Notes under the pieces: generated by a model
Seen by the model: the letters and a program-made list of their open reading frames with translations, nothing else
Told to the model about the DNA's origin: nothing
Database searches by the model: none
Virus record (IMG/VR): IMGVR_UViG_3300042350_001849
Span: 1-26,565 of that record
Direction: 5' to 3' (one strand)
DNA length: 26,565 bases
From: a virus
Part shown: in pieces, positions 1-26,565 of the stretch
Layout: every line of letters starts with the position of its first letter
Position numbering within the stretch: the first letter of the stretch is position 1
Program-made: the position numbers and the translations under genes

Positions 1-157
1 TGCCACGGTTTGCCCACTCGATTGTGAGCAAGTTAAGTGACCGTCTTGCTGTACGGAAGTCATAACCTGATCGAACTTCTAAACCGCAACGCTCAAACGC
101 CTCTTCAATGAGGTCATTCATATCTAAGTTAAAAGCGGTTTGTCCAGTAGTGCTCAT
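1..157 (-). CDS. Partial phage structural protein, N-terminus only (connector/neck type)
   Basis: This gene starts at 157 and runs off the left edge, so only about 52 residues are visible. The start shares one base with the previous stop (TAATG) and has an AAAGG ribosome-binding site. The visible part begins MSTTGQTAFNLDMNDLIEEAFERC. It then carries a RSGYDFRTARRSLNLL stretch and a WANRG motif. This pattern recurs at the start of small head-tail connector or neck-type proteins in uncultured aquatic phages. That family link is from memory, and the role in joining head and tail is an inference from position downstream of the capsid genes. The remaining tail genes presumably lie to the left. Confidence 0.75.
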   Translation of the reverse strand, partial: MSTTGQTAFNLDMNDLIEEAFERCGLEVRSGYDFRTARRSLNLLTIEWANRG

Positions 158-408
158 TATTTAACCTTTCGGTACGGCTTTACTTTTGCTTTTACTTTTG
201 CTGGCTGGGGCACGAACTGCTTTCCCTGCGCTTTGCCTGCTCGTTTTGCTCGTGTTGTTGCTGCGTACTCCTGCGGGCTTAGCGCTTGTATTGCCTTTTT
301 TGGCAGGTATCGCTCGCCTGTTTCGGACGACTTTTTCCCCGACTTGGTTGTCCACTTTTGGTCTCCCCAAGCCTTTAAAGAACGCTGTGATTTTGCTAAA
401 CCACTCAT
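157..408 (-). CDS. Small basic phage protein (DUF5872-like)
   Basis: The product is 83 aa and very rich in Lys, Arg, Ala and Gln. It contains SQRSLKAWGDQKWTTKSGKK followed by TGERYLP and EYAATTRAKRAGK. This order matches a small family found next to structural genes of aquatic phages, which I recall as DUF5872; the name is not verified. Its function is unknown, and the strong positive charge would suit DNA binding or packaging inside the head, which is inference. The start overlaps the upstream stop as ATGA and its own stop overlaps the next start as TAATG. A second open frame at 161-421 covers the same DNA but lacks these motifs. Confidence 0.8.
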   Translation of the reverse strand: MSGLAKSQRSLKAWGDQKWTTKSGKKSSETGERYLPKKAIQALSPQEYAATTRAKRAGKAQGKQFVPQPAKVKAKVKPYRKVK

Positions 409-677
409 TTATACCCACCACCAGCCGCCTTATATTTTTTAGCTACCAATTGAGCTTTACGAGCCGACCACTGACCTGCGCCAGTACCATGTGTTGCAGC
501 TGCTTTAACTTCTGAAACAATTCGCTTACGAAGGCTAGGCTTAGTATAGTTACCCGCAGCATTAACCTTACCACCCTCAGCATACTGAGTGAAGTCGGTG
601 TTGTCACGGCGCTTCTTTTTAACGCCTTTACCCATCTTAGTTGGCATTATGGCGCCCATACCCCTAGAGGGTCTCAT
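405..677 (-). CDS. Small basic phage structural-region protein
   Basis: The product is 90 aa, basic and glycine-rich. It has a central YAEGGKVNAAGNYTKPSLRK segment and ends GQWSARKAQLVAKKYKAAGG. The second half matches a small protein common in aquatic phage genomes, always of unknown function. The first half carries the GGKV signature that recurs in the three neighbouring genes. The chosen start at 677 overlaps the upstream stop as ATGA. An internal ATG at 647 (MPTKMGKG) is an alternative, because the first ten residues are not typical of relatives. No cysteines, membrane segment or signal peptide are seen. Confidence 0.75.
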   Translation of the reverse strand: MRPSRGMGAIMPTKMGKGVKKKRRDNTDFTQYAEGGKVNAAGNYTKPSLRKRIVSEVKAAATHGTGAGQWSARKAQLVAKKYKAAGGGYK

Positions 678-1027
678 ACCATCTTACCTTTGGTTTTGCC
701 TTTAACAGCACAGCCATCAGCACGTTTTGAAGCAGAAGATACTTTACCGCCTTTTTTCATTCCACCTGGTGGTTTCCCAGCCAACATATTATTCATAGCA
801 CCAGCCTGTGGAGCTGGTACCCCACCTGGCGGTCTTCCAGTCAACATATTATTCATAGCTGCTATTTGTGGGGCTGGTTTTGGATCCCCACTAAATCCAC
901 CAAAAGGACCAACTTTTGGTCTAACTGCTCCTACTGGTCTAGTTCCAGCAACTTGCTGTTGAATAGTTGGTCTTGAAGGCGCTGCTGGTAATGGTCTTGC
1001 TGGTACTTTTCCTGGTGCATATCTCAT
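674..1027 (-). CDS. Pro/Gly-rich protein with shared GGKVSSAS C-terminal motif
   Basis: The product is 117 aa. The first two thirds are low-complexity Pro, Gly and Ala. They contain a perfectly spaced internal duplication in which AMNNMLxGxPPGG occurs twice, 20 residues apart. The last 27 residues are the motif GGKVSSASKRADGCA followed by KGKTKGKMV, also found at the ends of the next two upstream genes. No enzyme fold is recognisable. The architecture of a disordered body with a conserved basic tail containing one Cys suggests a minor virion or internal head protein, which is inference. It begins 3 nt after the upstream stop and overlaps the downstream start as ATGA. Confidence 0.75.
   Translation of the reverse strand: MRYAPGKVPARPLPAAPSRPTIQQQVAGTRPVGAVRPKVGPFGGFSGDPKPAPQIAAMNNMLTGRPPGGVPAPQAGAMNNMLAGKPPGGMKKGGKVSSASKRADGCAVKGKTKGKMV
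762..860 (-). repeat. Tandem in-gene duplication, 60-bp period
   Basis: Two copies of a roughly 39-bp segment, at 762-800 and 822-860, are separated by exactly 60 bp. Both contain the identical stretch CAACATATTATTCATAGC. They encode the two AMNNMLxGxPPGG blocks of the 117-aa protein. The copies differ at several third positions, so the duplication is not very recent. Confidence 0.7.
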
Positions 1028-1030
1028 AAT

Positions 1031-1327
1031 TTAAGCCCTCGTCTTTCCACGGATTGCGCACCCGTCACCACGACGAGATGCTGATGATACTTTTCCGCCA
1101 CGTTTCATTGTAGTAGCGGGCTGCCCAGATTGAGCAGATGGTTGAATATTAAATGTCTGATTTACGCCAGAACCTGTATCTGTTGCAGATGGCGCAGAAC
1201 CCGATGATTGAAACGGATAAGTATTAGTACCACTCCCGTATCCACCAAGACCTGGGAGTTCTGGAGCTGGTGCAGGTTGATTAATGGTTATGCCACCATC
1301 TTGGTAGCGTTTAACTTTCTTTTTCAT
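1031..1327 (-). CDS. Low-complexity protein with shared GGKVSSAS C-terminal motif
   Basis: The product is 98 aa. It opens with KKKVKRYQDGGI, a short basic GG leader often seen in small phage virion-associated proteins. A Ser/Gly/Pro/Gln-rich and probably disordered middle follows, up to about residue 74. It ends with the shared tail GGKVSSASRRGDGCA then IRGKTRA. Compared with its neighbours the tail is slightly shortened and lacks the final KxMV. Its function is unknown. The start overlaps the upstream stop as ATGA, so it is translated with the 114-aa gene. Family resemblance is seen directly; a virion location is inferred. Confidence 0.75.
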   Translation of the reverse strand: MKKKVKRYQDGGITINQPAPAPELPGLGGYGSGTNTYPFQSSGSAPSATDTGSGVNQTFNIQPSAQSGQPATTMKRGGKVSSASRRGDGCAIRGKTRA

Positions 1328-1668
1328 ACCATGCGTCCTTTAGTTTTACCTTTGATGGCACATCCATCAGCTCGTTTAGAAGCACTAGATACCTTACCAC
1401 CAGCTTTAAACGGTTTGTCTAAACCTTTCATACCGCTAAAATCGCCGCCGCCACCACTGCCTGCTCTGGATAAGCCAGGAACCTTCTTATATTCGTTCCT
1501 AGCTTCCTTTAAAGCCTTACCTTCGTTAACGTACTTTTCTAACTTTTCGGCAAACTGTCTTCTAGTCTCAGGATCGTCATTCTTCATACCCCGTTCCATC
1601 CTTTCAAGAAAGGACTTTCCTTCCCCGACTTTTGGGGCTGGACTAACGGGTTCTACAGGCTTAGTCAT
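1324..1668 (-). CDS. Charged helical protein with shared GGKVSSAS C-terminal motif
   Basis: The product is 114 aa. Residues about 15-65 are highly charged and likely helical (SFLERMERGMKNDDPETRRQ, then LEKYVNEGKALKEARNEYKK). A short Gly-rich linker follows. The protein closes with the shared tail GGKVSSASKRADGCA and KGKTKGRMV. The body has no similarity to the neighbouring proteins, so the tail looks like a portable module attached to different bodies. Start and upstream stop share one base (TAATG). No function can be assigned. Confidence 0.75.
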   Translation of the reverse strand: MTKPVEPVSPAPKVGEGKSFLERMERGMKNDDPETRRQFAEKLEKYVNEGKALKEARNEYKKVPGLSRAGSGGGGDFSGMKGLDKPFKAGGKVSSASKRADGCAIKGKTKGRMV

Positions 1669-2297
1669 TAGCAGCTTCCGCCTTTTTTCATCTTAACCAT
1701 AGTACCTTTGGTTTTGCCACGAACCTCGCAGCCACCACCTTTAGCCATTTTCTTAACTGCCATACCGCCATGCTTCATGCCGTGCATTTTCTTTTCGTGG
1801 CCCTTAACTTCTGCTTTGGCTACTTTTTTCATCATAGGCTTGTCTTTAGCCATATCTGAGTGAGCCATACCGCCTCTAGCCATCTTGCCTTTGCCGTCAG
1901 CAGCAAACTCTGGAACTTTTTTACCATCTTTCATAACCATCGGCATACCGCCGTCAGCCATTTTCATTGGTTTCTTTTTAGCCATCATAGCCATCATGCC
2001 TGGGTTCATCTTTTTCATGTCTTTGTCCTTTTGATTTTCAGTTGTAACGCCACCTTCCTTCTTGCCAGCATACTTTAATAAGCTGTAATTTGGCATCTGG
2101 ATCTTTCCGTGGTTGGTTCTTTGCCTATTAATACCAGCTTTTTTGGATGTAAGGCCACCACTACGAAACTTTTTACCTTTGTCTGCTTCTAGAAAGTCTT
2201 TTCCTACAGCAGAAGGTACACCTGCTTTTTTGGCAAATTTTGGGTTATTAGCCACAGCTGCCATGAAATTATGTTGCTTTTTTGATACGGTTGGCAT
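1668..2297 (-). CDS. Lys/Met-rich phage protein with KKQHNFMAAVANNPKFAKK head
   Basis: The product is 209 aa and extremely rich in Lys, Met and Gly. The N-terminal 45 residues (PTVSKKQHNFMAAVANNP, then GVPSAVGKDFLEADKGKKF) are a conserved block that I recognise from many small phage proteins. The middle is a run of Met-Lys-Gly segments such as ADGGMPMV and ARGGMAHSDM. The end, GGGCEVRGKTKGTMVKMKKG, is a diverged version of the tail seen in the three genes downstream. Composition suggests a disordered basic internal virion protein, which is inference. Its start lies 3 nt beyond the stop of the membrane-protein gene. Confidence 0.75.
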   Translation of the reverse strand: MPTVSKKQHNFMAAVANNPKFAKKAGVPSAVGKDFLEADKGKKFRSGGLTSKKAGINRQRTNHGKIQMPNYSLLKYAGKKEGGVTTENQKDKDMKKMNPGMMAMMAKKKPMKMADGGMPMVMKDGKKVPEFAADGKGKMARGGMAHSDMAKDKPMMKKVAKAEVKGHEKKMHGMKHGGMAVKKMAKGGGCEVRGKTKGTMVKMKKGGSC

Positions 2298-2300
2298 TAC

Positions 2301-2537
2301 TTACCTTTGAATAAGCTGGTCAATTTTGCTTTCAAGTTTATTAAAGCGAGCATCAATGTGCTCCATAATGCGGTCAACTTCTGCTTTAGTAACGTTATCA
2401 CGGGCAACCTCTTCTCTTGTCTTGTTTAATAAAATACTAATACGACCAAGCTCATTGAACTTTTCGTGCATGATATATCCAATCAATGCCATGAATATGG
2501 TCAACCCACCAGTCCAAAGCTCCATCATATTTAGCAT
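2301..2537 (-). CDS. Small single-pass membrane protein with cytoplasmic-type coiled coil
   Basis: The product is 78 aa from the ATG at 2537. A GTG two codons earlier is possible, but the ATG has GAGG five bases upstream and overlaps the previous stop by 7 nt. Residues about 8-24 (WTGGLTIFMALIGYIMH) form one hydrophobic segment. The rest is a charged heptad-like helix ending DARFNKLESKIDQLIQR. This architecture is shared with holin accessory and hemolysin XhlA-like small phage proteins, though in XhlA the membrane segment is C-terminal. A lysis-related role is a possibility only; no endolysin is visible nearby. Confidence 0.75.
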   Translation of the reverse strand: MLNMMELWTGGLTIFMALIGYIMHEKFNELGRISILLNKTREEVARDNVTKAEVDRIMEHIDARFNKLESKIDQLIQR

Positions 2538-2788
2538 TTCCACCTCTTTAAAGAGGCAGCCTTTCTGGTAGGCTTGCCGTTCTCATCTTTCATTGGTCCT
2601 GGCATACCAGACATACGAGCACAGAATGACTTTTTGCGGGCGCCACCTTCAGGCTGTGGAGCCTTTAGATTCGAGCCAGTCGCTGCATTATATTTAGCAC
2701 GACCTTTGGCGGTAAGCCCAGCGCCCTTAGATACAGGCAGCTTTTCACCACGACCAATCGCAAGAGAGACACCCTTTTTCTTAGCCAT
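2531..2788 (-). CDS. Small basic phage protein (DUF6321-like)
   Basis: The product is 85 aa and basic. It carries KGAGLTAKGRAKYNAATGSN, then a LKAPQPEGG stretch, then SFCARMSGMPGPMKDENGKP, and ends TRKAASLKRWKC. This is a widespread phage protein type that I recall as DUF6321; the name is unverified and its function is unknown. Two cysteines are present, one in SFCARM and one as the last residue. It lies between a virion-type protein and the membrane protein. It overlaps both by 8 nt (ATGGCTAA) and 7 nt, so translation is coupled. Location in the structural block suggests an internal head or virion protein. Confidence 0.8.
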   Translation of the reverse strand: MAKKKGVSLAIGRGEKLPVSKGAGLTAKGRAKYNAATGSNLKAPQPEGGARKKSFCARMSGMPGPMKDENGKPTRKAASLKRWKC

Positions 2789-3065
2789 AAATTACTGTTA
2801 GCGCAGCTACGTTAGTCAAGTTAGCATACAAATTAGTGCTAAATCGAATACCTTCACCAGGAATCAGCATGTATGTCGGTGCGGTTGCATTAGCAATTGA
2901 TGGGAGTGTGAGTTTTATGTCACCACTAGCTCCACCGTCTCTAAATGTAATCGAGCCAGCATTAGCCGTACCAGTAAAATACACAGCTTTTAAGCGCGCT
3001 GGACCAGCAAAATATGTTGCACTTGCGGTGTTGGACGCTGAACTTACGTCATATTGCATACCCAT
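2781..3065 (-). CDS. Small beta-rich virion structural protein
   Basis: The product is 94 aa. It is rich in Ala, Thr, Ser and Gly with alternating hydrophobic residues: ARLKAVYFTGTANAGSITFR, then GDIKLTLP, then PGEGIRFSTNLYANLTNVAALTVIYG. This pattern fits a small beta-sandwich of the kind found in head-decoration or head-tail joining proteins of marine and freshwater phages. Assignment to a named family is not possible from sequence alone. Its ribosome-binding site (GGAG) and start codon lie inside one arm of a long inverted repeat shared with the upstream stop codon, implying translational control. Confidence 0.75.
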   Translation of the reverse strand: MGMQYDVSSASNTASATYFAGPARLKAVYFTGTANAGSITFRDGGASGDIKLTLPSIANATAPTYMLIPGEGIRFSTNLYANLTNVAALTVIYG

Positions 3066-3124
3066 AATTAATCTCCAATAAGGTTAAGTAGACTAGGGTT
3101 TTCCCTAGTCCATGAGATTAATTA
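3065..3124 (-). promoter_or_regulatory. Nested intergenic RNA hairpin masking a start site
   Basis: The outer 11-bp arms at 3065-3075 (TAATTAATCTC) and 3114-3124 are perfect complements. Inside them sits a perfect 8-bp stem with a 4-nt loop (GACTAGGG, 3091-3098, with 3103-3110). In the leftward mRNA the first outer arm begins at the stop codon of the 140-aa gene. The second contains the GGAG-ATTAATT-ATG start region of the 94-aa gene. No U-tract follows the inner stem, so a simple terminator is unlikely. Confidence 0.75.
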
Positions 3125-3544
3125 AGCGTTGCCAGCTAATGAGCTAGTAATAGCCAACCAAGGAGCTGATTGATTGCCGTTACCACTCCACTGAACAACA
3201 GATTCTGTAGCAACGTTTGCACCAGCAACGTTTTCGTTTACTGGTTGTGTGCCAAAGCCCTTGAGGATATGCACTAAAGTGTCATCTTGATTAAATACCT
3301 GACCACGAATGCCGTTATAGCGTTGATCAGCTGGGTATTGTCCTGGCAAGAAAGTACCGCTAGTTACTTCTGGAAGTACCAAAGTAACCGCAGCAGCAGG
3401 ACCGCCTTGAGCTGTTGCTAGAATAACGTAGGTAGAGCCTGCGTCAATACTAATAGGGGAAGTGTCTGCGGAAGTAATGTAGTTAACAGGCTGCATGAAG
3501 CCGCCTAACGAGTTTACTGGACCGCTAAATGTGGTTTTTGCCAT
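3122..3544 (-). CDS. Putative head decoration/virion protein
   Basis: The product is 140 aa. It starts MAKTTFSGPVNSLGGF and continues with segments such as AGSTYVILATAQGGPAAAVTLVLP. Later it reads YNGIRGQVFNQDDTLVHILKG, with a conserved-looking SVVQWSGNGNQSAPWLAI near the end. Alternating beta-strand character, a glycine-rich turn pattern and position just downstream of the capsid gene fit a decoration or head-surface protein. That is inference; no named family is recognised. It is transcribed after the capsid terminator and has a long 5' leader (3545-3680) with interlocked inverted repeats. Its GGAG ribosome-binding site lies at 3555-3558. Confidence 0.75.
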   Translation of the reverse strand: MAKTTFSGPVNSLGGFMQPVNYITSADTSPISIDAGSTYVILATAQGGPAAAVTLVLPEVTSGTFLPGQYPADQRYNGIRGQVFNQDDTLVHILKGFGTQPVNENVAGANVATESVVQWSGNGNQSAPWLAITSSLAGNA

Positions 3545-3560
3545 GATCGAAAATCTCCGT

Positions 3561-3616
3561 GTTATAGCACATCCTTGTATCGTCTCTATAACGTCTGCTA
3601 GGTCAGTCGATACAAG
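3561..3616 (-). promoter_or_regulatory. Pseudoknot-type leader upstream of decoration gene
   Basis: Two perfect inverted repeats interlock. CTTGTATCG (3574-3582) pairs with 3608-3616, and GTTATAG (3561-3567) pairs with 3586-3592. The order of arms is A-B-A'-B', the topology of an H-type pseudoknot. In the leftward mRNA the stems are 9 and 7 bp with loops of 15, 3 and 6 nt. The final arm ends only 2 nt before the GGAG ribosome-binding site of the 140-aa gene. Confidence 0.6.
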
Positions 3617-3683
3617 TAAAAAGTTCCTAGACGTACCGTAATATTACTACTATTTTGACTTTGTGCAAGCGGTTTTAGCAAAT

Positions 3684-3709
3684 AAAAAACCCCGCTTTGT
3701 GGGCGGGGT
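3684..3709 (-). terminator. Rho-independent terminator after the major capsid gene
   Basis: Read leftward, the sequence forms a CCCCGC / GCGGGG stem (arms 3703-3708 and 3690-3695, extended by one A-T pair) with a 7-nt loop. It is followed by six U residues (A-run 3684-3689). It lies about 20 nt past the capsid stop codon and would end or reduce transcripts coming from terminase to capsid. Confidence 0.9.
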
Positions 3710-3729
3710 CTATACAACTTAGGTGCTGA

Positions 3730-4638
3730 TTAAGCGCCTGGTGAACCGAACATTCCGAGCGGATCCGAGAATCCGAAAGAATAACGCTCACGAGACTTGT
3801 AACGTACGTTGCCAGTGTCAAAGTCACCGTCCATCGAATTGCTCAATGGTGTACGAACAAAGTGCTTCATGCCGTTTGGAACATCAGTGGTCAAGAACCA
3901 TGCATTTGGCTCGGTCAGGTAGTTATTAACTGTATAACCTTCTGGAATCGAACCATTGTTCTTCAGTGCATTGATGTCGTTGTCAGCTGTACCAGTACGC
4001 AATTCCGTTTCGAGCAAGCGAGTTGCAACGAACTGGAGTTGTGGTGGAACAATCAACTTCTTAGGCTTAGCAGCGATGAGCAAACCGCGCTCGTCTGTCC
4101 ACTGAGCGATCTGAATAACGGCGGCTTCCAAAGAAGTCTCGTTTAAGTCAGAAGGAGTTGCTGGCTCGTTTGAGTTAACTCCACCAGAAACGAGTGGGTG
4201 GTTAGTTGCAAACAACGCAACGCCATCACCGCCTGGGAAAGAAGCACTGAAACCATTGTTCAATACAGAAGCTGCACGAACTTGTTTGGTATACGCCATG
4301 GAACGAGCTAAAGCCTTGGTATAACGAGCAGACAAGGAGTCATACAAGTTATCTTCAATTGCTTCTTCGGTCAGAGAGAAACCTTGAGCGATCGTTACGT
4401 GGGTATAGCGAGCAGTAAATGCCTCTTGTGCATTGTCATAAGCGATTGGTGCGCCTTCGTTTTTAACGGCGGCGGCACTAAAGCCTGACAACTTGGTTTC
4501 TTCTTCGAACGAACGCTCGGAGGTCTCAGTTTCGTAGATCTCTTTGTGTTGTTCGCCATACGTTGCATATTCAAGACCGAACAATGCATTCAATCCTGGG
4601 AGCAACTCTTTCAGTAGTTGTGCGCGTGAAATAGCCAT
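3730..4638 (-). CDS. Major capsid protein (HK97-fold type)
   Basis: The product is 302 aa, within the range of HK97-fold capsid proteins. It opens MAISRAQLLKELLPGLNALF, then has a charged N-arm-like stretch with YGEQHKEIYETETSERSFEE. The middle carries FSLTEEAIEDNLYDSLSARY and the KKLIVPPQLQFVATRLLET segment typical of phage major capsid subunits. It ends RYSFGFSDPLGMFGSPGA, a closing motif I know from Mu gpT-like capsid annotations. No N-terminal protease-cleaved delta domain is obvious; a separate scaffold gene lies upstream. It is followed directly by a strong terminator, consistent with high expression. The GAGC(T) site just upstream of the ATG is a modest ribosome-binding site. Confidence 0.92.
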   Translation of the reverse strand: MAISRAQLLKELLPGLNALFGLEYATYGEQHKEIYETETSERSFEEETKLSGFSAAAVKNEGAPIAYDNAQEAFTARYTHVTIAQGFSLTEEAIEDNLYDSLSARYTKALARSMAYTKQVRAASVLNNGFSASFPGGDGVALFATNHPLVSGGVNSNEPATPSDLNETSLEAAVIQIAQWTDERGLLIAAKPKKLIVPPQLQFVATRLLETELRTGTADNDINALKNNGSIPEGYTVNNYLTEPNAWFLTTDVPNGMKHFVRTPLSNSMDGDFDTGNVRYKSRERYSFGFSDPLGMFGSPGA

Positions 4639-4649
4639 TTTTTAGCTCC

Positions 4650-5282
4650 TTAAGCAGCGTAGTCAATACCCGTTGCACGGAGTATTTGTGGGTTGTTTAA
4701 CTTCACTACAACTTCAGTGAAGGCCGTTGCGCTGGTCGCAGTTTCAGGAATTACAGAAACAACACGAACAGGCAGGGTAGCTGCGTTACCAGCATCATTG
4801 GTAGCAACAAGAACGCCAGTATTAGAGTTACCAGTAGTAGTGTTACCTTGTGGTGACTCTTGCTGGACTGCCATGTTAACGCCTACGATGCTACGGTTTA
4901 CCGTAGTAACCACGCTGTTTGCGTGTACAACAGCTACTTTAAAGGCAGCCATAGGATCGTCAACTACATAAGCAACAGCGCTGGTAGCAGCGGCATTACC
5001 TGGATAGTATTGAGCCTGAACGGTTTGGCCTTGACTGTTTACATACTGAACGCCAACAAATACACCATAAGTGTAGTTAGCAGCAGAGCCAGTAGAGTTG
5101 TCTGAAACGCCTGATAGTGCAATAGTGCCGCCATCGACTACAGCCACGATATCCCCGTTAAAAATCGCAGTGTTATAAGTACTTGCGATTGGCAATTGAC
5201 GGGTTGCACCAGCGTAGGGTTTGCCATCTACGCTGTTGATCGGAACTAAGCCGTATGGAGCTGTTACGCTTGGATAAGCCAT
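4650..5282 (-). CDS. Virion head protein, probable decoration protein
   Basis: The product is 210 aa. It begins MAYPSVTAPYGLVPINSVDGK, then AGATRQLPIAS, then IFNGDIVAVVDGGTI. This N-terminal pattern is common to a family of phage structural proteins usually coded next to the capsid gene. The rest is Val, Ala, Thr and Asn rich with many short beta-strand-like repeats and few charged residues, and there is no cysteine. I infer a trimeric capsid-decoration role from location between scaffold-region and capsid genes. It has an AGGAG ribosome-binding site and is separated from the capsid gene by only 11 nt. Confidence 0.82.
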   Translation of the reverse strand: MAYPSVTAPYGLVPINSVDGKPYAGATRQLPIASTYNTAIFNGDIVAVVDGGTIALSGVSDNSTGSAANYTYGVFVGVQYVNSQGQTVQAQYYPGNAAATSAVAYVVDDPMAAFKVAVVHANSVVTTVNRSIVGVNMAVQQESPQGNTTTGNSNTGVLVATNDAGNAATLPVRVVSVIPETATSATAFTEVVVKLNNPQILRATGIDYAA

Positions 5283-5306
5283 AATAAATCTCCTGATTAA
5301 ATAAAA

Positions 5307-5756
5307 TTAACTACCTTTGCCAAAGGACGTTGTAGCTTTTCCCTCGTTAAAGAGAGGCATACGCGGATCACTTTGACGCATAAGAGCGTTGTCTACAGCC
5401 ATCATCTGAGCATCTGCTTGAGCGGTGTAATGTTTATTACGCTGCTCTACAAACTCTTTTGGTGTCTTGCATAACAACAACCCGCCAATCTCAATGTTGT
5501 CTTTAAAACGACTATCGGGATCAACTAGCAGTTGAAACTTCGGTTGTTCCTCTACTCGTACAGGTTCCCAACCTTCTCTCATTTTTGCTGAGATATTACG
5601 GGGGTCTGCCTTGCCATTCGTAGATACTCTGATCCACCGATAAGCGAATCCTTCTTGCTTATCGGGTTCTGGCAACAAATCTGGTTGCATCCACTGCTGG
5701 GGGCGCGCATCTTGTTGACGAGTTGCTACTTCACGAGGTGTTCTGTTTTCAGCCAT
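5307..5756 (-). CDS. Conserved structural-region protein of unknown function
   Basis: The product is 149 aa from the ATG at 5756. That ATG has GGAG seven bases upstream and overlaps the scaffold stop by 8 nt (ATGGCTGA). An upstream start at 5789 would add 11 residues inside the scaffold gene and is less likely. The protein is hydrophilic. It contains GFAYRWIRVSTNGKADPRNI, then MREGWEPVRVEEQP, then IEIGGLLLCKTPKEFVEQRN. I recognise the layout of RWIRV and EGWEPV from small proteins beside phage scaffolds, but not a function. Coupling to the scaffold gene suggests a head-assembly role. Confidence 0.8.
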   Translation of the reverse strand: MAENRTPREVATRQQDARPQQWMQPDLLPEPDKQEGFAYRWIRVSTNGKADPRNISAKMREGWEPVRVEEQPKFQLLVDPDSRFKDNIEIGGLLLCKTPKEFVEQRNKHYTAQADAQMMAVDNALMRQSDPRMPLFNEGKATTSFGKGS

Positions 5757-6717
5757 TTTGGGACTCCAATTTTGTAAGTTCACGAGCATACTGCTCTGGG
5801 GTTAGATTAAATTTCTTTGCCAGTTGTACTTGCGTAGGCGTTAGACGCACCTTTTTTGGAGATGTGGATCTAGTCGCTGGAGCAACTACGGTGCTCGGTT
5901 TACTAGTTTTAGTAGAAGGTTTGATTTCTACTTCTGAAGAGTATTTGGTCTCTCCACCTTCAAATTTCTCAGGAAAACGTTGACGCATTTCTTTGTCAAT
6001 GACGCTAAAATAGTGTTCAGAGCCTACTGCTACTCCTTCACGTTCTAGGCGCCTATGGATCCCCATTGCTAGGAAGCTCATATCGTCATCCACCCCATAC
6101 CAGCTGTTTTTGTCCAGCCAAGATTGTGTTTTTGGTTCCAATCGTTGAGGTTGTTGTTGTATTTGTACCTGACTTTCAGAATTTTGTAAAGCCTCTTCTG
6201 AATACTCTGGTTTATACCGTTCAATTTGCTTTGCTTCCATCTGCACGGTGGTCAATTTTTCCTGCGCCTCTACTAAGCGGTCGGAATCGCCAGAGTCATA
6301 AGCCTCTTTGTAGGCAGATTTTGCTTTTTCCAGCTCATAACTAAGATTTTCCTTGTACTTATTGTGCAAGGTTTGCTCCCCAGCGGTTAGCCGTGTCTTA
6401 AGCTGTTGGTTTTCATTTAAAAGTTGCTGGGCAATCCGTGCGGCTTCTGCGGCTTCCTTACTGGCAGCATCTTTAGCCCTACGTTCATCGTTCCAGACCT
6501 TCTTTAACTGGTGTAACTTCTCTTTTGCCTTACCTGTAAACTGCTCTAGATCATCATTATCTAGTTCATCTACGATATTCTTTGGCATAGGTGAGTGGCC
6601 CCGATCTTCTGGGGGGGTGTCATCTTCTATAACAATCTCAAACTCCTCCTCAGCCTCTGGTTGCTCGGCTTTGGGCTCATCTGGAAATTTATAGTCTTCG
6701 TATTCTTGCTGTGCCAT
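5749..6717 (-). CDS. Scaffolding-like head assembly protein
   Basis: The product is 322 aa. The first 55 residues are strongly acidic (EEEFEIVIEDDTPPEDRGHS). A long charged coiled coil follows from about residue 65 to 185, with segments such as AKEKLHQLKKVWNDERRAK and Gln/Glu-rich heptads. The C-terminal 50 residues are basic (SPKKVRLTPTQVQLAKKFNL). An acidic N-terminus, a helical middle and a basic C-terminal tail that binds capsid subunits are the usual plan of phage scaffolds. Position between portal and capsid genes supports this. No maturation protease gene was seen in the window. It shares an 8-nt overlap with the next gene. Confidence 0.82.
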   Translation of the reverse strand: MAQQEYEDYKFPDEPKAEQPEAEEEFEIVIEDDTPPEDRGHSPMPKNIVDELDNDDLEQFTGKAKEKLHQLKKVWNDERRAKDAASKEAAEAARIAQQLLNENQQLKTRLTAGEQTLHNKYKENLSYELEKAKSAYKEAYDSGDSDRLVEAQEKLTTVQMEAKQIERYKPEYSEEALQNSESQVQIQQQPQRLEPKTQSWLDKNSWYGVDDDMSFLAMGIHRRLEREGVAVGSEHYFSVIDKEMRQRFPEKFEGGETKYSSEVEIKPSTKTSKPSTVVAPATRSTSPKKVRLTPTQVQLAKKFNLTPEQYARELTKLESQNG

Positions 6718-6726
6718 GATTTTTCC

Positions 6727-7137
6727 TTAAGGTCGGGTTATTCCACGGGGATCTTCAACAACTGCCTCAACCGAGTCATCGTTAATAATCCTAAATTCTC
6801 TTCCATGGATCTTTAAACGTGTGCCAGAGTTTGGTCTCGCTAGGATAAAGTCACCTTCTTTGCACCACGGTCCTGTTGGGAAACGGGATGCGTCCTTATA
6901 GCAATCTGGACCCATTTTGACGACAAAAAACACGGTTGAAAGTACTTCTTCATAGTGCATTGTCTTATCAGCCTTGATAATACCGCTCTCATAGGCTTCT
7001 TCAACCTCTGGGATTACGCACAAAATGCGGTATCCAGACGGTTCAGGTAGTTGCTTTGCTTTTTCTTCTGCTGTTTGGGGCAGAACGGTTGTTGCTGTTA
7101 CATCATCGGGGTTTGAGCCGATTAGTAGGTCACTCAT
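6727..7137 (-). CDS. GroES-like co-chaperonin
   Basis: The product is 136 aa. After a roughly 30-residue Ser/Thr/Asp-rich extension, the GroES beta-barrel pattern starts at PSGYRILC (33-40). It continues with ESGIIKAD (50-57, the position of the mobile loop and its hydrophobic tripeptide), VFFVVKMGPDCY (69-80) and CKEGDFILARPNSGT (92-106). It ends REFRIINDDSVEAVVEDP (113-130). Known phage co-chaperonins (T4 gp31) replace or assist host GroES in folding the capsid protein. No GroEL gene is present here, so a host GroEL would be the partner (inference). It lies between portal and scaffold and starts with an 8-nt overlap (ATGAGTGA). Confidence 0.82.
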   Translation of the reverse strand: MSDLLIGSNPDDVTATTVLPQTAEEKAKQLPEPSGYRILCVIPEVEEAYESGIIKADKTMHYEEVLSTVFFVVKMGPDCYKDASRFPTGPWCKEGDFILARPNSGTRLKIHGREFRIINDDSVEAVVEDPRGITRP

Positions 7138-7321
7138 CTGAGTTCTCCATTCGTTGTTTGAGGTCTGTAATGGTTAAACATGCGGACTCAAGACCCCTAA
7201 TTTGCCCACATGCGTACTTATATTCCTCGTGATTGACACAATTTCCCGCTGCGACTGCCTTTTGGAGCATTTCGATGCGTTGGCTGTATTCATTTAAGAG
7301 GAAGTCTAAATATTTATTCAC
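7130..7321 (-). CDS. Small helical protein between portal and co-chaperonin
   Basis: The product is 63 aa. It is a predicted all-helical protein, beginning MNKYLDFLLNEYSQRIEMLQ, with a central AAGNCVNHEEYKYACGQIRG and a final helix ACLTITDLKQRMENSDE. Three cysteines are present. Small helical proteins of this kind follow the portal gene in many phages, but their function is unknown. The start overlaps the portal stop as ATGA and its end overlaps the co-chaperonin start by 8 nt, so it is firmly embedded in the operon. Confidence 0.8.
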   Translation of the reverse strand: MNKYLDFLLNEYSQRIEMLQKAVAAGNCVNHEEYKYACGQIRGLESACLTITDLKQRMENSDE

Positions 7322-9741
7322 TGTTTATTCCCTGTTTGAGGTTTTCTAATTGCTTGTAATGCTTTAATTTCAATTTCTGCTTGGTCTTTTCCAGTTTTTG
7401 CTTGGATCTGAGCCGCTGCAATACGCTCTTGGGAGGCAATTCGCTCTCTTTCAAGCTCTAATCTTTGTGCTGCTTCTTGTACATCTGCCTGATCTTTGGC
7501 TGCTTTACGTTGTTCTTCGGCTTGTTTGAGCTGAAGTTCTTGCGCTTGCATCTGAATTACAGGGTCTTGCTTAGCCTGCTCTGCCTGCTGCGCCGCAATT
7601 TCGGTTTGATTGCGTTGCAATAAGGCATCTGAGGCTTGTGCTGCCATGATGGATAGCTGAACTTCCTGATCGCGTGGGATATGTTCTTCATCATTCTCTG
7701 GGTTTGGCAGAGGAATTTGCATGATTTGCTCCATCTGCTTACGGTATTCAAAGGCTAAGTGCTGTTGAATATGAGCAAGAGCCGCCGCCTGAATAGCCTG
7801 AGCCTGTGGATTTTGACCCACTAAAGCCGCTATTTTTGGATCTTTCATGGCGTTCATGTGCACCTGAATGTGTGCCTCATGGTCTTGGTATAGGAAGGCT
7901 TTTACGGGCTTCATGTTCAAGATGTTCATGTTTTCCGTAATTGGATCTTCTGGCATCTGATCGTCCTCGATCTTCACCAGCTTTTTAGCGTTTTTAATTC
8001 CTAAGACTTCTAACATTTGACGGTGCAGCATACCTAAGTCATATAACTGAGGCGCTTGCTGAGCAAGTTGTAGGACGGCCTGGTACTGAACTACTTTCTG
8101 GCTCATCGTTGCCGCATTTGGATCGGATACTGGGATTACATCGCAGTTATCGTAGTCAGACTGTTTGGCAAATCTGTTTCCTACATCTGGCTGATAGCTG
8201 TATTCATCTGGCGTGTAATCGCGAATAATGTCGCGCAATAACTTTAACTCCTGTTTAAGACTGTAGTGAACACGAGCCTGAACAGCAGACATGACTTTAA
8301 GGGTGCGCTCCAGAATAGCCAGTGTCGTACCGACTGGGGTGTTGGCAGACATGTCGGCAATCTTCATATCTGAAGCGGAGGCGAAGCGGCGGCCTTCTTC
8401 TACAATTGTGCCAAGCAGACTATATAAGACTTGTGAGGGTTCCTTATACGGTAATGGCAGAATGTTGTCTTTAAGGACTCCACTTGGGACGTCAACGTCT
8501 CGGAATTCTCCTGGGCTGATTGGTGTGTCATCACCTTTGACTCTGAGACCACGGGTTTTAAAGCCACCTGGCAAGTTCGAGAGGGTTCCTGCATCCACGA
8601 GCTGCCGAATAAGACTAGTGCCAGACTTAGCAAAAGCGCCGACAAGGTGAATAAGGCCAAAGCAGTAAAAACCAAAGCCTGGAACGTAGCCATAATGAAC
8701 GAAGTGATTGCGTTTCTGTTTGGTCTCATCTTCTGGTCTCCAGTTTCTGCGAATCGCCAGTACGTTCTGTGTTCCTTTTTCAATGGTCACAATGTACGGT
8801 AAGGCTATTCCAGTTGATTTACCATCTTCATCTTCGTCCTCGTGCCCCTTAATATCGAGGTTTACTTGGATCTCAAGGATCTTATATCGGTCATCGGTAG
8901 AAGCCTGAAAGCCCATCTTCTCGGCAATCTTCTTCTCTACTTCATCAAACGAAGAGACTGGATCGCCAAGGTCTACATCACGATAGAATCCTGCGACCTG
9001 AAGTTTGCGCATTTCGTTTTCGGTCTTGCGCATAACGTGGGTAACACGCTCGGCTGACTGAAGATCAGTTGCGCCATAAGGGACAATAAGATCTTCGGCT
9101 GGAACGAATAAAGAGACTTGACGGCCTAGGCTTGGATCGTAATAGACTTTCTTAAAAGCGTTACCTGAAAGTCCAAGTCCCCAGCACATACGCTCATGCT
9201 CTGGACGGTACTCTGGCATCTCTTCGGTAATCTGATAATTCATGTCCTTTTGAACACGATCGGCAGCTGCCATCTTTTCGGGAGTCTCTTTGCCGACTAC
9301 GACAGTCTTGACTGGACCAGCAGGAGGAAGAGTCTCCATGACCGTCTCGGCTTGGAACTTAACTAAGGCTTCGGAAAGAAGGGGGTGATAGACACCGCAG
9401 GCGCCTTCCCATGGCTCAGAACGCTCTTCTAGTTTCATACCCAAGAGTTCGATGCCGTCTGTATAAGTCTGCATCCAGTCTTTACGGGAGCTCACGTCTG
9501 ACTCTACGTCACCCAATAGATCACCGCAGATCTGGGCGAGTTCACGCTCATCTAAATACTCGGCAAGGTTAGCGTCAAAGTCGTCTGCCGTTTCTTTCCT
9601 AGGGGCGATCTCAATTTCTAGACCGTCTAATCCGATAGTGACTGATTCGGGATCTTCGATCTCAATCTCGATTGGCTCTTGCATCGCAGCAGCAGCCTCA
9701 AGTCCTTGGGGTAATTCGTAGAGTGATTTCTCAATTGCCAT
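7318..9741 (-). CDS. Portal protein
   Basis: The product is 807 aa, long for a portal, matching the large portals of podovirus-like phages. An acidic N-terminal arm (residues 1-60) precedes the conserved body. The body has SRKDWMQTYTDGIELLG, then SEPWEGACGVYHPLLSEALV (about 115-135) and RMCWGLGLSGNAFKKVYYDP. Later it shows LSNLPGGFKTRGLRVKGDDT, the region before the stem. From about residue 690 a long Gln/Ala/Glu coiled coil follows, which could form a barrel extension. The protein would form the dodecameric DNA entry ring of the head. The AAGGA site and the position just after terminase confirm the start. Family assignment is from memory of such portals and is strong. Confidence 0.92.
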   Translation of the reverse strand: MAIEKSLYELPQGLEAAAAMQEPIEIEIEDPESVTIGLDGLEIEIAPRKETADDFDANLAEYLDERELAQICGDLLGDVESDVSSRKDWMQTYTDGIELLGMKLEERSEPWEGACGVYHPLLSEALVKFQAETVMETLPPAGPVKTVVVGKETPEKMAAADRVQKDMNYQITEEMPEYRPEHERMCWGLGLSGNAFKKVYYDPSLGRQVSLFVPAEDLIVPYGATDLQSAERVTHVMRKTENEMRKLQVAGFYRDVDLGDPVSSFDEVEKKIAEKMGFQASTDDRYKILEIQVNLDIKGHEDEDEDGKSTGIALPYIVTIEKGTQNVLAIRRNWRPEDETKQKRNHFVHYGYVPGFGFYCFGLIHLVGAFAKSGTSLIRQLVDAGTLSNLPGGFKTRGLRVKGDDTPISPGEFRDVDVPSGVLKDNILPLPYKEPSQVLYSLLGTIVEEGRRFASASDMKIADMSANTPVGTTLAILERTLKVMSAVQARVHYSLKQELKLLRDIIRDYTPDEYSYQPDVGNRFAKQSDYDNCDVIPVSDPNAATMSQKVVQYQAVLQLAQQAPQLYDLGMLHRQMLEVLGIKNAKKLVKIEDDQMPEDPITENMNILNMKPVKAFLYQDHEAHIQVHMNAMKDPKIAALVGQNPQAQAIQAAALAHIQQHLAFEYRKQMEQIMQIPLPNPENDEEHIPRDQEVQLSIMAAQASDALLQRNQTEIAAQQAEQAKQDPVIQMQAQELQLKQAEEQRKAAKDQADVQEAAQRLELERERIASQERIAAAQIQAKTGKDQAEIEIKALQAIRKPQTGNKQ

Positions 9742-9749
9742 ATCGTTCC

Positions 9750-11249
9750 TTAGTAATAACTAACTGCGCGTCTTGATTTGAAGAACTGGATTTCGTCTTC
9801 TTCGTCTGTTTGAAGCCGTAAAAACCCGCCTTTTCTAAACCGTATTAATGCCTGTGTTGCCGAATCCACTAAGTCATCGTGGTCTGAATTGGGAAAGGCT
9901 GCCATTTCTTCAATGACTTCTTCTGCCCAGCGTTTGCGGGGCGCCCAAACTTTACCTGATGCAAATAGGTCTGAAACAGAGTTTACACGGGTAATCTTAT
10001 CGTTTCCACGGGTTGGTGTAAATTCTTGTACAGGAATCCCCATTTTTCTTAACTCAAAAACTAGGGGCGCACCTGACGCCTTAGCCTCTACGATACACGC
10101 ATCGGGCTCCCATTCGTTATACATTTCCATGGCTCTTTGTTTAAGTTCTGGAAACTCCAGCCGTTCTTTCAGAGCGTCTAGCAAAATAATATGGGTGTCG
10201 TTGGGATCTTCGTTCATATTAAAGACTCCCCAAGTCGTACACGCCGAGTAGTCTGAACGCTCGTTTTTAGTAAAGGCGGTGTCCCAAGACTGGATAATAA
10301 ACTCACACGGCGGCGGTCTTTCCCCATCCCAGATCTTCCACCACTCCCGTTTAACAATCGCTCCCGCTTCCGCACTGGGGTCTTGTTGGTACTGGGCTGA
10401 CCATTTCGAAATAGGCAGTTCATTGCGGAGCTTTTCGAGTTCCTCTAACGCCCAGAACTCAGGCCATAAAGACTTTCCGCTCGGCATAATGGCTGGAAGG
10501 TTAATGACTTCCCACTCGTCTCCGTCCCGCTCGACCATGGACTGAAGTACCCTACCCGTCAGGTCTCGTTTACCCCACCTCGTCATTACGATAATAATCG
10601 TCCCGCCTGGCTGAAGTCGTTGGCGTGGACCAGAGGAATACCACTCAAAGACTTTATCGTAAACCGTAGGGTCTCCAGCGGCTAAAGCGGCTTCTTGTTC
10701 CGAGTGGGGGTCATCGATAATGAGCAGATCCGCACCTTTACCCGTAACAGTACCGCCAACACCAATAGCAAAATAGTCACCATTAGCGTTGGTAGCCCAA
10801 CGACCAGCAGCTTTAGAGTCAGTCCGAAGAGCGACATTGGGGAAGATTTTGGCATACGTTTCTCCGTCAACTAAGTTCCTGACTTTTCTACCGAACCCTA
10901 CGGCAAGCTCGGCGGTGTTAGAACACTGGATAATTTTTCGATGCGGGTACTTTCCAAGATACCATGCGGGCAGTAAATAACTGGCAAACTCCGACTTAGT
11001 ATGACGGGGAGGCATATTAATAATCAGGCGCTTACATTTCCCCTCGGCTATCTCCTCGAATTTTTTAGCCATTAAAGCGTGGTGTCGTCCGAGAATAAAG
11101 CCAGGCCACATCTGCTTTACAAAGGACATAAATGACTTTTGCGCAGTATCCCGCACCAGCGAGTCTTTATACGCCATCGCCATGTTCATTAGGTTCTCCC
11201 GATCACCTTCTGGGAGACTTGCCAATAAGTTGCCTAGAGCATCACTCAA
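9750..11249 (-). CDS. Terminase large subunit
   Basis: The product is 499 aa. The ATPase part shows a P-loop-like PPRHTKS (80-86), Walker B LLIIDD (175-180) and a coupling motif VMTRW (221-225). The RNase H-like nuclease part shows Asp323 in QSWDTAF, Glu388 in IVEAKASG, and the acidic cluster HDDLVDS around 457-463. All elements of a packaging motor are therefore present. The first codon is TTG at 11249, giving an 8-nt overlap with the winged-helix gene (TTGAGTGA). The next in-frame Met is residue 21, so the N-terminus is less certain than the rest. Confidence 0.95.
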   Translation of the reverse strand: MSDALGNLLASLPEGDRENLMNMAMAYKDSLVRDTAQKSFMSFVKQMWPGFILGRHHALMAKKFEEIAEGKCKRLIINMPPRHTKSEFASYLLPAWYLGKYPHRKIIQCSNTAELAVGFGRKVRNLVDGETYAKIFPNVALRTDSKAAGRWATNANGDYFAIGVGGTVTGKGADLLIIDDPHSEQEAALAAGDPTVYDKVFEWYSSGPRQRLQPGGTIIIVMTRWGKRDLTGRVLQSMVERDGDEWEVINLPAIMPSGKSLWPEFWALEELEKLRNELPISKWSAQYQQDPSAEAGAIVKREWWKIWDGERPPPCEFIIQSWDTAFTKNERSDYSACTTWGVFNMNEDPNDTHIILLDALKERLEFPELKQRAMEMYNEWEPDACIVEAKASGAPLVFELRKMGIPVQEFTPTRGNDKITRVNSVSDLFASGKVWAPRKRWAEEVIEEMAAFPNSDHDDLVDSATQALIRFRKGGFLRLQTDEEDEIQFFKSRRAVSYY

Positions 11250-11466
11250 TGTGGTGCGCCTTTATGTAGGAAGGTCTAATACTTCTGACCTTACCTTTGA
11301 TCCCTTTACAGAGCCCCAATTCGACAAGACGCCACATTTTGCGACTGACATTACCGCGCCCTTTTTCGCCCGTTAAATACATAACGTCATCAATACTAGG
11401 GGCAAACCCGTAGCGTTTCCAGAAGCTGTCTATCACTAGCAGTATCTCTTTTTGAGCAGGAGTCAT
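11242..11466 (-). CDS. LexA-type winged-helix DNA-binding protein
   Basis: The product is 74 aa. It begins MTPAQKEILLVIDSFWKRYG and continues with FAPSIDDVMYLTGEKGRGNV. It ends with a winged-helix RKMWRLVELGLCKGIKG and a basic wing SIRPSY. This matches the N-terminal LexA DNA-binding domain in helix spacing and the PS-x-D/E recognition-helix start. The LexA protease half is absent. A GTG at 11487 would extend it by seven residues into the preceding gene; I chose the ATG, 4 nt after that gene's stop. It could be a regulator or, from its place beside terminase, a packaging-site recognition protein. Neither is proven. Confidence 0.8.
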   Translation of the reverse strand: MTPAQKEILLVIDSFWKRYGFAPSIDDVMYLTGEKGRGNVSRKMWRLVELGLCKGIKGKVRSIRPSYIKAHHIE

Positions 11467-11470
11467 ATCT

Positions 11471-11653
11471 TTACTTTTCCTTCGCACGATCTATTACCAG
11501 GTTAGCAATCATTTTGGAGTCCTGTTCGATGATGCAGGACTTTATATGGGTCATCATTCTTAAAAGCCTGTTTCGGTCATGCACGACTAATTTCTCTAGG
11601 TAATCCACAACCTTGTGTTCTGCCTGTAAAAGCGCTAATTCACGGTTAGTCAT
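11471..11653 (-). CDS. Small helical protein of unknown function
   Basis: The product is 60 aa, almost entirely predicted helix: TNRELALLQAEHKVVDYLEK, then RNRLLRMMTHIKSC and DSKMIANLVIDRAKEK. It has a single Cys and no recognisable motif. The start overlaps the previous gene by 8 nt (ATGACTAA) and the stop lies 4 nt before the winged-helix start. Context is the packaging gene cluster, but nothing in the sequence assigns a role. Confidence 0.75.
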   Translation of the reverse strand: MTNRELALLQAEHKVVDYLEKLVVHDRNRLLRMMTHIKSCIIEQDSKMIANLVIDRAKEK

Positions 11654-11822
11654 TGATGATCTCCACAGCGTAGTGTTTTAACTTATCTAACAAAACCGCC
11701 CTGTCTTTAGGGCTGAGCCTTTTTAGCCGATCCTCTAAATTTGACCTATCCACCTGTAGTAGGGGACCCAAATCACTAAGGGGGGGTGTTCTGGGTAGAA
11801 TATTTTTGTCTGCTTGGCTCAT
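11646..11822 (-). CDS. Small helical protein of unknown function
   Basis: The product is 58 aa from the ATG at 11822. A GTG eight codons earlier (11846) is in frame but encodes a Pro-rich lead and has no better ribosome-binding site. The C-terminal half, DRLKRLSPKDRAVLLDKLKH, forms a charged helix. It lies between the likely small terminase and the other packaging-region genes and overlaps its neighbour by 8 nt. Neither candidate start has a clear ribosome-binding site, so the start is uncertain. Confidence 0.6.
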   Translation of the reverse strand: MSQADKNILPRTPPLSDLGPLLQVDRSNLEDRLKRLSPKDRAVLLDKLKHYAVEIIND

Positions 11823-11871
11823 TTTATTAAGGGGTGGGGGGGTCACTATAACAGGGTGTTATAGCTGATTT

Positions 11872-12675
11872 TTAGGGTGATTGAGTGTGTGGAATACTAT
11901 GCAAGTCAGTGACGCAGGGCGTTGCCAAATATTGGTTGGTGGGGTCTGGTGGGTCGGGCAAATCCCCGTTTTCCGAAGCCTGCCCCCCTAAAGATTCTTC
12001 TAAATCCCCTTCGACTTCCTCTATACCAGTTGTTATAGTGCCATTCGCATCATCCGTTACATGATCCTGCTTGTCATGACTGCCTTCATCATCATCCATA
12101 GGTGCATTGCCTACGAGTTCTGCCAGTAGATCGTCTGCGGATTGTGCTTCCATATCAATCGTCTTGCTATTCGATATTGCCAGTTGGATGCTTGCCATGA
12201 GTTTCTCACGCATCTCGGCTGGGTTACTGACAGTTACGACCTCACGCCGTTCAGTAAAGAGGGCGACCTCGGTTATCTTCCCCAGTAGTTCCAGTGCCTT
12301 GAGTTGCTGGGCTGGAGGACAGTCCTTATCCAGCACCTTTTCCGTGATCTTATGGATCGCAAGAGCCCTCAAGTGAGCAGGAGTTTGATATTTCTGTGCT
12401 TCCAAAGCCACCTTAAACGCATCTATCTGTAGGGATATCGCTGGGTCTTTTACCAGTCTCTGCCCTTCAATGCTCTGAGTTTGGGGTTTCCCCTTGCTCT
12501 TATAAGCCTTCCGATATGCCCCTGCTTTGGTTTCCCCTAGTGCTATCGACCTCGCAAACTCCCTTTGCTTGTGGGTTAGTTTGGATGTCTTAGCCTGACT
12601 TGCCCCCAGCAATAGCGTATCAATCGGCATAGTCTCAAGCCCTGCTTCGATATCTTTCCGAGTAAGCCTTTTCAT
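11872..12675 (-). CDS. Putative terminase small subunit
   Basis: The product is 267 aa from the ATG at 12675; a GTG at 12705 is the upstream option. Residues about 33-70 carry a helix-turn-helix-like block: LTHKQREFARSIALGETKAG, then AYRKAYKSKGKPQTQSIEGQ, then RLVKDPAIS. This Q-x-x-F-A...A-Y-R-x-A pattern is characteristic of phage small terminase subunits that bind the packaging site. A helical oligomerisation region follows (QLKALELLGKITEVALF). The last 80 residues are acidic and Pro-rich, probably disordered. Position just before the large terminase in transcription order supports the call, though three small genes intervene. Confidence 0.75.
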   Translation of the reverse strand: MKRLTRKDIEAGLETMPIDTLLLGASQAKTSKLTHKQREFARSIALGETKAGAYRKAYKSKGKPQTQSIEGQRLVKDPAISLQIDAFKVALEAQKYQTPAHLRALAIHKITEKVLDKDCPPAQQLKALELLGKITEVALFTERREVVTVSNPAEMREKLMASIQLAISNSKTIDMEAQSADDLLAELVGNAPMDDDEGSHDKQDHVTDDANGTITTGIEEVEGDLEESLGGQASENGDLPDPPDPTNQYLATPCVTDLHSIPHTQSP

Positions 12676-12705
12676 GGGTATCTTTTGGTAATCTGCATAC
12701 CCCAC

Positions 12706-12734
12706 ATATTAGGGCAATTAGGATAGGCATGCAA
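12706..12734 (-). promoter_or_regulatory. Possible leftward promoter for packaging operon
   Basis: Read leftward, TTGCAT (12734-12729) is followed by a 17-bp spacer and TAATAT (12711-12706). The match to a sigma-70 consensus is only partial. A transcript start near 12699 would suit translation from the ATG at 12675 and would argue against the GTG at 12705. Confidence 0.3.
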
Positions 12735-12929
12735 GAGACTGGTCTTATTCTCTACTCTCCCTTGAGACTTTGGGCTGTTCCGCTACGCTATTTGCCCGCT
12801 TTTAGGCGAGCCACAATGCCCTGCTTTTCATTTTTGTGAGCCCTGATCCACAAGTAAGCCCTTATAGAGCCCATGCAATCACCCTCTGAGCCTTATCCAG
12901 CAAGGGTCAAATTTATTTTCACAAAACGC

Positions 12930-12959
12930 TTGACACCCTTTTGGGTTATTCGAGAAAAT
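12930..12959 (+). promoter_or_regulatory. Rightward early promoter
   Basis: A perfect TTGACA (12930-12935) is followed 18 bp later by GAAAAT (12954-12959), four of six matches to the -10 consensus. It lies about 50 bp upstream of the first plus-strand gene and just before a palindrome, so it is the best candidate for the promoter of the early cassette. Confidence 0.55.
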
Positions 12960-12976
12960 GTAATCACTCATTACAT
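12958..12976. promoter_or_regulatory. Palindromic operator-like site
   Basis: ATGTAAT (12958-12964), a CACTC spacer and ATTACAT (12970-12976) form a perfect 7+5+7 palindrome. It overlaps the expected transcription start of the 12930 promoter, the usual place for a dimeric repressor site. The winged-helix (11242-11466) and ribbon-helix-helix (25675-25959) proteins are possible binders, by inference only. Confidence 0.55.
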
Positions 12977-13009
12977 GAGAGCCTTACTAACCACCTGCTA
13001 GGAGTTATT

Positions 13010-13189
13010 ATGATTATCGAAGTTGAAGTAAAGAATGTGTACGGGAAAGATACCTTCTATCCCTTATGTAATCAGGCTTTGTTGCTTGCTCGGCTGACTG
13101 GCAATAAGACTTTGACCATTGATGCCTTGAAGACTATTAGGTCTTTGGGCTACGAGGTTGCCGTTCAACAGAAACACTATTCAATCTAA
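13010..13189 (+). CDS. First early miniprotein
   Basis: The product is 59 aa. It reads MIIEVEVKNVYGKDTFYPLC, followed by a helix NQALLLARLTGNKTLTIDAL and a strand GYEVAVQ. The layout is beta-strand, two helices, beta-strand with no cysteine pair or known motif. The start is chosen for the decamer CTGCTAGGAG, five bases upstream. An earlier in-frame ATG at 12941 lies inside the promoter. It is the first gene of the rightward cassette and so likely expressed early. Its function is unknown. Confidence 0.75.
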   Translation: MIIEVEVKNVYGKDTFYPLCNQALLLARLTGNKTLTIDALKTIRSLGYEVAVQQKHYSI

Positions 13190-13199
13190 GGGGAATTAC

Positions 13200-13475
13200 A
13201 TGGCTAATTGGAAACAAACCCTCGATATTACTGACCTGATGGATACCTTTGAGCAGACTGAGGATGCTCTTACCTTTGCTAAAAGGGCATCTAATCGCAT
13301 TACTAAGTTCATTGAAGCAAACCAGTCTTGGGCTGACCGCAACGATATCACCAGTGATTTAGAGGAAATCGCTGAAAGCCTATCCTACGCTGACGATACT
13401 GCCGAGGTTGATTTCATCTTGGCTGACCTGTATGACCTAGCCGACAATGCCCGAATTTGGGTTAAAACATTCTAA
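13200..13475 (+). CDS. Early acidic helical protein
   Basis: The product is 91 aa and acidic. Three helices are suggested: TDLMDTFEQTEDALTFAKRA, then ITSDLEEIAESLSYADD, then VDFILADLYDLADNARIW. It starts at 13200 after an AAGGGG ribosome-binding site; the in-frame ATG at 13158 lies within the previous gene. No DNA-binding or catalytic motif is visible. Small acidic helical proteins in early phage cassettes often act on host proteins, but no target can be named here. Confidence 0.75.
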   Translation: MANWKQTLDITDLMDTFEQTEDALTFAKRASNRITKFIEANQSWADRNDITSDLEEIAESLSYADDTAEVDFILADLYDLADNARIWVKTF

Positions 13476-13485
13476 GGGGAAATAA

Positions 13486-13875
13486 ATGTTTGAACTGACC
13501 AACAAAATCGAAGCAAGAAAATGCTTTTCGCACTACCTGTTCCACGATGATGACACCAATGCTGTTGCCCTTGCTGACCATAGCATTGCTGACCTCAATG
13601 ATCCATCTTCCACCGAGGATGGTCTGCTTGTGTGGACTGGGGAGATGGGTCGATTGATTAGCACTACTGACCGCCAAACCTCAGTTTTACTGGATGTTAG
13701 GGCTGACGATGATTGTCTTTACACCATGATTGTTAGTGTCCTGACTGCCTGCCGTGTCGAGCAATTAACTGGGTTGCAGGTCATCCCTGCGAATGTTGAA
13801 ATTGCTGAATACAAAGCCGTTGATTATGCAGGTCATCAACGGGAATATAACCCTGATAACTATAGAGGAATCTAA
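13486..13875 (+). CDS. Early protein of unknown function
   Basis: The product is 129 aa. It starts MFELTNKIEARKCFSHYLFH, then has an acidic stretch with DDDTNAVALADHSIADLN. A mixed strand-helix region follows (TSVLLDVRADDDCLYTMIVS, then VLTACRVEQLTGLQVI). It contains several isolated cysteines but no metal-binding pair. An AAGGGG ribosome-binding site precedes the start by four bases, 10 nt after the upstream stop. No family is recognised. Confidence 0.78.
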   Translation: MFELTNKIEARKCFSHYLFHDDDTNAVALADHSIADLNDPSSTEDGLLVWTGEMGRLISTTDRQTSVLLDVRADDDCLYTMIVSVLTACRVEQLTGLQVIPANVEIAEYKAVDYAGHQREYNPDNYRGI

Positions 13876-13877
13876 TT

Positions 13878-14018
13878 ATGTTTATGACTGACGCTGAAAT
13901 ATGGGATCTTTACGACTCACACCCTGACCTGACTCTTGCCCAGTTGAGCCGTATGACTGGCAAATCAGTCGAGGAATTAAAACGCATCCTGATGCCCGAT
14001 TATTACGAGTCAAACTGA
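13878..14018 (+). CDS. Small helix-turn-helix-like protein (46 aa)
   Basis: The product is 46 aa: an acidic start MFMTDAEIWDLYDSHPD, then a helix-turn-helix-like LTLAQLSRMTGKSVEELKRI, then an LMPDYYESN tail. The spacing of LAQLSRMTG, turn, and VEELKRIL matches a short HTH seen in tiny phage proteins of unknown role. The GAGGA ribosome-binding site at 13865-13869 precedes the ATG by eight bases, and the gene lies 2 nt after the previous stop. DNA binding is inferred. Confidence 0.7.
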   Translation: MFMTDAEIWDLYDSHPDLTLAQLSRMTGKSVEELKRILMPDYYESN

Positions 14019-14038
14019 TGATGGGGTCAATCCCCGAA

Positions 14039-14054
14039 ATTGGCGAGAGCCAAT
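14039..14054 (+). promoter_or_regulatory. Short leader hairpin
   Basis: ATTGGC (14039-14044), a GAGA loop and GCCAAT (14049-14054) form a perfect stable stem in the 62-nt gap before the 135-aa gene. It is followed at once by TTGACA (14057-14062) and the CTGCTAGGAG decamer (14066-14075). It could protect or separate mRNA segments. A promoter using this TTGACA would have its -10 inside the coding start, so that is doubtful. Confidence 0.5.
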
Positions 14055-14080
14055 ATTTGACAAACCTGCTAGGAGTTGAA

Positions 14081-14488
14081 ATGGAAATTAAACGAGTTGA
14101 AGTGGTAGTGCCAAAAGGCAGTTATGTAATTGGTGATCCCTGCTATGCCGTGCCTGATAAGGACTGGCTTCCCCTGTTGGAAACCTGCAATTACTTTGAA
14201 AGCCCTATCGGTTATGTGAAGGATGGGATGCAGAAGTTTTCAGTATTGGCATTTGGCACTAAGTGGGGCGATGGTTGCTATCGTGGCACGGATGGCAATG
14301 AGTATGGGGTTGATGCAGGACTACTGGGACTTGTGCCAGTAGAGTTGTTGGAAGACTTGTCAGGTCATGAGGTTGTGAATTTTTCTAAAGATACCCTGTG
14401 CATTGATGATGGTTCGGGCAAATTACGATTCGGTCACATCACTATTGATACAGACCCAGCAGACGAGGATGAAAATGAAAACAATTGA
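14081..14488 (+). CDS. GDPCY-motif phage protein
   Basis: The product is 135 aa. The N-terminus is EVVVPKGSYVIGDPCYAVPD, containing the YVIGDPCY motif of a phage protein family whose function is not known. A VLAFGTKWGDGCYRGTDG stretch follows and the C-terminus is acidic. Gly/Asp/Cys clusters (GDPCY, GDGCY, VDAGLLGLVP) suggest a compact beta fold, perhaps with metal or nucleotide binding, but no catalytic set is established. The start is set by the CTGCTAGGAG decamer five bases upstream; the ATG at 14018 is ignored because it lies before the hairpin. It overlaps the next gene by 14 nt. Confidence 0.82.
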   Translation: MEIKRVEVVVPKGSYVIGDPCYAVPDKDWLPLLETCNYFESPIGYVKDGMQKFSVLAFGTKWGDGCYRGTDGNEYGVDAGLLGLVPVELLEDLSGHEVVNFSKDTLCIDDGSGKLRFGHITIDTDPADEDENENN

Positions 14489-14831
14489 TTTAAGCCAGTT
14501 CTACGGAACAGAGCAATACCATAAGACATCCGCCTTTGGTTTTGCATTTGGTCAGCATCTCAAGCACACGGATGGGGTGCAATACTTTGCCGAGCAAGCA
14601 GGTGCATTTTGGTTCTTGGACATTGTTGCCACCGAGATTTACCCATTCAACGAAAAATACCCTTTTATGACCATTTACCTGACTGCGAAGGATGGTAAGG
14701 CAGAGATCATAGTTGAGGATGGGGACATAAGCCGACTGTATCAAAAGCCGATTGAATTTACCGACTGCCCTGATGGGGTCTATGAGTTTTTCCTGACTGA
14801 TGATGTGCTGATGCTTTGCTCGGAGTATTGA
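14475..14831 (+). CDS. Early protein resembling DUF6876
   Basis: The product is 118 aa. It has IDLSQFYGTEQYHKTSAF, then HTDGVQYFAEQAGAFWFLDI, then YPFMTIYLTAKDGKAEIIVE, and ends VYEFFLTDDVLMLCSEY. The F-x-G-T-x-x-Y, then DGV-x-Y-x-AE-x-AGA-x-W-x-LD pattern matches what I recall as DUF6876, a family of unknown function in phages and bacteria. The start at 14475 has GAGG six bases upstream; an ATG at 14469 is too close to it. The first 14 nt overlap the GDPCY gene. Confidence 0.78.
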   Translation: MKTIDLSQFYGTEQYHKTSAFGFAFGQHLKHTDGVQYFAEQAGAFWFLDIVATEIYPFNEKYPFMTIYLTAKDGKAEIIVEDGDISRLYQKPIEFTDCPDGVYEFFLTDDVLMLCSEY

Positions 14832-14833
14832 TC

Positions 14834-15136
14834 ATGGCTACATACTTTATCGGGAAAGAAACCTTTACCTGCCCTTTGATTATGGAGGGCAGTTGGGGTG
14901 AGAGGGATATCGGGACACACGAATCCACAATGGAGTTGTATTTCAATGATGATGCGACTGGGTTCATTGAGTGGGACATTGAGGATGTTGGGTTTGAGCA
15001 TATTGGTCTGTGGTTCACGATTGACCAGTTCGGCATCCGTTCCCTGTCGGACTATGACGGAGTGATGTGCCTGTCTGATAAGGCGATTGCCCTGTTGCGT
15101 AAGTTTGATGTCATTGTTACGGAGGACTTCGAATAA
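14834..15136 (+). CDS. Early acidic beta-rich protein
   Basis: The product is 100 aa, acidic, with repeated strands: ATYFIGKETFTCPLIMEGSW, then STMELYFNDDATGFIEWDIE, then HIGLWFTIDQFGIRSLSDYD. A final helix is ALLRKFDVIV. It resembles small beta-sandwich or inhibitor-like phage early proteins in size and charge only. A GGAG ribosome-binding site sits eight bases upstream, just past the previous stop. Its end overlaps the next start by one base (TAATG). Function is unknown. Confidence 0.78.
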   Translation: MATYFIGKETFTCPLIMEGSWGERDIGTHESTMELYFNDDATGFIEWDIEDVGFEHIGLWFTIDQFGIRSLSDYDGVMCLSDKAIALLRKFDVIVTEDFE

Positions 15137-15315
15137 TGGTTGCCATAGTCGTAGGATCGAATAGCCAAAGATTGGGTGAGCATTTTTGCCAGTCTTGGGA
15201 AGAATGCCATGAGTGGATTGATTCATTTATCTCTTGGCATGGTCTTAGTCGCAAACAAGGGTATGCGTGTGTTCGTGGCGAAATGCGAGTTTGGGTAAAG
15301 GAGACTGCAATATGA
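15136..15315 (+). CDS. Early Trp/Cys-containing miniprotein (59 aa)
   Basis: The product is 59 aa: MVAIVVGSNSQRLGEHFCQS, then WEECHEWIDSFISWHGLSRK, then QGYACVRGEMRVWVKETAI. It is unusually rich in Trp (four) with three Cys, and looks like strand-helix-strand-strand. Start TAATG is shared with the upstream stop and the end overlaps the next start as ATGA, which makes coding very likely despite the small size. Function is unknown. Confidence 0.7.
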   Translation: MVAIVVGSNSQRLGEHFCQSWEECHEWIDSFISWHGLSRKQGYACVRGEMRVWVKETAI

Positions 15316-15491
15316 GAATCATTGAATGTCAAGAAACTGGTCGCATCCTTTGGAAAGAATGGAAGTGCCAGTGCAGTAAAAAAGTCTGTTCGGATGGTTC
15401 AGGCGAGGATGTTGCCTGCGATTGTGGGCAGTTGTTTAATGCTTTTGGGCAGAGATTGGTTGATCCCTGCCTGTGGGAGGAAAACGAGTAA
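15312..15491 (+). CDS. Small cysteine-rich zinc-ribbon-like protein
   Basis: The product is 59 aa with seven cysteines: C6, C19, C21, C26, C36, C38 and C53. The core is EWKCQCSKKVCSDG followed by ACDCGQLFNAFGQRLVDP. The CxCG-x-x-[FY]N-x-x-GQRL signature is one I know from tiny actinophage and other phage proteins of unknown function. Zinc binding is inferred from the Cys pattern. The GGAG ribosome-binding site is eight bases upstream, and both ends overlap their neighbours (ATGA and TAATG). Confidence 0.78.
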   Translation: MRIIECQETGRILWKEWKCQCSKKVCSDGSGEDVACDCGQLFNAFGQRLVDPCLWEENE

Positions 15492-15601
15492 TGTTCAACA
15501 AACATGAATGGATTTTCAATGCCCTTTTGTTTATCGGGCTTCTATATACCGCCTATGTGGTGGGCTACGCAATTTATCTAATATCTATGGGGGACTTATG
15601 A
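15491..15601 (+). CDS. 36-aa single-pass membrane miniprotein
   Basis: The product is 36 aa: MFNKHEWIFNALLFIGLLYT, then AYVVGYAIYLISMGDL. Residues 8-32 are one uninterrupted hydrophobic helix with a small charged head. It shares bases with both neighbours (TAATG at the start, ATGA at the end), and the flanking genes leave no unused base, so it is a real translated frame. Its role is unknown; inner-membrane targeting is the clear inference. Confidence 0.7.
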   Translation: MFNKHEWIFNALLFIGLLYTAYVVGYAIYLISMGDL

Positions 15602-15822
15602 AATACCAAACCAAAAGTTGCACTGGGTTTTGGCTACCTGATGATCCGACTGCTCGGCAGGTAGATTTAATGCCAGTCAAGATAGCCCTCGGTTCATGGG
15701 ATGAAGTAGAAGATCATGAGGATCAATCCATTTTCTTTTACATGGATGGAGAGCCTTTGGAGGAGGGTTTGATTGTGAGTGATGGATTTGTAATTACAAG
15801 CATTGAAGAAGAAGTGCTGTAA
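15598..15822 (+). CDS. Early acidic protein (74 aa)
   Basis: The product is 74 aa, beginning MKYQTKSCTGFWLPDDPTAR. An acidic middle follows (GSWDEVEDHEDQSIFFYMDG). The end is EPLEEGLIVSDGFVITSIEE plus EVL. It is beta-rich with turns and a single Cys. The start has a GGGGGA ribosome-binding site just upstream and overlaps the membrane miniprotein stop as ATGA. A hairpin immediately follows the stop codon. No family is recognised. Confidence 0.75.
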   Translation: MKYQTKSCTGFWLPDDPTARQVDLMPVKIALGSWDEVEDHEDQSIFFYMDGEPLEEGLIVSDGFVITSIEEEVL

Positions 15823-15850
15823 TCCTGATGCCCTGATGGGCATTGGGATT
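15821..15850 (+). terminator. Post-gene hairpin, weak terminator or processing site
   Basis: AATCC (15821-15825) pairs with GGATT (15846-15850), and ATGCCC (15828-15833) pairs with GGGCAT (15838-15843) around a TGAT loop. It starts at the stop codon of the 74-aa gene. It has no U-run after it, so RNA protection or weak termination is more likely than strong termination. Confidence 0.45.
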
Positions 15851-15877
15851 GCCATTTCGGTAATCATTTAATTTAAC
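15849..15877 (+). promoter_or_regulatory. Possible internal early promoter
   Basis: TTGCCA (15849-15854, five of six matches to -35) is followed 17 bp later by TTTAAC (15872-15877, four of six to -10). It lies in the 72-nt gap just before a CTGCTAGGAG decamer (15879-15888) and the 152-aa gene. The decamer would then sit at the very 5' end of the transcript. Confidence 0.4.
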
Positions 15878-15894
15878 TCTGCTAGGAGAATGTA

Positions 15895-16353
15895 ATGGGA
15901 TTAGATATGTATTTAAGTGCTAAACGCTATTTGTATAGAGATGCTGATGAGCCTATCTCTGATGGGATTAACGAATTACTGGGCATCCCAAGCGATAAGA
16001 GCAAACGCTTTCATGGTGCTAGTTTTGTTGCCAAAGAAATATCCATCGAAGCAATGGGATGGAGAAAGGCAAACGCTATTCATGGGTGGTTTGTAAGGCG
16101 ATGCCAAGGGGGTGAAGATAACTGCAAAGAATACTATGTATCGAGAGAGCAGTTGCAGGAGTTGGTCGAGTTGTGCCATGAAGCATTGGACAAGCCTGAC
16201 CACGAAGTATTAGAGCCTACCGCAGGATTCTTTTTCGGTTCGTATGAGAAAGACGAGTGGTATTTCCAAGACTTAAAAGACACCATTGAGGGCATTGAAA
16301 AGGCATTGGAATTACCTCAGTCTTTTGAGTTTTACTATCAATCCAGTTGGTAA
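15895..16353 (+). CDS. Conserved phage protein with MGLDMYL start
   Basis: The product is 152 aa. It begins MGLDMYLSAKRYLYR, then GWRKANAIHGWFVRRCQGGE, then DNCKEYYVSREQLQELVELC, and ends TAGFFFGSYEKDEWYFQDLK. The order MGLDMYL, W-RKAN-IH-WF, CKEYYVS and GFFFGS-x-x-YDEWY is a well-conserved phage protein of unknown function. Aromatic residues around conserved Asp, His and Cys are compatible with an enzyme, but no mechanism is known. The CTGCTAGGAG decamer precedes the start by six bases. It may begin a separate transcript. Confidence 0.85.
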   Translation: MGLDMYLSAKRYLYRDADEPISDGINELLGIPSDKSKRFHGASFVAKEISIEAMGWRKANAIHGWFVRRCQGGEDNCKEYYVSREQLQELVELCHEALDKPDHEVLEPTAGFFFGSYEKDEWYFQDLKDTIEGIEKALELPQSFEFYYQSSW

Positions 16354-16363
16354 GGGGCTAACC

Positions 16364-16594
16364 ATGAAATATACAGTTCAAGTGAATGAAACCCAGTATT
16401 GGGTTTACGAGTATGCAGTAGAAGCCAAGAACATCGAGGAAGCAATACACCTTGCTGAAGTTAAGCATTTTGAAGGGGTTCAGGCTGATGACACTGTTTT
16501 GGCTGATGCCCAAACAACGGAGATGCGTATTAAGGATTCAATCGACAAACAGTTTTTTAACCAAATCACCAACGACCTACTGGAGAAGCAATGA
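16364..16594 (+). CDS. Early miniprotein of strand-helix type (76 aa)
   Basis: The product is 76 aa, starting MKYTVQVNETQYWVYEYAVE. A helix follows, ANIEEAI-type: EAKNIEEAIHLAEVKHFEGV. It then has a second strand-helix element ending in a Glu-Lys helix (SIDKQFFNQITNDLLEKQ). The opening beta-strand, V/I-EAx-xxEEA helix is repeated in several downstream genes. AAGGGG precedes the start and the end overlaps the next gene as ATGA. Function is unknown. Confidence 0.75.
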   Translation: MKYTVQVNETQYWVYEYAVEAKNIEEAIHLAEVKHFEGVQADDTVLADAQTTEMRIKDSIDKQFFNQITNDLLEKQ

Positions 16595-16896
16595 AACAGT
16601 TTGAGATAAAGACAATGGTTTGTGGCAATCCTGATCGTGGGCAGAATCCAAACAAGCCCCCATATGGGGTTCGGGCTAAGACTTTAAGAGCCAACACCTA
16701 TGCCGAGATTCGGGATATGGTGCAGGACTGGATTGGCGATAACGATATCGGTGGTGGTAACTGGATGAATCCCCCACTGGTATTTGATGGTCAAGTAGTT
16801 GGCTATATGTCATTCAACGGCAAAGTTTGGGCTGATGTTAGTTGGACACCTGATACCAAACAAATCACATTTAAAGAGGAGCATGACCATGCCTAG
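16591..16896 (+). CDS. Early protein of unknown function (101 aa)
   Basis: The product is 101 aa. It reads MKQFEIKTMVCGNPDRGQNP, then PPYGVRAKTLRANTYAEIRD, then WIGDNDIGGGNWMNPPLVFD. A final strand-rich part is GQVVGYMSFNGKVWADVSWT. It is glycine- and asparagine-rich in the middle and probably forms a small beta fold. A GGAG ribosome-binding site lies five bases upstream. The end shares eight bases (ATGCCTAG) with the next start. No family is recognised. Confidence 0.75.
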   Translation: MKQFEIKTMVCGNPDRGQNPNKPPYGVRAKTLRANTYAEIRDMVQDWIGDNDIGGGNWMNPPLVFDGQVVGYMSFNGKVWADVSWTPDTKQITFKEEHDHA

Positions 16897-17062
16897 ATAC
16901 AGTGGAGTTTTAATCAAAAAAGAATACTTTGAAATAGATGTTTTAGCCCAAGATGCTGATGAAGCAAAAGACTTAATTTCCGAGGCTAGTGTTGAAAACG
17001 ATCCCTATGATACTGACTGGGAATTTTATGAAGGTAGTTTAGAGGAGGTTCAAAATGCCTAA
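16889..17062 (+). CDS. Acidic strand-helix miniprotein (57 aa)
   Basis: The product is 57 aa, strongly acidic: MPRYSGVLIKKEYFEIDVLA, then QDADEAKDLISEASVENDPY, then DTDWEFYEGSLEEVQNA. It shares the M-x-x-Y-x-V opening, the second strand and the DAxEA helix with the 76- and 60-aa proteins, which suggests common ancestry. GAGGAGC lies upstream of the ATG. Both ends are 8-nt overlaps (ATGCCTAG and ATGCCTAA). Function is unknown. Confidence 0.72.
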   Translation: MPRYSGVLIKKEYFEIDVLAQDADEAKDLISEASVENDPYDTDWEFYEGSLEEVQNA

Positions 17063-17636
17063 TTGGTGCGATAACAATATGTATATCAGTCATCCTGACA
17101 AAGAGATGATGACGAAAGCCCTTACCGCTTGGAACAGTGGTAAGTTTTTATCTGCCCTTGTGCCTGAGCCTGACTACACGACAGTTAAGGTCAAGCCTAC
17201 CTTTGACACCAGTCATATAACAGGCAATCCTCAACCTGATTTTGTTGATCCTGAGCAAGCATGGTGGGACTGGCGAGTTCAAAACTGGGGAACAAAGTGG
17301 GACATTGGATGGGAAGATCATCAAGATAAAGCAGAGTTAAGTGGGGATCACGATATGTTCGTAAACTTCCAGTCTGCTTGGTCTCCACCCACTGATGCGT
17401 ATGCCAAACTGAGTGAAATGGGCTACTCCATTCGAGCCTATTACTTTGAGGGGGGTGTGGGATTCTGTGGCAGATGGGAAGATGGGGAGGAGGAAGGTTA
17501 TACCCTTGACTTTCCTGAGAAGGGTTCACCAGTGCAGTGGATTGAAGAGAACATCCCTAAAGATATAAATGAAGAGATGTTTATTGCTGATTCTTATGCG
17601 GACTGGGAAGAATACATGGAGACAGAAGATGCCTAA
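17055..17636 (+). CDS. Api92-like / DUF1281 ferredoxin-fold protein
   Basis: The product is 193 aa. It begins MPNWCDNNMYISHPDKEMMT, a start typical of phage proteins with an Api92-like ferredoxin-type fold (DUF1281 relatives). Diagnostic blocks follow: ALVPEPDY, WWDWRVQNWGTKWDIGW, MFVNFQSAWSPPTDAYAKLS and AYYFEGGVGFCGRWEDG. Family function is unknown, so ferredoxin-like refers to fold and not iron binding. It is embedded in the miniprotein cassette with 8-nt overlaps at both ends. Its size and conservation make it the easiest gene of the block to assign to a family. Confidence 0.85.
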   Translation: MPNWCDNNMYISHPDKEMMTKALTAWNSGKFLSALVPEPDYTTVKVKPTFDTSHITGNPQPDFVDPEQAWWDWRVQNWGTKWDIGWEDHQDKAELSGDHDMFVNFQSAWSPPTDAYAKLSEMGYSIRAYYFEGGVGFCGRWEDGEEEGYTLDFPEKGSPVQWIEENIPKDINEEMFIADSYADWEEYMETEDA

Positions 17637-17811
17637 ATATGCCGTTTTAATTACTTGTCAAGAGTATGTAGAGGTAGAGGGCGAGAACGCTAAAGATGCT
17701 GAATGGAAAGCATACGAAGCCTTCAAGAATGGGGAACTATACATTGACCCTGCCCTTGAATTTGTCTGCGAAGAAGCCGATCTAATTGAGGAGGAAGAAA
17801 ATGAGTTATGA
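17629..17811 (+). CDS. Acidic strand-helix miniprotein (60 aa)
   Basis: The product is 60 aa: MPKYAVLITCQEYVEVEGEN, then AKDAEWKAYEAFKNGELYID, then PALEFVCEEADLIEEEENEL. The opening YxVxI strand, V-x-V-E strand and DAExxA helix match the 57-aa protein two genes earlier. Fifteen of the sixty residues are Glu. The start has an 8-nt overlap with the DUF1281-type gene and the end overlaps the next gene by 11 nt. An acidic mimic of nucleic acid is conceivable but unproven. Confidence 0.75.
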   Translation: MPKYAVLITCQEYVEVEGENAKDAEWKAYEAFKNGELYIDPALEFVCEEADLIEEEENEL

Positions 17812-17980
17812 CTCAGACCACGAAAATGTTTACATGGTAAATTTTGTATCAGGCAGAACAATCCATGTAAGTCAATACACTGTTCAAGATGTAATTGAAT
17901 ATTGTGCTGATAAGTATGAAAATGAAGTTATCAAAGAAATCCACCAAGAGGTTTATGTTATGGGGGAAGAAGATGCTTAA
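17801..17980 (+). CDS. Early miniprotein (59 aa)
   Basis: The product is 59 aa: MSYDSDHENVYMVNFVSGRT, then IHVSQYTVQDVIEYCADKYE, then NEVIKEIHQEVYVMGEEDA. It is acidic and has the strand, strand, helix, strand order of its neighbours. The start has a GAGGAGGAAGAAA ribosome-binding region, the purine-rich end of the preceding gene. It ends with an 8-nt overlap (ATGCTTAA). No family is recognised. Confidence 0.7.
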   Translation: MSYDSDHENVYMVNFVSGRTIHVSQYTVQDVIEYCADKYENEVIKEIHQEVYVMGEEDA

Positions 17981-18119
17981 ATACAAAGTTGTGATGGAAA
18001 TAACCATTGCAGATACAGATGCACCGCCTACTGATTGGCTACCAAATGTAATAAAGCAGGTATTGGAAGATAACGAAACAGTAGAAATTATTGAATGTAA
18101 GGAGGAATACCATGCGTAG
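17973..18119 (+). CDS. Early miniprotein (48 aa)
   Basis: The product is 48 aa: MLKYKVVMEITIADTDAPPT, then DWLPNVIKQVLEDNETVEII, then ECKEEYHA. A strand, helix, strand layout of the cassette type is reduced to its minimum. The start lies after GGGGGAAGA and is inside an 8-nt overlap. Its stop overlaps the next start (ATGCGTAG). Function is unknown. Confidence 0.68.
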   Translation: MLKYKVVMEITIADTDAPPTDWLPNVIKQVLEDNETVEIIECKEEYHA

Positions 18120-18285
18120 ATACGGAATGAGTGTCAAATTTACTGGCACGACTTATGTTGAGGTGGATGTGCCAAATGGTGAAGATCCTGAAGAATATGC
18201 AATGGATGTGGCTAATCCAAAAGATGTAAATAATTGGGAAATAGTTGAGGTTTACGGATTAGATGAGGTTGATCCAAATGATTAA
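18112..18285 (+). CDS. Early miniprotein (57 aa)
   Basis: The product is 57 aa: MRRYGMSVKFTGTTYVEVDV, then PNGEDPEEYAMDVANPKDVN, then NWEIVEVYGLDEVDPND. It has the same strand, strand, short helix, strand order as the 57- and 60-aa proteins. A near-perfect AAGGAGG site lies eight bases upstream, the best in the block. The 8-nt overlap with the following gene is ATGATTAA. Function is unknown. Confidence 0.72.
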   Translation: MRRYGMSVKFTGTTYVEVDVPNGEDPEEYAMDVANPKDVNNWEIVEVYGLDEVDPND

Positions 18286-18421
18286 AAGCATTATTGAATT
18301 GATCAAGGAACACCTAGTAACCTTCCCTGATTCGGTAAATTCACAGTTGTGGAACGACCGAGTAGAAATCCTTTTGGAAGATATAAAAGAGTTCGATAGC
18401 AAGGAAGAAGAACCTAAGTAA
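18278..18421 (+). CDS. Last early miniprotein (47 aa)
   Basis: The product is 47 aa: MIKSIIELIKEHLVTFPDSV, then NSQLWNDRVEILLEDIKEFD, then SKEEEPK. It is helical and not of the strand-helix pattern. It starts inside an 8-nt overlap with the previous gene and ends 23 nt before a strong terminator, so it is the last gene of the cassette. Function is unknown. Confidence 0.65.
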   Translation: MIKSIIELIKEHLVTFPDSVNSQLWNDRVEILLEDIKEFDSKEEEPK

Positions 18422-18444
18422 GATTTACCTAGCAGTAAATGAAG

Positions 18445-18473
18445 CCCCCAGTGCAGTCTGACTGGGGGTTTTT
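18445..18473 (+). terminator. Rho-independent terminator of the early cassette
   Basis: CCCCCAGT (18445-18452) pairs perfectly with ACTGGGGG (18461-18468) around an 8-nt loop and is followed by five U residues. It is directional for the plus strand, because no U-run follows on the other side. It insulates the leftward replication genes from the cassette. Confidence 0.92.
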
Positions 18474-18479
18474 CTATTA

Positions 18480-19304
18480 CTATCTATTCTGAATCAGCAC
18501 CTTTTTAAGGGATAATGCCATTTTGAACATACCATGAGCCAAATAGTCATCATTGAAATCATGACCGACTGTATGCGAGATCCAGTACGGCTTGCCTGTC
18601 TGTTTGGCAATGTCTTCGCCGACACCACTGGAATCGTTATCAGCAACGACTATCCCATTGGGAATAGACCTCGCTACCTCCTTCAAGTTGCCTGCACTAA
18701 AGCACACATGGATTGTGTATCGCATCTTGTTTGCTCGCATTACGGACTGAATCGACAAGCCAGTCGCAAGTCCCTCACAAAAGATTGGAATGCCTTTTGC
18801 GTCAAAGGTGAAGGTTGCACCCTTGGTTTGCTGACCATAGAGAAACTTCTTATCCCCCTCGTTATTGATGAGTTGGCAACCTACCATGCGACCCTCCCTA
18901 CGCATGGCTACGACTAACTTGCCTTCGCCTTCAGGAGTGTTCCACACTGGCATCATTTCATCAGGGAAACCCTTTTTCGCAAGATAGGGATGGTGCATAA
19001 GTTGGGTTTGATGCATAATCCATCCCGCTTTTGCTGATGCCCGTTCCGTCAAATCTTTGCGTTTTTTATCTTCACTTTCTCGAAGTTTTTGAAATTGTGT
19101 GGAAGGGGCATAATTCCCTGAATCTCGCCACATCGTGGGCTTTTCCATGGTTGCCCAGTTCTGTACCCAGCCTACATCCCCCATAAACTTATACCTGCCG
19201 TTCCTTTTGTGTGGATGATCTACTGTTGGAGTGGACATCCACTTAAACGGAGTGACATTGTTCAGAATCAGGCCGTGAGTTCGTGCAAAGTCCTCAAACC
19301 TCAT
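18480..19304 (-). CDS. TOPRIM primase-like protein
   Basis: The product is 274 aa from the ATG at 19304, which has AAAGGA seven bases upstream and ATGA overlap with the microgene. A GTG nine codons earlier is rejected. Residues 105-114 (HPYLAKKGFP) are typical of primase linkers. The TOPRIM fold shows Glu177 in FCEGLATG, and the ADND (221-224) acidic pair after IVV, with a further DFND (248-251). No N-terminal zinc-binding Cys/His cluster exists, so it is a TOPRIM-only primase-type protein. A role in priming replication is inferred from the adjacent helicase. Confidence 0.88.
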   Translation of the reverse strand: MRFEDFARTHGLILNNVTPFKWMSTPTVDHPHKRNGRYKFMGDVGWVQNWATMEKPTMWRDSGNYAPSTQFQKLRESEDKKRKDLTERASAKAGWIMHQTQLMHHPYLAKKGFPDEMMPVWNTPEGEGKLVVAMRREGRMVGCQLINNEGDKKFLYGQQTKGATFTFDAKGIPIFCEGLATGLSIQSVMRANKMRYTIHVCFSAGNLKEVARSIPNGIVVADNDSSGVGEDIAKQTGKPYWISHTVGHDFNDDYLAHGMFKMALSLKKVLIQNR

Positions 19305-19399
19305 TTGTCTTCCTTTGTGATATATCCACACATAATTATCAAAGGACGCCAGCTTTTTACTTCAAAGATAAACCGTATCCCAAAGAGTTTGACTCTCAT
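19301..19399 (-). CDS. Microgene between helicase and primase (32 aa)
   Basis: The product is 32 aa: MRVKLFGIRFIFEVKSWRPL then IIMCGYITKEDK. It is basic at the start with a moderately hydrophobic middle. The start overlaps the helicase stop as ATGA and the stop overlaps the primase start as ATGA. The otherwise unexplained 91-nt gap is thus exactly filled. AAAGGA lies about eight bases upstream of the ATG. Function is unknown; it could simply couple translation of helicase to primase. Confidence 0.6.
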   Translation of the reverse strand: MRVKLFGIRFIFEVKSWRPLIIMCGYITKEDK

Positions 19400-20886
19400 G
19401 CTCTTGTTCCTTTATCGTTTTTTCTTGCCCAGCGAATCATCTGGGATCTAACCCACTTTTGGGTAGCAATGGATGGTGGGACTTCTTTTGCGTCTAAACC
19501 TTTAGGCCATACACCAAACTTCTCTCGGTACTTGTGACTAGCCCAGTGGGGGTTGTATTCCTGTTCCTTGGCGATATACAGTAGTTCAGAGTAGAAGATC
19601 TGCTTGTCATCCTTCTTCACCTTTAGTCCTGATACGAGTTCGACCAGTTCGCCTGCCACATGATCGACTAAGTTCATTCTCTTGCGTACATGACCACACG
19701 CAGGGCAGGTATCGCTGTTCTTAGGCCATAAATATCCACAAGAAGGGCATTTAGATTCGGTCTTTTCCTTTTCTGTGGGTTCTTTTTTGGTCTTCTCGCT
19801 AACACCCTTGAGGGATCGCACCCCATCTTCGTACACTTGATCCCAGTCTTCCCTGAACCGAACATAGTTTCCTGAATGGTCTAGCCACAAAGCAAACTCT
19901 TTGCCTTCGTGAGGGCGCATAACCCTGCCCATTTGCTGGATGTGGGAGGAAAGCGACTTCGAGAATGGTCTTGCCGACACCCCAATCATTACGTCAGACA
20001 CATCAAACCCCCTTGTCAGGATGTCAGTGGCTATGAGTCCATTGATCTCGGTATCAGGTTTCGCAAAATCCTCGATGGCTGCCCTCTTAAATTCACTGTC
20101 GTCTTTGTAGGATATCGAAACAAAGTTATAGCCACGATTGGCAAACTGCTCCACAAGGTCTGCTCCGTGGGCTACACCTGAGCAAAAGACAATCGTTTTC
20201 ATGGGTTTGCCGTAGATCTCATGGGTTTTCTTAATCCATTCATCCACAATATCGCCTGTGATCTTCATGCCGCGCTCGGTTACTGCATCCTGCGACCATT
20301 CACCAGCGACCTTCTTAACGCCAGTCATGTCAATCTCTTTGGCTATGTAGACTTTAAGGGGTGTAAGCCATTTACGATTGACTAAATCATCCGTGGTTGC
20401 GCCGCAGACTACATTACTGTAAAGGTCTCCGAGCCCGTCAGTAAAAGGGGTTGCGGTCAGTCCGATGACTTTGATGTGCGGGTTGTTCTTGATGAAGGCT
20501 GAGGTCTGCTTCCTGGCGATGTGACACTCGTCTACGATGAGTAAATCCACCTCTGGAAAGTCTGCCCTACGTTCTAGGGTTTGGGCAGAACACACTTGAA
20601 TGCGGTTCTGCCTGTCAAACTTCCAGTGATCTGCTTGAAATACTCCGTGGTCGATGCCGTATTTACTGAGGCGAATGCTGGTTTGGTCTACCAAAACAAC
20701 ACGATCCAGCACCATAGATGCCTTCTTGTAGTTGTCTGAAGTAGCCTGCATTAAGTAAATCGCTACCTCAGTCTTACCAAACCCAGTCGGTGCATAAAGC
20801 AGTTGCGACCGATGCCCACGCTTAAATCCCTCTCGGAGGGAGTTCACCACTTGTATTTGGTGCTCCCTTAACTCTAATGACTGCAT
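19396..20886 (-). CDS. RadD-like superfamily 2 helicase
   Basis: The product is 496 aa. Residues 1-30 carry a Q-motif-like lead (ELREHQIQVVNSL). Motif I is APTGFGKTE (32-40), motif II is IVDECHIA (117-124) and motif III is LTATPF (143-148). Motif V is ATDILTRGFDV (286-296) and motif VI is QQMGRVMRP (317-325). A zinc ribbon with Cys380, Cys383, Cys394 and Cys397 follows, then a C-terminal helical region. Domain order and zinc ribbon resemble RadD-type SF2 helicases common in phage replication blocks. The ribosome-binding site is TTAGGAG. Confidence 0.93.
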   Translation of the reverse strand: MQSLELREHQIQVVNSLREGFKRGHRSQLLYAPTGFGKTEVAIYLMQATSDNYKKASMVLDRVVLVDQTSIRLSKYGIDHGVFQADHWKFDRQNRIQVCSAQTLERRADFPEVDLLIVDECHIARKQTSAFIKNNPHIKVIGLTATPFTDGLGDLYSNVVCGATTDDLVNRKWLTPLKVYIAKEIDMTGVKKVAGEWSQDAVTERGMKITGDIVDEWIKKTHEIYGKPMKTIVFCSGVAHGADLVEQFANRGYNFVSISYKDDSEFKRAAIEDFAKPDTEINGLIATDILTRGFDVSDVMIGVSARPFSKSLSSHIQQMGRVMRPHEGKEFALWLDHSGNYVRFREDWDQVYEDGVRSLKGVSEKTKKEPTEKEKTESKCPSCGYLWPKNSDTCPACGHVRKRMNLVDHVAGELVELVSGLKVKKDDKQIFYSELLYIAKEQEYNPHWASHKYREKFGVWPKGLDAKEVPPSIATQKWVRSQMIRWARKNDKGTRA

Positions 20887-20932
20887 TGATACTCCTAACT
20901 GTCAGGATTCCCCCCTAACTTGGGCTGGGTAA

Positions 20933-21793
20933 TTAACCCTCTAGTTTCTTTAACTTGGCATTGGCTGATTTAAGTGAGCGCATTAACTCTGCGTTGCGGT
21001 TCTGATACATATCTCTGCTCTCACGCAATGATTTGATCTCAATCTCCTGCACTCGGATTTGCTCACGCAGCTCTTTAATCGTCTCTTCAGCATCTACCTT
21101 TTCTATTTCGGTAGCATCCCATTGACCGATTGCGATTTGATCCCGTAGAGCCGTGTTTTCCTCTGCCAGTGTGGTTACTGTGGTGGATAACTCATTGACC
21201 TTTTGGGTCAGCTCAGAAGACGGATCTAATGCGCCAGTGCTGTGATCGGGCTTGGTGGTTGGCCTTTCCTTTTTTTTCTTGCCAATGTTCTTGGTGTTCA
21301 TGGTCTTTTTGTTGCCATGCTTATCCGTGTAACTCACTGGTTGTTTCGGTGTTTTGGACTGCTCTTGGTATGCGACACGAGCCCTACCGACTGTCATGCT
21401 GGAAAGGTCTAACTCTTTGGCAAACTTATTGTTTGACCATGTGCCGTATTCCTCGTCAGCAAACATATCCAGCAGAATGACACGAATGTCGTTGCTGGTA
21501 AGCGGTCTGCCTTGTTTGTTATTTGCCTTTCGTGCGTACATCTTGGCTTCACGCAGTGTGCCCTGTCGGACTTCTGCTTCAATGCTTGTGCCGCCGTTTG
21601 ATTTGGTGGCAAAGAAACGGGTAAATCCGTCTGCCAGCCAATTCTCAGAACCATCATTGAATACTACAATCGGTGGAAATACAGCGCCATCACGCATCTT
21701 TTCCGCATAGTCCTTGACTAACTCTTGATCCAGCTCTAACCGTGGTTGTGTACCGCCGTCAGTGCGGATGGTTAGTATGTTTAGCTTCTTCAC
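20933..21793 (-). CDS. ParB-like DNA-binding protein with coiled coil
   Basis: The product is 286 aa with a GTG start at 21793 that has a strong AAGGAG site. The N-terminal ParB/sulfiredoxin-type domain shows GGTQPRLEL (13-21) and WLADGFTRFFA (52-62). A helix-turn-helix lies at about 122-142 (NKFAKELDLSSMTVGRARV). A basic linker (KKKKERP) follows, then a long coiled coil (about 192-286). It probably binds DNA and dimerises; whether it partitions, regulates or cuts DNA is open. It is the first gene of the leftward replication unit and lies beside the non-coding repeat region. Confidence 0.88.
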   Translation of the reverse strand: MKKLNILTIRTDGGTQPRLELDQELVKDYAEKMRDGAVFPPIVVFNDGSENWLADGFTRFFATKSNGGTSIEAEVRQGTLREAKMYARKANNKQGRPLTSNDIRVILLDMFADEEYGTWSNNKFAKELDLSSMTVGRARVAYQEQSKTPKQPVSYTDKHGNKKTMNTKNIGKKKKERPTTKPDHSTGALDPSSELTQKVNELSTTVTTLAEENTALRDQIAIGQWDATEIEKVDAEETIKELREQIRVQEIEIKSLRESRDMYQNRNAELMRSLKSANAKLKKLEG

Positions 21794-21831
21794 TTTTTCT
21801 CCTTGGTTTCAAAAATGGGGATGCCACCCCC

Positions 21832-21856
21832 CAGTAACTCCTTACTACAGTAACTC
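21832..21856. repeat. Direct and inverted repeats upstream of ParB-like gene
   Basis: CAGTAACTC occurs twice (21832-21840 and 21848-21856), 16 bp apart, and the intervening TTACT is the inverse of AGTAA. The array lies 39-63 bp before the ParB-like start codon, a plausible place for autoregulation. Binding by that protein is inference. Confidence 0.5.
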
Positions 21857-22173
21857 TGATTGACGGTTGCTTTTTGGTGAACGCACCTAGCCTATCCTAG
21901 ATGCCTTCAACTGTTGCTTTTCGGAGCCACAGCACCCGCCAGACGTTCGACTTAGGGCTCTGGCTTCGCCACCCTTTCTCCTGTTTCAAGTCTTATCCCA
22001 CAGTAGGAGTTCTTCCCACGCAGCTGTCGTTTAAGATCCGACCTGAGTGGTGTAGCTTGGGGGTCTTACAGAAAAGATGAAGGCAAGAATGCCATCACAT
22101 TTTTTCCATAAAACTCCTAGCCCGATTAGGTTAACCGAACAGAAATAGTTTTGCAACAATTATTTACAAAAGG

Positions 22174-22203
22174 AAAACCCCTAGTTTTTAGGCTAGGGGT
22201 TTT
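22174..22203. terminator. Bidirectional rho-independent terminator
   Basis: An 11-bp perfect stem, AAAACCCCTAG (22174-22184) with CTAGGGGTTTT (22193-22203), closes an 8-nt loop. U residues follow on both strands. It would stop the right-hand leftward operon (HNH, methyltransferase and others) before the replication block and shield the plus-strand leader. Confidence 0.85.
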
Positions 22204-22242
22204 GGGGTGAGTGTGTTCACCGAGGGCTTGCTTTGCACAAGA

Positions 22243-22292
22243 ACCAGTCTGCTAGGAGAGGAAAAAATGTGCACCAGTAAAGACTGGTGTAC
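22243..22292 (+). promoter_or_regulatory. Leader with competing hairpins around a start site
   Basis: GTGCACCAGT (22269-22278) pairs with ACTGGTGTAC (22283-22292), one G-U pair, around an AAAG loop. Alternatively ACCAGTCT (22243-22250) pairs with AGACTGGT (22281-22288). The two pairings exclude each other. The second encloses the CTGCTAGGAG decamer (22249-22258) and the ATG at 22267. Confidence 0.5.
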
Positions 22293-22344
22293 TAAATATA
22301 CCATGACATGTCTAAATTTGTCTACAGGTAGTGGTTTTATTGAT

Positions 22345-22384
22345 ACTCTATGGCACTCTATAGGACTCTATGGGAGTCTACCAA
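22345..22384. repeat. Four tandem 10-bp iteron-like repeats
   Basis: Three near-identical decamers, ACTCTATGGC, ACTCTATAGG and ACTCTATGGG, are followed by a diverged AGTCTACCAA. The 10-bp period places each copy on the same face of the helix. They are in the non-coding region close to a ParB-like gene and replication genes. Confidence 0.7.
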
Positions 22385-22477
22385 TACGGCTGGCAACTGG
22401 AACATTGTCTGGATCGTCATCACTTAATGATTTACCCAATTGCCATGCGTATTGCAGCTACCATTATGTGGTCGTCT

Positions 22478-22777
22478 CTATTTTACGTCAATATGGCCGT
22501 TTTCGAAGAGCCAGCCTATCGTGCCGCGGTGCGCCTCTTCCCAGGACTCGACCCGCTCGGCCTTGGACATCTTGGTTCCCTGATCTAGTTCCATATGGCA
22601 ACGGTAACATAATGCTGCAATGCGGTAATCATGCGCTTTCAGCCCTCTGCCCTTGCCGTCCCGCAGCTGATTAGAGTGCGCAGCCACCACCGTACCATCC
22701 TGATTTCCACAGGCTTGGCATGGAGACTGGCGAACCAGCTCCAGCAGCGCCTTATTTCGGTAGATGATTTGACTCAT
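22478..22777 (-). CDS. YbcO-like HNH nuclease (DUF1364 type)
   Basis: The product is 99 aa from the ATG at 22777; a longer frame to 22900 lies inside the methyltransferase gene. The zinc/HNH pattern is Cys20 and Cys23 in CQACGNQDGTVVAAHSNQ, with His34. Then come the KGRGLKAHDYR segment and Cys57, Cys60 and His61 in ALCYRCHMELDQG. The C-terminus is EEAHRGTIGWLFENGH. These blocks match YbcO/DUF1364 phage nucleases, proposed to act in recombination or DNA processing. Start overlap with the methyltransferase is 26 nt and there is no strong ribosome-binding site, so translation probably depends on the upstream gene. Confidence 0.88.
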   Translation of the reverse strand: MSQIIYRNKALLELVRQSPCQACGNQDGTVVAAHSNQLRDGKGRGLKAHDYRIAALCYRCHMELDQGTKMSKAERVESWEEAHRGTIGWLFENGHIDVK

Positions 22778-23492
22778 ATTTAGGATGCTTTGCCAGATTG
22801 TTCTCGCCGAGCTGCTGTATTTGATAGCCCAGCCCCTCAAGGTAGTCAAGCAAGGCTTTACGTTTCTCTTGATACCATGGCTTCCATGTCCAGGCTTCAA
22901 AGATAATAGGCGGGTAATTGTTGGCTTTGATGGTTTCTAAGCCGCCTTGCAAGACTTCTAGCTCATGGCCTTCTACGTCAATCTTGATTAACTTGACATC
23001 GCTAAAGGCAAAGAAATCCAGCGGTACTAAGTCAATCTTATTGGTAACGCTGGTTGTAGCGCATTCGTACTCATTACTGCGGACTTCCGTGTCAATACTA
23101 AAGGCGCCGATATTAGTCTCTTTGGCGTAATCAGGCATGACAAGGTTAAGCTGATCGTCCTTATTAGATAGGGCTAACTCATATGTGTAAACATTGTCTA
23201 AGCTGTTAATGATGATATTGGCGCAGAGCTGGTAGTTAATAATCCGCTGTGGTTCAAAGGCATGGAACTTTAACTTGGGAATCTTACGTGCCAAAGGTAC
23301 GCAAAATGTTCCAAGATTGGCTCCAATGTCCAAAACCGTGCCACTTGGCTCGTTTATAAGCAGCTTCAAGGCCAGCTGGTGTATATCGTTTTCGTACAGC
23401 TCCTTCTTTAGGTGATTCGATATGAGATCACTGCCATTAAATACTAGAAACTGGGTTCCATCAACTTTTATTAGTTGGCAATTAGGTAACAT
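22752..23492 (-). CDS. FkbM-family SAM-dependent methyltransferase
   Basis: The product is 246 aa. The SAM-binding motif is VLDIGANLGTF (53-63), followed by the acidic FEPQ (79-82) that holds the ribose. The FkbM signature is LIKIDVEGHELEVLQGG (168-184). FkbM enzymes methylate sugars or other hydroxyls on secreted or surface molecules, so the target here may be a glycan. It starts with a TAATG overlap and ends 26 nt into the HNH gene. The glycosyltransferase four genes upstream may supply the substrate (inference). Confidence 0.92.
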   Translation of the reverse strand: MLPNCQLIKVDGTQFLVFNGSDLISNHLKKELYENDIHQLALKLLINEPSGTVLDIGANLGTFCVPLARKIPKLKFHAFEPQRIINYQLCANIIINSLDNVYTYELALSNKDDQLNLVMPDYAKETNIGAFSIDTEVRSNEYECATTSVTNKIDLVPLDFFAFSDVKLIKIDVEGHELEVLQGGLETIKANNYPPIIFEAWTWKPWYQEKRKALLDYLEGLGYQIQQLGENNLAKHPKYESNHLPK

Positions 23493-23749
23493 TATTTACT
23501 CCTGTTTTTTGTAGAATATCTAGGTGTGTTGATCCGCTCAAAACAGGCCGTACACTTCCACCTGTTAATCTTGCCCGCCTGAATCATCTTGCCGTAGTCT
23601 GCTGGTCGCATGACCTGGCAGCTGGTGCAATAACGCTTATTGGCAACATTAGCCTCGGCTGGCTCGATGATTGTTACCATCCCAGCAAACGGGATAGGCT
23701 CTACGTTAATGGTTACGCTGCCGTTTTCCTCTTGTATTAGTTTATTCAT
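23492..23749 (-). CDS. Small zinc-ribbon protein
   Basis: The product is 85 aa from the ATG at 23749. That start gives an 8-nt overlap (ATGAATAA) with the previous gene, and the frame to 23806 would run inside that gene. Two CxxC pairs, Cys41/Cys44 (RYCTSCQ) and Cys66/Cys69 (WKCTACF), 22 residues apart, form a zinc-ribbon pattern. The N-terminal half is acidic and strand-like, the C-terminus basic (TPRYSTKNRSK). Nucleic-acid binding is likely from the basic tail, but no family is recognised. Confidence 0.8.
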   Translation of the reverse strand: MNKLIQEENGSVTINVEPIPFAGMVTIIEPAEANVANKRYCTSCQVMRPADYGKMIQAGKINRWKCTACFERINTPRYSTKNRSK

Positions 23750-24383
23750 CTCTTTTAATCTCCTCAAAGTTATAAAACCACTCGTCTTTGGCGCTCCATT
23801 TGGCATGGTTCTCTACGCTATAAATCTCTGTGGGTATCTTAAAGTCTGGTATTTTGAGTACGGCAGGAACCAGCGATACGTCATACCAAAGGCAACGGTT
23901 ATTGGGTTGGCAGGCAAATTGCCCATTATCCAGCTTAATAAAGTTGTACGACTTATGTTCCTCGACACCCTCACTAAAGCTAGTATCTAGGCGGTTTGCA
24001 TCAGGGCTGGCAAAGTCAATGGTAAATAAGTAATTACCAAAGTGAAACTGTTTGTCCTTGCCAAAGAACTTAACCTTCAGACCGCGTAGATTTGACTTCT
24101 CAATTACCGCCATATCGTAGGATAGGCAGTCCCATATCTGTAGATGGTCTAAGGGTAGCGGCTCGGCTACTTCTTTCCATACATAGGCATGGATTGGTAG
24201 CTTGTCGTACAACGCCCCGTAGTTAGTTAGCATCGACTCGATACGAAACGCTTGACCCTTGATTGCCTTGGCAGTCATCCACACACAAGGCTCTAGTTCT
24301 CCATGTCCCTTCTCGTGATTATAGAGAAACTCCCTGCGCACAAAGCATTTAACTGGCGGGATGTTAGCGACTAGGAATGTCAT
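23742..24383 (-). CDS. Conserved phage protein of unknown function (213 aa)
   Basis: The product is 213 aa, with MTFLVANIPPVKCFVRREFL, then YNHEKGHGELEPCVWMTAKA, then ALYDKLPIHAYVWKEVAEPL. Later blocks are LQIWDCLSYDMAVIEKSNL, then DTSFSEGVEEHKSYNFIKLD. I recognise this arrangement (PPVKCFVR, KGHGE, LPLDxLQxWDCLSY, HKSYNFI-LDNGQF) as a widespread protein of aquatic phage genomes without known function. It lacks membrane segments or a catalytic signature. It overlaps the upstream gene by 4 nt (ATGA). Confidence 0.85.
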   Translation of the reverse strand: MTFLVANIPPVKCFVRREFLYNHEKGHGELEPCVWMTAKAIKGQAFRIESMLTNYGALYDKLPIHAYVWKEVAEPLPLDHLQIWDCLSYDMAVIEKSNLRGLKVKFFGKDKQFHFGNYLFTIDFASPDANRLDTSFSEGVEEHKSYNFIKLDNGQFACQPNNRCLWYDVSLVPAVLKIPDFKIPTEIYSVENHAKWSAKDEWFYNFEEIKRDE

Positions 24384-24706
24384 TTCTCTTGAGCCTTTCT
24401 TAGTATTGCTCTAGCAAAATCAATTGTGTTTAACTTACCTTTGCGGTCTGTGTATGCTTTAGCAAACCAATTTATCTGCTCATCTGTTAGTGTCTTAAAC
24501 GCTGGCTTGTAGATGGTTGTGCCACATTGTAGGCAGATTGATTCATAGTTTGAAAACCTGTCTTTTGCTTTTGATTCCCTTGCTGGATGGGTGTAGAGTG
24601 GAACTTTATCCATCTGCGCTATGGTTGGTGTATGCCATGTTATAGGCTCTGCCCACTCTAGCTTACGTTCTTCTACATTGATGTAGGCTAATGGCTTGAT
24701 GGTCAT
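24380..24706 (-). CDS. Phage protein with VPLYTHP motif
   Basis: The product is 108 aa. It begins MTIKPLAYINVEERKLEWAE, then MDKVPLYTHPARE. A single CxxC pair (Cys58, Cys61 in ICLQCG) follows, then a helical end TDEQINWFAKAYTDRKGK and FARAILRKAQEK. Proteins with the VPLYTHP block and a C-terminal helix of this type occur in many phages as short proteins of unknown role. It begins 2 nt after the glycosyltransferase stop and overlaps the next gene as ATGA. Confidence 0.8.
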   Translation of the reverse strand: MTIKPLAYINVEERKLEWAEPITWHTPTIAQMDKVPLYTHPARESKAKDRFSNYESICLQCGTTIYKPAFKTLTDEQINWFAKAYTDRKGKLNTIDFARAILRKAQEK

Positions 24707-24707
24707 C

Positions 24708-25481
24708 TTAACTCCTTGGTAAAGTACCGCTAAAGTTATACGTACCGCTATGGGTTAGATTTGCCCAAGGTGCGGCATAGACTTTATAACCCTGCTGACG
24801 TGCAATCTTGCAGAAGTGGTAGTCCTCTGAGAGTAGACGGTTGGATACCTCGTCAATACTGGTGGCAAAGTATTCATGGATGATCTTCTTGACTGGGTTC
24901 TTATCTACAATCAGAATCATGTCGTTGGTATACGTTGGCACAGTAGGTTTAAGTGTTTCAAACACCTCACGTTTAATTAACATAAAGCCTGTACCGCCGT
25001 TGTCAATCTCCATCGGCTCATTGATACTGCCTGTTGTTTCGTGTACACCCCCAACTAAGTTCACCACAAACGAGCCTGTGTAGTTGGGTAAGTCTTTGTA
25101 GTCCACACCCTTCTTGACTGCATCGGATACTAACTGCCAGTTGATTTCTTTCTTGGGGTACAAACCGCAGATAATGTCTTTGTCTGCGTCAATCATACGC
25201 ACGATGTCTTTTGGGTCAAAGCTAATGTCCGCATCAATAAACATCAGGTGTGTAGCATCTGACTGCATAAAGTCATAAGCCATACCGTTACGAGCACGGG
25301 TAATCAAAGACTCATTCATCATGTACGAGTAATACATTTGGATATTGCGTGGTTGAAACGTCTGCACACAGTTAAGAATACCCATGGTGTAGCCGCCTAC
25401 GCACATACCACCATACATTGGTGTAGCTATAAATAACTTAGCGGGTTTCTTTGGCTCGATTGCTTCTACGTTTTCTAACAT
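24708..25481 (-). CDS. GT-A type glycosyltransferase
   Basis: The product is 257 aa. A FIATPMYGG opening (17-25) precedes SLITRARNGMAYDFMQSDAT and the metal-binding DAD at 83-85 in HLMFIDADISFDP. A later GGTGFMLIKREVFE block and a LLSEDYHFCKIARQQGYKVY block match acceptor and donor-closing segments of GT-A (family 2-like) enzymes. It would transfer sugars to virion, cell-surface or DNA substrates; which one is not determinable. The AAAGGT site is eight bases upstream. Confidence 0.88.
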   Translation of the reverse strand: MLENVEAIEPKKPAKLFIATPMYGGMCVGGYTMGILNCVQTFQPRNIQMYYSYMMNESLITRARNGMAYDFMQSDATHLMFIDADISFDPKDIVRMIDADKDIICGLYPKKEINWQLVSDAVKKGVDYKDLPNYTGSFVVNLVGGVHETTGSINEPMEIDNGGTGFMLIKREVFETLKPTVPTYTNDMILIVDKNPVKKIIHEYFATSIDEVSNRLLSEDYHFCKIARQQGYKVYAAPWANLTHSGTYNFSGTLPRS

Positions 25482-25495
25482 TTGTTACCTTTCAG

Positions 25496-25678
25496 TTATT
25501 TAGTTCTTTTGCGCTTAATAGCGGGTAGACCGACTGTTGTTTCTGGTTTGCGAGCTTCAAGCATGGCGTCTGCCATCTCGTATGCAGTTTTTGCTACGGA
25601 GTAGTCCCTAAGACCGCTAGATAACATTCCGTTCATCGCAAACATAGCAAAGCAATCTCTTAGATCTTGATCGTTCAT
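25496..25678 (-). CDS. Small conserved phage protein (60 aa)
   Basis: The product is 60 aa: MNDQDLRDCFAMFAMNGMLS, then SGLRDYSVAKTAYEMADAML, then EARKPETTVGLPAIKRKRTK. Two helices precede a short basic tail. The layout, an AMNG-x-L block followed by AYxMADAMLxAR, occurs in many small phage proteins with unknown roles. The start overlaps the ribbon-helix-helix gene as ATGA. Confidence 0.78.
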   Translation of the reverse strand: MNDQDLRDCFAMFAMNGMLSSGLRDYSVAKTAYEMADAMLEARKPETTVGLPAIKRKRTK

Positions 25679-25959
25679 TTCTTTATCTCCAATGATTCAA
25701 TTTGCTCAGTTAAGATTGAGCCTAGATCTCTACCTTTAATGGCAATATATTGGGCTTCTGGGCAATCGTAGATGAGCTGCGCTGCGTCTTTAACGGCTTT
25801 GTTATAGCCACTGGTGTACGCATCGTTCCCCTCTAAAATCATGGTGATAGCATCTCGAATCAAGACGGATGCCTTACGACTTTTGGCAGCTTCCTTGAGC
25901 TTAGAGTGCATATCTACTGGTATATATACCGAGTAGGGGACTAGCTTTTTTGTGTCCAT
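25675..25959 (-). CDS. Ribbon-helix-helix DNA-binding protein
   Basis: The product is 94 aa. Residues 7-42 follow the ribbon-helix-helix layout: strand VPYSVYIPVDM, helix HSKLKEAAKSR, turn KAS, helix VLIRDAITMIL. The remainder is helical (KAVKDAAQLIYDCPEAQYIA), with a KGRDLGSILTEQIESLEI end. RHH proteins bind palindromic operators as dimers, so this is one candidate for the 12958 site. Overlap with the next gene upstream is 19 nt. Confidence 0.82.
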   Translation of the reverse strand: MDTKKLVPYSVYIPVDMHSKLKEAAKSRKASVLIRDAITMILEGNDAYTSGYNKAVKDAAQLIYDCPEAQYIAIKGRDLGSILTEQIESLEIKK

Positions 25960-26363
25960 GCGTTGTATTCCTTCAGTATTTTCTTTAATCTAGTACGAGC
26001 TTCTTCGTTTGTTTTAAGTTCAGAGCGGGATTCAACGGTCAAATAATCCCGTAACCAGCTGGTGCAGGACTCTTCATCCTCCTCCCATATCTGAGAATCT
26101 TCAAACAGGAATTTCCAAAACTTAGGATCTCGGCAAAGTAAACCAGCTATGCGAATGGCTTTATCGCCATCAAACTCAGCCTGCCTATCCATCGGAGCCT
26201 CATTACCATCAATCCTGACCATGACTACCTGATACCGCGCCCCAACGTAATCCCGTAGTAACTCCTCTGGGATGTCATCGGGGTGCATGGATAGGGTAAG
26301 AACATAGCCAGTCTTATCCTGTTTGAGGGCTACCTTCACGCCTTCAAAGTTAATGGTCTTCAT
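25941..26363 (-). CDS. Conserved phage protein (140 aa)
   Basis: The product is 140 aa: MKTINFEGVKVALKQDKTGY, then LSMHPDDIPEELLRDYVGAR, then YQVVMVRIDGNEAPMDRQAE. The latter part is FDGDKAIRIAGLLCRDPKFW, then SCTSWLRDYLTVESRSELKT. I recognise the block order (KQDxTGxVLTLxxHPDxxPEEL, GARYQxVMVRI, AGxLCRDPKFW) as a conserved phage family of unknown function. Acidic helices dominate. The start overlaps the partial upstream gene as ATGA. Confidence 0.83.
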   Translation of the reverse strand: MKTINFEGVKVALKQDKTGYVLTLSMHPDDIPEELLRDYVGARYQVVMVRIDGNEAPMDRQAEFDGDKAIRIAGLLCRDPKFWKFLFEDSQIWEEDEESCTSWLRDYLTVESRSELKTNEEARTRLKKILKEYNAWTQKS

Positions 26364-26565
26364 ACCTTACGGATTTCCAAGTAGGTAATGATGATGTCTC
26401 TGGCATGGATCTCTCGGTTTAGATTGGCAATCGTTTTGTTTAGAGCGTCTGCTTCCACATACGACTTAGCCAATGCTTCCTGTAACTTCTCGGATAGCTC
26501 TTTGTAGTCCACTGCATTTTGCTTTCTATCCCATTCCTCCAGTTGCCTTTCAAATGAGCTTATCT
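26360..26565 (-). CDS. Partial coiled-coil protein, C-terminus only
   Basis: The frame is open from the right edge to a stop at 26360 and has no in-frame ATG in the window, so the start lies outside. About 67 residues are visible: ISSFERQLEEWDRKQNAVDY, then KELSEKLQEALAKSYVEADA, then LNKTIANLNREIHARDIIIT, ending YLEIRKV. It forms a heptad-like coiled coil. It overlaps the next start as ATGA, which supports the frame. Function is unknown. Confidence 0.65.
   Translation of the reverse strand, partial: ISSFERQLEEWDRKQNAVDYKELSEKLQEALAKSYVEADALNKTIANLNREIHARDIIITYLEIRKV

Follow-up and report, generated by a model that had tools for sequence, protein, structure and literature searches.

We find that the leader between the capsid gene and a virion-surface protein gene in this phage DNA (the window, the whole stretch of 26,565 nucleotides that was analysed) encodes a knotted RNA of about 70 nt, at positions 3630-3559 of the minus strand, which reaches up to the Shine-Dalgarno (SD) sequence of the surface-protein gene. 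Comparison of related sequences indicates that the fold is present in hundreds of aquatic phages, including Pelagibacter and Roseobacter phages as well as freshwater contigs. This structured RNA is abundant in aquatic phages, covaries strongly, is predicted to contain two pseudoknots that interlock and occupies a defined gene slot; it probably controls the amount of surface protein made. The putative regulatory RNA stays put even when a different virion-surface gene follows it, and it is directly testable in the cultured phages DSL-LC04, HTVC023P and HTVC027P, whose records contain it.

The leader and its locus

The minus strand of the window carries, in this order, a Mu-gpT-like capsid gene, a terminator, a promoter, the leader and the ORF at 3122-3544 (Table 1). 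A G+C-rich hairpin with a T-run also lies downstream of the capsid stop in most relatives displayed.

Table 1. Features of the capsid-leader-surface gene locus in the window, in order of transcription
Feature	Position	Strand	Basis
Major capsid gene (Mu gpT-like / Phage_capsid_4)	3730..4638	-	Pfam PF25209 5.7e-15, PF10124 2.9e-10; PHROG 371
Intrinsic terminator of the capsid transcript (CCCCGC..GCGGGG + T-run)	3684..3708	-	sequence read directly
-35-like TTGCAC	3663..3668	-	sequence read directly
-10-like TAATAT, spacer 16 nt, predicted start near 3634	3641..3646	-	sequence; -10 geometry in relatives
Helix a 5' strand (a5) CTAGG	3626..3630	-	partner 3598-3602
Helix b 5' strand (b5) CTTGTATCG, arm in the sequence-only reading	3608..3616	-	both-side changes at all 9 modelled pairs
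Helix c 5' strand (c5) CTG	3604..3606	-	c pairing in 59/60 leaders
Helix a 3' strand (a3) CCTAG, inside the hairpin c loop	3598..3602	-	partner 3626-3630
Helix c 3' strand (c3) CAG, then conserved AC	3595..3597	-	AC in 165/180 leaders
Helix d 5' strand (d5) GTTATAG, arm in the sequence-only reading	3586..3592	-	own helix >=6 bp in 53/60
Helix b 3' strand (b3) CGATACAAG, conserved GA ahead	3574..3582	-	GA in 161/180
Helix e 5' strand (e5) GTG	3568..3570	-	e stem >=3 bp in 120/180 leaders
Helix d 3' strand (d3) CTATAAC	3561..3567	-	d complementarity in relatives
Helix e 3' strand (e3) CAC; 3561 common to e and d	3559..3561	-	sequence
SD GGAGA	3554..3558	-	sequence
ORF of 140-aa virion-surface (decoration/spike-type) protein	3122..3544	-	fold prediction, structural alignment

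A sequence-only reading of the window had described a 136-nt leader holding two interlocked inverted repeats. Both repeats are indeed perfect (GTTATAG 3561-3567 with CTATAAC 3586-3592; CTTGTATCG 3574-3582 with CGATACAAG 3608-3616), and direct reading confirms the 2-nt gap between the inner 3' arm and the SD GGAG of the minus-strand ORF. The leader exists, but its 136 nt include a sigma-70-like promoter (TTGCAC-16-TAATAT, 3668-3641), and the RNA proper runs from near 3634. Similarly, both arms of the proposed pseudoknot are real, forming helices b and d, but they are merely two among five helices.

That interlocking arms are rare by chance holds within the leader, where shuffling of its 136 nt gave an interlocked pair in 2 of 3000 runs, but not window-wide, since dinucleotide shuffles of the whole window contained one in 5 of 20 runs. 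A scan of the window for interlocked perfect arms (at least 7 and at least 9 nt) found this pair as the sole one. The pair is unusual at its position and by itself not decisive; such pairs are common enough in 26-kb shuffles that comparative evidence is required. A four-helix descriptor, composed after the relatives had been viewed, scores 59 on the window leader, a value reached by none of 400 shuffles (best 45.5).

The promoter geometry recurs among relatives: 131 of 178 leaders have their best -10-like hexamer 6-11 nt ahead of a5, as against 37 of 178 after shuffling, and sigma-70 geometry therefore predicts that a5 begins at about +2 to +5 in most leaders. At the other end, the SD starts within 6 nt of d3 in 165 of 165 leaders (three of 168 have no SD by the rule used) and overlaps or abuts d3 in 87 of the 165. 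The SD lies within d3 in 6 of the 165 leaders and in the HTVC027P-type leaders L099, L140 and L131; in the window and sister leaders it is free, just past e3. We considered an alternative SD-masking hairpin that helix d would relieve, and rejected it for want of a family-wide effect: the ribosome-binding site is unpaired at 0.575, versus 0.595 with d3 held away and 0.567 in the shuffled-d3 control.

Two further features of the window are recorded here. The Rfam model RF02932 (Betaproteobacteria-1 RNA) matches positions 21934-22052 on the minus strand at full length with 100.3 bits, which may hint at a betaproteobacterial host or may mark a phage RNA. At 674-2297, also on the minus strand, four successive small ORFs have a common C-terminal motif like GKVSSASKRADGCAIKGKTKG, a repeated tail.

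Fold, covariation and distribution

The strands follow one another in the order a5 - b5 - A - c5 - a3 - c3 - AC - d5 - GA - b3 - e5 - d3 - e3 - SD, over a length from a5 to d3 of 64-78 nt (median 68). Because a3 occupies the loop of hairpin c and d3 that of hairpin e, the predicted RNA is a pair of H-type pseudoknots, a/c and d/e, and one strand of helix b lies in the first loop of each.

Covariation in all five helices supports this fold. Dereplication of 90 leaders left 60; in 55 of these, the 5 nt ahead of c3 have an exact complement upstream of b, compared with 91 of 1640 swapped combinations, and helix d reaches at least 6 bp in 53 of the 60 (swapped, 122 of 2840). Stem c is paired in 59 of the 60, in six sequence versions. 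Of 180 leaders, 120 form a stem e of 3 bp or more, as against 1735 of 25718 mixed-flank controls. Alignment A4 comprises 79 distinct rows; pairing is seen in 88.6% of its cells, versus a shuffled mean of 62.4% and 39.1% for the best slid control, and both-side changes occur at 22 of 24 pairs, including all 9 modelled pairs of helix b; helices a and d lie outside the covariance model behind A4, and their columns were placed by the author from two rows. The 180 distinct leaders contain 115 distinct b5, 34 a5 and 53 d5 strands. In the same 180, the unpaired A before c5 is conserved in 175, the AC after c3 in 165 and the GA before b3 in 161. A strand test of G-U against A-C mismatches gave 117 GU versus 11 AC for b and c, a count biased by the fitted alignment, and was uninformative for helices a and d (1 GU, 2 AC). 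Searches of the papers, with supplementary catalogues and the ZWD database outside their scope, found no description of the RNA class and no name for its topology.

Relatives were gathered as 13 neighbour loci of the decoration protein and 80 of the capsid protein, the latter kept from at least 600. Both sets show the same arrangement in different letters. The first leader set (A1, 68 leaders) leaves out six duplicates, two false descriptor matches (L049 and L089, whose true RNAs were later located by covariance model) and L046; from it, 28 of the 68 leaders were picked by hand for uniform layout (A2). The covariance model R1, built from 28 hand-picked leaders and holding helices b and c only, matched 85 of 100 sources at E<=1. 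Retrained on those 85 matches, and so not independent for them, model R2 matched 90 of the 100 sources, with one match each and on the coding strand every time; elsewhere in the 671,676 bases it found no further match.

The claim of a conserved, covarying, pseudoknotted 5' leader ahead of a capsid-surface protein gene is thus borne out by the relatives. The b + c covariance model finds the RNA in 74 of the 80 capsid loci nearest to the window, and both stems of the sequence-only reading (b and d) covary; neither of the two outcomes that would have refuted that reading, absence of conservation or of covariation, was obtained. Among the six loci in which it is missing, five have at most 405 nt remaining past the capsid gene, and L037 alone of the 80 truly lacks the RNA.

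Outside the training sequences, R2 matched 52 of 94 loci (80 HTVC023P-capsid neighbours and 14 contigs from bacterial and archaeal assemblies), with 12 of the 14 capsid-bearing assembly contigs matching. It also matched 39 of 80 MinM2-capsid neighbours and 20 of 80 CRP-902-capsid neighbours, these 20 lying outside the 259-hit set used below. A search with a 17-nt core of the RNA, independent of the capsid, returned at least 79 new loci; R2 matches 78 of the 79 listed, which, as the loci were selected by core sequence, shows only that the remaining fold is present. The descriptor, which itself requires complementarity, was applied to 232 distinct leaders and recovered the four main helices in 180; the other 52 include hybrids without helix d and variants that the strict descriptor overlooks (part read by eye). 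Searched by sequence against cultured phages, two leaders gave a single weak match, HTVC023P.

In a search of 25 records, R2 matched 19, of which 16 hold a single copy; W02 and G006 have weak second matches. One record (G016, that of L049) contains two strong matches at its contig ends (1-2500 and 62000-65464, loci L487/L486), each behind its own capsid gene and HNH-type ORF and ahead of a different decoration family. These two modules may reflect duplication or the assembly of strain variants.

Kinship with Mu-gpT-DE and exchange of the downstream gene

A known RNA family as the identity of the leader is ruled out by the Rfam scans. No family of Rfam 15 matches the window leader at gathering or permissive thresholds, in line with the earlier statement that no known riboswitch class is recognisable, since no Rfam riboswitch family matches it. 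RF03012 (Mu-gpT-DE), whose family threshold is 49 bits, has no match in the window leader at E<=10, nor in 12 related loci or the leaders of further records searched. It occurs only in other loci: it matches Roseobacter phage CRP-902 (L102) in the same slot with 72.3 bits and 9 of 20 further loci, and gives a sub-threshold match of 19.7 bits to the hybrid RNA of L373.

The Mu-gpT-DE motif reportedly comes from a 2017 NAR paper. Like the window RNA, it sits in the slot after a gpT-type capsid gene, ends at the SD/AUG of the next gene and has the skeleton b-A-c-AC..GA-b3. Unlike the window RNA, its model is without helices a, d and e, and its SD is hidden in b3 with the SD's CAGG closing the outer helix, whereas the window SD follows d3/e3. 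The junction from c3 to b3 reads ACA..GCCA.GA in Mu-gpT-DE and AC-GTTATAG-AGA, containing d5, in the window. Hybrids make up 32 of the 259 R2 matches and combine helices a, b and c with the Mu-gpT-DE junction [AT]GCCA.GA in place of d5. Furthermore, the Mu-gpT-DE 3' signature appears in 4 of 40, 30 of 60 and 18 of 41 loci that have no R2 match. From these sequence features, we infer that the knotted RNA and Mu-gpT-DE form one superfamily, which would give an orphan motif its context. The relevant part of PMC7657543 places RF03012 among families whose published structure has no covarying pairs.

In the hybrid and Mu-gpT-DE-like leaders (e.g., L102 3996-4048 and L373 3512-3586), the conserved GCCA could pair with the UGGC of the start AUGGC, so that the d helix would come to lie over the start codon. 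An ATGGC start is common to the 27 tabulated Mu-gpT-DE-like leaders and to the hybrids displayed; L304 and L322 are exceptions that start ATGGGCAA and have UUGCC, complementary too. The flanking bases show no covariation, and we set this pairing aside as a result while keeping it as an idea. In Synechococcus phage MinM2 (L096 1528-1631), the same-slot leader, which has no R2 or Rfam match, can form a different H-type pseudoknot by eye, with the SD (GGAGACGG) in the 3' strand.

The gene behind the RNA is exchanged. Of the 259 R2 matches, 239 are followed by an ORF of 60 aa or more, and these ORFs belong to four blastp families of 208, 23, 6 and 2 members. Near-identical RNAs precede members of different families in 9 pairs at identity >=0.90 and 52 at >=0.85; in L130/L127, L019/L022 and L043/L050, RNAs that are 92-99% identical stand ahead of proteins without blastp similarity. 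As a side observation, the proteins of three of the four non-homologous families begin in a similar way (like MAxTTFxGPV), and this segment may be a shared arm that binds the capsid.

The 140-aa window protein has no Pfam or PHROG match, and searching it and the window capsid protein by sequence against solved structures yielded nothing useful. Its AlphaFold2 model (pLDDT 75.9) aligns in VIA-align with Z of 8-11 to T4 gp9/gp10-type domains, the phage tailspike TSP4 and the Pa223 capsid spike, whose beta domain it is predicted to share; Foldseek gives E of only about 2e-3. The model of a second downstream family is a beta-sandwich (pLDDT 74.8), for which Foldseek returns the KHP40 trimeric cement protein and the Pam1 capsid as weak matches (E about 0.015-0.018). 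In phage DSL-LC04, the gene at this place is annotated as a cement protein. Because of these structural matches and the DSL-LC04 annotation, the downstream product is likely a decoration protein.

A gpT-type capsid gene lies upstream of the RNA in 71 of 78 RNA-core loci; among the other seven, the upstream sequence is 309 nt or shorter in five, 912 nt long in L421 and 3.5 kb long in L373. The L373 RNA and its decoration gene sit behind a portal gene, and no capsid gene lies upstream there. Of 251 loci with a capsid match, 38 have the RNA more than 200 nt past the capsid gene, and in those that were read an HNH- or GIY-YIG-like ORF (families named by eye) lies in between. Such ORFs directly behind the capsid gene were seen in L017, L027, L033, L037, L049, L055 and others. 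Near-identical RNAs before unrelated proteins, together with the copy after a portal gene, therefore tie the RNA to the decoration slot, and it stays with the decoration gene when ORFs insert.

Candidate roles of the RNA

Since the RNA lies between promoter and SD and its helices reach both ends of the 5' UTR, it is best read as acting in cis on initiation and mRNA stability. From this placement we infer translation gating and 5'-end protection, and we favour, with moderate confidence, a 5'-UTR knot that acts in cis as an exchangeable module of the decoration slot, gating translation initiation and shielding the 5' end of the mRNA. Transcription would start a few nt ahead of helix a, leaving the first mRNA nucleotides paired; in the folded chain, helix a would form one H-type pseudoknot with c and helix d another with e, helix b would zip the two together, and the SD would lie at or within the 3' edge of the second knot. 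Opening of d/e would then set ribosome access to the SD and gate initiation, the base-paired 5' end would protect the mRNA from decay, and the knot would act independently of the surface protein encoded. Against gating, the SD of the window and its sister leaders is free and might not be blocked by the folded knot, and the search for an SD-masking hairpin that helix d would prevent showed no effect across the family. A bolder extension, which we hold to be doubtful, makes the leader a new phage RNA switch: an element constituting the whole 5' UTR, portable between unrelated surface-protein genes, that would time decoration synthesis by sensing a conserved late-infection signal (capsid protein or host state), with Mu-gpT-DE as its reduced descendant or ancestor.

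The strongest rival, tentative yet serious, is that the RNA is a constitutive module only, a 5'-end cap and insulator for steady, high expression of an abundant virion protein, one that senses nothing and never gates the SD. The location of helix a at about +2 to +5 by -10 geometry, the leader's own promoter behind a terminator and the indifference of the RNA to the protein downstream all agree with it. Control of RNase E via 5'-terminal base pairing is established in works cited in PMC3997798, the pertinent part of which describes ompA and papA mRNAs stabilised by 5'-terminal stem-loops. Given its predicted start, the window RNA would resemble these in base pairing from the mRNA 5' end; it differs in being knotted, SD-adjacent and conserved across phages. 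However, a simple 5' hairpin would suffice for protection, whose needs are exceeded by five helices and the conserved unpaired A, AC and GA, and the SD lies within d3 in some members (6/165; L099, L140 and L131).

The gating knot must also be weighed against readings in which something binds it. It is rather unlikely that translation is repressed or activated by a conserved factor, of phage or host, that binds the knot and is distinct from the decoration protein (for example, the capsid protein, a late regulator, a scaffold or a host protein like S1): the gpT-type capsid gene upstream in 71 of 78 RNA-core loci and a candidate binding site in the unpaired A, AC and GA speak for such a factor, but the former is slot association alone, and in L373 the RNA follows a portal gene, though such a capsid may be encoded elsewhere in that phage. 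The same unpaired nucleotides in a compact SD-adjacent pseudoknot might instead bind a small molecule, locking d/e and hiding the SD, by analogy with the SAM-II and preQ1-II riboswitches, in which the 3' pseudoknot strand lies at or over the SD. We consider this improbable, as, unlike those riboswitches, the window RNA has no Rfam riboswitch match, has five helices and serves virion genes only, with about five conserved unpaired nucleotides and a single virion-protein target instead of a regulon. Autoregulation by the encoded virion protein, which the sequence-only reading had offered, is largely refuted and very improbable: the 92-99% identical RNAs before blastp-unrelated proteins argue against it, and the predicted folds of the downstream proteins differ. 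The precedent would be the gene 32 leader of T4, T2 and RB69, for which the part of PMC3014915 concerned describes an H-type pseudoknot that lies ahead of the ribosome-binding site in this phage 5' UTR and serves autoregulation in T4. That leader, similar in these respects, has one pseudoknot 67 nt before the start and an A+U-rich tract and is bound by its own product, whereas the window RNA has two zipped knots abutting the SD and an exchangeable product. Finally, gene swaps just downstream of the RNA could suggest a DNA element, with the inverted repeats serving as an operator or as a conserved joint for decoration-gene exchange. This is scarcely credible, given that a joint requires sequence identity and not pairing, that placement between promoter and SD is fixed, and that compensatory changes run through four interlocked helices with 115 distinct b sequences.

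Follow-up and report, generated by a model that had tools for sequence, protein, structure and literature searches.

The origin of mosaicism in phage genomes is an old question. Short conserved boundary sequences between the modules of mosaic phages have been proposed, yet they were unidentifiable at most borders (PMC3029335). In cluster K mycobacteriophages, many genes are preceded by start-associated sequences (SAS; PMC3203893). Phage recombinases of the Rad52-like kind, among them Erf of phage D3, recombine sequences that have diverged and promote the mosaicism of temperate coliphages, and recombinases of the Erf type work on short, diverged homology (PMC3945230). The locus described here is a cassette of nine genes whose neighbours are commonly joined by one stop/start octamer. 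Many unrelated genes carry this junction, related phages have the genes in permuted order and with different content, homology tends to stop at the junctions, and the reading frames remain intact. We consider it likely that the cassette is a shuffling array of accessory genes, in which interchangeable, translationally coupled small genes are exchanged at the shared junction.

Composition and surroundings of the cassette

The window, that is, the whole stretch of 26,565 nucleotides that was analysed, is probably a viral fragment with an incomplete record. The named phages closest to it by terminase are the Pelagibacter phages HTVC027P and HTVC023P and phage 023Pt_psg01 (52–60%; 55% for HTVC027P), and the annotation of the first 18 kb of HTVC027P does not contain a mini-gene run of this kind. 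The cassette forms the distal part of a longer plus-strand gene run that begins at 13010; a promoter-like site ahead of this operon (12930–12959) did not rise above chance. Its left border, gA0 (MGLDMYLS...), belongs to a widespread unannotated phage family. A tblastn search against 50,697 records of named phages found neither gA0 nor a g5-type gene. On the right, a hairpin with a T run is, judging from its sequence, a likely terminator between the cassette and a convergent Toprim gene (Table 1). Two minus-strand regions of the window were observed in addition. Neighbouring small proteins at 674–2297 have a C-terminal motif like GGKVSSASKRADGCAxKGKTKGxMV in common and look as though a tail segment had passed by duplication from one gene to the next, and an FkbM-type methyltransferase (E 6e-16), an Anp1-like (glycosyltransferase) match and a YbcO/DUF968-like putative nuclease are clustered at 22478–25481.

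Table 1 Features of the cassette and its borders (positions counted from the first base of the window)
Feature	Position	Strand	Description
gA0	15895..16353	+	152 aa; left border of cassette; anchor; 328 IMG/VR relatives by one scan
g1	16364..16594	+	76 aa; superfamily member; homologues 48–93% in related contigs
g2	16591..16896	+	101 aa; separate family, no known relative; homologues 98% and 60%
Junction g2/g3 ATGCCTAG	16889..16896	+	8-nt stop/start overlap
g3	16889..17062	+	57 aa; superfamily member; iterated HMM from g5, E 4e-6
Junction g3/g4 ATGCCTAA	17055..17062	+	8-nt overlap
g4	17055..17636	+	193 aa; Api92-like/DUF1281_C domain protein; PF18406
Junction g4/g5 ATGCCTAA	17629..17636	+	8-nt overlap; blocks shared with L027 and L028 stop here on both sides
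g5	17629..17811	+	60 aa; core member of superfamily
g6	17801..17980	+	59 aa; MSYDSD family, a separate one with about 50 members; 66 IMG/VR loci
Junction g6/g7 ATGCTTAA	17973..17980	+	8-nt overlap
g7	17973..18119	+	48 aa; rare family, 3 members in cassettes examined; homologues 77–86%
Junction g7/g8 ATGCGTAG	18112..18119	+	8-nt overlap
g8	18112..18285	+	57 aa; divergent superfamily member; 41 loci
Junction g8/g9 ATGATTAA	18278..18285	+	8-nt overlap
g9	18278..18421	+	47 aa; last gene; helical by residue pattern; homologues 41–79%
Hairpin CCCCCAGT-GCAGTCTG-ACTGGGGG, then TTTTT	18445..18473	+	sequence; stem found by scan

The first-pass annotation had described a cassette of overlapping acidic proteins with one DUF1281-type protein in the row and a helical protein at its end, and these features were all recovered. 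Nine packed plus-strand genes lie head to tail from 16364 to 18421, with overlaps of 4, 8, 8, 8, 11, 8, 8 and 8 nt in order from g1 to g9; the 101-aa gene g2 had been missed. Conservation of the frames in related phages, on which that annotation had staked its case, was likewise found for every one of the nine. Because homologues are present in related viral contigs and dN/dS ranges from 0.06 to 0.38 (0.07 for g2), all nine are judged to be genuine genes under purifying selection, and the same two lines of evidence rule out chance ORFs.

With the exception of g4, the cassette proteins all score below the family cut-offs of Pfam and NCBIfam. The protein g4 resembles the Api92-like/DUF1281_C family (PF18406) in a C-terminal ferredoxin-like domain that scores above the cut-off (30.8 bits, cut-off 22.8); it differs from that family in matching in this domain only, and the miniproteins are unrelated to it. 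Alone among the cassette members, g7 has a modest match in PHROGs, to an entry without an assigned function (E 5e-5). No relatives of g6 were found in the bacterial and archaeal genome collection, and g9 is last or next to last wherever a cassette holds it. The architecture of g1 is a strand-helix-strand domain followed by a C-terminal helix (FFNQITNDLL). In L006:4657-4869 (same contig as L014) and in L017 from 5479 on, compared with 16364–16594 of the window, the C-terminal tail '(D/N)KEFFN(R/Q)ITNNLL' of a g1-type gene is retained and the N-terminal domain is exchanged for other sequence, a domain swap in the gene just left of g4.

The net charge of the small cassette proteins is −6 to −14, g2 excepted (−2), and that of g4 is −26. 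Aspartate and glutamate make up 21–23% of the cores of the small proteins on average, versus 15% in the small ORFs just upstream. An origin of this acidity as a by-product of Shine-Dalgarno codons (GAG GAG) was rejected, since acidity extends to the cores and is present in the tails also before other junctions; the part of the acidic tails that is made by the junction is the final (N/D/H/Y)A only.

The stop/start junction and the exchange of genes

Six of the eight junctions in the window are 8-nt ATGNNTAR overlaps, three of these being ATGCCTAR, and the remaining two overlap by 4 and 11 nt. The octamer ATGCCTAA, one of the ATGNNTAA overlaps, combines the TAA stop of the upstream gene with the ATG of the downstream gene and stands behind a Shine-Dalgarno sequence; the consensus at the junction consists of GAGGAGG, about five A-rich bases and then ATGCCTAAATA. 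A junction pattern with fixed spacing gave few matches because the spacing varies. There are four copies of ATGNNTARATAY in the window versus 0.2 expected, a number reached in none of 100 shuffles, and the bare octamer ATGCCTAR, counted in the window alone, occurs three times versus 1.97 expected, which is not significant.

The strong signal of the junction comes from the comparison across phages, not from the window alone. Overlaps of 8 nt were found in 70 of the 139 neighbouring gene pairs in 18 related cassettes (42 exactly ATGCCTAA), compared with 3 of 105 pairs in the gene stretch directly ahead of the cassette in these phages and 12 of 109 pairs in phages less closely related; genes were called by a custom script with a slight bias to common overlap lengths, and the controls were called identically. 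The relatives are not independent, and the signal persists when each distinct gene–gene neighbourhood is counted once, with an 8-nt overlap in 48 and ATGCCTAR in 35 of the 96. Eighteen of 46 families start with ATGCCTAR, including that of the DUF1281-type g4, which is not related to the miniproteins yet begins at the same type of junction.

The junction also leaves its mark on the proteins. Read in the upstream frame, ATGCCTAA encodes '(N/D/H)-Ala-stop', which accounts for the frequent (N/D/H/Y)A endings before 8-nt junctions (85% of the small proteins, versus 0% before other junctions); read in the downstream frame it encodes 'Met-Pro-Lys/Asn', and for this reason unrelated proteins, g4 (MPNW) among them, open with MP. 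The shared opening that had been counted as part of a common protein plan is indeed seen, as MxKY, but this opening and the '(N/D/H)A' endings are largely derived from the overlapping junction.

Gene content and order of the cassette are different in nearly every relative. The homologues of g4 printed as DNA all begin with ATGCCTAATTGG, and across the relatives g4 has seven different neighbours on its left and six on its right. The first codons vary with the left neighbour within one family: g1 begins with MKYTVQV in the window, where it lies behind a gap, and with MPKYTVQV in L012, where the preceding gene overlaps it via ATGCCTAA; g2 begins with MKQFE in the window (4-nt overlap) versus MPKYS in L015 (8-nt overlap). 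The same holds for g9 (MIKS, MTKS or MPKS), F8 (MNSDLL or MPSDLL) and F12 (MKKT or MPKK). In L012, a whole 67-aa gene with ATGCCTA at both ends lies between g2 and g3, and g3 retains ATGCCTAAATAC, with ATGCCTAA, though the stop of the inserted gene no longer overlaps it; the CCTAA at this start, standing without an overlap, looks like a scar.

Among all cassette pairs, 51% of the 1292 ends of homology blocks are no more than 15 nt from a junction ATG, versus 10% at random, an excess that by itself is no proof of recombination at the junction, because in phages the borders of genes, as selected units, tend to bound homology anyway. The identity of g5 to genes of L027 and L028 is 92–93%, that of the adjoining g4 only 51–53%; g8 is 91–95% identical to genes of phages whose gA0 is 62% identical, and the paralogues inside the window are only 17–20% identical to g5. 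These identities argue for phage-to-phage exchange of long-diverged family members in the case of g5 and g8, and the patchy similarity of the cassette genes as a whole is best read as mosaicism. The earlier description of the proteins as 'rapidly diverging' was wrong in part, as each gene is under purifying selection and the patchiness is that of a mosaic.

An Erf-family recombinase was found in 10 of 14 records of related phages versus 1 of 15 records of more distant ones, a contrast between different phage groups and fragments and on that account only consistent with the reading of a shuffling array. No Erf gene is present in the window fragment, an incomplete record, and RecT and YqaJ were looked for and not found. 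In such an array, the last codons of each gene would hold the ribosome-binding site of the next, and each gene would end in a stop/start overlap, usually ATGCCTAA; a unit bounded by the junction at both ends could then be inserted without upsetting translation. Homologous recombination between copies of the junction would insert, remove or swap single genes, with a homology arm of about 20 nt formed by the Shine-Dalgarno sequence plus ATGCCTAAATA, a length that is taken from the consensus and not from one identical stretch; the sequence in common is short. The annealing agent would probably be a phage Erf/Rad52-like single-strand annealing protein, and after the exchange the operon would stay fit for translational re-initiation. 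A more specific and rather doubtful proposal is that ATGCCTAA and its Shine-Dalgarno sequence form a dedicated gene-capture joint, a homology arm with which phage Erf would plug in or drop coupled mini-genes; if true, this would be an integron-like variation of an accessory operon without a site-specific recombinase.

Selection for translation could alternatively be all that holds the junction in place, its likeness between genes being convergence and the mosaic being the outcome of ordinary illegitimate recombination, with selection keeping genes intact. In favour of this explanation, phages commonly have coupled overlaps, and the consensus has a strong Shine-Dalgarno sequence and an A-rich start region. 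However, any ATGNNTAR gives an equal overlap, yet the two free bases of the 8-nt overlap are CC in 47 of 72 cases; the more distant phages have mostly 4-nt overlaps or gaps, with ATGCCTAA in only 2 of their 12 8-nt overlaps; and g3 of L012 retains its CCTAA scar without any overlap. Selection for translation alone is considered unlikely on these grounds.

Homology and predicted structure of the small proteins

Six of the small proteins had been assigned a single plan (opening strand, second strand, acidic helix, closing strand), attributed to repeated duplication and divergence. An iterated profile search seeded with g5 across 3252 ORFs of the fetched loci, with reversed-sequence decoys, recruited g8 (E 3e-9), g3 (4e-6) and g1 (2e-5), with no decoys below 0.01, and defined a superfamily of 136 sequences at E below 1e-4 in these loci. 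As junction-derived starts were suspect, the homology test was repeated with the first three or four residues masked. The links between g5 and the others vanished in three rounds at a strict threshold; in six rounds, g5 and g8 joined at an inclusion threshold of 1e-3 and g1 and g3 only at 1e-2, in both cases with no decoys below 0.01. Profile–profile comparisons with the first four residues removed gave 76% for g1 and g5, 90% for g1 and F16 and 58% for g3 and F23 (F16 and F23 are further families of the superfamily from other phages), versus below 3% for the true controls, and g6 and g7 remained below 2% against all six miniproteins. These comparisons indicate that g1, g3, g5 and g8 are distant homologues within one superfamily, with g3 and g8 less strongly supported. 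A single six-member family is not upheld, since g6 and g7 were related by no test, and the likeness of the miniproteins comes in part from the joint and only in part from common ancestry.

DpnD/PcfM-like proteins (PF14207) are matched by 18 of 53 diverse superfamily members (best E 8.6e-7), whereas the window's own proteins gave no match at E 10 (Pfam cut-off 25 bits) and are tied to the matching relatives through iterated profiles. To our knowledge, no function is assigned to the PF14207 family. PPR and designed tandem-repeat proteins, the top PDB sequence matches of the profiles, were discarded as weak helix matches summed over repeats. In the proposed array, this small acidic strand-helix-strand superfamily (DpnD/PcfM-like; g1, g3, g5 and g8) would have been drawn in several times.

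Confident AlphaFold2 models were obtained for g5 (pLDDT 90.7; strand 3–11, helix 21–33, strand 44–53) and g1 (pLDDT 89.2; strands 5–16 and 43–56, helices 24–36 and 62–75). Both predict a strand-helix-strand order in which the first strand is single and long, without a hairpin; the separate second strand of the proposed plan is absent from them. Comparison of the two models with PDB folds gave nothing significant. For the g5 model the first-listed match, a non-significant one, is a protein G B1 mutant that forms dimers; with a first strand so long and unbroken, the g5-type protein may be dimeric and strand-swapped.

Local tandem duplication followed by divergence within this phage lineage would explain the homology of g1, g3, g5 and g8, and two g5-type superfamily genes per cassette, with other genes between them, are present in L027:7056-7591 and L016:1975-3619. 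Shared descent of four of the six proteins can be retained from the earlier claim, but in-place duplication is at odds with the low identity of the window paralogues to g5 and with nearest relatives that lie in other phages beside other genes; for g6 and g7, two of the six, no test gave any relation to the rest. We regard tandem duplication as quite improbable. That g1 and its kin are inhibitors of host RNA polymerase like T7 Gp2 is more improbable still and is rejected on score, arginine pair and fold: the size and acidity fit, g1 matches PF16857 weakly (E 0.025), and Gp2 aligns over strand 2 and the helix with a strand-helix motif present in both the g5 and the g1 profile (E about 0.8, database 3252), but the 15 bits of g1 lie below the cut-off of 27 bits, the Gp2 pair R56/R58 in the third strand that binds polymerase (PMC3541766) is without an invariant counterpart (R55 of g1 is Q or E in 3 of 8 homologues), and no Gp2 structure appears among the PDB fold matches of the g1 or g5 models.

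For phage proteins that are small, acidic and exchangeable, a role in host takeover or anti-defence is plausible. Tentatively, the cassette proteins might be dispensable factors of host interaction, each with a host protein as its binding partner. Pfam, NCBIfam and PADLOC gave no match relevant to takeover or anti-defence; the best in PADLOC, whose models cover defence and not anti-defence, was an unconvincing one of g6 to DdmD over a short stretch (E 0.007, 12 bits). The superfamily provides a ready list of 136 sequences for function screens.

Comparison with known systems

Shared protein ends (MPKY..., ...NA) in dense phage operons can be products of DNA joints mistaken for homology, a warning that follows from this cassette. 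No description of such a stop/start octamer was found in the open-access papers searched, a limited range of sources. Boundary sequences become visible here at the level of single genes, and since most of these phages also encode Erf, the idea of recombination at boundaries is directly testable in them. Like the proposed boundary sequences (PMC3029335), the junction is a short sequence at module borders and a proposed site of homologous recombination that would shuffle modules; it is shared across unrelated modules (18 of 46 families, 35 of 96 neighbourhoods), and breaks in homology coincide with it (51% versus 10% at random). It differs from them in being identical with the stop/start overlap, in recurring at half of all junctions within one operon and in dividing single genes, each of about 50–60 codons, from one another. 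With the SAS (PMC3203893) it has in common that a single short sequence recurs where many unrelated genes start. However, the SAS (GGGATAGGAGCCC) lies upstream of the starts, whereas the cassette junction spans the start codon, the first three codons and the stop of the neighbouring gene, and writes itself into both proteins. The junction of the cassette unites the two ideas, boundary sequence and SAS, in one stop/start octamer.
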